A stretch of 64,000 nucleotides of DNA from Bradyrhizobium sp. CB3481 (lineage in GTDB: Bacteria; Pseudomonadota; Alphaproteobacteria; Rhizobiales; Xanthobacteraceae). Of the stretch, positions 1-64,000 are shown in pieces. The notes under the pieces are model-generated. The model ran no database searches. It had not been told where the DNA came from and worked only from the letters and a program-made list of their open reading frames with translations. The position numbers and the translations under genes are program-made. The stretch's first letter is position 1. Each line of letters begins with the position of its first letter. Location: positions 7,026,501 to 7,090,500 of the forward strand of contig NZ_CP121647.1 in assembly GCF_029714305.1 (NCBI RefSeq), read 5' to 3'.

Positions 1-244
1 TGTTCGTGACGTTCGCATGGCGGTTGGACAGCCCGAAGAAGGCGGAAATCGCCGCAATGTCCCAAGCATCCTCCTCGGTAAAACCGTGCGCATGGAGAGC
101 GAGCAGACCGCTGTCGTCCACCTTGTAGGCCTCGGTGGAAACCTTGATGGCGAATTCGATCATGCTCTTTTGCCGGTCGGTTATGCCAGCCTTCCTGTAA
201 TTCGTCGAGTGCGGCAGAAGTAGCCGGCGGGCGACCTCCTTCAA
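1..244 (-). CDS. AhpD-like peroxidase-related protein, C-terminal part, runs off the left edge
   Basis: Reverse-strand translation gives a stretch containing ITDRQKSMIEFAIKVS, HGFTEEDAWDI and SAFFGLSNRHAN. This matches the C-terminal half of the uncharacterized peroxidase-related (AhpD/carboxymuconolactone decarboxylase superfamily) enzymes. The upstream half, which carries the CxxC-type redox cysteines in this family, is not found in frame. The frame runs back into the receiver-cyclase gene, whose stop codon (241-243) overlaps a possible TTG start at 244. Either this is a short protein made by coupled translation, or it is a 5'-truncated remnant. The family match is fairly clear. The start and the integrity of the gene are uncertain. 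Confidence 0.5.
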   Translation of the reverse strand, partial: MKEVARRLLLPHSTNYRKAGITDRQKSMIEFAIKVSTEAYKVDDSGLLALHAHGFTEEDAWDIAAISAFFGLSNRHANVTN

Positions 245-1353
245 ATCATCTCCAGCACGTTGTATGCCGCTATGGGTCGACGCAAACCCTTGAGCGTCAG
301 TTCGCCTACTGGCTCCGCGGTTGCCCTGCCATCGAGCGCCTCGCGTACTTTGCTATCAACCAAGATCTGACCATCCCGCGCTTCTGCGCAAAGACGGGCA
401 GCCAGATTTACCACGGTCCCGATCGCGCTGTATTCGGAGCGGCCCTCGAAGCCGATAGCGCCGAGGGTCGCATATCCATATGCAATGCCGACTCCAAAGC
501 CGAGCTCGTATCTTTCACGCCGCCACTTTCCCGATAACTCCGACAAGCGGCTGCGCATCGCGACCGCCATCTGAACAGCTCGCTGGCACGGGTCTGGACA
601 AGGAATCGGATCGCCGAAAATCACCATGATTCCGTCGCCCAGGAATCTCTCCAGCGTGCCTTCAAACTCGTGGACCAGGGAGCCCAGCGTTGCATGGTAC
701 TCCCGCATCACCGCCATCACCTCCTCGGGCTCGGCGATCTCTGCGAAGGCAGTAAAGCCTCGCAGGTCACCGAAGACTATTGTCACTTGTCTGCGGTGGC
801 TCGCCAAAGGCTCATGCGTCGAGGAGGAAAGAATCAATTCCGCGATCTGCGGCGAAAGAAAGCGTTTTAGACGGCCCACCCGTTCAATTTGCACAACTTG
901 CTCCGCAACGCGTTGCTCAAGCATTCTGTTCCACACTGAGAGTTCGCCCGCCTGTGCTTCAACTCGATCATGCAGTTCCTTGATGCGGAGCATGGAGCGC
1001 ACGCGCGCAACGAGTGCTGCATGGTCGATTGGTTTGGTCAGATACTCGTCGGCGCCCGCGTTAAGTCCGGTGACGACATCTCTTGAGTCAGCTCGCGCCG
1101 TCACCATGATGATTGGAACGAATCCGAGCGTCGTATCGACCTTCAATCGCCGGCAGACTTCCAAGCCATCGATTTTCGGCATCATGACGTCGAGGAGGAC
1201 AACGTCTGGCGCGACTTCACGCACGACGGCGAGCGCGCGTTCACCGTTTTCGGCCTCCACGGTCTCGTATCCCTCAGCACCGAGACGCGCGGTAAGAAGG
1301 CAGCGATTCGTTTCGTTGTCATCCACGATCAGGATTCGGGGCGGGACATGCAT
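241..1353 (-). CDS. Response regulator with class III adenylate/guanylate cyclase output domain
   Basis: A 370-residue cytoplasmic protein. Residues 6-122 form a receiver domain with the acidic pair D11/D12, phospho-acceptor D55 (VVLLDVMMPK), T85 and K107. A short coiled linker (about 125-165) leads to a class III nucleotide cyclase domain (about 187-365). The two metal-binding aspartates are D196 (VFGDLRGFT) and D240 (FLGDGIMVIF), and the Asn/Arg pair lies in GTVVNLAARL. The usual adenine-selecting Lys before the second Asp is Arg (GTLERFLGD), so ATP versus GTP preference cannot be read. It is the last intact gene of the operon, 30 bp after the single-domain receiver, and is probably an output of the same kinase. 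Confidence 0.88.
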   Translation of the reverse strand: MHVPPRILIVDDNETNRCLLTARLGAEGYETVEAENGERALAVVREVAPDVVLLDVMMPKIDGLEVCRRLKVDTTLGFVPIIMVTARADSRDVVTGLNAGADEYLTKPIDHAALVARVRSMLRIKELHDRVEAQAGELSVWNRMLEQRVAEQVVQIERVGRLKRFLSPQIAELILSSSTHEPLASHRRQVTIVFGDLRGFTAFAEIAEPEEVMAVMREYHATLGSLVHEFEGTLERFLGDGIMVIFGDPIPCPDPCQRAVQMAVAMRSRLSELSGKWRRERYELGFGVGIAYGYATLGAIGFEGRSEYSAIGTVVNLAARLCAEARDGQILVDSKVREALDGRATAEPVGELTLKGLRRPIAAYNVLEMI

Positions 1354-1383
1354 TTCTGCTCCACGTCGGCACGCGTTGGAACC

Positions 1384-1749
1384 TCATGTCAGGTATCGAT
1401 TGATCGTCTCAAGTAGCTTTCGTGCGCTGTAGGGCTTTGCGACATAGGCATCGCAGCCTGCCACGCGTGCCTTTTCTTCGTCACCGCCAAGCGCATAGGA
1501 GGTGACGGCGACTATTGGAATATGGCGGAGATCTGATTGTGCTTTTATGCGCCGCGTCGCCTCGTATCCGTCGAGAATAGGCAGTTGGATATCCATCAGG
1601 ATCAGGTCCGGGCTTTGGGTTCGCGCTGCTATGAGCGCTGCTTCACCGTCGTGCGCCTCGATCATTTCGTAACCGACGCTTGCGAGCAGATCGCGCAGAA
1701 TCTGCCGATTGTCCTCTTGATCTTCGACCACCAGTACGCGCTTGCTCAT
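1384..1749 (-). CDS. Single-domain response regulator (DivK-like)
   Basis: A 121-residue receiver with no output domain. The acidic pocket is E9/D10, the phosphorylation site D53 (LMDIQLPILDG), followed by T83 and K105 (AKPYS). Its length and sequence resemble DivK/CheY-type receivers that act by protein contact or phosphotransfer. Its ATG overlaps the stop codon of the upstream kinase gene (ATGA), so the two are translationally coupled. It could be a phosphate sink or relay between the kinase and the receiver-cyclase, which starts 30 bp downstream. Confidence 0.88.
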   Translation of the reverse strand: MSKRVLVVEDQEDNRQILRDLLASVGYEMIEAHDGEAALIAARTQSPDLILMDIQLPILDGYEATRRIKAQSDLRHIPIVAVTSYALGGDEEKARVAGCDAYVAKPYSARKLLETINRYLT

Positions 1750-3380
1750 GACTGCGCCGCCTGTTGCTCAAGCCGAGCCGGGACCAGAAAGGAAAATCTC
1801 GCGCCATGACCGAGGCGGGATTCAATCCATATTCGCCCACCATGCATCTCCACAATGCGCTTTACGATGGCGAGGCCCAATCCAGCGCCTCCCTTCGTCT
1901 TGGTGATCGAGCTATCCACCTGCTGGAATTCCTGGAAGATTTTTGTTTGATCGGTTTGATCAATGCCCGGTCCAGTGTCCTGTACGGAAAATCTGTAGAA
2001 GTCCCCATTTGCCTCCACTTCGATCCGAACCTCCCCCGCATCGGTGAATTTGATCGCGTTGCCAACAAGGTTGAACAGTGCCTGAGCAAGCCTGCGTTCG
2101 TCGCCTCGCGCTGGCGGCAGACCAGGGGGAACGGCAAATTTCAACCCCAAACGCTTTTCGGCGGCGAGGGATTCAACCGATATATAAACACCGCTCACCA
2201 GTTCCTCTACGGAATAATCGGCCAGAGAAAGTTGGAGCTGTCCGGCTTCAATCTTGGAGAGATCGAGAACGTCGTTGATGAGTCCGAGCAGATGTCTGCC
2301 GTTCCGTTGGATGCGTTCGAGAGCTGATCGCATTTTCTCCGGAGGATCGCCGTATATGCCGTCCAGCAGGAGCTCCGAAAAGCCGAGTATCGCGTTCAGC
2401 GGCGTCCGCAATTCATGACTCATGTTTGCGAGGAACTGCGATTTGTGACGGCTGACCTCCTCAAGGCTTTGGTAGAGCTGCTGTAGCTCTTCGCAGGTCG
2501 AATTGACGTGCGCTGCAAGCTCCCCAAGTTCGTCCCGATTGGAAACCTTGATGCGCTGGGTGAAGTCGCCAGCCGCTATTCGATTCAGACCGTCGTGGAT
2601 GATGCGGACCGGTTCGATCACAGACCGGGAGATAGCATGTCCCAGGACCAGCGTAAGCACGAAGCTTGCCAGCGCGACGGCGGCGACAAGCATCTGAGAT
2701 CTGACATAGGTTTGCCGGCTCGCATCTATGCCGGCGACCATGTCTGCTTCTGCCCGATTGACCAATTGATTGGTCAGTCGTTCGAGTTTGTCTGCGAGCG
2801 GCCCGAGTTCTGCGAGTTCGTTCTGTTTGGCCTCAGCCGATCGCCCGTTGCGGATGAGATCGATGACGTGTGAAACTACGGCAATGAAGCGTGCGTACTC
2901 TTCGCGTACCTGATCCAGCAACGCAACCTCGTCCTTTGCGACGAACGAGACGCGGTCAAGATCGTACCCAAACTGATTGATCTGCCGCAGCGCACCCGCC
3001 AATGTCGTTTCACTCGGAAGGGCGAGAGCAGCGGATACGCCATGGAGCTGTCGAAGCGTATTGTGCTGCACCTGCCGGTATGCCTCGATCTTGTGCTGCA
3101 GGGCAACGACTTGGTTGGCCCGCTGGTCGGCTTCGCGGAGCGAAAGGAGCCCGATTACCCCAACCGAGATCAGGAGCATCTCGATGACAAGGAAGGCCGC
3201 GAGCAACTTGGTGCGCAGCGAGGGGCGCGATGCGAAGTCGACGAGACCGTCCTTCACCGACGCCCCGTCGCCACTTGCTCGCGATGGTGCAGCGAGCGGG
3301 CGCGGAGCAGGAAACGCGGTAGATGAATCAGCCTCCACGTTCACGTCGAACCTCGTTGAGGAAACGCCAGTCGGCTGCAT
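1746..3380 (-). CDS. Membrane sensor histidine kinase with HAMP domain
   Basis: A 544-residue inner-membrane kinase. The N-terminal tail of about 54 residues precedes TM1 (about 58-81), a mostly helical periplasmic region (about 82-228), TM2 (about 229-250) and a HAMP domain (about 251-305). HisKA carries phospho-acceptor H322 in MSHELRTPLNAILGFS. The ATPase domain has the N box (NLVGNAIKF, 437-445), DTGPGI (468-473) and GAGLGLAI (498-505). The ATG at 3380 lies 53 bp inside the upstream binding-protein gene; a GTG at 3257 is an alternative start that would remove the odd tail. Its downstream end overlaps the receiver gene by 4 bp. The helical periplasmic domain could be where the neighbouring binding proteins dock (inference). 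Confidence 0.88.
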   Translation of the reverse strand: MQPTGVSSTRFDVNVEADSSTAFPAPRPLAAPSRASGDGASVKDGLVDFASRPSLRTKLLAAFLVIEMLLISVGVIGLLSLREADQRANQVVALQHKIEAYRQVQHNTLRQLHGVSAALALPSETTLAGALRQINQFGYDLDRVSFVAKDEVALLDQVREEYARFIAVVSHVIDLIRNGRSAEAKQNELAELGPLADKLERLTNQLVNRAEADMVAGIDASRQTYVRSQMLVAAVALASFVLTLVLGHAISRSVIEPVRIIHDGLNRIAAGDFTQRIKVSNRDELGELAAHVNSTCEELQQLYQSLEEVSRHKSQFLANMSHELRTPLNAILGFSELLLDGIYGDPPEKMRSALERIQRNGRHLLGLINDVLDLSKIEAGQLQLSLADYSVEELVSGVYISVESLAAEKRLGLKFAVPPGLPPARGDERRLAQALFNLVGNAIKFTDAGEVRIEVEANGDFYRFSVQDTGPGIDQTDQTKIFQEFQQVDSSITKTKGGAGLGLAIVKRIVEMHGGRIWIESRLGHGARFSFLVPARLEQQAAQS

Positions 3381-4335
3381 CCGCGATGATTTTCGCAGGA
3401 CTCGATTTCACTATCCCCGCTTCGCGCAGACGAAGCGCGTAAAAACGGATCGTGTCTTCGGGATCGTAGTCGCGCCAGCGGCTGTACGGTACGTCCGCAA
3501 GAGTCTGAACCGCGTAGTCCAGGCGAGGCGTGAAACCCCTATCCACCATGCGCTGTGCAACAAGGGCCGGCTCGCTCACGCACAGATCCGTCGCTCGCAG
3601 CATCGCACGCACCACACGCTTGGTGGCGATGGGATTCTTTCGGACGAATTCGCGATTGCCCGCCAGCATGCAGCAAAAATACTGTGACCATGGGCGATCC
3701 AGAGCGCTGTTGACGATGACATGACCGATTTTCTGCGCATGCAGACGCTGGGGCTCTGGAGGAAATCCGAGAAAGGCGTCGATTTTTCCCTCTGCAAACA
3801 ACTCGATCGGTTTGACCGACGCGCTCGTCACCCACTCGATATCCTTGGCGGGGTCGAGTCCAACGAGTGTCGCCATCGCGCTGATGAAAACGTGCGGACT
3901 GCTCCCAACCCCCTGCTGGCCAACGGTTCGCCCCTTCAGATCGGCGACGCTACGTATGCCCTCTCTGGCGAATAGCTCGAAGCAGCCGACATGAATGCCG
4001 GCCAGAACAGAAATGCCCAGGCCCCGATCGATCTCAACAAGAAGCGGACCGGAGAAATGCAAAGTGAAGTCGAGATCGCCCTTCGCAATTGCTTTGGTTT
4101 GCTCCACGCCGGCATCAGATTCAACGTAAACCACATTGGAGATCCCCTCGGCATTCAGCAACTCGCTAACCACGTATTGCGGGGCAATGCAGATACTCGG
4201 GTTCTTCGCAAGGCGGACTGTGGTGGTTTCTGGCCTCGGCTCTTCGGCCCCTGGCCGAGCTGTGACACTCCAAAAGAGAGCGGTTGAAGCGCCGCAGGCC
4301 CCAGCCAACAGCAAATCGCGACGGTTCACATGCAT
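3328..4335 (-). CDS. NMT1/THI5-like periplasmic substrate-binding protein, copy 1
   Basis: A 335-residue ABC-type binding protein of the NMT1/THI5/TauA group. The start codon follows a strong ribosome site (GAGGAGG, 5 bp). A twin-arginine signal (NRRDLLLAG, residues 4-12) indicates Tat export. The mature part has features such as GLDPAKDIEWV and FLGFPPEPQRL seen in aliphatic sulfonate and pyrimidine-precursor binding proteins. There is no permease or ATPase gene nearby; instead it overlaps the kinase gene, which suggests a sensing role rather than transport. It is a tandem duplicate of the gene at 4605-5630. The middle and C-terminal parts are nearly the same, while residues about 70-95 and 140-150 differ. 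The ligand is unknown. Confidence 0.82.
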   Translation of the reverse strand: MHVNRRDLLLAGACGASTALFWSVTARPGAEEPRPETTTVRLAKNPSICIAPQYVVSELLNAEGISNVVYVESDAGVEQTKAIAKGDLDFTLHFSGPLLVEIDRGLGISVLAGIHVGCFELFAREGIRSVADLKGRTVGQQGVGSSPHVFISAMATLVGLDPAKDIEWVTSASVKPIELFAEGKIDAFLGFPPEPQRLHAQKIGHVIVNSALDRPWSQYFCCMLAGNREFVRKNPIATKRVVRAMLRATDLCVSEPALVAQRMVDRGFTPRLDYAVQTLADVPYSRWRDYDPEDTIRFYALRLREAGIVKSSPAKIIADAADWRFLNEVRRERGG

Positions 4336-4604
4336 CGCAACCTCCTCGAAATCACCTCAAACGGTAGCGTTTCCGGGAGCCGAACGTCGATTCGATGTAT
4401 CTGCGTGGACCTAAAGGCCCACTATCAGCAGAGACAGGACACCGTTTTTCGAAGAATAACGTACTCCTCAGTTCGGGAATGCAACAGTGGGTAGTTCGCT
4501 CCGCGGAATTAGGTAAGGGTGACTGCCGGAGTCGTTTAGCGCTGTCTCGACTTGCTGGCGATATCAGAGCCACCGCGCACTGACCAAGAGGCGACGTGGT
4601 CTAA

Positions 4605-5630
4605 TCAGCCACCAAGTTCACGTCGGACCTTGTTTAGAAACCGCCAGTCGGCTCCATCTGCGATGAGTTTCGCAGGGCCTGATTTGATCATCCCAGCTTC
4701 GCGCAGACGAAGCGCGTAAAAGCGGATTGTGTCCTCGGGATCGTACTCGCGCCAGCGGTTGTACGGCACGTCCGCAAGAGTCTGAACCGCGTAGTCCAGG
4801 CGAGGCGCGAAACCACCATCCACCATACGCTGTGCAACAAGGGCCGGCTCGCTCACGCACAAATCCGTGGCACGGAGCATGGCGCGCACCACGCGCTTCG
4901 TGGCGATGGGATTCTTTCGAACGAATTCGCGATTGCCCGCCAGCATGCAGCAAAAATACTGCGACCATGGGCGATCCTGCGCGCTGTTGACGATGACGCG
5001 ACCGATGTTCTGCGCGCGCAAACGTTGAGGTTCTGGGGGAAATCCGAGGAAGGCATCGATCTTGCCCTCCGCAAACAATTCGATCGGTTGGACCTTCGCG
5101 CTCGTCACCCACTCGATATCCTTGGCGGGATCGAGCCCAACAAGTGTCGCCATCGCGCTCAGGAATACATGCGGGGGTGACTCAAGCGATTGGACGCCGA
5201 CGGTTCGACCCTTCAATTCGGCGACGCTGCGTATGCCCTCCCTGGCGAAGAGCTCGAAGCAGCCGACATGAATCCCGGCTAGAATGGTAGTACGCAACCC
5301 TCGATCGATCTCGAGAAGAAGTGGACCAGAGAAATTCAGGTTGAAGTCGACATCGCTGTTTTTCCAGACAGCTTTGTCCTGTACAGCGCCGCTACCAAAG
5401 AATCCGGTTTCGACGTGAACGACGTTTGTGAACCCCTCGGCATTCAGCAGGTCGTTTACCACGTAGATAGGCGCGATGCAGATGCTTGGGCTCTTCGCGA
5501 GGCGGATTGTGGTGGTTTCTGGCGGCGGATCGGGCTCTTCGGCCCTGAGCCGTGTGGTAATGCTCCAAAGCAGTGCAGTGACGGCAGCGCAACACCCCGG
5601 CAATAGCAAGTCGCGACGATTCGCATGCAT
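4605..5630 (-). CDS. NMT1/THI5-like periplasmic substrate-binding protein, copy 2
   Basis: A 341-residue paralogue of the gene at 3328-4335. The ATG at 5630 sits 4 bp after GAGGAGGT; a GTG seven codons upstream is in frame but poorly placed. The signal again carries a twin-arginine motif (NRRDLLLPG). Compared with copy 1 it has a short insertion near residue 75 (GFFGSGAVQDKAVW region) and different residues near 145 (QSLESPPHVF versus QQGVGSSPHVF), while the C-terminal 200 residues are almost unchanged. This pattern fits divergence of ligand choice on a common scaffold. It is the first gene of the apparent operon that continues through copy 1, the kinase and the receivers. No transporter partners are present. 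Confidence 0.82.
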   Translation of the reverse strand: MHANRRDLLLPGCCAAVTALLWSITTRLRAEEPDPPPETTTIRLAKSPSICIAPIYVVNDLLNAEGFTNVVHVETGFFGSGAVQDKAVWKNSDVDFNLNFSGPLLLEIDRGLRTTILAGIHVGCFELFAREGIRSVAELKGRTVGVQSLESPPHVFLSAMATLVGLDPAKDIEWVTSAKVQPIELFAEGKIDAFLGFPPEPQRLRAQNIGRVIVNSAQDRPWSQYFCCMLAGNREFVRKNPIATKRVVRAMLRATDLCVSEPALVAQRMVDGGFAPRLDYAVQTLADVPYNRWREYDPEDTIRFYALRLREAGMIKSGPAKLIADGADWRFLNKVRRELGG

Positions 5631-5984
5631 CGGGACCTCCTCGAAAATCACCTTGAACGATAGTGCTTCCGGGGGCCGAACGTCGGTCCGACGAGATTTG
5701 CGGGACTAAAGCGCCCGCCAGCGATGAAGATAGCACTGCCGCGCCAAGTCGGATATGGCCGAAGACCTGACGCGTTTACGCCTACACACGGTTCCTTCTG
5801 GCACGTGCGGTCGGCTCCGGATCATTCGCGATCAAATTGAGCTTTGCAGACCACGTTTGATGTGTCCCTCACAACGACCAGGTTGGTCTTCCCCTATACA
5901 ATTGCGGCATGACAGAAGTAGCCAGATGAGAATGCCGCCCTCGGCCGTTTTGCTCTAAGCCATCCCGCAAGGCCCGACACCGGC
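5631..5984. other. Intergenic region upstream of the binding-protein operon
   Basis: About 350 bp between the LysR gene end and the first binding-protein start. The 95 bp nearest the operon is the leader shared by both duplicated copies. The rest probably holds the operon promoter. A sequence near 5741-5760 (minus strand TGGCGCGGCAGTGCT) resembles a sigma-54 site but has 1 bp too short a spacing. No RNA gene or small coding sequence was recognised. Confidence 0.4.
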
Positions 5985-6908
5985 TCAGGCGAGCTTGATG
6001 TCCCAGAGGCCCTCTTCGCGACAGGCGATCAGCTCATTGCGGAGCAGCTCGCTCACCAGCGCAATCGCAGTCGAGCCGGGATGATCGATGGGAGACGCAA
6101 GGGTCAGTTCGCGCATTGGCGAAGGTTTTGCGATCGCCGCGGTTTCCAGCCGACCGCTGGCGACCTCGCTGCGCACCGAGGACGGCGGCAGCAGCGTATA
6201 TCCGAGCCCCTCCTCGACCAGGCTGGTCAGCACGCGGAACGAATCCGCCTCCAGCTTGACGTCGAGCTTGAGCTTCTTCTTCGCCGCCGCCTGCTCGATC
6301 AGCGCCCGGAGCCCGTGCGAATGACTGGGCAGCACCAGGCGCTGTTTCAAGAGCCAGCCGATATCGACCTGCTTCTTCCTGGACAATCCGCTGCCGCGCG
6401 GACCGACGGCGACGATCGGATCGCGGCCGAGGCTTTGCACGGCAAGATGCAAATCGCTCGAGGGGCCATAGATCAGCGCCAGATCCATCTCGCCGCGGTG
6501 CAGCCATTCGGTCAGGTGGCCGCTGTAGCTTTCGACGATGCAGAGCGCGATGCCCGGATATTTGTCGACGGTGCGGCGGGCGAGCCGCGCCGAGATCACG
6601 CAGCTCACGGTCGGCACCAGGCCGAGCACCACGCGTCCCGAGGGCGGGCCGCCGGCAGACTGGATCTCGTCGCGCACCTGGTCGATCTGCCGGACGATGC
6701 CGGCGGTGCGCGCCAGCAAGAGGCGGCCGGCATCGGTCAGCACCATGCCGCGGCCGTTGCGCGTGAACAGCTCGGCGCGCAATTCATGCTCGAGCAGCTT
6801 GATCTGCCTGCTCAGCGCCGGCTGCGCCACGCGCAGCGTGTCGGACGCCTTGCTGAGGCTGCCGAGCTCGGCCACGCAACTGAAGGTCCTGAGCTGCCGG
6901 ATATCCAT
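5985..6908 (-). CDS. LysR-family transcriptional regulator
   Basis: A 307-residue LysR regulator with an N-terminal winged helix-turn-helix (residues about 3-60; recognition region LSKASDTLRVAQPALSRQIK) and a periplasmic-binding-like effector domain (about 90-295). It is transcribed away from the acyl-CoA dehydrogenase operon at 7037, the classical arrangement for a regulator of an adjacent catabolic operon. A CTAT-N11-ATAG palindrome lies in the shared gap. The effector is probably a substrate or CoA-pathway intermediate (inference). The ATG start agrees with the normal LysR N-terminus (MDIRQLRTFSCVAE). Confidence 0.88.
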   Translation of the reverse strand: MDIRQLRTFSCVAELGSLSKASDTLRVAQPALSRQIKLLEHELRAELFTRNGRGMVLTDAGRLLLARTAGIVRQIDQVRDEIQSAGGPPSGRVVLGLVPTVSCVISARLARRTVDKYPGIALCIVESYSGHLTEWLHRGEMDLALIYGPSSDLHLAVQSLGRDPIVAVGPRGSGLSRKKQVDIGWLLKQRLVLPSHSHGLRALIEQAAAKKKLKLDVKLEADSFRVLTSLVEEGLGYTLLPPSSVRSEVASGRLETAAIAKPSPMRELTLASPIDHPGSTAIALVSELLRNELIACREEGLWDIKLA

Positions 6909-6940
6909 TGCTTGCCATTCTTCGAAGGCAGGTTCATACG

Positions 6941-6959
6941 CTATAACAATTCAGCATAG
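6941..6959. promoter_or_regulatory. Candidate LysR binding site (T-N11-A palindrome)
   Basis: CTAT-AACAATTCAGC-ATAG is a perfect 4-bp inverted repeat with an 11-bp spacer, the T-N11-A form bound by LysR-type regulators. It lies 33 bp upstream of the regulator start and 78 bp upstream of the divergent dehydrogenase start. Confidence 0.5.
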
Positions 6960-7036
6960 GGGACCCGCCGGCGCTGCACAACGTTCCCCTTCCCAGAGCA
7001 ATTGACATCAACCCGCATCCACGCCCAAAAAATCAG

Positions 7037-8203
7037 ATGACCGCACCAGAACAACAGGACGAATTCCACGACATCCGCGACGCCGTCGCCAAGCTCTGCG
7101 CCCAGTTCCCCGGCGAATACTGGCGCAAGCTCGACCGCCAGATGGCGTATCCGAAGGAGTTCGTCGATGCGCTGACGGAAGCCGGCTACCTCTCGGTCTT
7201 GATCCCCGAGGAATATGGCGGCTCCGGCTTAAAACTGTCGGCGGCGGCGGCGATTCTGGAAGAGATCCAGCGGGCGGGGTGCAATGGCGGTGGCTGCCAC
7301 GCCCAGATGTACACGATGGGCACCGTGCTGCGGCACGGTAGCGACGCCCAGAAGGCGAAATACCTGCCGGGCATCGCCAGCGGCAAACTGCGCCTGCAGG
7401 CGTTCGGCGTCACCGAGCCGACCAGCGGCACCGACACCTCCTCGCTGAAAACAGTCGCGCGGCGTGACGGCGACCACTACGTCGTCAACGGCCAGAAGAT
7501 CTGGACCAGCCGCGCCGAACATTCCGATCTGATGATCCTGCTGGCGCGGACCACGCCGAAGGAGCAGGCCAAGAAGCGCACCGACGGGCTTTCGGTGTTC
7601 ATCGTCGACATGCGCGAGGTCAAGGGCAAGGGCCTGGAGATCCGCCCGATCAGAACCATGATGAACCACGCCACCACGGAAGTGTTCTTCACGGACATGC
7701 GCGTGCCTGCCGAAAACCTGATCGGCGAGGAAGGCAAGGGCTTTCGCTACATCCTTTCAGGCATGAATGCCGAGCGCATTCTCATTGGAGCGGAATGCAT
7801 CGGCGATGCCAAATGGTTCATCGCCAAGGCGACCAACTACGCCAAGGAGCGCGCGGTTTTCGGGCGCCCGATCGGCCAGAATCAAGGCATCCAGTTTCCG
7901 ATCGCGAAGGCTTATGCCGCGATGCGCGCCGCCGAGCTGATGGTGAAGGAAGCTACGCGCAAATACGAGGCCGGGCTTGATTGCGGCGCGGAAGCCAACA
8001 TGGCCAAGATGCTGGCGGCTGACGCCTCGTGGGACGCGGCCAATGCCTGTGTGCAGACCCATGGCGGGTTCGGCTTCGCGGAAGAATATGATGTCGAGCG
8101 CAAGTTCCGCGAGACGCGGCTCTATCAGGTCGCACCGATCTCGACCAACCTGATCCTGTCCTACGTCGCCGAGCATGTGCTCGGCCTGCCCCGCTCCTAC
8201 TGA
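7037..8203 (+). CDS. Acyl-CoA dehydrogenase family protein
   Basis: A 388-residue FAD-dependent dehydrogenase that would introduce an alpha,beta double bond into an acyl-CoA. It has the N-terminal helical domain, the mid beta-domain with FGVTEPTSGTD (FAD/substrate contacts) and GQKIWTSRAEHSD, and a C-terminal helical domain with RAVFGRPIGQNQGIQF. At the position of the usual catalytic Glu (YEGT in medium-chain enzymes) this protein reads YQVAPIST, so the base is missing there or located elsewhere. First gene of an operon with a CoA-transferase (9 bp gap) and a hydratase, diverging from a LysR gene. The substrate is perhaps a C5 dicarboxylyl-CoA, judged only from the neighbours. Confidence 0.85.
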   Translation: MTAPEQQDEFHDIRDAVAKLCAQFPGEYWRKLDRQMAYPKEFVDALTEAGYLSVLIPEEYGGSGLKLSAAAAILEEIQRAGCNGGGCHAQMYTMGTVLRHGSDAQKAKYLPGIASGKLRLQAFGVTEPTSGTDTSSLKTVARRDGDHYVVNGQKIWTSRAEHSDLMILLARTTPKEQAKKRTDGLSVFIVDMREVKGKGLEIRPIRTMMNHATTEVFFTDMRVPAENLIGEEGKGFRYILSGMNAERILIGAECIGDAKWFIAKATNYAKERAVFGRPIGQNQGIQFPIAKAYAAMRAAELMVKEATRKYEAGLDCGAEANMAKMLAADASWDAANACVQTHGGFGFAEEYDVERKFRETRLYQVAPISTNLILSYVAEHVLGLPRSY

Positions 8204-8212
8204 GTTCAGAAC

Positions 8213-9331
8213 ATGCTGCCGCTTGAAGGATTGATCGTCGTCTCCGTCGAACAGGCCGTCGCCGCGCCGTTCTGCAGCTCGCGCCTGGCCGACGCCGGCG
8301 CCCATGTCGTCAAGGTCGAACGCCCCGAGGGCGATTTCGCCCGCGGGTATGATGCTGCGGCGAAAGGCCAGAGCAGCTATTTCGTCTGGCTCAACCGCGG
8401 CAAGCATTCGCAGGTGATCGACCTCGCGACCAAAGAGGGCCGCGCCGCGCTCGAAGAGCTGATCGCGAGCGCCGACGTGCTCTTGCAAAACCTCAAGCCC
8501 GGTTCGATGGACAAGCTCGGCTTCTCGCTGGAGCGCCTGCGCAAGGATTATCCCGCGCTGATCTGCTGCACCATATCAGGCTATGGCGACAGCGGCCCCT
8601 ATGCCGAGCGCAAGGCCTATGACCTTCTGATCCAGGCCGAGAGCGGACTTGCCTCGATCACCGGCGGCCCTGAGGGCCCGTCGCGCGTCGGCATCTCCGT
8701 GGTCGATATCGCGACCGGCGCCACCGCGCATGCGGCGATCCTGGAAGCGCTGATCGCGCGCGGGCGCACCGGCAAGGGCGCCGATATCCGCATCTCGATG
8801 TTCGACGTGATGGCCGATTGGATGGCGGTGCCGCTGATCAATTCGGAAGCCGGCAACCCGCCGAAGCGGATGGCGCTGGCCCATCCCTCGATCGCGCCCT
8901 ATGGCGTGTTCAATTCCAGGGACGGCAAGGGCATTTTGATCTCGATCCAGAGCGAGCGCGAGTGGAAGAAGCTGTGCGCCGAGGTGCTGGATCAGCCTGA
9001 TCTGCCGAACGATCCGCGCTTTGCCAACATGGTCGAACGCGTGCGCAACCGGGTGCTCACCGACCAGACGGTGGCCGACAGCTTCGCTTCAATGGATCGC
9101 ATCGAACTGCTCAAGCGGCTCGATGAAGCCGACATCGCCTTTGCCGAGGTCAACAGCATGGCCGATCTCGCGGTGCATCCGCATCTGCGCCGCATCGAAG
9201 TCGATACGCCGAACGGCAAGGTGAGCTATGCCGCGCCGGCCACGATCTTCGTCGGCGAGGAACGGCATTACGGCGCCGTGCCCGCGATCGGCGAGCATGT
9301 CGCACTTCCCGCAGCCCGCAAAAAAGCCTGA
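8213..9331 (+). CDS. CaiB/BaiF (family III) CoA-transferase
   Basis: A 372-residue CoA-transferase that moves CoA between carboxylic acids through an aspartyl anhydride. The N-terminal Rossmann region (GLIVVSVEQAVAAPFCSSRLA), VVKVERPEGDFAR and the catalytic D165 (SVVDIATG) are present. It lies 9 bp after the dehydrogenase gene and 4 bp before a hydratase related to mesaconyl-C4-CoA hydratase. In the known mesaconyl-CoA C1-C4 transferase and itaconate systems these two enzyme types occur together, so a C5 dicarboxylate (mesaconate, itaconate or methylsuccinate) is the best guess for the substrate. That is inference from context. Confidence 0.85.
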   Translation: MLPLEGLIVVSVEQAVAAPFCSSRLADAGAHVVKVERPEGDFARGYDAAAKGQSSYFVWLNRGKHSQVIDLATKEGRAALEELIASADVLLQNLKPGSMDKLGFSLERLRKDYPALICCTISGYGDSGPYAERKAYDLLIQAESGLASITGGPEGPSRVGISVVDIATGATAHAAILEALIARGRTGKGADIRISMFDVMADWMAVPLINSEAGNPPKRMALAHPSIAPYGVFNSRDGKGILISIQSEREWKKLCAEVLDQPDLPNDPRFANMVERVRNRVLTDQTVADSFASMDRIELLKRLDEADIAFAEVNSMADLAVHPHLRRIEVDTPNGKVSYAAPATIFVGEERHYGAVPAIGEHVALPAARKKA

Positions 9332-9335
9332 CGCC

Positions 9336-10193
9336 ATGACCGAAGCCACCAAACTCGACATCGACCATCTGCGCCAATGGATCGGCCGCAGCACCGAAGC
9401 CTCCGACATCGTCACCGCGCAGCTCGTCAAGGGCCTGCGCGCGACCCTGTTCCAGGACATCGGCGAGCCCAGGATAGGCGACGCCGCGCCATGGACCGTG
9501 CATTGGTGCCTGGCGCAGCCGGTATTTCCGATGTCGATGCTCGGCCCTGACGGCCACCCGACCCGCGGCGGTTTTCTGCCGCCGGTGCCGCTGCCGCGCC
9601 GGATGTGGGCCGGCGGCGAGATCGAATTCCTCCAGCCGCTGCGCGTCGGCGATGAATCGACCCGCACCTCGCGCATCGCGGACGTGACGCTGAAGACCGG
9701 CTCGACCGGCGCACTGTGCTTCGTTGCCGTCGAGCACACGATAACAACATCGCGCGGCGTGGCGATCCGCGAGCGGCAGGACATTGTCTACCGTGACATG
9801 GGCGGCGCGGCCCCCGCTTCGCCGACGAAAGCCCCTCCGCCGCCGGTCGCAAGGCACCGCGAAACCCATGTCAGTGACCCCGTGCTGCTGTTTCGTTATT
9901 CGGCGTTGACCTTCAACGGCCATCGTATCCACTACGACCGCGACTACGTCACCAAGGTCGAGGGCTATCCGGGCCTGATCTTCCACGGCCCGTTGCAGGC
10001 CGCGCTGCTCGTCGAGTTCGCCGCCAAGCTGCATGGCGACTCGGCGCCGAAGAAGTTCAGCTATCGCGGCGTGCAGCCGCTGTTCGAGGGCGGTGAGTTC
10101 TCGATCAACGCCAACGAAACCAGCGCCGGCATGGAACTGTGGATCGCGAACGCAGAGGGCCAGCCGACCATGAAGGGCATGGCGACGTGGTGA
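9336..10193 (+). CDS. FAS1-like acyl-CoA hydratase (mesaconyl-C4/itaconyl-CoA hydratase family)
   Basis: A 285-residue double hot-dog protein. The N-terminal half carries the family signature: IGRSTEASDIVTA, MLGPDGHPTRGGFLPPVPLP and RRMWAGGEIEFLQPL. The C-terminal half has a MaoC-like hydratase segment with the active-site region FRYSALTFNGHRIHYD (Asn/His) and GLIFHGPLQAALLVEFA. Members hydrate unsaturated C5 dicarboxylyl-CoAs such as mesaconyl-C4-CoA. The ATG at 9336 is 4 bp after the transferase stop; an in-frame start 108 bp upstream would lie inside that gene and is unlikely. It probably works with the preceding transferase. No citramalyl-CoA lyase gene is seen in the window. Confidence 0.8.
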   Translation: MTEATKLDIDHLRQWIGRSTEASDIVTAQLVKGLRATLFQDIGEPRIGDAAPWTVHWCLAQPVFPMSMLGPDGHPTRGGFLPPVPLPRRMWAGGEIEFLQPLRVGDESTRTSRIADVTLKTGSTGALCFVAVEHTITTSRGVAIRERQDIVYRDMGGAAPASPTKAPPPPVARHRETHVSDPVLLFRYSALTFNGHRIHYDRDYVTKVEGYPGLIFHGPLQAALLVEFAAKLHGDSAPKKFSYRGVQPLFEGGEFSINANETSAGMELWIANAEGQPTMKGMATW

Positions 10194-10200
10194 TTTTCGC

Positions 10201-10319
10201 CGTCATTGCGAGCCAACGGGTCGCGCGAATGCGCGCCCGATGACAGGCTCCGCGAAGCAATCCATACCTCCGCGCAGGAAGCATGGATTGCTTCGTCGCT
10301 TTGCTCCTCGCAATGACGG
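10201..10319. repeat. Intergenic palindromic repeat, family A copy 1
   Basis: The ends are inverted: CGTCATTGCGAG (10201) and CTCGCAATGACGG (10307). Inside is GAAGCAATCCAT facing ATGGATTGCTTC, plus the module GGTCGCGCGAATGCGCGCCC that recurs at 12100 and 50260. It fills the gap between the hydratase and the decarboxylase gene. Confidence 0.8.
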
Positions 10320-10346
10320 AGTATGCAGCTAGCTCTGGGAGTCCCA

Positions 10347-11969
10347 ATGTCGTCCCGCAAACCAGCCAAAGCCACCGCCCTCACCGTCAAGGACGCCACC
10401 TTCGGCCTCTTGCGCGCCTTCGGTATCGACAAGGTGTTCGGCAATCCCGGCTCGACCGAGCTTCCCTTTCTCAGCGACTGGCCCGAGGACATCGACTATG
10501 TGCTCGGCTTGCAGGAGGCGTCCGTGGTCGGCATGGCCGACGGTTACGCGCAGGCCACCCGCAACGCCGGCTTCGTCAATCTGCATTCCGGCGCGGGCGT
10601 CGGCAATGCGCTCGGCAATATCTATACCGCGCACCGCAACCAGACGCCGCTCGTCATCACCGCCGGCCAGCAGGCGCGCTCGATCCTGCCGCTGCAGGCC
10701 TTTCTCTATGCCGAGCGCGCCTCGGAATTCCCGCGACCTTATGTCAAATACAGCGTCGAACCGGCGCGCCCCGAAGACGTACCGGCGGCGATCGCGCGCG
10801 CCTATTACGTCGCGATGCAGCCGCCCTGCGGACCGACCTTCGTCTCGATCCCGATCGACGACTGGACGCATCCGACGCAGCCGATCGAGGCCCGCAAGGT
10901 CAGCCGCGAGATCGGCCCTGATGCTGCGGCGATGAAGGCGCTCGTCGAAGCGCTGTCGAACAGCAAGCGCCCTGCCCTGGTCGTCGGCCCCACCGTCGAT
11001 CGCGCCGGCGCCGTCGATCTGATGGTGAGGGTGGCGGAGAAGGCGAAGGCCGCCGTCTGGGTCAGCCCGTTCTCGGCGCGCTGCTCGTTCCCGGAACGCC
11101 ATCCGCAGTTTTCCGGCTTCCTGCACGCTTCGCCGGGGCAGCTATCGGAGGCGCTGCGCGACCACGATCTCGTAGTGGTGATCGGCGCGCCGGTCTTCAC
11201 CTTCCATGTCGAAGGCCATGCCGCGATCTTCGACGGCAGCACAACCATCTTCCAGATCACCGACGATCCGGACGCCGCCGCCGTCACCCCGTCGGGCGCC
11301 AGCATCATCGCCACCATGAAGCCGGCACTTGCGATGCTGCTCGACCTCCTGCCCGAAACGACACGGGCGGTGCCCGCCGGCCGCGTGCTGCCGCCGCCGC
11401 CAAAGGCCTCCGACCCGATCCCGGCCGAATTCCTGCTCCACGCGCTCTCGGCGGCGATGGGCCCGAACGACGTCCTGGTGGAAGAGGCCCCCTCGCATCG
11501 CCCGGCGATGCAAAAATTCATGCCGATGCGCGGCCAGGACAGTTTTTACACCATGTCGAGCGGCGGCCTCGGCTACAGCCTGCCGGCCGCGGTCGGCATG
11601 GCGCTCGGGCGGCACAACGCGCGCACGGTATGCCTGATCGGCGATGGCTCGGCGATGTATTCGATCCAGGCGCTGTGGACCGCGGCGCAGCGCAAGCTGC
11701 CGCTCACCGTCGTCGTCATCAATAATTCAGGCTACGGCGCCATGCGCTCGTTCAGCCAGGTCATGCAGGTGCGCAACGTGCCGGGGCTGGAACTGCCCGG
11801 CATCGACTTCGTCCAGCTTGCGCAGAGCATGGGCTGCCACGCCGTGCGCGTGACGAAATCAACCGAGCTGATGGCCGCGCTCAAGCAGGGCCTGTCGCAT
11901 GACGGCACCAGCCTGATCGAGGTGATCGTGGATTCCGCCGTGCCGCTGCTCTACGCGCAGAAGAGTTGA
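10347..11969 (+). CDS. mdlC: Thiamine diphosphate enzyme, benzoylformate decarboxylase-like
   Basis: A 540-residue ThDP-dependent decarboxylase. It has the N-terminal pyrimidine-binding domain with catalytic Glu in NPGSTELPFL, the His in NLHSGAGVGNALGNI that corresponds to the active-site His of benzoylformate decarboxylase, and the C-terminal diphosphate-binding motif beginning GDGSAMYSIQALW and ending NNSGYGAM. The Ser of the NPGS segment is also kept. These residues favour a 2-oxo acid decarboxylase of the MdlC type over acetolactate synthase. The start at 10347 is chosen because the 8 codons upstream lie next to repeat DNA. A repeat separates it from the upstream operon, so it may be transcribed alone. 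The exact substrate (benzoylformate or a similar 2-oxo acid) is not proven. Confidence 0.8.
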   Translation: MSSRKPAKATALTVKDATFGLLRAFGIDKVFGNPGSTELPFLSDWPEDIDYVLGLQEASVVGMADGYAQATRNAGFVNLHSGAGVGNALGNIYTAHRNQTPLVITAGQQARSILPLQAFLYAERASEFPRPYVKYSVEPARPEDVPAAIARAYYVAMQPPCGPTFVSIPIDDWTHPTQPIEARKVSREIGPDAAAMKALVEALSNSKRPALVVGPTVDRAGAVDLMVRVAEKAKAAVWVSPFSARCSFPERHPQFSGFLHASPGQLSEALRDHDLVVVIGAPVFTFHVEGHAAIFDGSTTIFQITDDPDAAAVTPSGASIIATMKPALAMLLDLLPETTRAVPAGRVLPPPPKASDPIPAEFLLHALSAAMGPNDVLVEEAPSHRPAMQKFMPMRGQDSFYTMSSGGLGYSLPAAVGMALGRHNARTVCLIGDGSAMYSIQALWTAAQRKLPLTVVVINNSGYGAMRSFSQVMQVRNVPGLELPGIDFVQLAQSMGCHAVRVTKSTELMAALKQGLSHDGTSLIEVIVDSAVPLLYAQKS

Positions 11970-11979
11970 ATTATCTCCC

Positions 11980-12137
11980 CGTCATTGCGAGGAGCTCGCG
12001 ACAAAATTGCAAGGCAATTTTGCGCTGAAGCGACGAAGCAATCCATCCATCCGCTCGGTAAGCTTGGAGAGATGGATTGCTTCGCGGAGCCTGTCATCGG
12101 GCGCGCATTCGCGCGAGCCGTTGGCTCGCAATGACAG
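11980..12137. repeat. Intergenic palindromic repeat, family A copy 2
   Basis: Ends with CGTCATTGCGAG and CTCGCAATGACAGG. It contains an extra palindromic insert (AAAATTGCAAGGCAATTTT), the GAAGCAATCCAT/ATGGATTGCTTC pair, and the GGGCGCGCATTCGCGCGA module shared with the repeat at 50178. It lies between convergent genes. Confidence 0.8.
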
Positions 12138-12162
12138 GGAGAGAACACGGCCCACACAACAG

Positions 12163-12774
12163 CTAGCTGCCCCGCCCCGCGGCGATCTCCGCCGCAAGCC
12201 GTCCATAATCCGCCCACACCAGGTTGAGAAACAGCGGCGGCTCCTGCCCGGCCTGCAGTATCTGCGCGCAGCGCGCTGTCGCGCCGTCCATCTCCCACCA
12301 TTTCTGCGCCGATAGCACCACTTTGCGAAAGTGATTGAGCGTGCCGGAAAATGGCCGGCGATCGGCGTGGGCAAGGCCGGCGCAATGGTTGAGCCAGTTG
12401 AATCCCGCGATCACGGCGGTCGCGAGGTCATTCATGGCGTTGCCGCTGAATTCGATCACGATGTCTTCGTGCGGCCGCTGGCGCAGATAGGCCTCGATGG
12501 CGGCCCCTTGCGAATCCGGCTCGGCGAGCAGCTTGAACTCGCCTCGCGGCACCATCAAGAGATAGCGGAACGCCTCCAGCCGGGTGTGATCGCAGACTGT
12601 CGCTCTGTCGGCGCCGGCATCCGAGGAAAGCCGCTTGCAGGCCGGATAGACCCATTTGCCGTTGTCGACGTCATCGAGATATTGCCTGCCCCGCTTCTCG
12701 ATTTCGGCGAGCAGCGCATGTGGCGCATCCGGCGCCGGTAAAGCCTTTCCGGATAGCCAGCTGCGCCAGCTCAT
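12163..12774 (-). CDS. Conserved hypothetical protein
   Basis: A 203-residue soluble protein I cannot assign to a named family. It starts MSWRSWLSGKALP, is rich in charged residues and Trp, and has no signal peptide or membrane segment. Codon use and third-position GC match the neighbours, which supports a real gene. It stands alone between a family A repeat and a small exported protein transcribed the other way. No function is proposed. Confidence 0.6.
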   Translation of the reverse strand: MSWRSWLSGKALPAPDAPHALLAEIEKRGRQYLDDVDNGKWVYPACKRLSSDAGADRATVCDHTRLEAFRYLLMVPRGEFKLLAEPDSQGAAIEAYLRQRPHEDIVIEFSGNAMNDLATAVIAGFNWLNHCAGLAHADRRPFSGTLNHFRKVVLSAQKWWEMDGATARCAQILQAGQEPPLFLNLVWADYGRLAAEIAAGRGS

Positions 12775-12896
12775 GCAGCCCCATTTGATTCAAACGCCCG
12801 ACAGTTCACCTGCAAGTTCCACCCCGCGAACGTGACTTGACGACCCATCTACGCTCGCACGAGAGTTCGGCATGGGGCAACCCTGGAGTGAATGCC

Positions 12897-13394
12897 ATGA
12901 AGCAGACAATTCTCGGAAAAACTGCCCTTGCCGTCTCCGTGTTCGCATGCGCAGGCATGCTGTCATTTGAGCGGAGTGAACAAAAGGGCGTTTCGCTCTC
13001 CATCGAACGCGCGCAAGCCCAGATGGACGAGCCAGCGAGTCCGGGCATCACGACCCGCCGGTCGGCGCGGCGAGCGGGCCGTGCGACAGCAATGGGCGCA
13101 GGCGCAGCCGCGGTGGGCGCGGGTGTTGCAGCCGGCGCGACCGCCGCCTACTACGCTGGTGGCGGACCGACCTACGGGGCCGGCGGACCCTACTACACGG
13201 GAAACGGCCCCTACGCCTATTACGGCGGCAACGGTCCCTACGCCGGCAGCGGCCCTTCGTACACCGGCAATGCTTATGCCTATTACGGCGGACCGGGCGT
13301 ATGGAGCCAGGACTACGCGGCGCGCAACGGCATCATCTGCCAGCCAGGCACTCTGATCCGCCTCGAGGACGGCCTGATGCACAGGTGCCAGTGA
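12897..13394 (+). CDS. Small exported Gly/Tyr-rich protein
   Basis: A 165-residue protein with a probable signal peptide (ILGKTALAVSVFACAGMLSF) and a second hydrophobic Gly/Ala stretch at about 75-95 (AAAVGAGVAAGATAAYYAGG). The rest is low-complexity, with repeated GGPYYTGNGPYAYYGG-like units, and ends in a compact tail (NGIICQPGTLIRLEDGLMHRCQ region) with two Cys. Such proteins are common in Bradyrhizobium envelopes, but their role is unknown. The start is the ATG at 12897; an earlier in-frame start at 12837 would put the signal peptide too far inside. A family A repeat follows directly. Confidence 0.6.
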   Translation: MKQTILGKTALAVSVFACAGMLSFERSEQKGVSLSIERAQAQMDEPASPGITTRRSARRAGRATAMGAGAAAVGAGVAAGATAAYYAGGGPTYGAGGPYYTGNGPYAYYGGNGPYAGSGPSYTGNAYAYYGGPGVWSQDYAARNGIICQPGTLIRLEDGLMHRCQ

Positions 13395-13426
13395 TGTAAA
13401 TTAGGGGCAAGACGAAAGACTCTCCT

Positions 13427-13512
13427 CGTCATTGCGAGCGAAGCGAAGCAATCCATATCTCCACAGGCGGAGACATGGATTGCTTCGTCGCTTCGCTCCT
13501 CGCAATGACGGG
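13427..13512. repeat. Intergenic palindromic repeat, family A copy 3
   Basis: The most compact copy: CGTCATTGCGAGCGAAGCG, GAAGCAATCCAT, a short loop, ATGGATTGCTTCGTCGC and CTCGCAATGACGG. The whole unit can fold into a long imperfect hairpin. It lies between convergent genes and could serve as a shared transcript end. Confidence 0.8.
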
Positions 13513-13532
13513 GAAGAGGCTCATGCCCCAGA

Positions 13533-14327
13533 TTACTTCCCGTAACTCTCGCGCATCTTCGCCTGGATCTTCGCCATGCCTGCAATCCAGCGGTCGTAAT
13601 TCTCCGTCTTCTTGCGCATGTAGCCGAGCACCTGCGGGTGCGGCAGGATCACAAAAGTTTCTTCTTCCAGCCCTTTGAGCACGTCCTCCGCCACCTGCTC
13701 CGGCGACAGGTCGCCGTCGCCGGATTGCGGGCCCTTGGGGATCGAGCGCAGCATGTTGGTGTCGACGCCCTGCGGGCACAGGATCGAAACGCGGATGTTG
13801 TCGGCCTTGTGCGAGATCGCGAGGTTCTCGGCAAAGCCGACCGCAGCGTGCTTGGTGGTCGAATAGGCCGGGCTGCCGACCTGCGACAACAATCCCGCTG
13901 CCGAGATCGTGTTGAGGAAATAGCCGCCGCCGCGCGCCTTCATGCGCGGGATCAAATGCCGCGCCGCATAGACATGCGCCATCACATGAACGGCCCAGCT
14001 TCGCTGCCACGGCTCGTCCGAATTGCCGCCGGCGTTCACCGACAGCGGATCGAAACCGCCGCCGATGCCGGCATTGGAGCAGAACAGCTCGATCGGGCCG
14101 AACTGCCGCTCGGTCTCCTCGACAACATGATGGACGTCCTTCTCTTTCCCGACATCGCATTTGAAGGCCGCCCCACCGATCGGCGTGGCGACGGCCCGCG
14201 CGCCGTCGGGATCGATATCGGCCACAACGACCTTGGCAGCACCGGCGCGATGGAAGGCCTCGCACATCGCCTTGCCGATGCCGTTGGCACCGCCGGTGAC
14301 AACCACGACTTTGCCCGTCACCTGCAT
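13533..14327 (-). CDS. Short-chain dehydrogenase/reductase
   Basis: A 264-residue classical SDR oxidoreductase. It has the NAD(P) motif TGGANGIG (residues 11-18), NAG (85-87), and the catalytic S142, Y155 and K159 (YSTTK). An acidic residue after the second strand (VADIDPDG) suggests preference for NAD(H), a known but not absolute rule for the family. The ATG at 14327 follows a strong GGGAGGAG site. The protein carries an extra C-terminal tail with YMRKKTENYDRWIAGM, seen in some SDRs of unknown substrate. It is a single gene; its substrate cannot be read from context. Confidence 0.85.
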   Translation of the reverse strand: MQVTGKVVVVTGGANGIGKAMCEAFHRAGAAKVVVADIDPDGARAVATPIGGAAFKCDVGKEKDVHHVVEETERQFGPIELFCSNAGIGGGFDPLSVNAGGNSDEPWQRSWAVHVMAHVYAARHLIPRMKARGGGYFLNTISAAGLLSQVGSPAYSTTKHAAVGFAENLAISHKADNIRVSILCPQGVDTNMLRSIPKGPQSGDGDLSPEQVAEDVLKGLEEETFVILPHPQVLGYMRKKTENYDRWIAGMAKIQAKMRESYGK

Positions 14328-14353
14328 GGCCGCTCCTCCCGTTTATTCTGATC

Positions 14354-15052
14354 CTATGTCAGGACCATCATATCGAGAATAGCCGTATAATGGCAGGCGG
14401 CGCCGAGCAAGACGAAGCCGTGCCAGATCGCGTTCTGGAAGCGCAGCCGCTGCCAGGCATGGAAGATCACCCCTAAGCTGTAGAGCACGCCGCCCGCGAC
14501 CACAAAACCCAGCGCCAGCGGTGGCACCGCCTTCACCACGGCGTCGTAGATCATGACGCCGCTCCAGCCGAGTGCGAGATAGAGCCCGACCGCCAGACGA
14601 TCGTACCGTCCCGGCAGCGTCAGCTTCAGCACGACGCCGGCGATCGCCACACACCACACCCCGATCAGTAGCGCGATCGCCAGATAGCTCTCCCGCAGCT
14701 CGACGATGAACGGCGTATAGGTTGCGGCAATCAAGAGATAGATCGCGGAATGATCGAAACGGCGCAGCACCCATTTGGCGCGCGACACCGGCCACAGATT
14801 ATACATCGCCGACATCACCAGCATCGCGAGCAGGCCGGCAACATAGACCGACACCACGGCAATTTCGAACGCGCTGGCATAGACCGCCGTCAGGACGATC
14901 AGCGCGGTGGCAGCGACAAGCCCGAAGCAGACGCCGATGACATGCACGACGCCGTCGGCGATCAGTTCGGTGCGGTCGTAGTTCCAATGCATGGCACCAG
15001 CCGCCGCATGAATGGATGTCGAGGCGAATTGTTTCAGTCTGAAGATCGTCAT
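14354..15052 (-). CDS. Hemolysin III family (PAQR/YqfA-like) membrane protein
   Basis: A 232-residue inner-membrane protein with about seven hydrophobic helices. It carries the family landmarks: HWNYDRTELIADGVVHVIG in the first helix, RRFDHSAIYLLIAATYTPF, and a C-terminal HGFVLLGAACHYTAI. The spaced His, Asp and Ser residues match the zinc site of PAQR receptors. Bacterial members (TrhA/YqfA) affect membrane energetics and lipid balance, but the reaction is not settled. The start is taken at 15052; an in-frame extension of 21 residues upstream lacks membrane character. It lies 26 bp upstream of the SDR gene on the same strand. Confidence 0.8.
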   Translation of the reverse strand: MTIFRLKQFASTSIHAAAGAMHWNYDRTELIADGVVHVIGVCFGLVAATALIVLTAVYASAFEIAVVSVYVAGLLAMLVMSAMYNLWPVSRAKWVLRRFDHSAIYLLIAATYTPFIVELRESYLAIALLIGVWCVAIAGVVLKLTLPGRYDRLAVGLYLALGWSGVMIYDAVVKAVPPLALGFVVAGGVLYSLGVIFHAWQRLRFQNAIWHGFVLLGAACHYTAILDMMVLT

Positions 15053-15145
15053 GCAGGCCCGCGGGAAGTTGATGTGGGAGCGGTATAGCACAGGGTATCG
15101 CGGGGAACGACGCACCGTTCAAGGCTGGACCTCAAGCTGGTTGTC

Positions 15146-15167
15146 ATCATCCGCGAAGGCGGATGAT
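15146..15167. repeat. Perfect hairpin related to repeat family D
   Basis: ATCATCCGC-GAAG-GCGGATGAT is a perfect 9-bp stem, followed by CCAGTATCCCACG. It matches the left arm of the family D element at 18124, which also runs into CCAGTATTCCAGAGACG, and looks like a solo half-element. Confidence 0.7.
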
Positions 15168-15236
15168 CCAGTATCCCACGGCCGTGGCATTTTCGTGCTG
15201 GTGTATGTTCCGTCATGCCCGGGGCTGTCCCTTCAC

Positions 15237-15356
15237 GTCGTCCCTGCGAACGCAGGGACCCATAACCACCGGCGTCCGTTTGACGAAAGGTTTTGACTCC
15301 AACCGCCTTAAATTGAAGGGCCGCAGCGTATGGGTCCCTGCGCTCGCAGGGACGAC
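15237..15356. repeat. Intergenic palindromic repeat, family C copy 1
   Basis: The left arm CGTCGTCCCTGCGAACGCAG with CATAACCACCG and the right arm CGTATGGGTCCCTGCG ending CAGGGACGAC are inverted relative to each other. Each arm also contains its own small CCCTGCG/CGCAGGG hairpin. A second copy lies at 19889. Confidence 0.8.
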
Positions 15357-15468
15357 CAGGGACGCTTAGAACGCTCATCAAGCGATCACAAGCGCTTGAT
15401 TTTGGCCCGCCAATCGCCACTTTTCGGTGGTCGCCCGCCCCGCCTCACTCATCGAGTTTCCTGCCCGC

Positions 15469-16932
15469 ATGGCCCCCAGTTTTTCAGACATCGTCGAGGA
15501 AGCGCGCCTGTCGGCGCGGGCGCTGCTGGACTATGGCGACAGCTTCTTCAACCCCACCGTGCGGCTTGGCGTCACCGGCCTGTCGCGGGCCGGCAAGACC
15601 GTGTTCATCACCGCGCTGATCCACGGCCTGACCCGCGGCGGCAGGTTTCCGGTGTTCGAGCCCTATGCCTCGGGCCGGATCGCCGGCGCCCGGCTCGCGC
15701 CGCAGCCTGATGATGCCGTGCCGCGCTTTGCCTATGAGAACCATGTCCGCACCCTGATCGAGGAGCGGCGCTGGCCGAACTCGACCACCGACATCTCCGA
15801 ACTCCGGCTCGTCATCGATTACCAGCGGCAGAACGGCGCCGACCGCACGCTCACCATCGACATCGTCGACTATCCCGGCGAATGGCTGCTCGACCTTCCG
15901 CTGCTCAACAAGAGCTTTGAGCAATGGTCGGTGGAAAGCCTTGCGCTGTCGCGCGAGGGCCCGCGGGCCAGACTCGCCGCGCCCTGGCACGCGCATCTCG
16001 CAACGCTCTCTCCCGAGGCCCGCGAGGACGAACAGGCGACCCTTGCCGCGGCAAAGCTGTTCACCGATTACTTGCGCGCCTGCCGCGACGAACGCTTTGC
16101 GATGAGCCTCTTGCCACCCGGCCGTTTCCTGATGCCGGGCAATCTCGCCGATACGCCGGCGCTGACCTTTGCGCCACTCGATGTGGCGATCGATGGCACC
16201 GCTCCCGACGGTTCGCTGTGGGCAATGATGCGGCGGCGCTATGAGGCCTACAAGGATGTCGTGGTGCGTCCGTTCTTCCGCGATCACTTTGCGCGGCTCG
16301 ACCGGCAGGTCGTGCTGGTCGATGCGCTCGCGGCCTTCAACGCCGGCCCGGAGGCGCTGCACGATCTCGAAGCAGCCCTGGCCGGCATTCTCGATTGCTT
16401 TCGGGTCGGCCGCAGCACGATCCTGAGCAGCCTGTTTCGCCCGCGGATCGATCGCATCCTGTTTGCTGCCACCAAGGCCGATCACCTGCACCATTCCAGC
16501 CACGATAGGCTGGAAGCTGTGCTACGCCGCGCGGTCGCCAAGGCGGCCGATCACGCCGCGTATGCCGGCGCAGCCATCGACGTTGTCGCGCTCGCGGCCG
16601 TGCGCGCCACGCGCGAGGCAACGGTGGCGCGTGGCCGCGAAAAACTGCCCTCGATCCTCGGCACGCCCGCGCCGGGCGAGACCGCCAACGGCGATACGTT
16701 CGACGGCGAGACGGAAGTCGCGACTTTTCCGGGCGATCTGCCCGCCGATCCCGAAGCGCTGTTCAACGGCGGCTTTCGCGGGCTTTCCTCTACGGCGCAC
16801 GAGGCGGCGGATTTCCGCTTCCTGCGCTTCCGGCCGCCGCTGCTCGAAAGCACATCTAAGGAAGAGCCCGCGCTGCCGCACATCCGGCTCGACCGCGCCC
16901 TTCAGTTCCTGATCGGAGACCGACTGCAATGA
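15469..16932 (+). CDS. ycjX: YcjX family P-loop GTPase-like protein
   Basis: A 487-residue cytoplasmic protein of the YcjX (DUF463) family. The P-loop is GLSRAGKT (residues 37-44), followed by family segments such as FITALIHGL and VDYPGEWLLDLPLL, where the Asp of a Walker B/G3-like motif sits. In E. coli the homologue belongs to the phage-shock regulon next to ycjF. The ATG at 15469 is preferred; an earlier in-frame start adds 14 residues not seen in the family. The stop overlaps the ycjF start by 4 bp (ATGA), so the pair is translationally coupled. The biochemical role is still unclear. Confidence 0.88.
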   Translation: MAPSFSDIVEEARLSARALLDYGDSFFNPTVRLGVTGLSRAGKTVFITALIHGLTRGGRFPVFEPYASGRIAGARLAPQPDDAVPRFAYENHVRTLIEERRWPNSTTDISELRLVIDYQRQNGADRTLTIDIVDYPGEWLLDLPLLNKSFEQWSVESLALSREGPRARLAAPWHAHLATLSPEAREDEQATLAAAKLFTDYLRACRDERFAMSLLPPGRFLMPGNLADTPALTFAPLDVAIDGTAPDGSLWAMMRRRYEAYKDVVVRPFFRDHFARLDRQVVLVDALAAFNAGPEALHDLEAALAGILDCFRVGRSTILSSLFRPRIDRILFAATKADHLHHSSHDRLEAVLRRAVAKAADHAAYAGAAIDVVALAAVRATREATVARGREKLPSILGTPAPGETANGDTFDGETEVATFPGDLPADPEALFNGGFRGLSSTAHEAADFRFLRFRPPLLESTSKEEPALPHIRLDRALQFLIGDRLQ

Positions 16933-17960
16933 GCGAGAAGACGCCCCCGCGGCGGCCGGCGACGTTCAAGCTCGGCGACCCCAACGTGATCCTCATCGAT
17001 CCCGACGAGGGCGGCCGCCCGGCCCGTGGCACCGTGCAGATCACGCCCGAAGCCGACCCGGCGACGCTTCCCGTGCCGATCGACAAACCTCTCCCTCCGG
17101 CCCGTCGCGGCTTTCGCTGGGGCACGCTGTTCTGGTCGGCAGTTGGCGGGCTGGTGCTGCTCGGCTCTGGGCTCGGCGTCGTCAACCTGATCGAGGACCT
17201 GTTCGCGCGCAGCCAGACGCTCGGCTACGTCGCACTCGCGTTTGCGATCGCCGCGGGCCTCGCACTTGCCGTCGTCATCGGCCGCGAAGCCTTCGGGCTG
17301 GCGCGGCTCGCGGCAATCGAAAAACTCCATCAGCGCGCCATTGAGGTATTGCGCAGCGACGACCGCGCCGCGAGCCGCGAGATCGTTCAGGACCTGCTCA
17401 GGCTCGCCCACCAGAATCCGCAACTGGCGCGCGCCCGCGCCACGCTGGTGAGCCATGCCGACGACATCATCGACGGCGCCGACATGATCAAACTGGCCGA
17501 GCGCGAATTGATGGCGCCGCTGGACGAGGAAGCCCGCCGGCTGGTCTCGACGGCCGCGCAGCGCGTCTCGGTGGTGACCGCCGTCAGCCCGCGCGCCCTG
17601 ATCGACGTGCTGTTCGTGTTCGTCGCCGCGATGCGCCTGATCCGGCAGTTGGCGCGGCTCTATGGCGGCCGGCCCGGCACGCTCGGCATGATCAGTTTGC
17701 TTCGCCACGTCATCGGCCATCTCGCCATCACCGGCGGCATGGCGGTCGGCGACAGCCTCGTGCAGCAGGTGCTCGGCCACGGCATCGCGGCAAAGCTCTC
17801 GCAGCGGCTCGGCGAAGGCGTGCTCAACGGCCTGCTGACGGCACGGCTGGGGCTGGCGGCGATCGATGTCACGCGCCCGCTGCCGTTCACAGCCTTGCCG
17901 CGCCCCGCGCTCGGCGATTTAGCCAAGGATTTGTTGAGCAAGCGGGATGATGATGCGTGA
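16929..17960 (+). CDS. ycjF: YcjF family inner-membrane protein (TIGR01620/DUF697)
   Basis: A 343-residue membrane protein paired with YcjX. After a polar N-terminal region of about 65 residues there are two membrane helices (about 68-90 and 97-118), then a helical domain, then the DUF697 region with ALIDVLFVFVAAMRLIRQLA and a Gly/Ala-rich C-terminal part that may be membrane-associated (HVIGHLAITGGMAVGDSLVQ). The start overlaps the ycjX stop. The two proteins are presumed to act together at the inner membrane. A family B repeat begins 6 bp after the stop codon and probably serves as the transcript end. Confidence 0.87.
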   Translation: MSEKTPPRRPATFKLGDPNVILIDPDEGGRPARGTVQITPEADPATLPVPIDKPLPPARRGFRWGTLFWSAVGGLVLLGSGLGVVNLIEDLFARSQTLGYVALAFAIAAGLALAVVIGREAFGLARLAAIEKLHQRAIEVLRSDDRAASREIVQDLLRLAHQNPQLARARATLVSHADDIIDGADMIKLAERELMAPLDEEARRLVSTAAQRVSVVTAVSPRALIDVLFVFVAAMRLIRQLARLYGGRPGTLGMISLLRHVIGHLAITGGMAVGDSLVQQVLGHGIAAKLSQRLGEGVLNGLLTARLGLAAIDVTRPLPFTALPRPALGDLAKDLLSKRDDDA

Positions 17961-17965
17961 AGTCT

Positions 17966-18060
17966 CGTAGGGTGGGCAAAGGAGCGCAAGCGACGTGCCC
18001 ACCATTTCTCATCGATCGTGATGCTTGATGGTGGGCACGCTTCGCTTTGCCCACCCTACG
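17966..18060. repeat. Intergenic palindromic repeat, family B copy 1
   Basis: The termini CGTAGGGTGGGCAAAG and CTTTGCCCACCCTACG are perfect inverses over 16 bp. Inner arms GTGCCCACCAT and ATGGTGGGCAC form a second stem. It starts 6 bp after the ycjF stop. A second, interrupted copy is at 50178. Confidence 0.85.
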
Positions 18061-18123
18061 GCGGCGGTGATGTGACTGCCCGACGGGCAAACCATGTCGC
18101 GAGAATGCCGCTTCATATTCAGT

Positions 18124-18222
18124 CGTCATCCCCGCGAAAGCGGGGATCCAGTATTCCAGAGACGTCAATGATTGAACCGATAAGCCGCGGCGTACGGGAT
18201 TCCCGCATGCGCGGGAATGACA
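18124..18222. repeat. Palindromic repeat, family D, overlapping the end of a gene
   Basis: The left arm GTCATCCCCGCGAAAGCGGG and the right arm CCCGCATGCGCGGGAATGAC are each small hairpins and are inverted to each other. The right part is translated as the last residues (VIPAHAGIPYAAA) of the glycosyltransferase gene. Confidence 0.8.
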
Positions 18223-19829
18223 GTCGAATTTGCAGCGCGTGTCACATCCCCAGCCTGCGCCGCAGCCAGCACGCGCCAGCGGAACAGCGGTGAATCCGGC
18301 GGCGGCGAAAGCTCTGGCGTCCAGCCCGTCAGCTTCTCCAGCGCATACGTATCCATCACCATGCCGCGCCAGGTACGTTCGACCCGCTCCAGCGGCTCGC
18401 GCCTGGCGCCGGTGAGATCCCATAACGGCAGGCGATGGTCGGGCTCACGCGCGACGTAGAGGCCGGGATGATCCTTGATCAGCTTCATGCCGGGATCGGC
18501 AAATCCCTGAAAGCGTCCGCGCTCGTTGATCTGGATGACCGGCAGCTGGCCGTTGAAATACCAGCGCAGCATCGCGTAGGTGCGATAGTCCGTCGTTGCG
18601 ATCCAGGTCGCGCCGGTCTTATGCAACTGCTCGCGCGCGCGCGCCGCGACCTCTTGATAGCCGGCCTCGCCGCCGATCGGATCGGTCCGGCCGATCAGAT
18701 TCCACGGCGCCGCCACATAGTAGAGGAACACGCAGACGACGAAAATAATGCCTGAGATCACCGCGACCCTTGCCCAGTGGAACGTCGACTTGACCATCCA
18801 CTCCGGAAAATTTTCGCGCGGCACCAACACGAGGTTGATAGCGGTCGCGGCAAAGCCGGCGGGCCACAAGAACATCGGCCAGGTATCGCCGACGCGCAGC
18901 GTCAGCGACTTCCAGAGGAAATAGAGGAACGGCACCAGCACGGCGGTCGACAGCAGGATCGCGACCGGCTCGCGGGTGCGATAGCCGCGCCAGGCCGTCA
19001 ACGTCACGCCTGATAGCACCACCGGCAGCAGCACGAAGCCGACGAGGCCGAATTGTAGGCCGATGAACTCGCCGACGGTGCGGAACGAAAACGGATGGGT
19101 CGCGACCGCGCGCACGAACTGGAAACGGAACGAGGCCCAGTCGTGCTGCGCGTTCCAGATCAGGACCGGCAGGAACACGATCGCCGCAATCAGCGCGGCA
19201 GCCCATGGATACGGGCTGAGCAGCCAGCGCCGCCGCCAGTCCGGCACCAGCACGAACGCGGCGACCGCCGGCAGCAGCATGATGGCGGTGAATTTCGACA
19301 GCAGCGCCAGCCCTGCGAACAGCCCGGCGCCGAGCCACCAGCGCGGGTTGCCGCTTTCGGTGAGCCGCACCAGCGCCCAAAGCATGGCGACCGCGCACGG
19401 GATCATCGCCGTGTCCGGCGCGACCTTCGCCATTAACAGCCCGTAATAAAGCGCGGCTTCCGGCAGCAGCACCGCGAAGATGACGGCGCGCACGTCATGC
19501 GTCATGCGGCGGACAATGTCGGCGAGCAGCAGTTGCGTGACCAGCATCGCGACGATGCCGCCGAACCGCACGCCGAGATTGGTATCGCCGAAGATCGCCG
19601 TGCCAAGCCGGATCAGCCAAGCGATGCCGGGCGGATGGTCGAGAAAGGCGAGTGCGCTCTCCTTCGACCAGGTCCAGTAATAGGCCTCATCGGTGCGCAG
19701 CTCGAGCACGCCGGCATAGGCCAGCCGCATCGCCGTCATCGCCGCGATCAGCAGGATAACGGCAGGCCATGGCGAGGCGGCGAAACTGACCGATTTAGTA
19801 CTGGCTTTATCGGGCGGGGCTATGATCAC
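18165..19829 (-). CDS. GT39/ArnT-like membrane glycosyltransferase
   Basis: A 554-residue polytopic membrane protein with about ten hydrophobic helices. The first periplasmic loop carries the catalytic acidic motif RTDEAYYWTWSKE and later LDHPPGIAWLIRLG. This DEAYYW...DHPPG pattern is typical of the dolichyl-phosphate-mannose transferase/ArnT superfamily (GT39/GT83 type), which moves sugars from polyprenyl phosphate to lipid or protein outside the membrane. The acceptor is unknown. The start is a GTG. The last 20 or so residues come from a family D repeat, so the natural C-terminus has been replaced or extended by repeat DNA. It is a single gene flanked by repeats on both sides. Confidence 0.8.
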   Translation of the reverse strand: MIIAPPDKASTKSVSFAASPWPAVILLIAAMTAMRLAYAGVLELRTDEAYYWTWSKESALAFLDHPPGIAWLIRLGTAIFGDTNLGVRFGGIVAMLVTQLLLADIVRRMTHDVRAVIFAVLLPEAALYYGLLMAKVAPDTAMIPCAVAMLWALVRLTESGNPRWWLGAGLFAGLALLSKFTAIMLLPAVAAFVLVPDWRRRWLLSPYPWAAALIAAIVFLPVLIWNAQHDWASFRFQFVRAVATHPFSFRTVGEFIGLQFGLVGFVLLPVVLSGVTLTAWRGYRTREPVAILLSTAVLVPFLYFLWKSLTLRVGDTWPMFLWPAGFAATAINLVLVPRENFPEWMVKSTFHWARVAVISGIIFVVCVFLYYVAAPWNLIGRTDPIGGEAGYQEVAARAREQLHKTGATWIATTDYRTYAMLRWYFNGQLPVIQINERGRFQGFADPGMKLIKDHPGLYVAREPDHRLPLWDLTGARREPLERVERTWRGMVMDTYALEKLTGWTPELSPPPDSPLFRWRVLAAAQAGDVTRAANSTVIPAHAGIPYAAAYRFNH

Positions 19830-19888
19830 GGCGCTTTCTCTCTGACTGCCCCGGGGGTGTCAACGTGCCATGGACAAAATGCTTCCTC

Positions 19889-20004
19889 CGTCGTCCCTGC
19901 GAACGCAGGGACCCATAACCACCGATCGTGGTAAGGAAAACCGCATGGACCATAGCACGACCGAGAGGCCGCGGCGTATGGGTCCCTGCGTTCGCAGGGA
20001 CGAC
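19889..20004. repeat. Intergenic palindromic repeat, family C copy 2
   Basis: CGTCGTCCCTGCGAACGCAG and CATAACCACCG face CGTATGGGTCCCTGCG and GCAGGGACGACG. It has the same arms as the element at 15237 but an unrelated middle. It lies between the glycosyltransferase and the cyclase gene. Confidence 0.8.
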
Positions 20005-20053
20005 GTGGTATTAGCCGATGGAATAAAGCATTAGTATCGCCGATATAGCCACT

Positions 20054-21793
20054 ATGGATCGCATGGCCAGCCTGTCCCAAGAACGCGTGACGACCTTCCT
20101 ACGCGGCATCAGCCTGCGGCAGGTCCGCCTTGTCACGGGCATCATCCTGTTCGCCTACCTCGTCAGTCATTTCCTCAACCACGCGCTCGGCAACATCTCG
20201 CTGGACGCGCTGGCAACCGGCGTCCAGATCCACGTTGCATTCTGGCAATTCCTCCCTGTCACGATCCTGTTCTATGCTGCCTGCGTAGTGCACACCGCGC
20301 TCGGCATCTGGGCGCTCTATGAGCGCCGGCAATTCCGCTGGAAGGCGATCGAGCCGCTGCAACTTGCGCTGGGCCTCAGCATACCGATGCTGATCATCGC
20401 CCATGTCATCGGCATCCGGCTCGGCCAGACGCTTTACGGACATGAGCGGCTCTATCCGCAGATCCTGTTCCTGTACTGGATCTGGGCGCCGTGGCGGATC
20501 CCGATGATGCTGGCGGTGATGACCATCGCCTGGGTCCATGGCTGCATTGGGCTGTATCTGTGGCTGCGGATGCGCGCGTTCTACAAGCGCGCCGCGCCGT
20601 TCCTGCTCGCCGCCGCAGTGCTGGTACCGACGCTGTCCATGCTCGGCTTCTATCAGAGCGGCCGCATGGTCGTCGATCTCGACAGTGAGGAATGGCGCGC
20701 CGAGACGCAATCGGAGCGACAGATCGGCACCCGCGCCGAGGCGCAGACGCTCGACCGCATCACGGACTATTTCCTGTTCGGCTATTTCGGCTTGATCGGC
20801 ATCGCGCTATTGGCGCGCGGCGCCCGCGCCATCAACGAGCGCCGCCGCGGCATGATCAACCTCTCCTACGGCAACGGCCGCACCGTGCGCGTTCCACGCG
20901 GCCTCAGCGTGCTCGAGGCAAGCCTGCGCAACAACGTGCCGCACGCCAGCGTCTGCGGCGGCCGCGCACGCTGCTCGACCTGCCGCATCCGCATCATCGG
21001 CGACTGCCACGATTTGCCAAAGCCCTCGCAGCGCGAGGCTTTCGTGCTCGGCCGGGTCGGCACCTCCGACCCATCGATCCGCCTCGCCTGCCAGCTGCGG
21101 CCGCCGTCCGACCTCTCCTTCTTCCAGCTCTTCCTGCCCCACACCTCCGCCGATGGCCACGACTCGCATCCGACGCGGATCGGCCAGGAGCGCTATCTCG
21201 TCAGCCTCTTCGTCGACATGCGCGGCTCGACGCAATTGGCCGAGAAGCGCCTGCCGTTCGACACGGTGTTCATCGTCAACCGCTTCCTCGGCGCGGTGTC
21301 GCAGGCCGTGCTCGGCTGCGGCGGCATGCCGAACCAGTTCGTCGGCGACGGCATGCTGGCGCTGTTTGGGCTTTCGGCGGGCCGGCAGGAAGCCTGCCGC
21401 CAGGCGCTGCGCGCAGCGGCGCTGATCGCCGCCAATGTCGATGCGCTAAACAAGTTTCTCGAACATGATCTGCGCGAGCCGATCCGCTTCGGCATCGGCA
21501 TCAATGGCGGCGAAGTCATCGTCGGCGACATCGGCTATCGCGACCACATGGTGTTCACCGCGCTCGGCGATCCAGTCAATGTCGCGGCGCGCCTGCAGGA
21601 CATGACCAAGAGCCTTGCATGCGAGCTCGTCGTCTCGGACGAGGTGCGCGCGACCGCGGGACTTTCGGAAGATGCGCTGCCTTCGCAGGAAGTCACGATA
21701 CGCGGTCGCAACGAACCGATGGTCGTGCGCACTGTCAATGATGCACGCATGCTGTCGACATTGGTTAATGGCGAGCAAAGCGCAGCTGCATAA
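20054..21793 (+). CDS. Membrane class III adenylate/guanylate cyclase with 2Fe-2S ferredoxin domain
   Basis: A 579-residue protein of three parts. Residues about 25-255 form a membrane anchor of about six helices, rich in His (H39, H43, H60, H80, H117, H162) in a pattern reminiscent of heme b-binding anchors such as succinate dehydrogenase C/D. Residues about 267-355 are a ferredoxin domain with C301, C307, C310 (CGGRARCSTC) and C346, the CX5CX2C adrenodoxin-type spacing. Residues about 382-560 are a class III cyclase domain with metal ligands D388 (VDMRGST) and D432 (FVGDGMLALFG) and GDPVNVAARL. The substrate-selecting Lys position holds Gln, so ATP versus GTP is open. A redox signal is likely to control cyclic nucleotide synthesis (inference). 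It is a single gene, preceded by a family C repeat. Confidence 0.88.
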   Translation: MDRMASLSQERVTTFLRGISLRQVRLVTGIILFAYLVSHFLNHALGNISLDALATGVQIHVAFWQFLPVTILFYAACVVHTALGIWALYERRQFRWKAIEPLQLALGLSIPMLIIAHVIGIRLGQTLYGHERLYPQILFLYWIWAPWRIPMMLAVMTIAWVHGCIGLYLWLRMRAFYKRAAPFLLAAAVLVPTLSMLGFYQSGRMVVDLDSEEWRAETQSERQIGTRAEAQTLDRITDYFLFGYFGLIGIALLARGARAINERRRGMINLSYGNGRTVRVPRGLSVLEASLRNNVPHASVCGGRARCSTCRIRIIGDCHDLPKPSQREAFVLGRVGTSDPSIRLACQLRPPSDLSFFQLFLPHTSADGHDSHPTRIGQERYLVSLFVDMRGSTQLAEKRLPFDTVFIVNRFLGAVSQAVLGCGGMPNQFVGDGMLALFGLSAGRQEACRQALRAAALIAANVDALNKFLEHDLREPIRFGIGINGGEVIVGDIGYRDHMVFTALGDPVNVAARLQDMTKSLACELVVSDEVRATAGLSEDALPSQEVTIRGRNEPMVVRTVNDARMLSTLVNGEQSAAA

Positions 21794-21991
21794 AACGCTG
21801 CAGTCATAGCGGTTCAGCGCCTGTGTGATGTTTTTCACATCTGAATAATCGTTCAGAAAATTGTCGGCGAACGCGGCGCCGATTCCTCGAACCCGCATTT
21901 CCGGGCACGCGACTGATTGGCGATGGGTAAGACTGAAACTTCAACCCGCGCCAAGACAAACGTCGAACGCGCACGATCAAGGAGAACGACC

Positions 21992-22237
21992 ATGTTGCGT
22001 AAATTGACTCTCGCGCTTGCCGCCGCTGCATCCCTCGGTGCCATCGCACTGGCCCCCACCAGCGCTTCGGCCGGTGGCTTCATCTGGCCGAACTACCATC
22101 ATCATCACCATCACTGGGGCCATGGCCACGGCTTCGGCATCGGCTTCATCGGTGGTGGTTATGATGGCTGCTACGTGACCCGCCGGGTGCTGACGCCCTA
22201 CGGCTTCCGCTGGCGCACCGTGAACGTCTGCTACTGA
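21992..22237 (+). CDS. Small exported His/Gly-rich protein
   Basis: An 81-residue protein with a clear signal peptide (MLRKLTLALAAAASLGAIAL, cleavage near SASA-GG). The mature part contains a run of six His (YHHHHHHWGHGHG) and Gly-rich FGIGFIGGGYDG, then a conserved-looking tail with two Cys and YGFRWRTVNVCY. The His cluster could bind Ni, Zn or Cu (inference). The ATG at 21992 is chosen because it opens a canonical signal peptide and follows AAGGAG; an upstream in-frame start would add 25 polar residues. A terminator follows at 22288. Confidence 0.65.
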   Translation: MLRKLTLALAAAASLGAIALAPTSASAGGFIWPNYHHHHHHWGHGHGFGIGFIGGGYDGCYVTRRVLTPYGFRWRTVNVCY

Positions 22238-22287
22238 TCCCGATCACCGTAATCCGTTGATTTAGATCAACGCAGGTTCGCTGCAGG

Positions 22288-22318
22288 AAGCCCCGGTCGC
22301 TCGCGCGGCCGGGGTTTT
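22288..22318 (+). terminator. Rho-independent terminator
   Basis: CCCCGG (22291-22296) pairs with CCGGGG (22309-22314), followed by TTTT. It lies 50 bp after the small His-rich protein gene. Confidence 0.6.
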
Positions 22319-22611
22319 CCGCCTGCGATCCACCTCGCACACCCGTGCCCAGCGCGACGAGGACGTCCGCGCGCAGCAGGGCAGGCCTATCGCCCAATCC
22401 GGGGTGATTGCCGCCGTTCGGCCGCGTCAAAGGGGGCGAAACCGGAAAAACGGCTGAAATCGGCGGCGAATGGGGGCTTTTTCGCTAAAACGGCCGGTCC
22501 GTTTGCGCTATTCAGCCCGCCCTAACCCGCGTATCCTTCATGAACGGGCATGCCGGTTAGTGCGGGGACCGGCGGCTCGTTTATTTTTTTGATTCCGCGG
22601 AGACGACGTGA
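22319..22611 (+). promoter_or_regulatory. Promoter and long leader region of the cold-shock gene
   Basis: About 290 bp with no coding sequence precede the cold-shock gene. Such genes often have long 5' leaders that change fold with temperature. The last 60 bp include an AT-rich tract (TTTATTTTTTTGATTCC) just ahead of the ribosome site GGAGACGACGTGA. No clear -35/-10 pair was assigned. Confidence 0.35.
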
Positions 22612-22812
22612 ATGGCTAAAGGTACGGTGAAGTGGTTCAATCCGACCAAGGGGTACGGGTTCATCCAGCCCTCGAGCGGCGGCAAGGACGTGTTCGTTCA
22701 TATTTCGGCAGTTGAGAAAGCGGGCCTTTCGACACTCAATGAAGGACAGACCGTCGAGTACGAAGAGATCGCCAACCGCGGCAAGACTTCGGCCGAGAAC
22801 CTCAAGGTTTAG
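22612..22812 (+). CDS. cspA: Cold-shock family RNA/DNA-binding protein
   Basis: A 66-residue single cold-shock domain protein that binds single-stranded RNA and DNA and acts as an RNA chaperone. Both RNP motifs are present: KGYGFIQP (RNP1, residues 13-20) and DVFVHIS (RNP2, 26-32), with W8 and F9 in VKWFNPTKG. Length and sequence are normal for the family. The name denotes the CspA family, not orthology to a particular paralogue; Bradyrhizobium genomes carry several. Single gene. Confidence 0.9.
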
Positions 22813-22838
22813 CGCGAGAAGCGCCCGGCAACGGCTCG

Positions 22839-22861
22839 CTCTCGGAAATAAATTCCGGGAG
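22839..22861 (+). terminator. Possible terminator hairpin after the cold-shock gene
   Basis: CTCTCGGAA-ATAAA-TTCCGGGAG forms a 9-bp stem with one mismatch 27 bp after the stop codon. No U-tract follows, so termination is uncertain. Confidence 0.35.
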
Positions 22862-22957
22862 TAGGCTTAAGAAACTACCAGAAAACTGTGAGCGTTCGGC
22901 GGAGCGGGCACCGCTTCTGCACGCGCGATGGTCCCCTCGTGCGCAAGAACCGGCCGC

Positions 22958-23623
22958 TCAATCTTCTGTCACCCATTGCTGAACCGTCATCACGTCCGGT
23001 GGCTGCAGATAGCCGCGCGGCCAGAGATCGACGACCCATTCGGCCTTGCTGGCGCGGTCGACCAGCACCGCCGTGTTGTGCGGCGTCTGCAGCACCAGCG
23101 TATTGCCGCGATATTTCGGATCGCCGATCGTGTGATGCTTCAAGAGGCCCCACTCCTGCAGCACCAGCAGCAGGCTCGTGGTGTTGCGCGTGGTGTCCCA
23201 GCAATCGTAATTGTGCTTGTCGTCGAAGTAGCGGAAGTCGGCCTTCGCCACGCGCTTGTTCGTGCCGAGGATCGGGCCCATGCGGCGGTCGAACCACACC
23301 ACCACCTTTTGCACGGCGGCACGCTCGGCTGCGGCCGAGGCCTTGCCCGCCGACATGATCTGGGTGATTGACTTGCGGTCGGCATCGGTGAATTCGAGAA
23401 GCTCGCGGCGGCGGCAGACGAAGCCGTAACACACCGTCATGGAGCTGGCCGTTGGCGGACTGATCGATACCGATTCGTAGAGATAGCTGATCGCAGAACT
23501 CATCCCGGCGGCCGACGTGGCCCGGGCGTCGATCATCGGGGCAAGGAGCACGCCAAGCATCAGCACCGCGGCGACATGGTTCCGCGGGCGGCTTCCCGGT
23601 ATCGGCAGAGTAGCGTACCTCAT
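22958..23623 (-). CDS. Hypothetical exported protein, possibly transglutaminase-like
   Basis: A 221-residue protein with an N-terminal hydrophobic segment (HVAAVLMLGVLLAPMIDARA) that looks like a signal peptide. The C-terminal two thirds contain, in order, NYDCWDTTRNTTSLLLVL, TLVLQTPHNTAVLVDR and AEWVVDLWPRGY. The Cys, His and Asp in that order and spacing resemble the catalytic triad of transglutaminase-like cysteine proteases; this is inferred from the pattern only. The start at 23623 is chosen because it opens the signal segment; a longer frame to 23779 would add 52 polar residues. It is divergent from putA. Confidence 0.55.
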   Translation of the reverse strand: MRYATLPIPGSRPRNHVAAVLMLGVLLAPMIDARATSAAGMSSAISYLYESVSISPPTASSMTVCYGFVCRRRELLEFTDADRKSITQIMSAGKASAAAERAAVQKVVVWFDRRMGPILGTNKRVAKADFRYFDDKHNYDCWDTTRNTTSLLLVLQEWGLLKHHTIGDPKYRGNTLVLQTPHNTAVLVDRASKAEWVVDLWPRGYLQPPDVMTVQQWVTED

Positions 23624-23817
23624 CCCGGCGAGTTCCCAGACGATGGTGTTGGTGACGATTAGCGCGGCGCCCGCGCGCTGCCAACCACCAAGCCTGCGGT
23701 CCTGTGGGTCGCCATGCCGAAAATCCGCCGGCTGTGCTTTCGGTGCGCCAGTCGGCGGGATTGCGCCTGTTCCGGCCATCCCAGCCCCGCTAAGCTGGCC
23801 AAAGCCAAGAGAATCCC

Positions 23818-26800
23818 ATGCCGATTCCCGACTCGCCCCTTCCGCCCTTCAGCGCGCCCTACGCGCCCGATGACCGCGCCATGGCGACCGGCCTGCTCCG
23901 GACCGCGCGGCTCGATGCGGCGCAGGAGGCCCGCATCGATCGCACCGCGAGGACCCTGATCGAGGCGATCAGGGCCAATGACGATCCGCTCGGCGGCGTC
24001 GAGGACATGCTGCGCGAGTTCGCGCTCTCGACCAAGGAGGGGCTGGCGCTGATGGTGCTGGCGGAAGCGCTGCTGCGGGTGCCGGACGCCCGCACCGCCG
24101 ACCAGTTCATCGAGGACAAGCTCGCCCAGGGCGACTTCGTCCATCACGAAACGAGATCGAGCGCCTTCCTCGTCAACGCCTCGGCCTGGGCGCTCGGCAT
24201 GTCGGCCCGCGTAATCCAGCCCGGCGAGACGCCGCAGGGGACCATCGGGCGGCTGACCAAGCGGCTCGGTGCGCCAGCGGTGCGGGCTGCGACGCGGCAG
24301 GCGATGCGGCTGATGGGCAATCACTTCGTGCTCGGCGAGACCATCGAGGCGGCGCTGGCGCGCGCCCAGCCGCACGCCTCGCGGCACCAACGCTACTCCT
24401 TCGACATGCTCGGCGAAGGGGCGCGCACCGCCGGTGACGCCACGCGTTATTTCAATTCCTACGCCAGCGCGATCGAGGCGATCGGCCGCACTGCGGGCGG
24501 TCATTCCCTGCCCGACCGGCCCGGCATCTCGGTCAAGCTCTCCGCGCTGCATCCGCGCTTCGAGGCGGTGAGCCGCGCGCGCGTGATGAACGAACTGGTC
24601 CCGCACCTGATCGATCTTGCGAAGCGAGCCAAATCCTATGACCTCAATTTCACAGTTGATGCCGAGGAAGCGGACCGGCTGGAATTATCGCTCGACGTAA
24701 TCGCGGCAGCGCTCGCAGATCCATTACTGGCCGGCTGGGACGGGTTTGGGCTGGCGATCCAGGCCTACCAGAAGCGCGCCAGCGACGTGATCGACTATGT
24801 CGATCGCCTCGCGCGCAGCCTCGATCGCAAGATGATGGTACGGCTGGTCAAGGGCGCCTATTGGGACACCGAGATCAAGCGCGCGCAGGAGCGCGGACTC
24901 GACGGCTATCCCGTGTTCACCCGCAAGGCGATGACGGATCTGAACTACCTCGCCTGCGCCAAGCAATTGCTGGCGCTGCGGCCGCGGATATTTCCGCAGT
25001 TCGCCACCCACAATGCGCTGACCGTCGCGAGCATCCTCGAACTGGCGACGGACCACAGCGGCTTCGAATTCCAGCGCCTGCACGGCATGGGCGAGGCGCT
25101 CTACGCGAAACTTGGCGAAGACCGCCCCGACATCGCCCATCGCACCTATGCCCCCGTCGGCAGCCACCGCGACCTCCTCGCCTACCTGGTGCGGCGACTC
25201 CTGGAGAACGGCGCCAACTCCTCCTTTGTCGCGCTTGCCGCGGACGAGGCGGTGCCGGCGTCGCAATTGCTGCGGCGGCCGGCTGATATCATCGGCAACG
25301 CCGACAATGCCAATCATCCAAACATCCCGCTGCCGCGTGACTTGTATGGACCCAAGAGAAACAACTCCCGCGGCGTCGAGCTCGGCGACCGCACCGCACT
25401 AGCACACCTCGTTTCGGACATCGCCGCAGCATCGTTACCTGCACCGGGCAGCGTGGCCGACGCCACGGAGAGCGAGGTCAATGCCGCGATCATAGCCGCG
25501 CGCGCCGGCTTCAAGCACTGGGCCGGCACATCGGCCGAGACGCGCGCAGCCGCGCTGGAAAAGGCCGCCGACCTATTGGAAGCGCGCGCCGCCCGCTTCA
25601 TTGCGCTGTTGCAGCGCGAGGGCGGCAAGACGCTGGATGATGCGATTTCGGAAGTCCGCGAGGCCGTGGATTTCTGCCGTTACTATGCCATGCAAGGGCG
25701 CGAACTGTTCGGCGACGGCAGGCTGATGCCGGGACCGACAGGCGAGAGCAACATGCTTCGCCTGCGCGGGCGCGGCGTCTTCGTCGCGATCTCGCCGTGG
25801 AATTTCCCGCTGGCGATCTTCCTCGGCCAGGTCACCGCGGCCTTGATGGCGGGCAATGCGGTCGTGGCAAAGCCGGCCGAGCAGACGCCGCTGATCGGGA
25901 CGGAGGCCGTGCGGCTATTGCATGAAGCCGGCGTGCCGAGACCGGCGCTGCATCTGATCGCCGGCGACGGCCGGATCGGCGGTGTACTGGTGGCGCATCC
26001 TGATATTGCCGGCGTCGTCTTCACCGGCTCGACCGAAGTCGCGCGCGCCATCAACCGCGCACTGGCCGCCAAGGACGGGCCGATCGTGCCGCTGATCGCC
26101 GAGACCGGCGGCATCAATGCCATGATTGTCGACGCCACCGCCCTGCCCGAACAGGTTTCCGACGATGTCGTGACGTCGGCGTTCCGCTCCGCCGGCCAGC
26201 GCTGCTCGGCGCTGCGATTATTGTTCCTGCAGGACGACGTCGCCGATCGCATGATCGAGATGATCGCGGGCGCGGCGCGCGAACTCGTCATCGGCGATCC
26301 CTCCGATCCCGCGACGCATATCGGCCCGGTGATCGACACGGAGGCCAAGGAGCGCCTGGATGCGCATATCGAACGGATGAAGACGGAAGCCCGGATGCAC
26401 TTCGCAGGGAGCGCGCCGCCCGGCAATTATGTCGCGCCGCATATCTTCGAACTGTCCGATGCCGGCGGGCTTACGGAAGAAGTGTTCGGCCCGGTGCTGC
26501 ATGTGGTGCGCTACCGTGCCGACCGCTTCGACCAGGTGCTGCAGTCGGTCGAACGCTCCGGCTACGGACTGACGCTCGGCATCCATTCACGGATCGACGA
26601 CACGGTGGAGGACGCGATCGAAAAGCTCCAGGTCGGCAACATCTACGTCAACCGCAACATGATCGGCGCCGTTGTCGGCGTGCAGCCGTTCGGCGGGCAT
26701 GGGCTATCCGGTACCGGGCCGAAGGCTGGCGGGCCGCATTACCTCGCGCGGTTTGCAACCGAGCAGACGGTGACGGTCAACACGGCCGCAGCCGGCGGAA

Positions 26801-26829
26801 ATGCAGCGCTGATGTCGGGCGACGAGTAG
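23818..26829 (+). CDS. putA: Bifunctional proline dehydrogenase / L-glutamate gamma-semialdehyde dehydrogenase
   Basis: A 1003-residue PutA that oxidises proline to glutamate in two steps. The proline dehydrogenase barrel covers about residues 150-470, with SVKLSALHPRFEAV, MVRLVKGAYWD and FATHNALTVASI. The aldehyde dehydrogenase domain covers about 530-985, with SPWNFPLAIFLGQVTAALMA, E762 (ETGGINAMIV) and nucleophile C796 (SAGQRCSALR). At 1003 residues it lacks the N-terminal ribbon-helix-helix DNA-binding domain of E. coli PutA, as is usual in alphaproteobacteria, so another regulator must control it. It probably acts at the membrane and passes electrons to quinone. Single gene. Confidence 0.95.
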   Translation: MPIPDSPLPPFSAPYAPDDRAMATGLLRTARLDAAQEARIDRTARTLIEAIRANDDPLGGVEDMLREFALSTKEGLALMVLAEALLRVPDARTADQFIEDKLAQGDFVHHETRSSAFLVNASAWALGMSARVIQPGETPQGTIGRLTKRLGAPAVRAATRQAMRLMGNHFVLGETIEAALARAQPHASRHQRYSFDMLGEGARTAGDATRYFNSYASAIEAIGRTAGGHSLPDRPGISVKLSALHPRFEAVSRARVMNELVPHLIDLAKRAKSYDLNFTVDAEEADRLELSLDVIAAALADPLLAGWDGFGLAIQAYQKRASDVIDYVDRLARSLDRKMMVRLVKGAYWDTEIKRAQERGLDGYPVFTRKAMTDLNYLACAKQLLALRPRIFPQFATHNALTVASILELATDHSGFEFQRLHGMGEALYAKLGEDRPDIAHRTYAPVGSHRDLLAYLVRRLLENGANSSFVALAADEAVPASQLLRRPADIIGNADNANHPNIPLPRDLYGPKRNNSRGVELGDRTALAHLVSDIAAASLPAPGSVADATESEVNAAIIAARAGFKHWAGTSAETRAAALEKAADLLEARAARFIALLQREGGKTLDDAISEVREAVDFCRYYAMQGRELFGDGRLMPGPTGESNMLRLRGRGVFVAISPWNFPLAIFLGQVTAALMAGNAVVAKPAEQTPLIGTEAVRLLHEAGVPRPALHLIAGDGRIGGVLVAHPDIAGVVFTGSTEVARAINRALAAKDGPIVPLIAETGGINAMIVDATALPEQVSDDVVTSAFRSAGQRCSALRLLFLQDDVADRMIEMIAGAARELVIGDPSDPATHIGPVIDTEAKERLDAHIERMKTEARMHFAGSAPPGNYVAPHIFELSDAGGLTEEVFGPVLHVVRYRADRFDQVLQSVERSGYGLTLGIHSRIDDTVEDAIEKLQVGNIYVNRNMIGAVVGVQPFGGHGLSGTGPKAGGPHYLARFATEQTVTVNTAAAGGNAALMSGDE

Positions 26830-26938
26830 TTGCATCCCCCTGCAAGATGCGCCAAATGACGTCTGAACCTGATCGCCCAAAAGCGATAAGAAGCGATAAT
26901 TCAACAAGACGGAATAAACGTCACGGAGCGGCGCCACG

Positions 26939-28144
26939 ATGGAAAAGGGTATTTTCGAAGGCCTCAAGGTTCTGGATTGCGCGAGTTTTATCGCAGCGCC
27001 TGCGGCCGCCACCGTGCTGTCGGATTTCGGCGCCGACGTGATCAAGATCGAGCCCCCCGGCGCCGGCGATCCCTATCGCAACCTGCCGAACCTGCCGGGC
27101 TACCCGCACAGCGAGCACAATTTCGCGTGGATGCTGGAGGCCCGCAACAAGCGCAGCCTTGCGCTCGATCTCTCCAAGCCCGAAGGACAGGCGGTGCTGC
27201 ACCGGCTGGCGGCGCAGGCCGACGTCTTCATCACCAACTATCCGCCGCAGGTGCGCGAGCGGCTCGGCATCACCCATGAGCATCTGGCGCCCCACAATGA
27301 GCGCCTGATCTATGCCTCCTTCACCGGCTACGGCGAGAAGGGCGAGGAAGCCAACAAGCCGGGCTTCGACTCCAACGCCTATTGGGCTCGTTCGGGCCTG
27401 ATGGATCTGGTCCGGGCGGATGAGCATACGACGCCGGCGCGGTCGATCGCCGGCATGGGCGATCATCCCTGCGCAATGGCATTTTACGGCGCGATCGTCA
27501 CCGCACTCTACAAGCGCGAGCGCACCGGCAAGGGCTCGCATGTCAGCTCCAACCTGATGGCGAACGGCGTCTGGGCCGCTTCGGTGCTGGCGCAGGCGAA
27601 ACTCGTCGGCGCAAAATTCGGCGAGCGGCGTCCGCGCGAGCGCGCACTGAACGCGTGCACCAACCACTATCAGTGCAAGGATGGCCGCTGGCTGATCCTC
27701 TCGCTGTTGAATGAAGACCGCCAGTGGCCGACGCTGGCGCGCTGCCTCGGCCGCGAAGACCTCATCACCGATCCCCGGTTTGAGGCGAAGAAGGACCGCC
27801 ACGCGCGCTCGCTCGAACTGATCAAGATCTTCGACGAGGTGTTCGCCACCAAGGATCTCGCCGAATGGCGCAGGATACTCGACGGCAACGGCCTCGTATT
27901 CGGCGTCGTCGGCATCCTCGACGACATTCCGCACGACAAACAGATGATCGAGAACGAGGTGCTGGTGCCGTTCGAGAACGACACTATGTTGACGATCAAC
28001 AGCCCGATCTGGGTGGACGGCAGCAAGAAGGTGCAGCCGCGCAAGCCGCCCGGTATTGGCGAGCACAGCGACGAAATCCTGCGCGGCGCCGGCTATGACG
28101 AGGCCGCGATCAAGGCGCTGCGTACCGCCGGCGCGGTGGCGTGA
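26939..28144 (+). CDS. CaiB/BaiF (family III) CoA-transferase
   Basis: A 401-residue CoA-transferase. The N-terminal region VLDCASFIAAPAAATVLSDF and VIKIEPPGAGDPYR bind CoA, and D175 (GMGDHPCAMA) is at the catalytic aspartate position. It differs from the paralogue at 8213, so it is not a recent duplicate. It stands in front of a convergent TetR gene and may be controlled by it, together with the GST beyond. Direct repeats AAGCGATA at 26881 and 26891 lie in its upstream region. The acid substrate is unknown. Confidence 0.85.
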   Translation: MEKGIFEGLKVLDCASFIAAPAAATVLSDFGADVIKIEPPGAGDPYRNLPNLPGYPHSEHNFAWMLEARNKRSLALDLSKPEGQAVLHRLAAQADVFITNYPPQVRERLGITHEHLAPHNERLIYASFTGYGEKGEEANKPGFDSNAYWARSGLMDLVRADEHTTPARSIAGMGDHPCAMAFYGAIVTALYKRERTGKGSHVSSNLMANGVWAASVLAQAKLVGAKFGERRPRERALNACTNHYQCKDGRWLILSLLNEDRQWPTLARCLGREDLITDPRFEAKKDRHARSLELIKIFDEVFATKDLAEWRRILDGNGLVFGVVGILDDIPHDKQMIENEVLVPFENDTMLTINSPIWVDGSKKVQPRKPPGIGEHSDEILRGAGYDEAAIKALRTAGAVA

Positions 28145-28153
28145 TCGACGCCG

Positions 28154-28750
28154 CTACTCCCTCGCAATCAGCTGACGGACCAGCTTCGACAGCGCCTTAG
28201 TGGCTTCTTGTCGAAAGCCGCGGCGAGGTATCGCGAGCTGCTGCAGCAAGATTCCGTTCAGGGCAGACACGAACAAAGTGGCGTGCAATTGAGGCTCGGA
28301 CGAGCCCGCGGCCCGCAACGCCAGCTCCGCGCTTTGGCGCCAGGTGGCGAACCATTCCGCCACAACCGGCCGGTGCCGCTCACTTCGCGCCGCCGCCAGA
28401 AACGCCTCGTAGCACGCGATATGGACTTCGGGCTGGATCTTCAGCTCCTGCGAATACCAGCCAGTGAGCGCATCGACCCACGCATCAAGGTCAAAAGCCT
28501 TGTTTTGCAGGCTGAACGCAAATGCACGCAGGCGTTCTACCTCCCGCGTCAGCGCAAAGCGTAGCGCGCCGTTCACCAGACTATCGCGCGTCATAAAATG
28601 ATGCGTGACGGCGCCGACCGACATCCCGGTTTCAGCCGCGACGGCGCGGTGCGTCACTCCGTCAATGCCCTTGCGGCCGATGATGCGAAGCGTCGCCTCC
28701 ATCAATGGACGTTCGCGCGGACTTGGCTTGTCGTCGATTGCGTTGGCCAC
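28154..28750 (-). CDS. TetR-family transcriptional regulator
   Basis: A 198-residue repressor-type protein. The N-terminal helix-turn-helix (about residues 13-60) reads MEATLRIIGRKGIDGVTHRA followed by VAAETGMSVGAVTHHFMTRD, with the FMTR-type end of the recognition helix. The C-terminal helical domain (70-195) would bind a small ligand. The start is a GTG. It is divergent from a glutathione transferase and ends 10 bp from the stop of the convergent CoA-transferase. A 7-7-7 inverted repeat lies 27 bp upstream and is a likely operator. Confidence 0.85.
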   Translation of the reverse strand: MANAIDDKPSPRERPLMEATLRIIGRKGIDGVTHRAVAAETGMSVGAVTHHFMTRDSLVNGALRFALTREVERLRAFAFSLQNKAFDLDAWVDALTGWYSQELKIQPEVHIACYEAFLAAARSERHRPVVAEWFATWRQSAELALRAAGSSEPQLHATLFVSALNGILLQQLAIPRRGFRQEATKALSKLVRQLIARE

Positions 28751-28776
28751 GTTGACAGCGCTCCCGATCCGAAATA

Positions 28777-28797
28777 AAAAACAAATGTTCTGTTTTT
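28777..28797. promoter_or_regulatory. Candidate TetR operator
   Basis: AAAAACA-AATGTTC-TGTTTTT is a perfect 7-bp inverted repeat with a 7-bp spacer in the 105-bp gap between the TetR gene and the GST gene. Position and size fit a TetR operator that would control both directions. Confidence 0.5.
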
Positions 28798-28855
28798 CGG
28801 ATCATACGTGCTATTGTCCGGCAGGCAAGCCCCGAACCAGACAAAGGAACGAGAT

Positions 28856-29500
28856 ATGCCCAGCTATCGCCTGCATTACTTTCCCGAGTCCGGAAACAGC
28901 TACAAGCTCGCGCTGATGCTGACGCTGTGCGGGGAGCGCTTCGAGGGGGTCTGGACCGATTTCGGCGGTGGCGTGACGCGGACCGCGGAATGGCGGCGCG
29001 ACGTCAACGAGATGGGCGAAATTCCGGTACTGGAGGTGGACGGTGAACGCCTCACCCAGACCGCGCCGATCCTGCTGAAGCTTGCAAAGCAATTCGGAAA
29101 ATTTGGCGGCGAGACCGAACAGGAAGAGTTCGAGCTGCTGCGCTGGCTGTTCTGGGACAACCACAAGCTCACCGGCTACATGGCGACCTACCGCTATTAC
29201 CGCGCGTTCACGCCCTCGCCGGACGAGCACGTGCTGAAGCATTTCCGCCGGCGTCTCGACGACTTCCTGTCGATCTTCGAACAGCACATGCAGAAGAACG
29301 CATTCGCCATCGGCGAGCGGCCGACGGTGGCGGACATTTCCATGATGGCCTATCTGCATTATCCCGCCGACGAAACGGGCTACGATCTGGCAACGAGCCA
29401 TCCCGCCCTCAACGCGTGGCTCGGGCGGATGGCTCAATTGCCGGGCTGGAAGTCAGCTTACGATCTGTTGCCCGGCAAGCGCCTCAAGCACTTCGTGTGA
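28856..29500 (+). CDS. Glutathione S-transferase family protein
   Basis: A 214-residue cytosolic GST. The thioredoxin-like N-terminal domain starts PSYRLHYFPESGNSYKLALM, where Ser/Tyr near residues 10-15 would activate glutathione, and contains the cis-Pro and glutathione-binding segment EIPVLEVDGERLTQTAPIL. The all-helical C-terminal domain (about 88-210) has the conserved N-cap region GERPTVADISMMAYLH. The ATG at 28856 follows AAGGAACGAG. It diverges from a TetR gene and is probably induced by that regulator's ligand. The substrate is unknown. Confidence 0.85.
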   Translation: MPSYRLHYFPESGNSYKLALMLTLCGERFEGVWTDFGGGVTRTAEWRRDVNEMGEIPVLEVDGERLTQTAPILLKLAKQFGKFGGETEQEEFELLRWLFWDNHKLTGYMATYRYYRAFTPSPDEHVLKHFRRRLDDFLSIFEQHMQKNAFAIGERPTVADISMMAYLHYPADETGYDLATSHPALNAWLGRMAQLPGWKSAYDLLPGKRLKHFV

Positions 29501-29570
29501 AAACAGTCTTGAGTCTGCTACGTGTGACCAGTGCTATATAGATGAGCGCATCGCTGGAGCCCGATTCCAG

Positions 29571-30059
29571 ATGAAGAACTCGTTGATAAAGGTTCGCTTT
29601 GAACTGGACGCGTCCGAATGGCACGGCCACGGAACTGAAACGCTGTGGGCGATGCCAATGCCTGGAAGTGAATGGCCAAATTTTCAAATCAACAATTCGC
29701 CATTTTTCGCGACGGGGATCAACTATCTGGACGTCGTTGCAGCGAAGCCGACAGGGCACGACCAGATTTTCGATTTTGTGACAGTAACCGAACGAAGCGG
29801 GCATTCGACATACATGCTTTTGATGCAGCTCGCTGAGGCTCGCACTGGAGTATACTGGGGCATGTTGGAGAGAATGGGTTGTTCATATGAAAGTGCACAA
29901 ATTAGCTTGAGCATAGGGGAACGGCTGCTCTATTCGGTCGACGTCCCACCCACAGCAGACATCTATGAAGTCTACGAAATGCTGGAAAGAGGAGAGAATG
30001 AAGGGGTGTGGTTGTTCCAGGAAGGACACGCGGATATTCCCGAGTCACGCACCGCGTGA
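29571..30059 (+). CDS. DUF4265 domain-containing protein
   Basis: A 162-residue protein that matches my recollection of the DUF4265 family: KVRFELDASEWHGHGTETLW at the start, then NSPFFATGINYLDVVAA and GVYWGMLERMGCSYE, and a C-terminal EVYEMLERGENEGVWLFQEGH region. It has no signal or membrane segment. Third-position GC is visibly lower than in the genes around it (many A/T-ending codons), which suggests recent arrival by transfer. DUF4265 genes are often linked to polymorphic-toxin or immunity loci, but no toxin gene is seen here. Function unknown. Confidence 0.65.
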   Translation: MKNSLIKVRFELDASEWHGHGTETLWAMPMPGSEWPNFQINNSPFFATGINYLDVVAAKPTGHDQIFDFVTVTERSGHSTYMLLMQLAEARTGVYWGMLERMGCSYESAQISLSIGERLLYSVDVPPTADIYEVYEMLERGENEGVWLFQEGHADIPESRTA

Positions 30060-30108
30060 GCGTCGAGGCCCACGAGGCGCTGTTACGCTAGCCGCCGCCT
30101 GAGTGGCC

Positions 30109-31623
30109 CTAGCGTCCTTTGACGAAGCACATGCCGATGCGCGAAACCTTGCCGGCGGCCTGGCAGGTCAGGCCCTCGGCGCAGGTCCAGTCGCGGAAGC
30201 TCGCATCGTCGTTGGCGGCCGGCTTGCCCTGCACGTAACAATGCGCGCCCCAGCCGTCGGAATAGTTGCTGCCGGCGAGTTCCGTGCTGCCGCGTAGTTG
30301 CGGGCGGCTGGCGAAGCCGCGGGAATAGTCCGGCGACTTGCCCTCGCGTAGCGCAGTCAGGATATCGCGGCGGCGGACCTGATCGCCGAAGAAGTGCGGC
30401 GACGCCGGCACGACGGCCATATTCGACGGCTTGTCCGCCATCCAGTCAACGCCGGGGAAATGAAAGCCGCCGATGCCGCGCGTCTGGTGGCAGCCGGAAC
30501 AGGTCACGTCGTTGAGACGTCGTTCGAACCCGGCCAGTGAGCGGATGTTCTGCAGCTTCACGCCGCCCTCCGCCGCCTTCCTCAGCGCTGCCACGACATC
30601 GGCCTCGCCGAACACGGCGCCCTCGCCCTGTGCCAGCCCGAATTCAGCCTCGAGCTCGGATGGATCGAACCCGACGGGCGTCGGCGCAATTGCACCGCTC
30701 GCGAGGAATTTTTCCGGGATCAGCACCGTGCCGCGATCGAACGCGGCGAGATTGACGGGATCGAGCAGCCACGCCTTGAACTCGCGCTTGAGGCCGTCAT
30801 CCGCCAGAAGCCGCGCGCGATCGATCTGGTTTTCCATCGGCGCTTCCGCGAACATGCTGATGTTCCGATCGTAGCGAAACACTTTCAGGAGATAGTCGGT
30901 GCGGAAATCGCGCACCGCGGATTTCGGCGCATGCGCGATCTGCAGATTGGTCTCGATGCGGTCGATGTTCTCGTGGCCGATCAGATCGAGCGGACCGCCA
31001 CTCGCCGTCCATGGGCCGCCAGATGGCGCGGCAAGCCAGCGACCTGCGACTTCGGCGCAGGTGATCGCCGCGCCCTCGGCTTTCGCCTTCAGTACGAGAT
31101 TAAGCGACATCGGCAGCCGCGGCGGCGAAGCGTCGTCGCCGGCCGCCTTGTTGATCCGCGTCAGGCGATAGATCAGGCGGATCTCGCCGCAGTTTGTCTC
31201 CGCCGCATAGGTGCGATCCATGCGGTTGACGATGCCGGCCAGCACGAACCGCGTATCCGCCGAATAGAGCATGGCGCGATCAAACAGCTGAAAATCAAAA
31301 CCGGTGCCGACGCCGATCGTCTCCTTCGGCAAGCTCGCAGCGTGCCGCGCGACATAGCGATCGAACTCGCCATCGATCGCCTGCCGGACCGGCGTCATCG
31401 CTGGGATAGCGAACAGTTCGTTGTTGGCGAGCGGGGCGTCGGCCGTCCGTTCCGGCAACAGCATGCGGTCAAGGCGAAATTTTCCGCTATCGAGGTCGCG
31501 GAGTGTCGCGGGATCGATGATCGCGGTGCCACGCTCCGGCGCCGCGTCCTGCGCCGCGCGTGCCGGCGAAGCGCCGCACAGCAGAACGAATATGACGGCG
31601 AGAAATCCCGGGGCGCGGCTCAT
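30109..31623 (-). CDS. Exported protein with a c-type heme motif
   Basis: A 504-residue protein with a signal peptide (MSRAPGFLAVIFVLLCGASPARA). A long unassigned N-terminal region (about 30-370) precedes one heme-attachment motif, CSGCH, in LNDVTCSGCHQTRGIGGFHF, so it should be exported and matured as a c-type cytochrome or cytochrome-like protein. The C-terminal 70 residues hold further Cys (HCYVQG, WTCAEGLTCQ, MCFVKGR), perhaps disulfide-bonded. No methionine ligand is obvious. I do not recognise the N-terminal family. The start at 31623 opens the signal peptide directly. Single gene. Confidence 0.65.
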   Translation of the reverse strand: MSRAPGFLAVIFVLLCGASPARAAQDAAPERGTAIIDPATLRDLDSGKFRLDRMLLPERTADAPLANNELFAIPAMTPVRQAIDGEFDRYVARHAASLPKETIGVGTGFDFQLFDRAMLYSADTRFVLAGIVNRMDRTYAAETNCGEIRLIYRLTRINKAAGDDASPPRLPMSLNLVLKAKAEGAAITCAEVAGRWLAAPSGGPWTASGGPLDLIGHENIDRIETNLQIAHAPKSAVRDFRTDYLLKVFRYDRNISMFAEAPMENQIDRARLLADDGLKREFKAWLLDPVNLAAFDRGTVLIPEKFLASGAIAPTPVGFDPSELEAEFGLAQGEGAVFGEADVVAALRKAAEGGVKLQNIRSLAGFERRLNDVTCSGCHQTRGIGGFHFPGVDWMADKPSNMAVVPASPHFFGDQVRRRDILTALREGKSPDYSRGFASRPQLRGSTELAGSNYSDGWGAHCYVQGKPAANDDASFRDWTCAEGLTCQAAGKVSRIGMCFVKGR

Positions 31624-31656
31624 GCCCCAACTAACACCGCGCAAAGTGGTCTATTC

Positions 31657-31693
31657 AAGAAAAAAGGCGCCTCACATCGCCGTGAGGCGCCTT
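31657..31693 (-). terminator. Strong rho-independent terminator
   Basis: On the minus strand AAGGCGCCTCAC-GGCGAT-GTGAGGCGCCTT is a perfect 12-bp stem followed by TTTTT. It lies 20 bp after the coiled-coil membrane protein gene (31714-32772) and is nearly symmetric, so it may also protect the other direction. Confidence 0.85.
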
Positions 31694-31713
31694 GCTATCG
31701 GCTTATAGTCTCG

Positions 31714-32772
31714 TCAGCGCGCGACGATCAGGCCCTTGCTGGTCACGACCACCCAGCGGCCGTCCTGCTTGCGGATGGCGTCGACACGGCCGAGGCCAGG
31801 TATGGGATCGCCGGCATAGACTTCATACATGCCGCGGCGGCTCTCGATCAGCGCGCTGCCGTTTGCGACGTCGCGCAGCACCCAGCCCTCGACAGTCGGC
31901 AGGCGGGCAACCTCGGGCTTGGGCGGTGCAGCAGGCGCAGGCGCCGGCGCAGCGACTGCGGCGGCCTGTTGCGGGATCGTGCCCGTGACGTCCTTCTCTT
32001 TCGTGGACGTCGCCGCGGCGGCAGCTGTCGTCACCGACGCCTGGGCGGCCCGGAGCTTGTCGACGGTCTCGCTGAGCTTGGCGAGTTTCGCGGCCGGCTC
32101 GGCCTGTGCCTTCTCCACCTTATCGAGGCGGTCATTGGCCTTGTTGAACTGGGTCGCGCCGGCCTTGGCGGTGTGTTCGATGCTGGCCTTGAGCGCCGTG
32201 ATGTCGGCATCGATCCGCGCCACCGCGGCTTCGAGCGCACCATCCTTCGCCGAGGCCTGCGCGGCCGGCTGTTCGGCCGTCAGCTTGCCGATGCCCGCGG
32301 TCGCCAGCGCCCCGCCGAGCGCACCCGCCACCGTCGCCAGCGCCACCATCGCGGCCATCGCGCCGAACCGGCGCTTGCCCGACGATGCCTCCGCTGGCCC
32401 AGCCGTGGCGTCGGCACCGACCCGGTCGCCGGGCGACATGATCATCACATTGCCGGGGAAGCGCGGTGCTTCCGCCTTCACGGCGTCGATCCTGGGAGTT
32501 TCCTTGGAAGTTTCCTTAGGAGCTTCGGCCTTGGAAGTTTCAGCCTTCGGCGCCTCAGCTTTGGGCGCCTCCGGCGCTTCCATTTTGGCAGCTTCCAGCT
32601 TGGGCGCGTCCGCCTTGGGCGAAGTCTCTTCCTGCTCGGGCGCGAGCCTTGCCGCCGCAACCTCGGTCGTAGCCATAACCGGCTCGTTCGCCGCTGATAT
32701 CACGGGACCGGACGGCCCCGTGCCGGAAGTTCCGGTTTCACCGCTGGCGGGCTGGGATTGCTCATCGCTCAC
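31714..32772 (-). CDS. Single-pass membrane protein with Ala/Lys-rich and coiled-coil regions
   Basis: A 352-residue protein of distinct regions. A disordered N-terminal half (about 1-130) has repeated KAEAPK-, KAETSK- and KEAP-like units. One membrane helix follows (about 140-165: MAAMVALATVAGALGGALAT), then a coiled coil (about 180-250, KASIEHTAKAGATQFNKAND onward), an Ala/Pro linker, and a compact C-terminal domain (about 295-352) with GWVLRDVANGSALIESRRGM and GRVDAIRKQDGRWVVVTSKG. It probably anchors in the inner membrane with the folded domain in the periplasm. I cannot name the family. A strong terminator follows, and a palindrome-rich gap separates it from a divergent cyclic-nucleotide-binding protein. 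Confidence 0.65.
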   Translation of the reverse strand: MSDEQSQPASGETGTSGTGPSGPVISAANEPVMATTEVAAARLAPEQEETSPKADAPKLEAAKMEAPEAPKAEAPKAETSKAEAPKETSKETPRIDAVKAEAPRFPGNVMIMSPGDRVGADATAGPAEASSGKRRFGAMAAMVALATVAGALGGALATAGIGKLTAEQPAAQASAKDGALEAAVARIDADITALKASIEHTAKAGATQFNKANDRLDKVEKAQAEPAAKLAKLSETVDKLRAAQASVTTAAAAATSTKEKDVTGTIPQQAAAVAAPAPAPAAPPKPEVARLPTVEGWVLRDVANGSALIESRRGMYEVYAGDPIPGLGRVDAIRKQDGRWVVVTSKGLIVAR

Positions 32773-32799
32773 GTTGGATTCTCCAGAATTGATTGACCA

Positions 32800-32833
32800 T
32801 TTGGTAACTTTTATTGCTTGCCAAATCGTTACC
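32800..32833. promoter_or_regulatory. Interlocked inverted repeats in a divergent promoter region
   Basis: TTTGG (32800) pairs with CCAAA (32821), and the overlapping GGTAAC (32803) pairs with GTTACC (32828). They lie 28 bp upstream of the coiled-coil protein start. A regulator binding site is possible. Confidence 0.3.
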
Positions 32834-32976
32834 GGCCACGGCCTTACCGAAATTTTAGGAACTCATCTGGCCGGGATTTTGGGCGGCCAACCATCGGCCG
32901 ACCCGATCCCTGGCTCCTATGCTGCCCTGCGGCATCCTCGTCGGTTCCGTTTGCGCCGGTCCGTTTCCCGATTAAC

Positions 32977-33390
32977 ATGGACACGACCGACCAGCCAGAA
33001 AGGCAGGTGGCTGCCATGACCATCGAGAAATGCATCGCCGACTTTGATGTAGATGACGTCATTTTTGAGGAAGGCTCGACCGGACGGGAACTGTTCGTCG
33101 TGCTCGACGGCAAGGTCGAGATCGCCAAGATGAACGGCGCCAGCAAGACGGTGATCGTCACGCTGGGCAAGGGCGAGTTCTTCGGCGAGATGGCGGTCAT
33201 CGACGGCTCGTCCCGTTCAGCAACGGCCATTGCGGCCGCCCCGAACACCCGCGTGATGCGCATCAACCACGCCCGCTTCGTCTATTTGGTCAGCCAGCAG
33301 CCGGCCTTCGCGCTGATGATCATGGATGCGCTCAGCAAGCGCCTGCGCGCCTCCAATACGGTGGCCTACAAAGCTGCGGCGGCTTCATGA
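32977..33390 (+). CDS. Stand-alone cyclic-nucleotide-binding domain protein
   Basis: A 137-residue protein made almost only of a CRP/PKA-type cyclic nucleotide-binding fold. The phosphate-binding cassette is intact: GEFFGEMAVIDGSSRSATAI, with the Glu and Arg that contact cyclic phosphate and ribose. There is no helix-turn-helix after it, so it is not a CRP-type transcription factor. It could act as a cAMP/cGMP sensor by protein contact. An internal ATG at 33016 is an alternative start. Its stop overlaps the start of the MBL hydrolase (ATGA at 33387), so the two are co-translated and likely act together. Confidence 0.8.
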   Translation: MDTTDQPERQVAAMTIEKCIADFDVDDVIFEEGSTGRELFVVLDGKVEIAKMNGASKTVIVTLGKGEFFGEMAVIDGSSRSATAIAAAPNTRVMRINHARFVYLVSQQPAFALMIMDALSKRLRASNTVAYKAAAAS

Positions 33391-34199
33391 GCGAGCGCCG
33401 GCCAAGCCCGTTCAAGACGCTGCTCGACAGCGAGATGTGTACGCTGATCGAAGCGGCCAAGGACGTCTATCAGGTGCGGTTCAAGAATCGTGCGGCGAAC
33501 GCCTATCTGGTGCGCGGAAGCTCGCGCACCATCATGATCGACGTCGGCCTGTCCTCGAACTATCCGCACCTGTTGACGTCGCTCGACCATATCGGCGTGA
33601 AGCCCGACGATATCGACATGGTGGTGCTAAGCCATGAGCATCTCGACCATATCGGCGCCGCCTATCACTTCCATGGCCGCGCCTTCATCGCCGCGCACCG
33701 GCTGGCTGCCAACAAGATCATGCTGCGCGACGACTTCTCGATGCTGCGCAAGATGTTCAACGAGCCGAACGTGCCGATCAACATCGATCTCTGGCTGGAG
33801 GAAGGCAACCTGATCGATCTCGGCAATTTCCGCCTCAACGTGATGCACACGCCCGGCCATACCTCGGCCTGCATCACGCTGTTCGAGCAGGACAAGGGAT
33901 TGCTGTTTGCTTCCGACACGCTGATGCCCGGCGGGGTGATGGGCGGTGTATTCGGCTCCGGCAGCATCGCCGATTACATTCAGTCGCTGGAGCGGCTGAA
34001 GGGCCTCGATTCGAAGATCCTGCTGTCCGGTCACGGGCGGCTGTCCGACACGCCGCAGGAGGACGTGCGCATCGCGATCCAGCGCTCGCATGGCCTGCTG
34101 TCCGACACTGCACAATTGTTCGACGCGCTGGATGCGCGCGCGAATTTCGAGCCGATCATGCAGTCGGTGCGCGACCTCAACAAGCTCGACGACAGCTAG
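33387..34199 (+). CDS. MBL-fold metallo-hydrolase
   Basis: A 270-residue metallo-beta-lactamase-fold hydrolase. The metal ligands are in SHEHLDHIG (H83, H85, D87, H88), H157 (TPGHTS), an Asp in FASDTLMPG, and the His of LLSGHG. Arrangement and length resemble the glyoxalase II/lactonase-like branch. It overlaps the cyclic-nucleotide-binding gene by 4 bp, an uncommon pairing that suggests its activity is linked to cyclic nucleotides or that both serve one pathway. The substrate is unknown. A GST-like remnant follows immediately after its stop. Confidence 0.82.
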   Translation: MSERRPSPFKTLLDSEMCTLIEAAKDVYQVRFKNRAANAYLVRGSSRTIMIDVGLSSNYPHLLTSLDHIGVKPDDIDMVVLSHEHLDHIGAAYHFHGRAFIAAHRLAANKIMLRDDFSMLRKMFNEPNVPINIDLWLEEGNLIDLGNFRLNVMHTPGHTSACITLFEQDKGLLFASDTLMPGGVMGGVFGSGSIADYIQSLERLKGLDSKILLSGHGRLSDTPQEDVRIAIQRSHGLLSDTAQLFDALDARANFEPIMQSVRDLNKLDDS

Positions 34200-34317
34200 G
34201 GTTGATCGGCCTGTCCGCCGCATGTTCCGCCACACCGAAGGTGTGATCCGGCCATTTGACAACGCCAACATCGTGGCGTGGATGGCCCGGGTGGCCGAGC
34301 GGCCTTCGGTTAAGTGA
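34198..34317 (+). pseudogene. Remnant of a glutathione S-transferase gene (C-terminal end only)
   Basis: In the frame ending at 34317 the DNA encodes FRHTEGVIRPFDN and IVAWMARVAERPSVK, typical of the last 25 residues of a GST. It begins at the stop of the MBL gene and has no start or N-terminal domain. It is likely the tail of a deleted gene. Confidence 0.5.
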
Positions 34318-34320
34318 GAC

Positions 34321-34358
34321 CAGTGCCTGCGGTAAGGAAAGCCTTCCCGCGGGCACTG
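34321..34358. terminator. Bidirectional hairpin terminator between convergent genes
   Basis: CAGTGCCTGCGG (34321-34332) pairs with CCGCGGGCACTG (34347-34358) over 12 bp with one G-T pair, and the loop itself contains AAGG/CCTT. It lies 15 bp from the esterase stop and 120 bp after the MBL stop. No long U-tract. Confidence 0.55.
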
Positions 34359-34373
34359 CTTGGGCATAGCGCG

Positions 34374-35567
34374 TCAGCCGGCCTTTCGCTGCCGCAGGCT
34401 CGCGTAGAACGCGGACTCGAAGTTCATATAACCGATGAACGACGCGGGATCGCCGAAGGGAAGAATCTGCGTGGCCCAGAACCCGCCGAACCCGTTGCGC
34501 CGATCGATCCAATAGAACAGATTGGCGAGACCGGCCCAACCGAGGGCACCGGCGGGACGACCGGTGGGAGCTTCTTCATCGTTGATCATGAAGGTCAGCG
34601 CCCAGGACTTTGACTGCCCCGGGAAAAACTCCGCATCGTTGCACAGCGAAGCAATCACACCGGTGATGGGAGTGACTTTGCTCTCTCCCAGATGGTTCTT
34701 CTCCGCCATCCGCACCGTCTCGGCTTTCAGCACACGGCCGTGTTCGCCCATTCCGTCATTCAGCCACATGCGGATAAAGCGCATGTAGTCGTCGATCGTC
34801 CCGTAAAGGCCATGACCGCCCATGTGCACCTCGGGCTCAGCCGGCAGCTCGAAGTCCATCGGCGTCAGTGAGCCGTCGGCATTTCGCGCGTGGATACCGG
34901 CCAGCTTCTTGCGCATCGCGTCGGTAAGTTCGAAGGTGGTGTCCTGCATTCCGAGCGGTTCGAAAATCCGCGACTTGAAGACATCGCCCAATCGGCTACC
35001 CGTGATGGCCTCGACAATTTGACCGCACCAATCGAGATTGGTGCCGTATTCCCATCGTTCGCCCGGATCGAACAGCAGCGGTGTCATCAGGCACGCCTTG
35101 GACGCGGTGATGACGCTGGGCTGCCCCCTTTCCTGCGCCAGGCGACCATAGGTGTGGTTGATGAAATCGTAGCTCAGGCCGGCAGTGTGAACCATCAGCA
35201 TGCGCGTGGTGATGTCCCGCTTCGGCGCCCGCAGCATCGGCTCGCCATTGGCGGTAAAACCCTCGATCACCTGCAGCTTTCCGATCTCGGGTGCATAGCG
35301 CCGGGCTGGCGCGTCGAGATCGAGCTTGCCTTCCTCGACGAGTTGCAGGACGGCAGTCCCGGTGATCGCCTTGGTCGTGGAGAAGATGGCAAAAATGCTG
35401 TCGGTCGTCATGTCGGCCGGCTGATCGAGACGGCGCTTGCCGGCCGCACCTTCGTAGATGTTGCGATGGCGGTCCGTCACCATGGCGACGACGCCGGGTA
35501 CGCGCGGAGTGGCCGTAACGACGCCATCAAGAACGGCGTCAGCCGCCGCACTGAAGTTCGTGCTCAT
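34374..35567 (-). CDS. Serine beta-lactamase-fold hydrolase (family VIII esterase-like)
   Basis: A 397-residue hydrolase of the class C beta-lactamase/EstB type. The nucleophile motif is S63-T-T-K66 (FSTTKAITG) and the catalytic Tyr is Y174 (WEYGTN, the YxN motif). It has no signal peptide, consistent with a cytoplasmic esterase rather than an antibiotic-resistance enzyme. The ATG follows AAGGAGAAAGATC. It lies 36 bp downstream of the Baeyer-Villiger monooxygenase on the same strand. Such pairs oxidise a ketone to an ester or lactone and then hydrolyse it, which suits this enzyme well. Confidence 0.82.
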
Positions 35568-35603
35568 GATCTTTCTCCTTCTGTACTGAAATAGCTTCGT
35601 CGA

Positions 35604-37244
35604 TCACTGCATGGCAAAGCCCGGGTAGCCGTTCGCCGCGACCTCGTCGCACTTCTGGCGATAGGCACCGACGCCGCCGCAATACGACAGGACCCGGCGC
35701 GGCTTGCCCTGGACGTTCGAGCCCAGATACCAGGAATTGGTTTTTGCGATCAGCGTCGCATTGGCGATCTCATCGTGATGGGCTACCCACCCGTCCTCCG
35801 CGTCCTTCGTCGGCTCGATGACGTTGAGGCTCTGGCGGCGCATGTAGGCGATGCAATCGTCGATCCATTCTACCTGCTGCTGCAGACACGTGGTCATGTT
35901 GCAGAGCGCGGCCGAGGGCGCGAGCGGCACGGCGGTCGTGAACAGGTTCGGATAGCCGTGAACCTGCAGGCCCATCGTGGTGCGGATGTCCCTGCTCCAG
36001 TCATCTTTCAGCGACCTTCCGCCGCGCCCCCTGATGTCGATCCGCGTCAGCGCGCCGGTACCAGCGTCGAATCCGGTCGCCAGGATAATGATATCGAGGT
36101 CATGGATGGTCCCGTCGGCGGTCTTGATCCCCGTCGGCGTCACGCACTCGATCGGATTACTCTTGACGCTGGCGATCTCGACATTGGGACGGTGGAAGGC
36201 CTCGAGGAAGTTCTGCTCGAGCGGGACCCGATGCGTCCCGAACCCATAGTTCGACGGAATCAACAGCTCGCACAATTTCGGATCCTTGAGCCGTTCGCGC
36301 ATCTTCTCGCGAACAAATTCGGAGATCTCGCTGTTGACCTCCTCTTCAAAGAACAGCTCCGCGAAGGACGAGATCCACAGTTTGAGGGAGCCGTCATTCC
36401 AGCAATCCTCGATCACCTCGCGGCGCTGTTGTCCCGTAAGGCCGGCCCAAGTGTGCTCGAAATCGTATTCAAATCCGGTAAAGGTATGCGGCAGCCGTTC
36501 GGTGAAGCGCTTGAACTTCGACTTGTAGGCCTCCGCATCCGCCGGGCCGTATTTCGGGTTCTTCATCGGGATGATGTATTGCGGCGTGCGGATGAACACC
36601 TTCATATGGCCGACTTGGCCGGCGATGGTCTGGATGACCTGGATGCCGGTCGCGCCGTTACCGATAACACCGACGCGCTTTCCGGCGAAATCGACCGGCT
36701 GGTTCGGCCAGCGCGCCGTGTGGAACACCTGCCCCTTGAACGACTCCTGCCCCGGGAACGACACGTGGGGCGCCGAGAGCATGCCGCAGCAGGTGACCAG
36801 GAATTGGCTGTCGATCACGTCGCCCCGATCGGTCGTGACGAGCCAGCGCTGCGTCGCTTCGTTGAAATGCGCACTCTGGACCGTCGTGGCGAACTGGATG
36901 TCCTTGTGGAGATCGAGACGGTTCGCCACATAGTTCAGCCAGCGTTCGATTTCCGGCTGGCCGGGGAATTTCTCGCTCCAGCTCCATCCCTTGTACAGCT
37001 CCTCGGAAAACAGGTACTGATAGATGTAGCTTTCGGAATCGAAGCGCGCGCCAGGATAGCGATTCCAGTACCAGGTGCCGCCGACGCCTGACGCCGCGTC
37101 GATCGCCCTGACGCTCATGCCCTGTTCACGCAGTCGATACAGCGCGTAGAGCCCGGCAACGCCGGCCCCGACTACCACGGCGTCGAGTTTCGCCGTCACC
37201 TGCGCGCCGTTGCCTCCGTTGGGCTTGGTTGCGGCTTTCGTCAT
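35604..37244 (-). CDS. Flavin-containing (Baeyer-Villiger type) monooxygenase
   Basis: A 546-residue FAD/NADPH monooxygenase. The first Rossmann motif is GAGVAG (26-31), the second GNGATGIQ, and between them lies the Baeyer-Villiger fingerprint FKGQVFHTARWP (FxGxxxHxxxW). GGTWYWNRYPGARFDSESYI is also typical of cyclohexanone/phenylacetone-type enzymes. It would insert oxygen next to a carbonyl to give an ester or lactone. A GGGAGGG ribosome site precedes the ATG. It heads an operon with the esterase and diverges from an AraC regulator that presumably controls it. The ketone substrate is unknown. Confidence 0.9.
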   Translation of the reverse strand: MTKAATKPNGGNGAQVTAKLDAVVVGAGVAGLYALYRLREQGMSVRAIDAASGVGGTWYWNRYPGARFDSESYIYQYLFSEELYKGWSWSEKFPGQPEIERWLNYVANRLDLHKDIQFATTVQSAHFNEATQRWLVTTDRGDVIDSQFLVTCCGMLSAPHVSFPGQESFKGQVFHTARWPNQPVDFAGKRVGVIGNGATGIQVIQTIAGQVGHMKVFIRTPQYIIPMKNPKYGPADAEAYKSKFKRFTERLPHTFTGFEYDFEHTWAGLTGQQRREVIEDCWNDGSLKLWISSFAELFFEEEVNSEISEFVREKMRERLKDPKLCELLIPSNYGFGTHRVPLEQNFLEAFHRPNVEIASVKSNPIECVTPTGIKTADGTIHDLDIIILATGFDAGTGALTRIDIRGRGGRSLKDDWSRDIRTTMGLQVHGYPNLFTTAVPLAPSAALCNMTTCLQQQVEWIDDCIAYMRRQSLNVIEPTKDAEDGWVAHHDEIANATLIAKTNSWYLGSNVQGKPRRVLSYCGGVGAYRQKCDEVAANGYPGFAMQ

Positions 37245-37610
37245 CTTTCCCTCCCAGGTTCTTTGCGCGTACGGCCTTCCTCCCAGCCGACATGTGATCG
37301 GCTGGCGACGCGTCGCGGATTGTCAGTCCCGGCAAGTCGATCGGATGAGTTCTAAGGCTCGCGGCTTTTTTGCCGTCTTTCCGTTCCTGCTTGAGACGCG
37401 AAGGAGGCTACGAGCCCATCGGTGTTCCGGGCTTGGATGAAACAGACAATCCTTTGAACGAATCCTCCGGCACCCCGCGGCCAAGTGGGCGGTCCGGCAC
37501 AGTTCGCTTGGCAAATGGCAAAAGCGGCTTATGCTGCCGGGGCTGCAATCCGGCCAACGAAAAGAGCGGTGAACCGCGCCCGAAGAGTTTGCACGGAGGG
37601 AGCCCGACCC
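37245..37610. promoter_or_regulatory. Divergent promoter region with a perfect palindrome
   Basis: About 365 bp between the monooxygenase and the AraC gene. CCAGCCGA-CATGTGA-TCGGCTGG (37283-37305) is a perfect 8-bp inverted repeat 39 bp upstream of the monooxygenase start, placed for an operator or a leader hairpin. The remainder shows no coding sequence. Confidence 0.5.
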
Positions 37611-38525
37611 ATGGGCCAATTCATCACGGTTGAGGAGCTGCCCCGCTACGCTCCCGGTCAACTGAAGTTGGACAGCCTTGCGGTGGGAAAGGCCGATTTC
37701 CGGCTGCGGGTGTTCCGCTATGAGCCGTCCGACATCTGGGTCCCGCCGTCGGAAAACTTTCTGATCGTCGTCTACCGCGAAGGCACGACGTCGATGAACC
37801 GCCGCGTTACGGGAGCGTGGAAGCAGGACCATGTCGGCCGTGGCGTCACCACGCTGCTGACCCGCGCGGAGGCCTCGAACTGGCGCTGGGCACATGACAT
37901 CGAGGTCAGTCATTTCTACATATCGCCGACGCTGATGGCGAAGACAGCGAGCGAGGCGTTTGACCGCGACGCGGAAGCCGTTGAGCTCCATGACCTGCTC
38001 AGGATCGACGATCCGATCCTGACCTGGATCAGCGATCAGATGGTTCAGGAGGTCGCCTCAGGAGGTCCGGGCGGGCGGCTCTGTTACGATGCGCTGGCGC
38101 TCCAGGCCAGCGTGCACATCCTGCGGAAATACGCCTCCGTGCATTTCAAAATGCCCTGCGCACAGGGACGTTTCAGACCGGCTCATGCGCGCCTGATCGA
38201 AGACTATATCGAGCAGAATATCTTCCGGAACATAACGCTCGAGGAGCTGGCAAACATCTGCAACTGCACACCGGTACAGTTTGCGCGCAAATTCCAGGCA
38301 CACTACGGAATGCGCCCTCATGCCTACGTGCTGATCCGCAAGGTGGAGCGTGCGTGCCAGCATCTACGCAAAGATCGGCTGCCGCTGAAGGAGATCGCCC
38401 TCTTGAGCGGCTTCGCCGATCAGAGCCATCTTAATCGGGTGTTTCGCCGACATATGAACGTCACGCCGGCCGAATATCGAAGGCAGGCCTACCGCGGCAC
38501 GCTCGGAGCTGGTGAGTCTGTGTGA
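37611..38525 (+). CDS. AraC-family transcriptional regulator
   Basis: A 304-residue regulator with an N-terminal sensor region (about 1-190) of no clear family and a C-terminal AraC/XylS DNA-binding domain (about 200-295) with both helix-turn-helices: ITLEELANICNCTPVQFARK and LKEIALLSGFADQSHLNRVF, then the FRRHMNVTPAEYR signature. The ATG at 37611 follows CGGAGGGAG; an upstream in-frame extension is not needed. It diverges from the monooxygenase-esterase operon and is its probable activator, responding perhaps to the ketone. Confidence 0.87.
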   Translation: MGQFITVEELPRYAPGQLKLDSLAVGKADFRLRVFRYEPSDIWVPPSENFLIVVYREGTTSMNRRVTGAWKQDHVGRGVTTLLTRAEASNWRWAHDIEVSHFYISPTLMAKTASEAFDRDAEAVELHDLLRIDDPILTWISDQMVQEVASGGPGGRLCYDALALQASVHILRKYASVHFKMPCAQGRFRPAHARLIEDYIEQNIFRNITLEELANICNCTPVQFARKFQAHYGMRPHAYVLIRKVERACQHLRKDRLPLKEIALLSGFADQSHLNRVFRRHMNVTPAEYRRQAYRGTLGAGESV

Positions 38526-38800
38526 GATGATCTGTTCGCGGACCACGTATCGTGGTGGCGGCCAGTCGGCCAAGAGAAAAGGCCGGCGGGCGTTACGCCG
38601 CCGACCTTGTCTTGCAACTGCCGGCTCGCGGGTCCGGTTCCGCTGCGTTGCATTCCACTTCCTAAATCTACCTTGATCAGTAACCTCCCGCGCCGACCGA
38701 CGCCATTGCACCTAGATATAAAAGAACCGTTCTGAGATAGGCTCACACTGTGCAAGAGGATGCAGCCGACTATCCATTGGTATAAGACAGCGGCAGCGCT
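38526..38800. other. Intergenic region with an imperfect GC hairpin
   Basis: 275 bp between convergent genes. GGCCGGCGGGCG-TTA-CGCCGCCGACC near 38581-38606 forms an imperfect stem followed by TTGTCTTG, possibly the end of the AraC transcript. Nothing else was recognised. Confidence 0.3.
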
Positions 38801-39298
38801 TTACAGCACCACCGGCGTATCAGGCAGTTCATTCGAACCGCCATCCACCTTTGGAAAATGCGTCGCCAGTTCGCGCGACACCGCCTCGATGCCCCTGATG
38901 ACGCCGCGCTCAAATTCCCCTGCCCTGAAATCGGTTTCCATCTCCCGGCAGATCCTTTCCCAGCCCTCGCGGCCGACCTTGGCATCGATGCCACGGTCGG
39001 CGACGATCTCGACGTCGCGATCGGCGAGAAGCAAATAGATCAGCACGCCGTTATTCTGCGCGGTGTCCCAAACGCGGAGCTGGGAAAAGACGTCCAGCGC
39101 CCGCTCCCGTGCCGGCTGGTTACGAAACAAGGGCGCGCCGTCGAGCGCGCCTTCGACGACGAAGCGAAGCTGTGCGGCATGCGTGGCTTCGCCGGCCTTG
39201 ATCCCCTGCTCGATCTTCGCCAGCGTCGCCGGCGGAAACGCGAGACGCCGCCGCCAGTGATGCTGCAGAAGATGCCTGATGATGCGCGCCGCCTTCAT
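38801..39298 (-). CDS. TPM domain protein, cytoplasmic form
   Basis: A 165-residue protein with a TPM (TLP18.3/Psb32/MOLO-1) domain: THAAQLRFVVEGALDG, VWDTAQNNGVLIYLLLADRD and VEIVADRGIDAKVG. It has no signal peptide and starts with a basic segment (ARIIRHLLQHHWRRR), so unlike its neighbour it should face the cytoplasm or sit at the membrane surface. It lies 2 bp after the exported TPM gene in the LemA operon. Its function is not established; TPM domains have been linked to photosystem repair and channel modulation in other organisms. Confidence 0.78.
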   Translation of the reverse strand: MKAARIIRHLLQHHWRRRLAFPPATLAKIEQGIKAGEATHAAQLRFVVEGALDGAPLFRNQPARERALDVFSQLRVWDTAQNNGVLIYLLLADRDVEIVADRGIDAKVGREGWERICREMETDFRAGEFERGVIRGIEAVSRELATHFPKVDGGSNELPDTPVVL

Positions 39299-39300
39299 GT

Positions 39301-40200
39301 CTACCAGCTCCCCGAGGCACCACCGCCGCCGAAGCTGCCGCCGCCCCCGCTGAAACCGCTGTCGCTGTCACTCGAACTGCTGCCGCCCGACCATGAACCT
39401 CCGCTGCCGCCCGTGACCCACCCACTATCCCTGCCGCGGCGGCCCACGCCTGGGCCCATTGAGCCCATGTTCTGAACGAGGAACGTCACGACGAAAGCGA
39501 TAAAGCCGATGAGGATCGCGGCCGCAAGCGATCCCGCCATGAACCATCCGAATATCCCGACGATGCCGCCGGTTGCCGCCGCCCCGATGAACCGGCCAAG
39601 CACCGCCCTCAGCACCGTACCGACAATGAAAACGAAGATCAGAGCAACGGGATTAAACGGATCGATATTGCCGAGCAGCCCGCCATCCTGCCAGTGCGGC
39701 GGTTCCGGCTCCGGCAGTTTCTCACCATTAGCCACCCCGATCATCCGGTTGACGCCTGCCGAAACCCCGCCGGCAAAATCGCCGCTCTTGAACTTCGGCG
39801 TGATATCCTCATCGATGATGCGCTTGGTGGTAGCGTCGGTGAGCGCGCCCTCGAGGCCGTAGCCGACCTCGATGCGCAACCGGCGATCGTTCTTGGCGAT
39901 CACGAGCAGCGCGCCGTCGTCGATCTTCTTGCGGCCGATCTTCCACGCCTCCGCGACACGGAGCGCGAACGGCTCGATCGCCTCGCCGTCGGTTGTCGGC
40001 ACGATCAGCACCGCGATCTGGCTGCCCTTTCGCGTTTCCAGATCTTTCAGTTGCTGCGTCAATGCAGCGATATCGCCGGCCGAGAGCGTGCCGGTTTGGT
40101 CGACGACGCGGCCCGTCAGCGGCGGCACCGCGACGAGGGCCAGCGCTGAGCAAGCCCAGCACAGCAGCAGCGCCAGAAGGGAGGCTCTTGCAGCGTTCAT
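39301..40200 (-). CDS. Exported TPM domain protein with Gly/Ser-rich tail
   Basis: A 299-residue protein: signal peptide (ARASLLALLLCWACSALALV), TPM domain (about 25-150; GRVVDQTGTLSAGDIAALTQ, ALLVIAKNDRRLRIEVGYGL), two membrane helices (about 180-240), and a C-terminal tail rich in Gly and Ser (SGFSGGGGSFGGGGASGSW). This layout is typical of the YgcG-type partner of LemA. The ATG at 40200 is preferred over a GTG six codons upstream because it directly begins the signal peptide. It lies between lemA and the second TPM gene, all on one strand with very short gaps. Confidence 0.83.
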   Translation of the reverse strand: MNAARASLLALLLCWACSALALVAVPPLTGRVVDQTGTLSAGDIAALTQQLKDLETRKGSQIAVLIVPTTDGEAIEPFALRVAEAWKIGRKKIDDGALLVIAKNDRRLRIEVGYGLEGALTDATTKRIIDEDITPKFKSGDFAGGVSAGVNRMIGVANGEKLPEPEPPHWQDGGLLGNIDPFNPVALIFVFIVGTVLRAVLGRFIGAAATGGIVGIFGWFMAGSLAAAILIGFIAFVVTFLVQNMGSMGPGVGRRGRDSGWVTGGSGGSWSGGSSSSDSDSGFSGGGGSFGGGGASGSW

Positions 40201-40221
40201 CGCGGATCGTTCGCTCACCCG

Positions 40222-40830
40222 CTATTTCGCGGGCGCCGGCGTCGGATTGAAATCAACCTTCGGCGCGGTCGAGATCGCTTTCTCGTTATCGACCGTAAAA
40301 TTCGGCTTCTCCTTGTAGCCGAACGCCATCGCCGTCAGATTGTTCGGAAAGGTGCGGATGCCGACATTGTAGTCCTGCACCGCCTTGATGTAGCGGTTGC
40401 GCGCCACGGTGATGCGGTTCTCGGTGCCCTCGAGCTGCGCCATGAGATCGCGAAACAGCGTGTCGGACTTGAGCTGCGGATAGTTCTCGGTCACGACCAG
40501 GAGGCGCGATAACGCGCTCGTCAACTCGCTCTGTGCCGCCTGGAATTTCTGGAAAGCTGTCGGGTCGTTCAGCACTTCCGGCGTCGCCTGGACGCTGCCG
40601 ACCTTGGCGCGCGCGTTAGTGACGCCGAGCAAGACGTCCTTTTCCTGCTGCGCAAAGCCCTTCACGGAATTGACGAGGTTCGGCACCAGATCGGCCCGGC
40701 GCTGGTACTGGTTGACGACTTCCGACCAGCTCGACTTGACCTGCTCGTCAGTGGTCTGGATGGCGTTGTAGCCGCAATTGGTCAGGCTCAGGCACGACAG
40801 CGTCGCCAACACGGTCAATAATCTGCGCAT
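40222..40830 (-). CDS. lemA: LemA family protein
   Basis: A 202-residue LemA protein. An N-terminal lipoprotein-like segment (LLTVLATLSCLSLTNCGYN) ends at a Cys that could be lipidated. The helical body carries SWSEVVNQYQRRADLVPNLV, GVTNARAKVG and TENYPQLKSDTLFRDLMAQL, the family hallmarks. The reading frame stays open far upstream through the antisense of three dehydrogenase-type genes, but the Met at 40830 with a normal LemA N-terminus marks the true start. First gene of the lemA-TPM-TPM operon. Molecular role unknown. Confidence 0.87.
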   Translation of the reverse strand: MRRLLTVLATLSCLSLTNCGYNAIQTTDEQVKSSWSEVVNQYQRRADLVPNLVNSVKGFAQQEKDVLLGVTNARAKVGSVQATPEVLNDPTAFQKFQAAQSELTSALSRLLVVTENYPQLKSDTLFRDLMAQLEGTENRITVARNRYIKAVQDYNVGIRTFPNNLTAMAFGYKEKPNFTVDNEKAISTAPKVDFNPTPAPAK

Positions 40831-41004
40831 CGAACTCTCCCGAAAACAATCAAACGCCAGCATAGCAGAATGGTTGCGCGGGGTATGCAGGCCGGAGATT
40901 GCGTCAGGCCGATTTTGCAGACCGGCTGCACCAGACGGCACTTGCGTATCATTTGCCGAAATAACAACATGGCCGGCAACAAAAAGGGAAACGCGAGGGC
41001 CGTG

Positions 41005-41853
41005 ATGCCATTCGAAACCATCGTCGTGGAGCGGCCGGAGCCGCGCATCGCGCGAATCGTGATGAACCGGCCCGAAGCGCGCAACGCGCAAAACCTGCAG
41101 ATGACCTACGACCTCAATGCCGCCTTCGACCAGGCAGTGCAGGACGATACGGTCAAGGTCATCATTCTCGCCGGCAATGGCCCGCATTTTTCGTCGGGGC
41201 ATGATCTGCGACCGACCGGTAAGAACACCGCCGGCGCGGATTTTCCGCCGGTTGGAAATTGGGGCGGATTTGCCGAGCCCAATGCCCATGGACGTTTCGC
41301 GCGCGAGCAGGAGATCTACCTGCAGATCACGCGGCGCTGGCGCAATCTGGCAAAGCCGACGATCGCGGAAGTGCACGGCAAGTGCATCGCCGGCGGGTTG
41401 ATGCTGGCATGGGCCTGCGACCTCATCGTCGCAAGCAGTGACGCGGAATTCTGCGATCCCGTCGTCACCATGGGTGTCTGCGGCGTCGAATGGTTCGTGC
41501 ATCCCTGGGAGCTCGGTCCGCGGAAAGCGAAGGAATTGCTGTTCACTGCTGACGTCTGGACCGCGGAGGAAGCGCACCGGCTCGGCATGGTCAACCACGT
41601 GGTGCCGCGCGAGGAGCTGTCGTCCTTCGTGCTGAAGCTCGCCGAGCGGATCGCCGCCAAGCCGTCCTTCGCGCTGAAGCTGACCAAGGAAGCGGTCAAT
41701 CGCTCGGTCGACGTGATGGGACAGCCGGCGGCGATCGATCAGGCGTTCGCGCTGCACCAACTCTGCCATGCGCACAATCTGCAGGAGTTCGGCATGATGG
41801 TCGATCCCGCTGGCCTTCATCCCTCGGTTCGGAAATCGGCACAGGTAAAATAG
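41005..41853 (+). CDS. Enoyl-CoA hydratase/isomerase family protein
   Basis: A 282-residue crotonase-fold protein. The oxyanion-hole segments are HFSSGHDL and GKCIAGGLMLAWACDLIVAS; the typical opening is FETIVVERPEPRIARIVMNR. The region where the catalytic Glu residues of true hydratases lie reads MGVCGVEWFVHPWELGPR, so the exact reaction (hydration, isomerisation or other) is uncertain. The start at 41005 matches the family N-terminus; an in-frame ATG at 40969 is an alternative. It is followed by two acyl-CoA dehydrogenases with gaps of 18 and 15 bp, so it belongs to a beta-oxidation-type operon. Confidence 0.82.
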   Translation: MPFETIVVERPEPRIARIVMNRPEARNAQNLQMTYDLNAAFDQAVQDDTVKVIILAGNGPHFSSGHDLRPTGKNTAGADFPPVGNWGGFAEPNAHGRFAREQEIYLQITRRWRNLAKPTIAEVHGKCIAGGLMLAWACDLIVASSDAEFCDPVVTMGVCGVEWFVHPWELGPRKAKELLFTADVWTAEEAHRLGMVNHVVPREELSSFVLKLAERIAAKPSFALKLTKEAVNRSVDVMGQPAAIDQAFALHQLCHAHNLQEFGMMVDPAGLHPSVRKSAQVK

Positions 41854-41871
41854 AGAAAGCAAAAACAACAG

Positions 41872-43005
41872 ATGGACCTTACCCTGACCGACGAGCAGCG
41901 ATTGCTGCGCGAGAGTGCCGACCGCTTCGTCAACGAGACCTATACAGCCGATCTCCGCCGCCGGACGGCGAACGAGCCGCTCGGCTTCAGCGCCGGGATC
42001 TGGAAGCAGTTCGCCGAACTGGGCTGGCTGGCGCTGCCGATCCCCGAGGCTTACGGCGGGCTTGGCGGCGGCGCGATCGAGATCGGCATCCTGATGGAAG
42101 CGTTCGGCCGCGGCCTCGTCGCCGAGCCGTATCTCTCCACCGCCGTGATCGGGGCATCGCTGATCGCCGAATGCGGCACGGAGGCGCAGAAGCAGGCGCT
42201 GTTGCCAAAAATCGCCGACGGTTCGCTGTATCTCGCATTGGCGCATTCGGAGCGTCAGGCGCGCTTCGATCTCGGCGCTGTTTGGACCACGGCGAAGAAG
42301 ACGTCCGGCGGCTGGCGTCTCGACGGACAAAAAATCGCCGTGCTCGACGGCAATGCGGCCCACCAGATCGTTGTTTCGGCCCGCATCGATGACGGCAAGC
42401 TCTGCCTGTTTCTGGTACCACAAGGCACGCACGGTCTTGCCTTGCGCGACTACCCCCGGCTTGGCGGTGGCCGCGCCTGCAATCTCGAAATGAGCGGCGT
42501 CGAGCTTCCCGCCGACGCACTGCTTGGCGACGGCAGCGACGCACTGTCCGCAATCGAAGCTGTGGTCGACCGCGCGATGGCCGCACTTGGGGCTGAAGCC
42601 GTCGGCATCATGCAGACCCTGCTCGACCAGACGCTCGAATACACAAAAATCAGAAAGCAGTTCGGCCGGCCGCTCTCGGCCAACCAGGTGATCCGCCATC
42701 GCCTCGCCGACATGGCGATGCAGTGCGACGAGGCGCGCTCGATGGCCTTGCGCGCCGCGCTGACGGCGAATGCCGAGCCGCTGGCGCGCAGCCGCGCGGC
42801 CTCCGGCGCAAAAGCCAAGATCGGCAAATGCGCGCGCTTCGTCGCCGAGCAGTCGGTGCAGCTTCATGGCGCGATGGGCGTCACCGAAGAGCTCGACATC
42901 GGCGCCTACTTCAAACGGCTGCTTGCCTTCGAGACGCTGTTCGGCAGCAGCGCCCATCATTATCGCCGTCATGCCGCGCTCGGCGGCCGTGCCGCTCAGG
43001 CCTGA
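41872..43005 (+). CDS. Acyl-CoA dehydrogenase family protein (possible non-catalytic or beta subunit)
   Basis: A 377-residue acyl-CoA dehydrogenase with the usual three domains: GWLALPIPEAYGGLGGGAIE near the N-terminus, KIRKQFGRPLSANQVIRHRL in the C-terminal domain, and LHGAMGVTEELDIGAYFKRL. The mid-domain FAD segment is degenerate (LALAHSERQARFD instead of TEP-type), and the usual catalytic Glu site reads LFGSSAHH. These traits are known for one subunit of heteromeric dehydrogenases such as mycobacterial FadE28-FadE29. The adjacent dehydrogenase gene begins 15 bp downstream, which fits a two-subunit enzyme (inference). Confidence 0.8.
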   Translation: MDLTLTDEQRLLRESADRFVNETYTADLRRRTANEPLGFSAGIWKQFAELGWLALPIPEAYGGLGGGAIEIGILMEAFGRGLVAEPYLSTAVIGASLIAECGTEAQKQALLPKIADGSLYLALAHSERQARFDLGAVWTTAKKTSGGWRLDGQKIAVLDGNAAHQIVVSARIDDGKLCLFLVPQGTHGLALRDYPRLGGGRACNLEMSGVELPADALLGDGSDALSAIEAVVDRAMAALGAEAVGIMQTLLDQTLEYTKIRKQFGRPLSANQVIRHRLADMAMQCDEARSMALRAALTANAEPLARSRAASGAKAKIGKCARFVAEQSVQLHGAMGVTEELDIGAYFKRLLAFETLFGSSAHHYRRHAALGGRAAQA

Positions 43006-43020
43006 CAAGGAGCTGAAACC

Positions 43021-44217
43021 ATGGATCTGACGTTCAGCGCCGAAGAGCGCGCGTTTGAAAAGGAAGTCCGCGACTTCATCGCAGCCAACCTCACGGCGGA
43101 AATGAAACGTGCCACCGCACTGACGCCGTCGGTCTTTTCCGATCCCGATATCGGCATGGCCTGGCAGCGCGCGCTGCACCGGAAAGGCTGGGGCGCGCCG
43201 GGCTGGCCTGTGGAATATGGCGGGCCGCCCTGGACCCCGGCGCAGCGCTGGATCTTCGAGAGCGAAAGCGCCCGCGCCGGCGTGCCCAATGTGAACGTGA
43301 TGGGCGTCAAGATGGTCGGCCCCGTTATCATCGGCTTCGGCACACCCGAGCAGAAGAATTATTACCTGCCGCGGATTCTCGCCGGCGAGGATTACTGGTG
43401 CCAGGGCTATTCCGAACCGGGCTCCGGCTCCGATCTCGCCTCGCTGAAAACCCGCGCGGCGCGCGATGGCGACCACTACATCATCAACGGCACCAAGATC
43501 TGGACCACGCACGCCCACCACGCCAACATGATGTTCGCGCTGGTGCGCACCAACGAGACCGAGCGGCAGCAGGACGGCATCTCCTTCATCCTGATCGACA
43601 TGAAGAGCCCGGGCATCACGACGCGGCCGATCCTGACCATCGGCGGCGATCACGAGGTCAACCAGGTGTTCTTCGACGACGTGCGCGTGCCTGTCGCGAG
43701 CCGCGTCGGCGAGGAAGGCAAGGGTTGGACCTACGGCAAATATCTGCTCGAATTCGAGCGCGGCGCCGGCATTGCTTCGGCCAAGCTGCGCGATGCGCTG
43801 AAGACGATTTCCGATCTGGCCGAATCCGACGTCACCGGCCGCGCCATCGACGATCCCGATATCGCGGTGCGGATGTCGGAGATCGAGGTCGATATCGATG
43901 CGCTCGAGATGACCGAGCTGCGCGTGCTCTCCGCGCTGCAGACCGGACAAAACCCCGGCGCGGTGTCGTCGATATTGAAGCTGCGCAACAGCGAAATCCG
44001 CCAGGCGGTGACGCGGCTCGGCGTCGATGTAATCGGCCATGACGGCCTCTATGTCGAGCCAATGCGGCCCCTCTACCGCCTCAACGAGACGCCGGGAATT
44101 CCGGAGGAAATGCTGCCGATGGTGCCGGAATATCTCAACGGCCGGGCGTATACGATCTTCGGCGGCTCGTCGGAGATCCAGCGCGATATCATCGCGAAGA
44201 TGGTGTTGGGGTTGTAA
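43021..44217 (+). CDS. Acyl-CoA dehydrogenase family protein
   Basis: A 398-residue dehydrogenase. FAD- and substrate-contact motifs are well kept: CQGYSEPGSGSDLASLKTRA, GTKIWTTHAHHANMMF, and the C-terminal IFGGSSEIQRDII. The N-terminus (MDLTFSAEERAFEKEVRDFI) is typical of dehydrogenases for bulky acyl-CoAs. The gene is 15 bp after another dehydrogenase gene and downstream of an enoyl-CoA hydratase-like gene. It may supply the intact FAD site for a heteromer with its neighbour, acting on a steroid-like, cyclic or branched acyl-CoA. The substrate is not shown by the sequence. Confidence 0.85.
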   Translation: MDLTFSAEERAFEKEVRDFIAANLTAEMKRATALTPSVFSDPDIGMAWQRALHRKGWGAPGWPVEYGGPPWTPAQRWIFESESARAGVPNVNVMGVKMVGPVIIGFGTPEQKNYYLPRILAGEDYWCQGYSEPGSGSDLASLKTRAARDGDHYIINGTKIWTTHAHHANMMFALVRTNETERQQDGISFILIDMKSPGITTRPILTIGGDHEVNQVFFDDVRVPVASRVGEEGKGWTYGKYLLEFERGAGIASAKLRDALKTISDLAESDVTGRAIDDPDIAVRMSEIEVDIDALEMTELRVLSALQTGQNPGAVSSILKLRNSEIRQAVTRLGVDVIGHDGLYVEPMRPLYRLNETPGIPEEMLPMVPEYLNGRAYTIFGGSSEIQRDIIAKMVLGL

Positions 44218-44241
44218 CGCGACCAATTGCGGCTCGTCTTA

Positions 44242-44400
44242 TCCTCCCCTGGAGGGGGAGGATCGGTTCGCATGCAATGCGAACCGAGGTGGGGTGACGG
44301 TCTCTCCACAGCCAACAGTGCCCGTGTTGAGAGAGCACCCCACCCCGCCTCACATCTCGCTGCGCTCATGCGTGCCGACCCTCCCCCTCAAGGGGCGGAT
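44242..44400. repeat. Intergenic palindromic repeat, family E
   Basis: TCCTCCCCTGGAGGGGGAGGA opens the element, CGGTTCGCATGCAATGCGAACCG is an inner palindrome, GAGGTGGGGTG faces CACCCCACCCCGCCTC, and the end is CCTCCCCCTCAAGGGG. It lies between convergent genes and can fold into a branched structure. Only one copy is in the window. Confidence 0.7.
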
Positions 44401-44410
44401 GAAGGGCGTC

Positions 44411-46735
44411 CTACCCCACCACCCGCGCATCCCTTATCGCCTGCCACACCTTGGCGGGCGTCAGCGGCGTATTCAGCTGCGTGATGCCAAGCTCACTAAG
44501 CGCATCCATCACGCCGTTGGCGACGCAGGGCGGGCCGCCGATGGCGCCGGATTCGCCGCAGCCCTTGGCGCCGAGCGGGTTGGTGCGACAGGGCGCGGAA
44601 TCATCGAGCGTGACCGTGATCGGCGGAATGTCGTCGGCACGCGGCACGCAGTAGTCCTGATAGCTCGCGGTCAAGAGCTGGCCTTCCTCGCTGTAGGCGA
44701 CGCCCTCATAGAGCGCCTGCCCGATGCCCTGGGCGACGCCGCCATGCACCTGCCCGGTCACCAGCATCGGGTTGACGGCCACGCCGACGTCATCGACCGT
44801 GGTGTAGCGCACCACCCGCGTGACACCGGTTTCGGGATCGATCTCGACTTCGCAGATATGCGTGCCGTTCGGCCAGCTCGGCCCGTCGACCTCGCCTTCG
44901 GAATCGACGGAAAGCTGCGCGCCATCTTCCTTCTTGGCAATCTCGAACAGGCTGATCTTCTTGTCAGTGCCGACCACCGTCAGCCAGCCGTCGCGGTATT
45001 CGATATCCTCGACCGAGGTCTCCAGCACGTTCGAGGCCTTCTCGCGCGCCTTGTTTATCATGTCGTTCGCCGAAACCGCCACCGCCGTACCGCCGACGAA
45101 CAGCGAGCGCGAACCGACACTGCCGAAGCCGGTGGCGAGATCGGTATCGCCCTGCACGACGTCGATCTTGTCGAGGGCGATGCCGAGCGATTCGGATACC
45201 ATCTGGGTGTAGGTGGTCTGCAGGCCCTGCCCCATCGCCATGGTGCCGGAATGCAGGATGATGCGGCCTTCCGCAGTCGCATGCAGAGAGACCTTTTCGG
45301 TGTGCGCGCGCCCGCCGGTCCATTCGATATAGCTGGTGAGGCCGCGCCCGTAGAGCAGGCCCTTCTTCTTCGCCGCCTTCTTGCGCGCGGCAAAGCCGTC
45401 CCAGTCGGCCAGTTCGGCGGCGCGTGACAGCATGTGGGCGAACGCGCCGGAATCGTACACCTGGCCGACGGCATTGGTGTAGGGCAGTTGCGCCGGCTTG
45501 ATGTAATTCACCTTGCGGATGGTGCGCGGGTCCATGCCGATCTGCCGCGCCGCGGCGTCCATCAGACGCTCGACGATGAACACGGCTTCCGGCCGCCCCG
45601 CGCCGCGATAGGCGCCGACCGGCGCGGTGTTGGTCATCACCGACTTCACCTCGAAATGCACCAGCGGCAGATCGTAGACGCCGGTCTGCACGAATGGCCC
45701 GAGCACCAGCGGAATGATGTTCGCCGTTCCCGACGAATACGCCCCGGTGCCGCCGATCGAGCGCACGCGATAGGCCAGCACGCGGCCCTTGGCATCGAGC
45801 GCGAATTCGCCGGTCGAGGTGAGATCGCGGCCATGGGTGCCGCCGACGAACTCATCGGTACGGTCGCCGCGCCAACGGATCTTCTTGTTCAGCTTGGTCG
45901 CGGCGTAAGCGACGATGCCGTCCTCCGGATAAAGACTGGTCTTCTGGCCAAAACCGCCGCCGATATCGCCGACCAGCACACGGACGCTGTCCTTCGGCCG
46001 CTTCAGAATGGATTCCGCGAGCAGATCGCGGGTCGAGCCGGGGGTCTGCGACTGCACGTGCAGGATCAGGCGGCCGGTCTTCTTCTCGATCTCGGCAATC
46101 GTCGAGCGCGGCTCCATGGCCGACGGCACCAGCCGCTGGCTGACCAGATCGAGCGAGACTTTGTGCGCGGCATTGGCAAAGGCTTCCTCGACCTTGGCGG
46201 CATCGCCATAGCTCATCGCGGCGACGACGTTATCCGGCGCCTCCGGCCACACCGCCGGCGCACCGGGCTTGACCGCTTCCAAGGGATCGACCACAGATGG
46301 CAGCACCTCGTAATCGACGACGATGGCTTCGGCCGCGGTCTGCGCCTGCACGCGCGAGGTCGCGACCACGGCGGCGACGGCCTCGCCGGCATAACGCACC
46401 ACCTCATGCGCCAGCAGCCGGCGCGGCGGCACCGTCATCGCCGAGCCGTCCGGCCGCTTGAAGATGGCGAGCGTCGGGAGCGTGCCGATATCGTCCTTGA
46501 TCAGGTCGGCGCCGGTATAGACCGCCTGGACGCCGTCCATCCCGGCCGCTGCTGCCGTATCAACCGAGACGATCTTCGCGTGCGCATGCGGCGAGCGCAG
46601 CAGATAGAGCCACAGCGCGCCCTCCTCCGGTTTGTCGTCGATGAACAGTCCCTTCCCGGTCAGCAGCCGCTGGTCTTCCAAACGCTTGACCGGCTGGCCC
46701 GCACCGAAACGCATATTGCCGGGAAGAATGTTCAT
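44411..46735 (-). CDS. Molybdenum hydroxylase large subunit, CoxL-like form II
   Basis: A 774-residue xanthine-oxidase-family protein that should carry the molybdopterin cytosine dinucleotide cofactor. Landmarks include [17 protein letters not shown], the active-site loop AYRGAGR (375-381), and near the C-terminus [15 protein letters not shown] with the conserved Glu. AYRGAGR is the form II signature; true CO dehydrogenase (form I) has a Cys-containing loop, AYxCSFR. CO oxidation is therefore unlikely or at least unproven. The small (2Fe-2S) and medium (FAD) subunit genes that normally accompany it are absent from the window. The substrate is unknown. Confidence 0.83.
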
Positions 46736-46816
46736 CAGTTTTTCCTTCGAGCTTCTTGGTAGGAATTGGGCGGGGTTTTAGCGGTTTTTCCGCGGGAGGC
46801 AACGCATTCAATTCAT

Positions 46817-46840
46817 TGCAATAATGCCTGCAATAAATGC
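46817..46840. promoter_or_regulatory. Direct repeat upstream of the CoxL-like gene
   Basis: TGCAATAATGC and TGCAATAAATGC are repeated 12 bp apart, about 80 bp upstream of the gene start, in an otherwise GC-rich gap. They may be a regulator half-site pair. Confidence 0.3.
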
Positions 46841-46901
46841 GCCAGCGCGCGCCTCGCCACCGGCCGCGAGCGGGGTATGATCCTGCTGTCAAGAAGGGGT
46901 A

Positions 46902-48002
46902 TCAGCTGCGGCCGACGTCGACGATATCGATGGTGATATCGCGGGCTTGCGAACCTCGTTTCAGGCCGATGCGAATGCTCTTGCCAGCACCGACCTGCTC
47001 GATCTGGTCGGTCAGGTCGGAGAGCCGGTGCACCGGCTTGCCGTCGGCCTGAACGATAACGTCGCCGAGCGCTCCCGAATTGAAATCGACGCCGCGAATG
47101 CCGGCGCGCTCGGCCGGGCTGCCGGGCGCGGTGCGCACCACGATCACCCCCTCGATGCCTAGCCTGGTCGAGACCGCCTCGCTCGCGGCGACAATGCCGA
47201 TCCCGGGCGTCGGCACGCGGCCGTTCTTGATAAGCTCAGGCACCACACGATTGACGATGTCCGCGGGGATTGCAAAGCCGATGCCGGCGCTGGTGCCGGA
47301 GGGCGAGAGAATCGCGGTGTTGACGCCGATCAGCCTTCCCGCTGAATCCAGCAGCGGCCCGCCCGAATTGCCGGGATTGATCGCGGTGTCGGTCTGGATC
47401 ACGTTGGCGATCTCGCGGCCGCTCGAGGTCGGCAGCCGACGCTTCAGCGCGCTGATGATGCCGCTGGTCAGCGATTGATCGAGGCCGAACGGATTGCCGA
47501 TCGCAAAGGCCGACTGGCCGACCTTGAGTTCACTCGAGCTTCCCAGCGCCACCGGCGGCGGCAGCTTGCGCGCGCTCCTGATCCTGAGCACCGCGAGGTC
47601 GTAGTTGGGCGCGACGCCGATGACCTCCGCGCGAGCCACTTCGCCGGAGGCAAAGCGAACCGCGACTTCGCTGCCATTCTGAACGACATGATTGTTCGTG
47701 ACCACGTGGCCGTCATTGTCCCAGATAAAGCCTGTGCCCGAGGCTGCGCCCGCGCCGGCTTCGCCGCCTTCATCCTCGGCCAGCGGATTGGCGGCGCCGG
47801 AGCGCGCGGCGACCTGCACGACCGACGGTGACACGCGCTCGAACAGTTCGATATTGGCGCGCTCGGCCTCGGAAAGCGGCCCGCGCTGGTCAACGGTGCG
47901 GGCCGAAATATTGGTCCACGGGCTGTAGCGGATGTTGGAGAGCGTCAAGGCAACCAGCACGGCTGCGATGGCGGCGAGGGAAAGCGCGAAGCGACGGCTC
48001 AT
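46902..48002 (-). CDS. HtrA/DegP-type serine protease with one PDZ domain
   Basis: A 366-residue envelope protease. One N-terminal membrane segment (FALSLAAIAAVLVALTLSNI) is probably a membrane anchor. The trypsin-like domain holds the triad H105 (VVTNNHVV), D135 (YDLAVLRI) and S213 (NPGNSGGPLLDS). One PDZ domain (about 260-360) follows, as in DegS/MucD-like short HtrA proteins. It degrades or refolds damaged envelope proteins, or cuts an anti-sigma factor. It is divergent from ftsH across a 314-bp gap, so two protein-quality proteases share one upstream region. Confidence 0.88.
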   Translation of the reverse strand: MSRRFALSLAAIAAVLVALTLSNIRYSPWTNISARTVDQRGPLSEAERANIELFERVSPSVVQVAARSGAANPLAEDEGGEAGAGAASGTGFIWDNDGHVVTNNHVVQNGSEVAVRFASGEVARAEVIGVAPNYDLAVLRIRSARKLPPPVALGSSSELKVGQSAFAIGNPFGLDQSLTSGIISALKRRLPTSSGREIANVIQTDTAINPGNSGGPLLDSAGRLIGVNTAILSPSGTSAGIGFAIPADIVNRVVPELIKNGRVPTPGIGIVAASEAVSTRLGIEGVIVVRTAPGSPAERAGIRGVDFNSGALGDVIVQADGKPVHRLSDLTDQIEQVGAGKSIRIGLKRGSQARDITIDIVDVGRS

Positions 48003-48195
48003 CGAATACTCATCTGGTAAATGCCGCGTCCAGCGAGGAGAACGGGAAGCGGAGATTTCAGCCCATCAGGCGTCCGCGTCAGCAAACGCCCTGACCAGCC
48101 GAAAGTTTCTGGCCGTTCAGAGACTTGTTGGCGCACCCGGGGGATGGGCAGATATCATCTAGGGAGCGCGTATTGTCGCGCAAGCAGCCCTCACC

Positions 48196-48225
48196 GTTGA
48201 AACCAAGCGTCCCTCAACCCATTGT
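48196..48225 (+). promoter_or_regulatory. Candidate heat-shock (RpoH) promoter for ftsH
   Basis: GTTGAA (48196-48201), 16 bp, then CCCATTGT (48218-48225) resembles the RpoH pattern CTTGAA-N16-CCCCATNT. Transcription would start near 48232, leaving a leader of about 85 nt before ftsH. The remaining 314-bp gap to htrA shows no coding sequence. Confidence 0.4.
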
Positions 48226-48316
48226 CAGGAGGCCACAATCGAGGGTCCCGGCACGGCTTTCGCTGATTTGAGGCAAATGTGCCGATGCGGACTGTGTGTG
48301 CTCCTGGAGTTCGATC

Positions 48317-50158
<1,842 letters not shown>

Positions 50159-50177
50159 GCCAAGAAAACCGGAATTG

Positions 50178-50297
50178 TCGGGTGGGCAGAGCGCAGCGTG
50201 CCCACCATTCACGTCGGGACTCGTTGATAGATGGTGGGCACGCGGAGCCTGTCATCGGGCGCGCATTCGCGCGACCCGTTGGCTTTGCCCACCCGAC
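50178..50297. repeat. Intergenic palindromic repeat, family B copy 2 with a nested family A module
   Basis: GTCGGGTGGGCA at the left faces TGCCCACCCGAC at the right, with inner arms GTGCCCACCAT and ATGGTGGGCAC as in copy 1. The right half is interrupted by about 43 bp (CGGAGCCTGTCATCGGGCGC onward, ending CGACCCGTTGGCT) that also occurs inside family A repeats at 10213 and 12092. Confidence 0.85.
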
Positions 50298-50308
50298 AGG
50301 AATCCCAC

Positions 50309-51184
50309 CTAGGCCAGATCGCGCAACGCCGCCTCGACGACCTTGCGCTGCTCTTCCGTCAGCGGCGCCTGCGGCGGCACGGGGTCGCCGACGGCATAGC
50401 CCTGGATGTCGAGCCCGGCCTTGATGCAGGCGGCCAGATTGAAACGCGCAAAAGCCTCGTTGATGCGCCACAGCCTGCGCTGCAGCACCATCGCCTCGTC
50501 CCAACGCTTGGCGTTGCAGAGATTATAGAGTTCAACGCTCTGCCGCGGGATGATGCAGGCGGGACCTGCCATCCAGCCCAGCCCGCCGATCAGCATCACC
50601 GCCGCCGGAATATGGGCTGATGCCGAGAAGACTTTGATGCTATCGCCGCAACGGTTCATGATCGACAGCAGCCGCCCGGTATTGGTCGAGGCATCCTTGA
50701 TGTAGCCGATGCGCGGATGGGCCGCGAGACGGGCGATCACATCGAGCGTCAGATCGGACCGCTGGAATTGCGGGTTGGTGTAGATCACCACAGGAATGTC
50801 GACGGCATCGGCAATGGCGCGGAAATAGGCTTCGACCTGCGCGTCGGCAACCGGAAAGTAAGCTTCCATGATCGCGAGAATGCCGTCGGCGCCGCGCTTT
50901 TGATACTCCCTCGCCTGCGCCACCGCATCCGCCGTCGACGTCGAGGCCACGCCGGCAATCACCGGCACGCGGCCGTTCGCCGCCTCGATCGCGGTCTGCA
51001 CCACGTCTGTCCGCTGCGCCTGGTTCAAATAGGCAAACTCGCCGGTGGACCCCAGCGGCGTCAGTCCATGCACACCAGCCTTGATCAGATCGTCGCAGAG
51101 CCGGCCGAGAACGTCGGTACGGATCTGCCCTGACACATCGATCGGCGAGACCAGATAGGGAAAGACGCCGTGAAAATCAGCCAT
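50309..51184 (-). CDS. DapA-like (dihydrodipicolinate synthase family) aldolase
   Basis: A 291-residue TIM-barrel aldolase of the DHDPS/N-acetylneuraminate lyase superfamily. The segment [18 protein letters not shown] carries the GSTGE-type carboxylate-binding motif, VVIYTNPQF holds the conserved Tyr, and the Schiff-base Lys is in [10 protein letters not shown]. It has several differences from true DapA, so a catabolic aldolase or dehydratase for a 2-oxo acid is as likely as lysine synthesis. The ATG at 51184 is preferred to a TTG six codons upstream. It is a single gene between a repeat and an aminopeptidase gene on the same strand. Confidence 0.82.
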
Positions 51185-51261
51185 GAGAGGAAGATGCCTC
51201 AAGCGGGAAAGCCATGATCATTGCCATGGCTATCTGGAATGCCGGTCCAAGGCAACGATGG

Positions 51262-53922
51262 CTATTTGCGTTCCTTGATCCAGGCCTCGATCGCCGGCAG
51301 CGCGCGCGCCTTGAGATCGGCCGAGATCGCGATCGTCTCTTGGGCGCGGCCAGCCGTCACCCGCCCGCCCGAGGTCGCCTGAGCCGGCGTGAAGCCGGCG
51401 AGTTCGGCAGCACGGCGTTCGTCGCTGAAGTTGGTCATGAAGCTCGCAACGAACTGGTCGCGGAATTGCGGTCCCAGCTTTACGAACAGCGCATCATAAT
51501 TTTTCTGCAGGAACTCCCAGGCCAGACCGGGCTGCTCACCGGAGAACCCGACCGAATTGATCAGGCCAGTAACGATGGTGCCCGGCACTTCATCGGTCAG
51601 CGTCAACGCCAGCGTGGCGCGGGCCAGCGCCGGTTCGCGCGTGCTGGCGGCGGCGAGGTAATAACGCGTACGTTCGCTGGTCACGGTGCTCTTGCGCGCG
51701 AGCGCCAGCAGCGCGTCATACGTCGCACGATCCGCCGTGACGCCCGCAACGTGCGTGACGGCATCGCGCAACGCGTTGGGCAAGGATTGCGGATCGCCGA
51801 GGAAGCCGGCGAACCGCCGCTTTGCCTCCGCGATGACGTCTTCGTCGCCGAGATCGCCGAGCGTCCAGATCAGGCTGCTGCGCAGCAGCGTATCGTCATC
51901 ATCACCGGAGCCGCTACCGTTCCAGCCGAGCCGATCGAGCACCGGGCGCAATTTGGCGCGGGCATAGCGCTGCAGCGCCGGACGCTCGGCGCGCTCGCGC
52001 GACAGGCGGTTGAGCGAAGAGAACACACCGATGACCTGATCCCATACCGGACGGCGGTCATCCGCACCGATCTGTTCGACCAAGGCGAGATAGGATGGCG
52101 GCTCGGCACGGCCGGCCTGCACCATCGCCCAGCTATCGGCGAGGAAATTGACCCGGTCTGTGGCTGACATCTGCGGCAGGGCCTTTGTCAATGCTGTCAG
52201 GTTAACCGGCCCATACTCGACGCGGTAATAGCCGATATCGCCAAGGTTAGCCTTGATCGCCTCGCCGCAGGATCCGGCCGCCGCTTCCGCCGAGCCGCGA
52301 AGCAATATGACATCGGCAGTTGGTGTCGCGCCCAGCGGCCCGATCGCAACCGGCACCTGCCAGTTGCGCGGCGGCAAGGCTGGACCCGTCCGTGCGGGCG
52401 CGATCGCAAAACGATCCTGCCGCAGCGTCATGCGCTGCGCACCGCCTTGGCAAACTGTTTCGGCTGAAATCAGCGGCACGCCATCCTGCTCGGTAAAGGA
52501 TGCGGCGATTTCGGTCACCGGCTTGTGGCCCGCGCGCTCCAGCACCTGCCAGAGATCGGCCGTGGTGGTGTTGCCATAGGCATGCGCAGCCATATAGGCG
52601 CGAATGCCGTCGCGGAACACGGCTTCGCCGAGATAGTTCTCCAGCATCCGGATCAGCGCCTGTCCCTTGTTGTAGGTGATGGCGTCGAACGCGACCATCG
52701 CCTCGCTCTCATTGGCGACCCGTTGCTGGATCGGATGCGTGGTACGCCTTGCGTCGAGTGACATGGCGAACTGCTTCTGGCCATAGCCGTTCAGCCAGCT
52801 CTGCCACTGCGGATGAAATTGCTCAGCGGCCTTGGTCGCCATCCAGGTTGCAAAGCCCTCATTGAGCCAGAGATTGTCCCACCAGGCCATGGTGACGAGA
52901 TCGCCGAACCATTGATGCGCCATCTCATGGGCGAGGATAGAAAAGATGCCGCGCCGCGCGCTGTCCGGATTGGTCGCGGGATCGAACAGCAGCCGGCTTT
53001 CGAAGAAGGTGATGCCGCCCCAGTTCTCCATCGCGCCGCCGAAGCCGCCGGGCACTGCGATCAGGTCGAGCTTGGGGAGCGGATATTTGATGCCAAAATA
53101 ATCATTGAACCAGGCCAGCAGCTGCACCGCGCTGTCGAGCGCGAACCGTCCCTTCGCGGCCTTGCCGGTGGTGGCGACGACGCCGACCGTCACGCCTTCC
53201 GCTTCCGCGGTGATGCGCTCCAGTTCGCCCACCGTCAGGACGAACAGATAGGTCGACATTTTCGGTGTGGACGCGAAAGCAACGCGCTTCAGGTTCGGCT
53301 CGAGCATTTCCTCCCGCGTCACCGGCATGTTGGCCACGGCGAGCAGATGACGCGGCACGATGACCGTCAGCGCAAAGCTCGCCTTGAAGGCGGGCTCGTC
53401 CCAGCAAGGAAATATCCGCCGCGCATCGGCGGGCTCGAGCTTGCTGGTCAACAGCCGCTTGGCGCCGTTGTCGGTCGGGTAATCGACGAAAAAGAATCCG
53501 CGGTCGAACTTGTTGATCCGCGCCGTGAACGCGATGCGCAGCCGATGCGCGCCCGTAGCTAACGGCTGCGCGAAGGTGAATGTTGCCGTCTCGGCGGTGG
53601 CATCGAGCGCGATGTCGGCGCGCTCGGCGCCGTCGTCAACCGTTACGGACGCAAACGTTGTGCTCACCGCGTTGAGCGTCAGGCGCGCGGTAGGTTCGCG
53701 CACCTCGATATCGATCACTTCGACGCCGCCAAGCTCCAGCTTCTCGGCATCAGGCCGCAGCTCGATCGCGTAGTGGAACGGAACGACCGTCTTCGGCAGC
53801 TTGCCCGGCGTCGCGTCAAACGAGAAGACGGGTTCGGCGTGAACAGAGCCCGAGACGGCAATCATCAATGCGAGCATTGCGCCGAAATAGCGCGTCAAGA
53901 CTGCCGCCTGCTTAAGTTTCAC
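51262..53922 (-). CDS. M1 family metallo-aminopeptidase (PepN-like), exported
   Basis: An 886-residue zinc aminopeptidase with a signal peptide (AAVLTRYFGAMLALMIAVSG, cleaved near VHA-EP). The substrate-recognition motif GAMEN is at 296-300, and the zinc ligands are HEMAH (332-336) and E355 (NEGFATW). A long C-terminal helical domain (about 530-880, ERAP1-like) closes the active site. It should act in the periplasm and trim N-terminal residues from peptides. The start is a GTG at 53922 with AGAGGAG 6 bp upstream. It diverges from the heme peroxidase gene. Confidence 0.9.
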   Translation of the reverse strand: MKLKQAAVLTRYFGAMLALMIAVSGSVHAEPVFSFDATPGKLPKTVVPFHYAIELRPDAEKLELGGVEVIDIEVREPTARLTLNAVSTTFASVTVDDGAERADIALDATAETATFTFAQPLATGAHRLRIAFTARINKFDRGFFFVDYPTDNGAKRLLTSKLEPADARRIFPCWDEPAFKASFALTVIVPRHLLAVANMPVTREEMLEPNLKRVAFASTPKMSTYLFVLTVGELERITAEAEGVTVGVVATTGKAAKGRFALDSAVQLLAWFNDYFGIKYPLPKLDLIAVPGGFGGAMENWGGITFFESRLLFDPATNPDSARRGIFSILAHEMAHQWFGDLVTMAWWDNLWLNEGFATWMATKAAEQFHPQWQSWLNGYGQKQFAMSLDARRTTHPIQQRVANESEAMVAFDAITYNKGQALIRMLENYLGEAVFRDGIRAYMAAHAYGNTTTADLWQVLERAGHKPVTEIAASFTEQDGVPLISAETVCQGGAQRMTLRQDRFAIAPARTGPALPPRNWQVPVAIGPLGATPTADVILLRGSAEAAAGSCGEAIKANLGDIGYYRVEYGPVNLTALTKALPQMSATDRVNFLADSWAMVQAGRAEPPSYLALVEQIGADDRRPVWDQVIGVFSSLNRLSRERAERPALQRYARAKLRPVLDRLGWNGSGSGDDDDTLLRSSLIWTLGDLGDEDVIAEAKRRFAGFLGDPQSLPNALRDAVTHVAGVTADRATYDALLALARKSTVTSERTRYYLAAASTREPALARATLALTLTDEVPGTIVTGLINSVGFSGEQPGLAWEFLQKNYDALFVKLGPQFRDQFVASFMTNFSDERRAAELAGFTPAQATSGGRVTAGRAQETIAISADLKARALPAIEAWIKERK

Positions 53923-54118
53923 GTGCGCTCCTCTGTCAACCACCGCTAGACATGCAAATCATACCGCCGCTTCCGCCACCGTGAAACAGGCGTGAGAAGC
54001 ACGCGCGAAAGGCCCAAGATGTCCACAGATGTTCACAGGTTCTAACGATTTAACTCACGATAATTTCACGACTTTCTTCCCAATCTCGCCGCCCTGACCA
54101 AACGCGAGAGCAGGTTTG

Positions 54119-55861
54119 ATGGCTGTGCAAGAGGTCGCCGACGCATCGTCTTTTCGAGCTTCCGAACACACGGTGCGCTGCCCCATTTCTGCTGCAGCCA
54201 CTCCCGGATTTCGTCATTTCCTCGGCGCACCATCTCCTTCGCAGCGCTTCCGCGCCTTCGGTATCGATCCGCTCGCTTCGCCGTCGGATCATGCCAAGCT
54301 GCGTGGATTGATGCACCGCCTGTCGCGGCGAATGGATGCCGCCATCAAGTGGCCGCCACACCATGTTCAGTCGGCGGAATATTGGGAAAATCCATTCATC
54401 CCCTCCGGCTACACCTATCTGCTGCAGTTCATCGCGCATGATCTGGTGCACTCGGCGATCCCGCTCTCGGTGGCGGGAGGGCTCGGCCGAGGAACGGCCA
54501 ATGCGCGCCGCATGCCGCTTCGGCTGGAGACGCTGTATGGCAGCGGTCCGGTCGGATCGCCGCACATCTATGCGCTCGATGCGCCGAATGACGATCGCCG
54601 CACCAAGCTGCGGCTTGGCCGCATGCGCTGGAAAGAAAACGAGCCGGCATCCGGCTGCCCGTTCCGCGACATCGCCCGTGCCCAGGCAGAGAACGTGACG
54701 GGAATCGATCGCAGCATCGCCGGCGTTCGCGTGGCCCTCACCGAAGCCCTGGTCGCCGATCCGCGCAACGACGACCATGCCGTCATGTCACAGCTCACCG
54801 CGCTGTTTGCGCTGCTGCATAACGGGCTCGTCGACATCATCCGCCGCCAGGAAGGTCACGCGGTATCCAACGCCAGGTTCGGTGCCGCCTACAAGCGCTT
54901 CCTGTGCGCCCGCGGCGCGCTGACGGCCATCTATCACAACGTCATCCGCAACGACCTGATGCAGCGGGTGCTCCACCCGGCAGTTCACGCCAGCTATGGC
55001 AGGCCCGCCCCGCACTTCATCGACCGCCCCGATCCCGCCGCGAATGGGGCGATCGGCGATTGGGAAATTCCGCTCGAGTTCTCGCACGGCGCATTCCGTT
55101 TCGGTCACGCCATGGTGCGGCCGGAGTACCAGATCAACGACCTGTCCCTCCACGACCTCAACAACACGCTCGAAAAGAGCTCGATGAACGATCCGGCGAA
55201 CATGCCGCTCGACGAGACCTGGATGGTGCAATGGTCGCGCTTTTTCGAGATCGGCGGGTCGACGCCAAATTTCAGCCGCCGCATCGGACCGCACCTCAGC
55301 GACGGGCTCGGCAATGACCAGATCTTTCCGGCGTTCGACGAAACCGAACGCGTCGGCCTGCTCTATCGCGACCTGCTCGGCGCAAGCCTTGCCGGCATGT
55401 GGTCGGTAGACGCCCTGATCGCCGAGATCGGCGGCAGGCAGCCGCAGTTCATCGCCATGTCGCGCCTACTTGCCGACCGCGCCTACCGTGTCGATCAGCT
55501 TCGTGGATGGCTGCGCTCGGGACGCGCCTATGGCGCACTGACCGACGAGGACATCGAAACCCTTTCGAACGATCCTCCGCTGCCGTTCTTCATCCTGTTC
55601 GAGGCGATGCAGCAGACGGGCGGCCTGCACCTCGGGCTGCTCGGTTCGATCATCGTATCGGAGGTGATATTCGGGGCGCTCGCGAGCGACCCGCAATCGG
55701 CTCCCTGCCGTCCCCTCGCCGATCAATTGGATCTCGTTTCCCGTGAATTCTATCAGGCAAACGTACTTCGAGACATTCCAAACATTTCGAACATGGCGCA
55801 GCTCGTGGCGTTCACCACTGAAATTGCCGAGTTGCAGCAAGCCGTGCCCGCATTTCTGTGA
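54119..55861 (+). CDS. Animal-type (cyclooxygenase/myeloperoxidase-like) heme peroxidase
   Basis: A 580-residue protein of the peroxidase-cyclooxygenase superfamily. The distal site is H107/D108 in LLQFIAHDLVH, a conserved Arg lies in VADPRNDDHAVMSQ, and the proximal heme ligand is H330 in FRFGHAMVRPEYQIND. These are the hallmark residues of the family. There is no signal peptide, so the protein is probably cytoplasmic or exported by another route. The ATG at 54119 follows GAGAGCAGG. The next gene (55904) begins 42 bp later with a strong ribosome site, so they form an operon. It could oxidise a lipid, halide or peptide Tyr; the convergent YcaO operon makes a modified-peptide role worth testing. 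Confidence 0.85.
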   Translation: MAVQEVADASSFRASEHTVRCPISAAATPGFRHFLGAPSPSQRFRAFGIDPLASPSDHAKLRGLMHRLSRRMDAAIKWPPHHVQSAEYWENPFIPSGYTYLLQFIAHDLVHSAIPLSVAGGLGRGTANARRMPLRLETLYGSGPVGSPHIYALDAPNDDRRTKLRLGRMRWKENEPASGCPFRDIARAQAENVTGIDRSIAGVRVALTEALVADPRNDDHAVMSQLTALFALLHNGLVDIIRRQEGHAVSNARFGAAYKRFLCARGALTAIYHNVIRNDLMQRVLHPAVHASYGRPAPHFIDRPDPAANGAIGDWEIPLEFSHGAFRFGHAMVRPEYQINDLSLHDLNNTLEKSSMNDPANMPLDETWMVQWSRFFEIGGSTPNFSRRIGPHLSDGLGNDQIFPAFDETERVGLLYRDLLGASLAGMWSVDALIAEIGGRQPQFIAMSRLLADRAYRVDQLRGWLRSGRAYGALTDEDIETLSNDPPLPFFILFEAMQQTGGLHLGLLGSIIVSEVIFGALASDPQSAPCRPLADQLDLVSREFYQANVLRDIPNISNMAQLVAFTTEIAELQQAVPAFL

Positions 55862-55903
55862 GGTGGGATTCTCCGCTTCACCCAACCCGGAGGAGTAACG
55901 AAG

Positions 55904-56314
55904 ATGGCACTCGAGAGAATGCAAGTGACCAATCATGAGCGCTGGGGCAATCTGGTCAAGACCTGGTCGACCGGCAAGAACTATCTCGACGACGACAACG
56001 AGTATCCGATCCCGTCCACGGTCGAGGAGTTCAAGGAACAACTGGCCAAAGCCCAGGTGTTCATGACGGTTCCGGACCGCTTCACCAAGGTGAAGTTCGT
56101 CGAGCAGGAGATGGATACGATCGTGGTACGCTTGCCGCCCGCCTTCGCAATCGCCGATTCCGAAGAGAAGCTTAGCAAGCCGGGCGCGACCTATCCGCTT
56201 CCGCCGTTCTATAAGCGCCTGTTCAACGGCATGGACCCGGTAATTCCGGAAGCCGAAAAGTTCAAGGTGCATGCCGAGCGTATCGGCGACTACACCATCA
56301 GCTACTGCGCCTGA
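55904..56314 (+). CDS. Small unknown protein linked to a heme peroxidase
   Basis: A 136-residue protein I do not recognise. The ribosome site CGGAGGAG is strong, 8 bp ahead of the ATG. It is acidic-to-neutral, without signal or membrane helices, and contains NHERWGNLVKTWSTGKNYLD, VEEFKEQLAKAQVFMTVPDR and a C-terminal end GDYTISYCA. The tail concentrates Thr, Ser, Tyr and a single Cys at the very end. It may be an accessory or substrate protein of the peroxidase upstream, or a candidate precursor for the YcaO enzyme nearby. Both roles are speculative. It ends 15 bp from the convergent BTAD regulator. Confidence 0.65.
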   Translation: MALERMQVTNHERWGNLVKTWSTGKNYLDDDNEYPIPSTVEEFKEQLAKAQVFMTVPDRFTKVKFVEQEMDTIVVRLPPAFAIADSEEKLSKPGATYPLPPFYKRLFNGMDPVIPEAEKFKVHAERIGDYTISYCA

Positions 56315-56329
56315 TGAAGTAGTTGCGCG

Positions 56330-58429
56330 TCAGTGAACGATGCCATCGACAGGAAGCCCTCCGCCACGCAAGCTTTGGCGCAGGGCTTCCCATCGCTCTT
56401 TCACGCTGATGGGATGTGCTTGCATGACCCAGCGCGCAGCCGCCTCATCCGTCGGAGGAGACGATCCGACCCAGAATGAACGCAGGCCATTCACGAATCG
56501 TTGGACTTCCTGCAGAGCCAGCTCGCGTTCGCCAAGCTGGAACAGCGCGGCGGCCCGCCATGCCGGCAGCACCTTGTTGATGCCTTGCGCGCGATCGCAC
56601 GCCTCGATAGTCCCCCGATAGTCGCCACAGAAGAAGCGTATGGTGGCGTGATATGCCCATTCCAGATAGGAGGGAGCGGGTGAAAGCGCGAGCGACCGCT
56701 CGGCGCGAACGCGGGCGTCCTCGATCGATCCGCAGATTGCCGAGTAGTGCGCGCTGGACAGCAACGTCCACGGATCATTGTCATTGAGCTCACACGCCAG
56801 CTCCATATGCGGCGCGGCCTCAGCCTCGCGAAGCGCCATCACATAGGACCAGCCGCAGCACAGGTGCGCCCGGGAATCGACCGGGTCCAGTTGAACGGCG
56901 GTCTTCGCCAATTCGAGCGTAGCTTTTGCCTTGTCGAGATCCCGAAAGACGCCAGGATGCACCAGATGCTCGATGTTGTTCATCTGCACGAGGCTGCTGT
57001 AGCACGGCGAGAACCCGGGATTGTCGTGGATCGCATCGCGGAAGATGGCGACCGCTCGCCGCCAGCTCTCGGGATCGAATTTCGACATCAGATTCTGTCC
57101 GCGCAGCCAGCGGTCGTGCAGATCGAGCGAGACATCGGGCTCGCCGGCGAGCCGCATCAGTCGCTCGGTCGACAACTGCACATTCAATGAAGTCGCGATC
57201 CGGCGGATGATGCGCTGCTGCGTTTCAAACCAGTTGCCGAGACCGAGGCGGAAGCTTTCGCTCCAGATATAGATCCCGGTGGTGTCGTCGCGCAGCACCA
57301 TCACGATGTTGATTTCGGGACCCGCCTGATAGGCGGTGGTTTCGATGCAGTATTGCGGCGCCGTGCCCGAGGCGGGAAGCACGACGGCGGCCGGCGGACG
57401 GTCGACGACGCTCCATTCGCGGAAACGCACCAGACAGGCGGCGAGATGCTGAGAGAATCCCTGCACCAGATGGCTGTGATCCTCATCGACGCCGTGCATC
57501 GCAAAGGGCCGCAGCACCAGGCGCGTCTTGGCCGGCGGAGTGGACGCCGGCGTGAGCGGAGCCGCCGGCTGCAGGCCGGTGCCCCTGATCATCCGGATCG
57601 CGAATTCATCGTTCGCCGCCGAGGCGCCCCGGTCGGTCGGCGCGCGTTCCAGAATCCCGAGCTTGATGTTGGCGACGAGTTCTTCGGTGGCCGGTGACGG
57701 CTCCATCGCGTAATCGCGATCCAAAAGATCCCACAGCGATTTGTAGATGCGCAGCGCACCGGCGGTGTCGCCCTCTTCCGCATGCGCCCGCATCAGATAG
57801 CGGCAGGCATATTCATGCGTGGGATCGAGATTGACGATCGCCGCCGCGATCTTCTTCTTGCCCTCGGCCGGCACGCTGGCGGAGGTCAGGCCTTCGTCGA
57901 GATCTCGCATCAGCCGTTCGTGAATGGTCTGACGCTTGGCCAGCACCCAGACCCGAAACGACGGATCGAGATCGTCCATTCCTTCGAGCAGCCGCCCGTC
58001 GAGTTGCGGCGTGTTGAGCAGCAAGGGGTGAACCCGTCCGCTTTCGGCAAGTTGTAGCACACTTTCGATATCGACTTCGATGCGGCCGACGTCGAGACCG
58101 ACCATCAGCCGCTCCGCGACGAAGCCGTCATAGCCGGCCTCCTCGAGCATCGACCGCAATTCGCGAACCACCTGACGCAGCGAGGCACGCGCCTTTTCCT
58201 CGTCCGAACGGCTCCAGAGCAAACCGACCAGCCGTTCGCGGCTCTCCTGTCTCGTCTCCGACAGCGCGAGATAGCTCAGCACGGCGCCGGCCTTGCGGGT
58301 GCGCAGCTCGATCGGCCGGCCGTTGAAGCGCACACCAAGCCGCCCGACCAGCGATACCGACAGGCGCGGCGCGCTTTCGGGCGCTGCTGCTGCGTTGTCT
58401 GCGGTGATGGCGTTCGCGCTGGCCGGCAT
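56330..58429 (-). CDS. BTAD-type (SARP-like) regulator with TolB-like and TPR regions
   Basis: A 699-residue transcription regulator of several domains. Residues about 23-115 are an OmpR-like winged helix (FNGRPIELRTRKAGAVLSYL). About 120-262 is the bacterial transcriptional activation domain (DPTHEYACRYLMRAHAEEGD, ALRIYKSLWDLLDRDYAMEP). About 300-420 resembles the TolB-like/FlgO segment found in CadC-like regulators (RLVLRPFAMHGVDEDHSHLV, TTAYQAGPEINIVMVLRDDT). About 450-660 consists of TPR-like helices. Such regulators often sit beside the gene clusters they control; SARPs are typical of actinobacterial natural-product loci and less common here. It lies 40 bp downstream of the YcaO gene on the same strand, so the two are one operon. 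Confidence 0.8.
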   Translation of the reverse strand: MPASANAITADNAAAAPESAPRLSVSLVGRLGVRFNGRPIELRTRKAGAVLSYLALSETRQESRERLVGLLWSRSDEEKARASLRQVVRELRSMLEEAGYDGFVAERLMVGLDVGRIEVDIESVLQLAESGRVHPLLLNTPQLDGRLLEGMDDLDPSFRVWVLAKRQTIHERLMRDLDEGLTSASVPAEGKKKIAAAIVNLDPTHEYACRYLMRAHAEEGDTAGALRIYKSLWDLLDRDYAMEPSPATEELVANIKLGILERAPTDRGASAANDEFAIRMIRGTGLQPAAPLTPASTPPAKTRLVLRPFAMHGVDEDHSHLVQGFSQHLAACLVRFREWSVVDRPPAAVVLPASGTAPQYCIETTAYQAGPEINIVMVLRDDTTGIYIWSESFRLGLGNWFETQQRIIRRIATSLNVQLSTERLMRLAGEPDVSLDLHDRWLRGQNLMSKFDPESWRRAVAIFRDAIHDNPGFSPCYSSLVQMNNIEHLVHPGVFRDLDKAKATLELAKTAVQLDPVDSRAHLCCGWSYVMALREAEAAPHMELACELNDNDPWTLLSSAHYSAICGSIEDARVRAERSLALSPAPSYLEWAYHATIRFFCGDYRGTIEACDRAQGINKVLPAWRAAALFQLGERELALQEVQRFVNGLRSFWVGSSPPTDEAAARWVMQAHPISVKERWEALRQSLRGGGLPVDGIVH

Positions 58430-58469
58430 TGCAACGGTTTCCGGGAACCGATTGGTTAATATCCTCAGT

Positions 58470-59831
58470 CTATATCAAAGAAACGCCCCCGGTATAGGTT
58501 GCGCCGCCTCCGGTTAGCGTAATCATATCCTGCAGCCGAGGGGTGATGATTTCGGATGGCTCGAGTTGCAGGCCCGGAGCGATCACGCGGATCACCGGCA
58601 CGGCGAAGCGTTCGCGCATGAGATCGGTACAAAATGTATCGATTCCCAGTTTTTCCAAACGCTGTACGATCAGTCTAAATATGACGCTCGCTTCAGTTGC
58701 GGAAAAGGACAGATGGACTGCGTGCTCCGCAACGGGTTGCAGCAGTCTGCACTGATCGGCATTGATCGCCGCGCGATGCAGGTGGATGCGATCCTGCGCG
58801 TTGAGCGCATCATCACCGCGCTCGCTGCGCTTGGCGGCGACGACGACGTCGGCCAGTTCGCCCTGGCACATTTCCAGAATCGCGGAGCGAACTGCGGCCT
58901 CGAGCGCGGGACGCGCGGCGAGGCCGAAGGCAAAATCGCCGCCATCCGCCCGGCACGACACGGCGGCAACGCAGGGCACGCCGATGTCAGTCGTGATGTC
59001 GAGCAGCCATGTCCGGCGCGGTGTCGATACGCCGTGCCGAAGCTTCTGCAATAGTTCTTCCGCCGCCGCACTGGCATCGTGCTGCGGCGGAATCGATCGG
59101 GCCAACCGACCGCCCCGCCACCACAGGCTGGCCGCATCGCGTTCGATCAATTCCAGCAGGCCGTGCAGGGCTGCAGCGTCCCGCGAGGATCCGGCGGCCG
59201 AACCGATGCTCAAGGGAAATGGCGGCGGGAAATCGCGGTGCGCCGGCGGACGGCGCAGGCAGATATCCGCCGGAAGCCACACCTCGCCACCATCCGTCAA
59301 CCGAGTTGCACGGTACCAGGAAAGCGCTCGCTCCGGTTGAATACGACGCTCCGAGAGCTGCGCCACCAGCTCCAGCGCGTTCGGGCCGAGTTTTCCACGC
59401 CAATCGCCCTCAGGGAGATCGAGCAGCAGATCCGTTCCGGTCAGCAGCTGAGAGAGGTACTCTATTCCCTCGCCAATGCAGCCCTGAAACGCTTCCTGCA
59501 ATGTGATGCCGACGCCGGAAACGCCAATGATGGGGCTTCCGTCGTGCAACGAATCAGCAAGCGCCGGATCAAACTGCGCACCAAAGCTGATCAGGCCGGG
59601 CGCCGTGGGCGCCGCCAGTTCGAACACCCGCGCAAACCGGGAGGCCGCGATCAGTAAATGTGCACGATTCGTTGTTTCCGGATCGGTCCGGCTCGCGGAT
59701 TCAGCTTCATATTCCAGCGCCTGCAGCACACTTCTGGCTTCGTGATCGCTGGCGGCATCCAATGCGTTGCCAAGAAGCAACGATGCCGCGCGCGCAAACA
59801 ATTCCTGCATCGAATTTACGGTACCGCTCAC
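58470..59831 (-). CDS. YcaO-domain protein
   Basis: A 453-residue protein with a YcaO fold, ATP-dependent enzymes that convert backbone amides to azolines, thioamides or amidines. The nucleotide-binding motifs are kept: GCIGEGIEYLS (E121, E124), SAAGSSRDAAALHGLLELIE with R231 and D232, and AAVRSAILEMCQ (Q323). The C-terminus ends TGGGATYTGGVSLI and lacks the Pro-rich PxPxP end of azoline cyclodehydratases; no TfuA or E1-like partner is adjacent. The N-terminal 80 residues are extra. The GTG at 59831 follows TGAGGTCACC; an ATG seven codons inside is an alternative. Operon with the BTAD regulator; a divergent small gene starts 66 bp away. Confidence 0.82.
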   Translation of the reverse strand: MSGTVNSMQELFARAASLLLGNALDAASDHEARSVLQALEYEAESASRTDPETTNRAHLLIAASRFARVFELAAPTAPGLISFGAQFDPALADSLHDGSPIIGVSGVGITLQEAFQGCIGEGIEYLSQLLTGTDLLLDLPEGDWRGKLGPNALELVAQLSERRIQPERALSWYRATRLTDGGEVWLPADICLRRPPAHRDFPPPFPLSIGSAAGSSRDAAALHGLLELIERDAASLWWRGGRLARSIPPQHDASAAAEELLQKLRHGVSTPRRTWLLDITTDIGVPCVAAVSCRADGGDFAFGLAARPALEAAVRSAILEMCQGELADVVVAAKRSERGDDALNAQDRIHLHRAAINADQCRLLQPVAEHAVHLSFSATEASVIFRLIVQRLEKLGIDTFCTDLMRERFAVPVIRVIAPGLQLEPSEIITPRLQDMITLTGGGATYTGGVSLI

Positions 59832-59896
59832 GGTGACCTCACGACTTGCCGTGCAGACTCGCGAACGAGAGGCCAGCCCTCGTCCTGGAGGAACTT

Positions 59897-60451
59897 ATGC
59901 TCGCGAAAGCCTTCGTCATAGCCATGGCGGCAGATATTGCCCGCTCGGATTACGCCAAGCCGACCTTGATTCGTGGCCGAAGCCGGGAGTGGCTGATCGC
60001 CTGCCGCTGGGGACCGGAAGGGGAATACTTGTCGATTGCGACAGCTGGCCCGATCACAGAGCCTCTCGCAGTGGTTGCACCGCAGTCGATCACGCCGATC
60101 CATAGTTTGGTCGGCCTGCTGGTTTCCGAATCGGAAAAGCAATCCACCAGCACATTCCTGCTGGTGCGCCAGCCGCCGGCGGCAATCGAGCTTGCTGGCA
60201 CGTTTTTCCCCGCCGATGGATATGTATTGCTGCAAGACCACGGCGATATTCATCTCGTCTGCAAGGCGCGCTACTCGCATAGCTGCGGCTGGCTCGACGG
60301 CAAGGAGATCCGCAAGGACATTCCCGATCCGGCGCCCTATTCGGCCGAGGCCATGTCCTGGCACATCGAGGCGACGCGCCGTGACTGGATCGGCGAGTTT
60401 ATTCCCGGCAGCCGGCCGCCGGAGCGGCTGGCGATTCGCGCGACCGGCTGA
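59897..60451 (+). CDS. Hypothetical protein divergent from the YcaO gene
   Basis: A 184-residue soluble protein of no recognised family. GGAGGAACTT precedes the ATG at 59897, which makes this start clear; an upstream in-frame Met would overlap the promoter region. Segments include SREWLIACRWGPEGEYLSIA, LVCKARYSHSCGWLDGKEIR and SWHIEATRRDWIGEFIPGSR, with several Cys and Trp. The 65-bp gap to the YcaO gene must hold both promoters, which suggests joint control. It converges with an XRE regulator gene. Confidence 0.6.
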   Translation: MLAKAFVIAMAADIARSDYAKPTLIRGRSREWLIACRWGPEGEYLSIATAGPITEPLAVVAPQSITPIHSLVGLLVSESEKQSTSTFLLVRQPPAAIELAGTFFPADGYVLLQDHGDIHLVCKARYSHSCGWLDGKEIRKDIPDPAPYSAEAMSWHIEATRRDWIGEFIPGSRPPERLAIRATG

Positions 60452-60465
60452 AACTTGCGAACGGA

Positions 60466-60915
60466 CTATCGCCGGGACGGCGACCTTCTCTGCTCAGTGC
60501 GATCGATCTGCTCGAGCCGCGCAACGGTGGCCTTGGCTCCGGGGGATCGATCGGCGATGCTTTCGACGAGCCTCGCGAGGCAGCGGCGCACGCGCGGATT
60601 GGTCGTGCGCGCATAGGCCTTGAGCACGCGCAAGACGCCCGGATCGGTGAGCAAGCGTATCGGCAAAGTCACGCCGGAAGATCCCGCTTCGGAAGATTCG
60701 AAAAATTCGCCGACCGAGACGTCCAGCACGGCGGCGATCCGCGATAACCGGCCGGCGCCGACTCGTTCGGTTCCGCGCTCATATTTCTGCAGCTGTTGAT
60801 GAGTAACGCCGGTCCGCGCCGCCAGCACGGCCTGGCTCATGCCGCGGTTGACCCGAAACGTACGAATCCTGGCGCCCACCAGCACATCGAGCGCGCCGGA
60901 CTTCCTCGTCGCCAT
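60466..60915 (-). CDS. XRE-family helix-turn-helix regulator
   Basis: A 149-residue regulator. The helix-turn-helix is at about residues 12-66 (IRTFRVNRGMSQAVLAARTG then VTHQQLQKYERGTERVGAGR, LSRIAAVLDVSVGEFFE). The C-terminal part (about 75-149) is helical and basic at the end, as in many alphaproteobacterial SinR-like proteins. It lies 62 bp downstream of a small unknown gene on the same strand and converges on the 184-residue gene beside the YcaO locus. It might control either. Confidence 0.82.
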   Translation of the reverse strand: MATRKSGALDVLVGARIRTFRVNRGMSQAVLAARTGVTHQQLQKYERGTERVGAGRLSRIAAVLDVSVGEFFESSEAGSSGVTLPIRLLTDPGVLRVLKAYARTTNPRVRRCLARLVESIADRSPGAKATVARLEQIDRTEQRRSPSRR

Positions 60916-60977
60916 GGGCAGGCTCCCAACCCTGTTCAGCTGGGAGACCCTAACACAACCTCAGAGAGATTCGTCGG

Positions 60978-61304
60978 CTAATTTGCGATCACAGGGAGCA
61001 GTTTGACCCGCGGCTCCGCGGTGACGTGGTCGAGCGTCAGCCGGCCCTTCGCGTCGATCGCTGCCTTCATCGCCGACGGACGACCGGTCTCAAGAAAATG
61101 CAGCAGAACAGCGCGGCTTTCGTCCGACAACGCAAATAACCCGCGCATCAGCTCGAAGAAGCCCGGTTCTTCCGCCACATAGAGCAGTTCACGCAGTTCC
61201 GCGCCGGTGTATTGCCCCAGCGCCGTCAAAAGCCATTCGGTTTGGTCATTCGGATCGCTCTCAGGCACGCGATTCAGGTAGTAAACGACCGATTCCGCAC
61301 TCAT
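60978..61304 (-). CDS. Small hypothetical protein
   Basis: A 108-residue acidic protein without signal or membrane segments: SAESVVYYLNRVPESDPNDQ, ELLYVAEEPGFFELMRGLFA, and a C-terminal AKGRLTLDHVTAEPRVKLLP. It is helical in appearance. The ATG at 61304 follows GGGGA; a Met two codons earlier is too close to that site. The frame stays open far upstream, but that part looks non-coding. It probably forms an operon with the XRE gene. Family unknown. Confidence 0.55.
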   Translation of the reverse strand: MSAESVVYYLNRVPESDPNDQTEWLLTALGQYTGAELRELLYVAEEPGFFELMRGLFALSDESRAVLLHFLETGRPSAMKAAIDAKGRLTLDHVTAEPRVKLLPVIAN

Positions 61305-61560
61305 TCTCATCCCCCGGTACCGTGATAGCTGACCAGCCGCCCGCTTCGGACGGCTTTTGACAGCTAACTTCCCGAGCCTCACACTGCGTGCCTCTTCGTG
61401 ATCCCAGCGTGATCGCAGCAGCGACGGGCCGAAATTGGCCTGCAGGTTCCTTGCCGACCGTGAGTGTGCCGAACTGGTGCAACCGGGCGCAGACAAACGC
61501 AAGATTGCTCGGCTCCCGGAAGCGAATCGGTCGTTCGGAACCATCGCCCCCCTGCGGAGA

Positions 61561-63201
61561 TCAGAAAGCCTTCGCGATGGCGCGCTGGGCGTCCTGCTGA
61601 ATGGCCTTCAGATGATTCTGGTCGCGAAAACTCTCGGCGTAGATCTTGTAGACGTCTTCGGTGCCCGACGGCCGCGCGGCGAACCACCCGGCCTCGGTCT
61701 CGACCTTGATGCCGCCGAAGGATTGGTCGTTACCCGGCGCCCGGGTGCGAACCGCCGTGACCGCGTCGCCGGCGAGCTGGCGCAGGTCGAGCTGTTGCGG
61801 GCCGAGCGCCTTCAGCATGCTCTTCTGTTTGGGCGTCGCCGGCACGTCGATCCGCTCATAGAAGGGCACGCCAAGCTCGGCGGTCAGCGCCGCAAATAAC
61901 TGGCTCGGGTCGCTACCGGTGCGCCCCAGGATTTCGGCGGCGAGCAACCCCATCACGATGCCGTCCTTGTCGGTCGTCCATACCGAGCCGTCGCGCTTGA
62001 GGAACGAGGCGCCGGCGCTTTCCTCGCCCGCAAATCCGAAACCACCGGTGCCGAGGCCTTCGACGAACCATTTGAAGCCGACCGGCGTTTCGACCAGCTT
62101 GCGGTTCAGCTTGCGCGCGACGCGGTCGATGATCGAACTCGAGACTATGGTCTTGCCGATCGCGGCCCCGCTTCCCCATTGCGGCCGGTGCGCGAACAGA
62201 TAGGCGATCGCGGTGGCGAGAAAATGGTTCGGGTTCATCAGGCCGCCGGTGCGTGTCACGATGCCGTGGCGATCGGCATCGGTATCGTTGGCAAAGGCGA
62301 CGTCGAACCGGTCGCGCATCTGGATCAGGCTCGCCATCGCGAACGGCGAGGAGCAATCCATCCGGATCTTGCCGTCCCAGTCCGCCGTCATGAAGCGGAA
62401 TGTCGGGTCGACCGCCTTGTTCACGACGGTCGCGTCGATCCCGTAGTGCTCGATCAGCGGCGCCCAGTAGTGAACGGCGGCGCCGCCGAGCGGATCGATG
62501 CCGATCTTGACGCCGGCTGACTTGATCAACGCGACGTCCACGGCATTGCCGAGATCGGCGACATAGGGACGGATGTAGTCGTGCAGGTGGGTCGAGGGCG
62601 CCTTGCGGGCGCGCTGGTACGGCACCCGCGCGACGCCGTTCATGCCCGCTTCCATGTAGCCGTTGGCGGCCTTTTCGACCTTGCCCGTCACGTCGGTGTC
62701 GGCGGGACCGCCATGCGGCGGGTTGTACTTATACCCGCCGTCCTCGGGCGGATTGTGCGACGGCGTGATGACGACACCGTCGGCAAGCCCGCTGGTCCGG
62801 CCCTTGTTGTAGCTCAGGATCGCGTGCGAAATGACGGGCGTCGGCGTGTAGCCGCCCCGCTCGTCGATCATGATATCGACGCCGTTGGCGGCAAACACTT
62901 CCACCGCGCTGGCCAGTGCCGGCTCGGCAAGAGCATGGGTATCGATGCCGATGAACAGTGGCCCGGTCAGTCCTGTCTCGCGGCGGTGGTCACAGATTGC
63001 CTGCGTCGTCGCGAGAATGTGGTTCTCGTTGAACGAGTTCTTCAGCGACGTCCCGCGATGGCCCGAGGTCCCGAATGCGACCCGCTGGGTGGGATCGGCC
63101 AGATCGGGTTTCGAAGCGAAATAGGCCGTGACCAGTTGCGGCACGTTGACGAGGGAAGCAGGGTCAACCGGCTTGCCGGCGGCGGGATTGGGAGCAGTCA
63201 C
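61561..63201 (-). CDS. pgm: Phosphoglucomutase (alpha-D-glucose phosphate-specific)
   Basis: A 546-residue enzyme that interconverts glucose-1-phosphate and glucose-6-phosphate, feeding glycogen, trehalose and polysaccharide synthesis. The phosphoserine is S148 in TPSHNP, the magnesium loop is D306/D308/D310 (NDTDADRHG), the sugar-binding loop is GEESAG, and the phosphate-binding loop is RPSGTED. Length and N-terminus (VAFGTSGHRGTSL) match the prokaryotic alpha-PGM family. The start is GTG at 63201, with GAGGTCAT just upstream. Single gene. Confidence 0.93.
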   Translation of the reverse strand: MTAPNPAAGKPVDPASLVNVPQLVTAYFASKPDLADPTQRVAFGTSGHRGTSLKNSFNENHILATTQAICDHRRETGLTGPLFIGIDTHALAEPALASAVEVFAANGVDIMIDERGGYTPTPVISHAILSYNKGRTSGLADGVVITPSHNPPEDGGYKYNPPHGGPADTDVTGKVEKAANGYMEAGMNGVARVPYQRARKAPSTHLHDYIRPYVADLGNAVDVALIKSAGVKIGIDPLGGAAVHYWAPLIEHYGIDATVVNKAVDPTFRFMTADWDGKIRMDCSSPFAMASLIQMRDRFDVAFANDTDADRHGIVTRTGGLMNPNHFLATAIAYLFAHRPQWGSGAAIGKTIVSSSIIDRVARKLNRKLVETPVGFKWFVEGLGTGGFGFAGEESAGASFLKRDGSVWTTDKDGIVMGLLAAEILGRTGSDPSQLFAALTAELGVPFYERIDVPATPKQKSMLKALGPQQLDLRQLAGDAVTAVRTRAPGNDQSFGGIKVETEAGWFAARPSGTEDVYKIYAESFRDQNHLKAIQQDAQRAIAKAF

Positions 63202-63303
63202 ATGACCTCACGGAATGAATGGTTTGGCTGCATTATACGTAGAAGCGCCTGACGTAGGCAAAATTTAGCGTCGCGCCGGCGATGCACGCCGATGCAGCCG
63301 CCG

Positions 63304-63558
63304 CTAGTAAACGCCGCGTGGCCGAGGTGGTTTCCTGCCGCCAAGCGCGAAGTAGGGATTATTGTAGCACTGTGCCGGACGGCCCGATGCCGATGCCGCG
63401 CACTGCGCCAGCGACGTGAAGCTGCATTCGATACTGCCGCCGCCGATATCATAGGTTTGGATGCAAACCGGGTAATTTGGATCATAGGTCTGGGCGCGCA
63501 GCGGCGCGGCGGCCGATACGGCCGCGATCGTAAGAAATGTGCAAGCCAGTACACGCAT
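63304..63558 (-). CDS. DUF3551 family small exported protein
   Basis: An 84-residue protein with a signal peptide (MRVLACTFLTIAAVSAAAPL, cleaved near LRA-QT) and a mature part with four Cys in the DUF3551 pattern: YPVCIQTYDIGGGSIECSFT, LAQCAASASGRPAQCYNNPY. The family is abundant in Bradyrhizobium and relatives, where genomes hold many copies; function unknown. AAAAGGAGCC lies just ahead of the ATG. Single gene. Confidence 0.8.
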   Translation of the reverse strand: MRVLACTFLTIAAVSAAAPLRAQTYDPNYPVCIQTYDIGGGSIECSFTSLAQCAASASGRPAQCYNNPYFALGGRKPPRPRGVY

Positions 63559-63630
63559 GGGGGCTCCTTTTCAAAAGGAACTTACCACATTCGGCCGTTC
63601 GCTCGAATCCCGATTAGAGTCGCTGCCGTT

Positions 63631-64000
63631 CTATGACGGCACCAGCCTGTGCCTGAAGAACGCCAGGATCTCGTCGCGTGCTGCGATCGTCGGCTGGCCG
63701 GCCTCGTCGATCAGGTGCGCGGTGACGACACTGTGCGGCGTCGTCACGTGGCGGGCGAAGAACGGCGCAAGATCGGTATTCGCCGCGCTGTCCGGCAAAA
63801 CCCGGGCGACGAAGCGGTCGCCGAGCGCGTCTGCATAGGTTTTGAAGCGCTGCGCCATGCAGAACTTGTCGCCCTCGAAGCGATAGGCCATGACAGTCAG
63901 ATCGTCCCGCTCGAGCCGTTCGCGGACCGCACTGACTTCATCGGGTGCGATTTCGATCCCGGCCGAATCGTTCAGCGGCAGCGACGGCTGCGAGAGCACC
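63631..64000 (-). CDS. Dienelactone hydrolase-like alpha/beta hydrolase, C-terminal part (runs off the right edge)
   Basis: The visible 122 residues begin near VLSQPSLPLND and include LTVMAYRFEGDKFCMAQRFK, ALGDRFVARVLPD and VTTPHSVVTAHLID. This fits the C-terminal part of a dienelactone hydrolase-family protein, where the catalytic His would lie in the HSVVTAH segment. The N-terminal domain with the nucleophile is outside the window. A GTG at 63999 is in frame but is probably internal. Confidence 0.55.
   Translation of the reverse strand, partial: VLSQPSLPLNDSAGIEIAPDEVSAVRERLERDDLTVMAYRFEGDKFCMAQRFKTYADALGDRFVARVLPDSAANTDLAPFFARHVTTPHSVVTAHLIDEAGQPTIAARDEILAFFRHRLVPS

Follow-up and report, generated by a model that had tools for sequence, protein, structure and literature searches.

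A heme peroxidase, a stand-alone YcaO and a small protein with an invariant penultimate cysteine form a conserved gene unit in Bradyrhizobium and its relatives

Introduction

The backbone changes made by YcaO enzymes are among the most unusual in biology, yet to our knowledge many stand-alone members of the family have no known target. A C-terminal PxPxP motif is typical of TOMM YcaO proteins, and most RiPP precursors are not conserved along their whole length. The methanogen YcaO-TfuA system reportedly acts on the protein McrA, with a thioamide as product. According to the accessible part of a report on the stand-alone YcaO of E. coli, that enzyme acts on uL16 (PMC13063428), and the accessible part of another describes a streptamidine-type clade of stand-alone YcaOs bound to its own precursor family (PMC8442711).

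In this study, a locus of Bradyrhizobium sp. CB3481 was analysed in which a stand-alone YcaO lies near an animal-type heme peroxidase. The literature that we searched for YcaO joined with a heme peroxidase yielded no case, and the word "peroxidase" is absent from the main text of the streptamidine-type paper (PMC8442711). Like the uL16 and McrA systems, the locus appears to have a protein as target and not a small peptide; it differs from them in that the gene of the likely target is a neighbour, together with genes of an oxidase and a regulator, TfuA is missing, and a C-terminal cysteine is invariant. Streptamidine-type pathways, in contrast, are actinobacterial and combine short precursors with amidine chemistry.

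Results

Five genes lie at 54119..60451 of the window, the whole analysed stretch of 64,000 nucleotides, and all five were found as laid out in an earlier, sequence-only reading (gene calls are open reading frames). The peroxidase gene (54119..55861, + strand; 580 aa from the ATG at 54119; PF03098, 29.9 bits against a curated cut-off of 25) is followed by s136 (55904..56314, +), which encodes a 136-aa candidate precursor or substrate. On the opposite strand, a BTAD/TolB-like/TPR regulator gene (56330..58429, -; 699 aa; PF03704, 41.9 bits) lies downstream of the stand-alone ycaO (58470..59831, -; 453 aa; PF02624, 178.4 bits, E 3e-52) and in the same direction. A gap of 65 bp separates the ycaO start from the gene of an uncharacterised 184-aa protein (59897..60451, +). 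Neither the Pfam scan (eight window genes) nor the NCBIfam scan (seven) revealed a TfuA, a TOMM dehydrogenase or an E1-like partner, which bears out the earlier statement that the first two are lacking; a TfuA is annotated beside another YcaO, at locus L145. A defence system was considered and rejected, as the regulator was the one gene with PADLOC matches, all of them to generic TPR models; PHROGs gave no match for the peroxidase, s136, YcaO or the 184-aa protein, the regulator lying outside that scan. The source genome carries a second complete copy of the four-gene unit (G000:C1:7782-7788 kb), with two s136 genes in tandem.

The YcaO has the ATP-binding residues expected of TOMM enzymes: E121, E227, E230 and R231 are invariant in an alignment of 26 YcaO proteins. 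Its best profile matches were LynD and TruD (LynD, E 1.9e-42), and the best structural match of its predicted model was LynD (4v1v). The likeness to these azoline RiPP enzymes covers the YcaO fold, the ATP-site motifs and, as proposed here, modification of a cysteine. The locus differs from theirs in that an E1-like leader-binding part, whether fused or separate, is lacking, as are an FMN dehydrogenase and a PxPxP end, the aligned proteins finishing in sequences such as GGVSLI, NVPLH and RVELY; its candidate precursor is a conserved, folded 136-aa protein with one C-terminal cysteine. In the YcaO tree, a 98/94 branch sets 42 of the 74 rows apart, so that the family forms a group of its own, as the sequence-only reading had proposed to check.

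The peroxidase has the residues by which animal-type heme peroxidases are recognised, and heme binding is predicted. Q104, H108, D109, R217 and H331 (numbered from the TTG codon that directly precedes the ATG) are invariant in 23 aligned peroxidases, in agreement with the earlier claim of intact heme and catalytic residues; we take H108 to be the distal His, R217 the distal Arg, H331 the proximal His and D109 the heme-linking Asp. These conserved regions are shared with lactoperoxidase and myeloperoxidase, but the protein is bacterial and its profile matches entries of those names at only 21-29 bits; a PDB search with the single peroxidase sequence gave no match. No signal peptide was obvious by eye. 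Among the matches listed, all 22 peroxidases scoring at least 314 bits adjoin an s136, and wherever a locus has both genes they adjoin on one strand.

The peroxidase, s136, the BTAD regulator and the stand-alone YcaO occur together in many families of Hyphomicrobiales, at identities down to 14-25%, and form a real conserved unit in Bradyrhizobium and its relatives. In searches that scored limited numbers of candidates per genome (up to 13 with the s136 profile, 5 for YcaO, 4 for the peroxidase, and 10 or 4 in others), so that members can be missed, the s136 profile picked out 22 loci in at least 21 of the 297 genomes sampled from the order. Each of the 22 contains BTAD; an intact ycaO belonging to the family is present in 21 and the peroxidase in 19. 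A further locus, L129, was absent from these results and was recovered via its YcaO. YcaO proteins of at least 362 bits were found at 26 places in the order sample, with s136 in the same locus at 23 and the peroxidase at 20. The co-occurrence is far above chance, and the mostly independent distribution of the peroxidase pair and the YcaO operon that would have spoken against a single system was not seen.

Exceptions were also found. At the G138 locus s136 is intact and ycaO is broken; this genome has a further ycaO of the family at another site, an orphan with no partner gene within its 19 kb. A genome-wide search at E<=0.1 found no s136 in G542 and G569, two draft genomes that do encode a YcaO of the family; the G569 contig ends 1 kb from ycaO. 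Three genomes of one genus (G709, G666 and G690) lack any peroxidase match, with ycaO, BTAD and the s136 tail intact. Because they belong to one genus, the loss was probably a single event; it indicates that the peroxidase is dispensable, since YcaO and the tail stayed.

When 27 loci were compared, the BTAD regulator was present in 26, and apart from the four core genes each gene family occurred in at most three. No protease or transporter/exporter family was common to more than three of the 27, although such genes may lie unlinked in the genomes, and no E1-like partner, dehydrogenase, TfuA or other sulfur donor appeared as a shared family; outside the window this check was a comparison of shared families rather than a gene-by-gene scan, and BLAST recovered s136 itself in only 18 of the 27 loci, so that other small divergent genes could also escape it. 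Distance matrices of the four genes over 24 loci (the near copies L011-L020 and L100, with its broken ycaO, being left out) correlated at r 0.72-0.89 in the six pairs, from ycaO-s136 as the weakest (0.72) through peroxidase-s136 (0.82) to peroxidase-BTAD (0.89); joint inheritance by itself would give correlations of this kind, and they do not prove interaction.

s136 has a conserved C-terminal tail, RIGDYTISYCA (56279..56311, +), with the penultimate Cys135. R126, Y130 and C135 are invariant in 59 aligned s136 proteins, as are Y97 and Y103, and conservation spans the whole protein. The motif R-[IVL]-x-[DE]-Y-x4-C-x-COOH ends 165 of 177 retrieved homologues, a count that is no independent test because the retrieving profiles included the tail; it is retained although pairs of s136 proteins drop to 14% identity. 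Its cysteine is the only one in 137 of the 165 motif-bearing proteins, and the last residue varies. As background, 11 of 279 small open frames have a penultimate cysteine, and seven of the 11 are s136 or other precursors named here (codon-position GC filter applied; L101 left out, and the L102 small gene masked by another frame).

The predicted structure of s136 is confident (pLDDT 92.3), and Foldseek found no PDB match for it at E<=0.001. Assignment to a known domain was rejected: the best E was 0.02 in Pfam/NCBIfam and 1.2 against PDB sequences, with nothing convincing in PHROGs, PDB folds or BFVD folds. By eye, s136 resembles NHLP-leader precursors in its LP-containing strand and short Cys tail, but TIGR03793 is absent from the families listed for the 59 members and the s136 profile shows no significant similarity to that of the NHLP-like set (hhalign probability 4%), so clear NHLP membership was rejected as well.

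Related endings occur at other YcaO loci. A second peroxidase-YcaO group (L101, L102 and L149) encodes small proteins ending in Cys-Arg, with no detectable similarity to s136 in a profile of only three sequences, and at two YcaO loci without peroxidase (L104 and L105) neighbouring proteins end in GCR. Small NHLP-like proteins whose last residues include a cysteine are encoded at other YcaO loci of the order (codon-position GC filter applied) and are matched weakly by TIGR03793; their comparison with the L101/L102/L149 group is not significant (0.4%).

Discussion

The earlier reading of this region as a candidate locus was right in seeing one system and overlooked the invariant penultimate cysteine of s136, which gives the locus a concrete substrate hypothesis. 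We consider it somewhat better than an even bet that this is a peroxidase-linked YcaO modification system in which s136 is a ribosomally made precursor or substrate, modified by YcaO at its C-terminal cysteine. The penultimate cysteine itself is probably the site of a chemical modification. s136 would be a folded precursor protein whose core has shrunk to the C-terminus and amounts to one residue. YcaO would bind ATP and activate the backbone amide that immediately precedes the penultimate cysteine; the simplest outcome would be closure to a thiazoline, with a thioamide or cleavage as alternatives from the same intermediate. The heme peroxidase may then oxidise the product, for example from azoline to azole or at the neighbouring conserved Tyr130, standing in for the flavin dehydrogenase that classical azole pathways use, and the BTAD protein would regulate the system.

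Several observations favour the substrate model: the four-gene unit, in which s136 shares the locus of 23 of the 26 high-scoring YcaO genes and is co-conserved with them as a precursor would be; the tail kept despite divergence; the Cys-Arg ends of the second group and the related endings at other YcaO loci; the peroxidase-free loci; and the intact s136 of G138, a genome that has, besides the broken ycaO, a second one of the family at another site. Stand-alone YcaOs are also known to modify proteins, as the accessible part of the uL16 report describes for E. coli (PMC13063428). Against it stand the whole-length conservation of s136, the lack of a protease or exporter common to the loci, the YcaO genes without s136 in G542 and G569, the orphan ycaO of G138, the non-significant comparison of s136 with the NHLP-like set, and the ycaO-s136 correlation, the weakest of the six.

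Whole-length conservation would also suit a partner protein, and the strongest competing account, which we regard as unlikely, makes s136 a DsrC/TusE-like sulfur carrier or partner subunit that feeds YcaO for thioamidation of an unlinked target. DsrC and TusE carry a penultimate cysteine on a mobile arm, and the mostly sole cysteine of s136, its variable last residue and the lack of a TfuA or other sulfur-donor family common to the loci fit this account. The tandem s136 copies of the source genome do not, nor do the dissimilar small proteins with the same Cys-X end at related YcaO loci, as precursors would show; DsrC is also absent among the 24 weak fold matches listed for s136, although lack of a match does not establish that the folds differ.

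Slightly less probable is that s136 is chiefly a partner of the peroxidase, which would cross-link Tyr130 to Cys135 (or act on Tyr97 or Tyr103) while YcaO has its target elsewhere. The constant pairing of the two genes, the closer tracking of peroxidase than of ycaO distances by s136 and its three invariant tyrosines agree with this, but the three peroxidase-less genomes retain s136, YcaO and the same Tyr and Cys. The Tyr cross-linking suggested by the sequence-only reading is for this reason possible and not favoured. An ordinary NHLP-type azole/azoline pathway, in which genes for export and processing lie unlinked and the peroxidase serves self-protection only, is improbable: the nearness of the YcaO to LynD/TruD and the NHLP-like proteins at other loci are outweighed by a core with a single cysteine, the non-significant NHLP similarity, and the lack of E1-like partner, dehydrogenase and protease among shared families.

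The substrate model puts a name to the likely target of this stand-alone YcaO, to the residue modified and to the oxidising partner. A bolder proposal, to which we give slightly less than even chances, is a new ribosomally encoded modification class in which a stand-alone YcaO acts jointly with a heme peroxidase on the Cys-X end of a small folded protein. If true, this would be the first animal-type heme peroxidase to serve as tailoring oxidase of a YcaO pathway in the literature searched, and would provide a concrete substrate for a subfamily of bacterial animal-type heme peroxidases. It would also show how small a precursor core can become, and Cys-X would become a new group such as a thiazole, a thioamide, or a warhead or cofactor with a Tyr-Cys link. 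The same Cys-X end would then have been reached by convergence, or retained, in at least two precursor families that show no detectable similarity.

The BTAD regulator, which the sequence-only reading had connected with natural-product genes, accompanies all 22 s136-profile loci but was rejected as a specific mark, as 17 of 29 other YcaO genes inspected have BTAD-profile matches nearby too; the profile also catches related cyclase/TPR regulators. Four genes of the four-to-five-gene system once envisaged recur jointly. The fifth, the 184-aa gene, is present in 12 of 12 close Bradyrhizobium/Xanthobacteraceae loci and in G138 but in 0 of 18 more distant ones; it is a local addition, and its product was rejected as substrate or core part. 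A plasmid search with the s136 sequence itself gave no match; a diverged s136 was found on one plasmid, and the system is located on a Mesorhizobium plasmid. Given this location and its occurrence in Bradyrhizobium, the product may matter in soil or symbiosis. By eye, three related loci have transporter-like flanking genes in common.

The locus and its relatives

In the span 54119-60451 of the window, a stretch of Bradyrhizobium chromosome, genes on the plus strand for an animal-type heme peroxidase (580 aa) and a 136-aa protein, here called s136, converge on ycaO and a BTAD regulator gene, which are transcribed on the minus strand towards them. A 184-aa gene (59897-60451) diverges from ycaO across a gap of 65 bp. 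Pfam matches were strong for YcaO (178.4 bits), lower for the BTAD domain of the regulator (41.9 bits), and above the cut-off of 25 for the peroxidase (29.9 bits); neither s136 nor the 184-aa protein matched a family in the Pfam or NCBIfam scan. The NCBIfam SagD model scored the YcaO at 125.9 bits, under its cut-off of 219. The 184-aa protein is 76-96% conserved across 12 close loci and confined to that one group. All five genes occur in unchanged layout in 12/12 YcaO relatives from named genomes (Bradyrhizobium archetypum, B. valentinum, B. jicamae, B. lablabi and others); these are close kin, and the strong evidence for a unit comes from distant loci.

An open-frame comparison of 27 divergent loci recovered ycaO in 27, and the peroxidase and BTAD genes in 26 each. 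BLAST detected s136 in 18, and profile or tail served to recognise it in the other loci. No further family was common to more than three of the 27, setting aside frames judged antisense to genes of the unit. The s136 profile matched 21 of 297 genomes sampled from the order Hyphomicrobiales and 6 of 398 sampled from the phylum, all six inside the order; a database match from Minwuia thermotolerans (Minwuiales) extends the family beyond it. At the 22 profile loci of the order sample, BTAD was present in 22, an intact ycaO of the family in 21 and the peroxidase in 19. The source genome itself holds a second copy (G000:C1:7782181-7788359), with a peroxidase, two tandem s136 genes, BTAD and ycaO at 34-42% identity, and additional copies occur in two other genomes (G027 and G095). 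Most commonly, peroxidase-s136 is convergent with BTAD-ycaO; ycaO is placed differently in loci L024, L064, L096, L097, L103 and L146, and the 18 kb of L103 contain no match to BTAD. The unit can also be plasmid-borne, since Mesorhizobium huakuii plasmid pMhuNZP2235a (NZ_CP139859.1) bears it (WP_322419535, a peroxidase family protein; WP_322419534; WP_322419533; and WP_322419532, YcaO-like).

The YcaO family and the peroxidase

Within the order sample, 26 YcaO places scored at least 362 bits and the next scored 190, while the best YcaO outside the order in the phylum sample reached at most 133 bits. The family is not bounded by the 362/190 gap, because three YcaOs at loci with s136-type tails (L103, L129, L146) score 175-216 yet group with it in the tree. 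s136 lies at the same locus in 23 of the 26 places and the peroxidase in 20. The six places lacking the peroxidase are L059-L061 (three genomes of one genus, with s136), an orphan ycaO in genome G138 (L095), L098 in G542 (ycaO and BTAD only), and L099 in G569, where ycaO lies about 1 kb from the end of its contig. A tree of 74 YcaOs separates 42 rows at a 98/94 branch: 36 with peroxidase and s136, L059-L061 with s136 alone, and those of the G138 orphan, G542 and G569. The ATP-site residues E121, E227, E230 and R231 are invariant in an alignment of 26 sequences. LynD (E 1.9e-42), TruD and MusD were nearest to the YcaO profile, followed by MJ1094 and 6ci7 (M. kandleri by title); LynD (4v1v) was also the best structural match of the YcaO model (pLDDT 91.7).

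From the side of the peroxidase, s136 adjoins it in 22/22 places scoring at least 314 bits. The next peroxidase scored 260 bits, and none of 11 lower-scoring peroxidases whose loci were compared (L177-L187) had an s136, YcaO or BTAD match within up to 1.5 kb on each side. The Gln-x3-His-Asp motif, distal Arg and proximal His are kept in 23/23 aligned sequences. Some members differ in detail: the peroxidase at L054:9645-11378 has a Tat-signal-like TRRQFMVGA at its N-terminus, in contrast to other cluster peroxidases; that at L129:3423-5092 (G783) is split across two reading frames beside an intact s136; and a second, more ordinary bacterial peroxidase lies behind ycaO at L032:13805-15355 (G416).

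s136 as a candidate substrate

Among 59 aligned s136 sequences the sole invariant residues are Y97, Y103, R126, Y130 and C135. A set of 18 with greater divergence keeps just the R, Y and C of the tail unchanged. The motif R-[IVL]-x-[DE]-Y-x4-C-x forms the protein end in 165 of 177 database proteins; because these were retrieved with profiles containing the tail, the count checks consistency but does not test the motif independently. In 137 of the 165 the motif cysteine is the only cysteine, and the last residue is of 14 different kinds among the retrieved proteins. Several of the other 12 stop before the tail or extend beyond it, as expected of truncated or frame-shifted copies; one (P0177) was the weakest match of its search. 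The structure model of s136 is confident (pLDDT 92.3, pTM 0.83), yet Foldseek matched it at E<=0.001 to nothing in the PDB or in a set of viral models.

The most economical reading, which we somewhat favor, is that s136 is a substrate on whose C-terminal Cys YcaO acts, the peroxidase oxidizing the product. The long N-terminal part would serve as a folded leader and the last residues as the core; YcaO would phosphorylate the backbone amide preceding Cys135, and the thiol could then close a thiazoline, the simplest outcome of YcaO activation. The same activation might instead lead to a thioamide or to cleavage, and the title of MusD, ATP-dependent peptidase, fits the latter. Oxidation by the peroxidase would follow. 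The product might act as an antibiotic, a metallophore or a protein-bound cofactor.

Several observations count against a substrate role: s136 is conserved over its whole length, and the compared loci share no linked gene for export or processing. Confidence is further reduced because ycaO-s136 gave the weakest of six distance correlations (0.72) and because G542 and G569 have a family YcaO and no s136 match anywhere in either genome at E<=0.1. A DsrC-like sulfur carrier, in which whole-length conservation would sit beside the invariant penultimate Cys, is an unlikely reading, though the foremost of the rivals. It is slightly less probable still that s136, for all its adjacency to the peroxidase, is a substrate of that enzyme only.

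Two natural cases are in line with the favored reading, in which s136 is the substrate of YcaO. Genomes G709, G666 and G690 hold no peroxidase match anywhere and retain ycaO, BTAD and the entire s136 tail, including Tyr and Cys, while L031 and L056, from the same family as L059 and with flanking genes in common with it, still have the peroxidase. The peroxidase thus seems to act at a later stage and to be dispensable. In G138 (L100, 10700-11300) stops interrupt the orthologous ycaO, and the peroxidase, s136, BTAD and 184-aa genes are intact; the second ycaO of the family at L095 could serve in trans.

Comparison with other YcaO systems

A separate YcaO group (L101, L102, L149; branch support 97/96) also has peroxidase and BTAD. 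Its small gene adjoining the peroxidase ends in KRCR, TKCR or RRCR, and an hhalign comparison, with a profile of three sequences, detected no similarity of the products to s136 (probability 0.1%), so these Cys-Arg ends independently support the importance of the tail. Neighbors in two YcaO loci without peroxidase (L104, L105) end in GCR. Elsewhere in the order, YcaO loci L106, L116, L119 and L112 have NHLP-like small proteins carrying a cysteine within a few residues of the C-terminus. By eye the tail of s136 (RIGDYTISYC-A) and those of other small proteins (MLGTMAVLGC-, LLGAVTVRGC-R) align. Common descent with s136 is only a lead, as the profile comparison was not significant (4%). TIGR03793 matches were weak and under cut-off (L106, E 0.03; L112, E 0.003; L104, E 0.015), L106 and L112 being the two of those four loci scanned. 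A plain NHLP azole pathway is improbable.

The sequence-only reading had proposed the facing gene pairs as a candidate new locus. With a stand-alone YcaO and a candidate precursor of its own, the system varies a kind already known; to judge by our literature searches, the heme peroxidase partner and the proposed C-terminal core of one residue are new. Full-text searches of PMC, where subscription journals are mostly absent so that an unseen description is possible, found no paper joining YcaO with a heme peroxidase, a heme peroxidase with a RiPP precursor peptide, or YcaO with a penultimate cysteine. In the passages shown, PMC8776678 mentions YcaO and a Dyp-type peroxidase apart; the other papers in which YcaO, peroxidase and RiPP all occur name YcaO once each, and the sole co-mention of YcaO and BTAD has BTAD within a journal identifier.

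The divergent NHLP-like small proteins at L106, L116, L119, L112, L120 and L121, with ends such as LGTMAVLGCCRPVR or ALGTCYYDDLPE and, in the members scanned, scores under the TIGR03793 cut-off, are possible undescribed precursor families. At L115:6111-6473, a small gene preceding a YcaO has an azole-type core at its end, made of GCRGCRGCGG repeat units.
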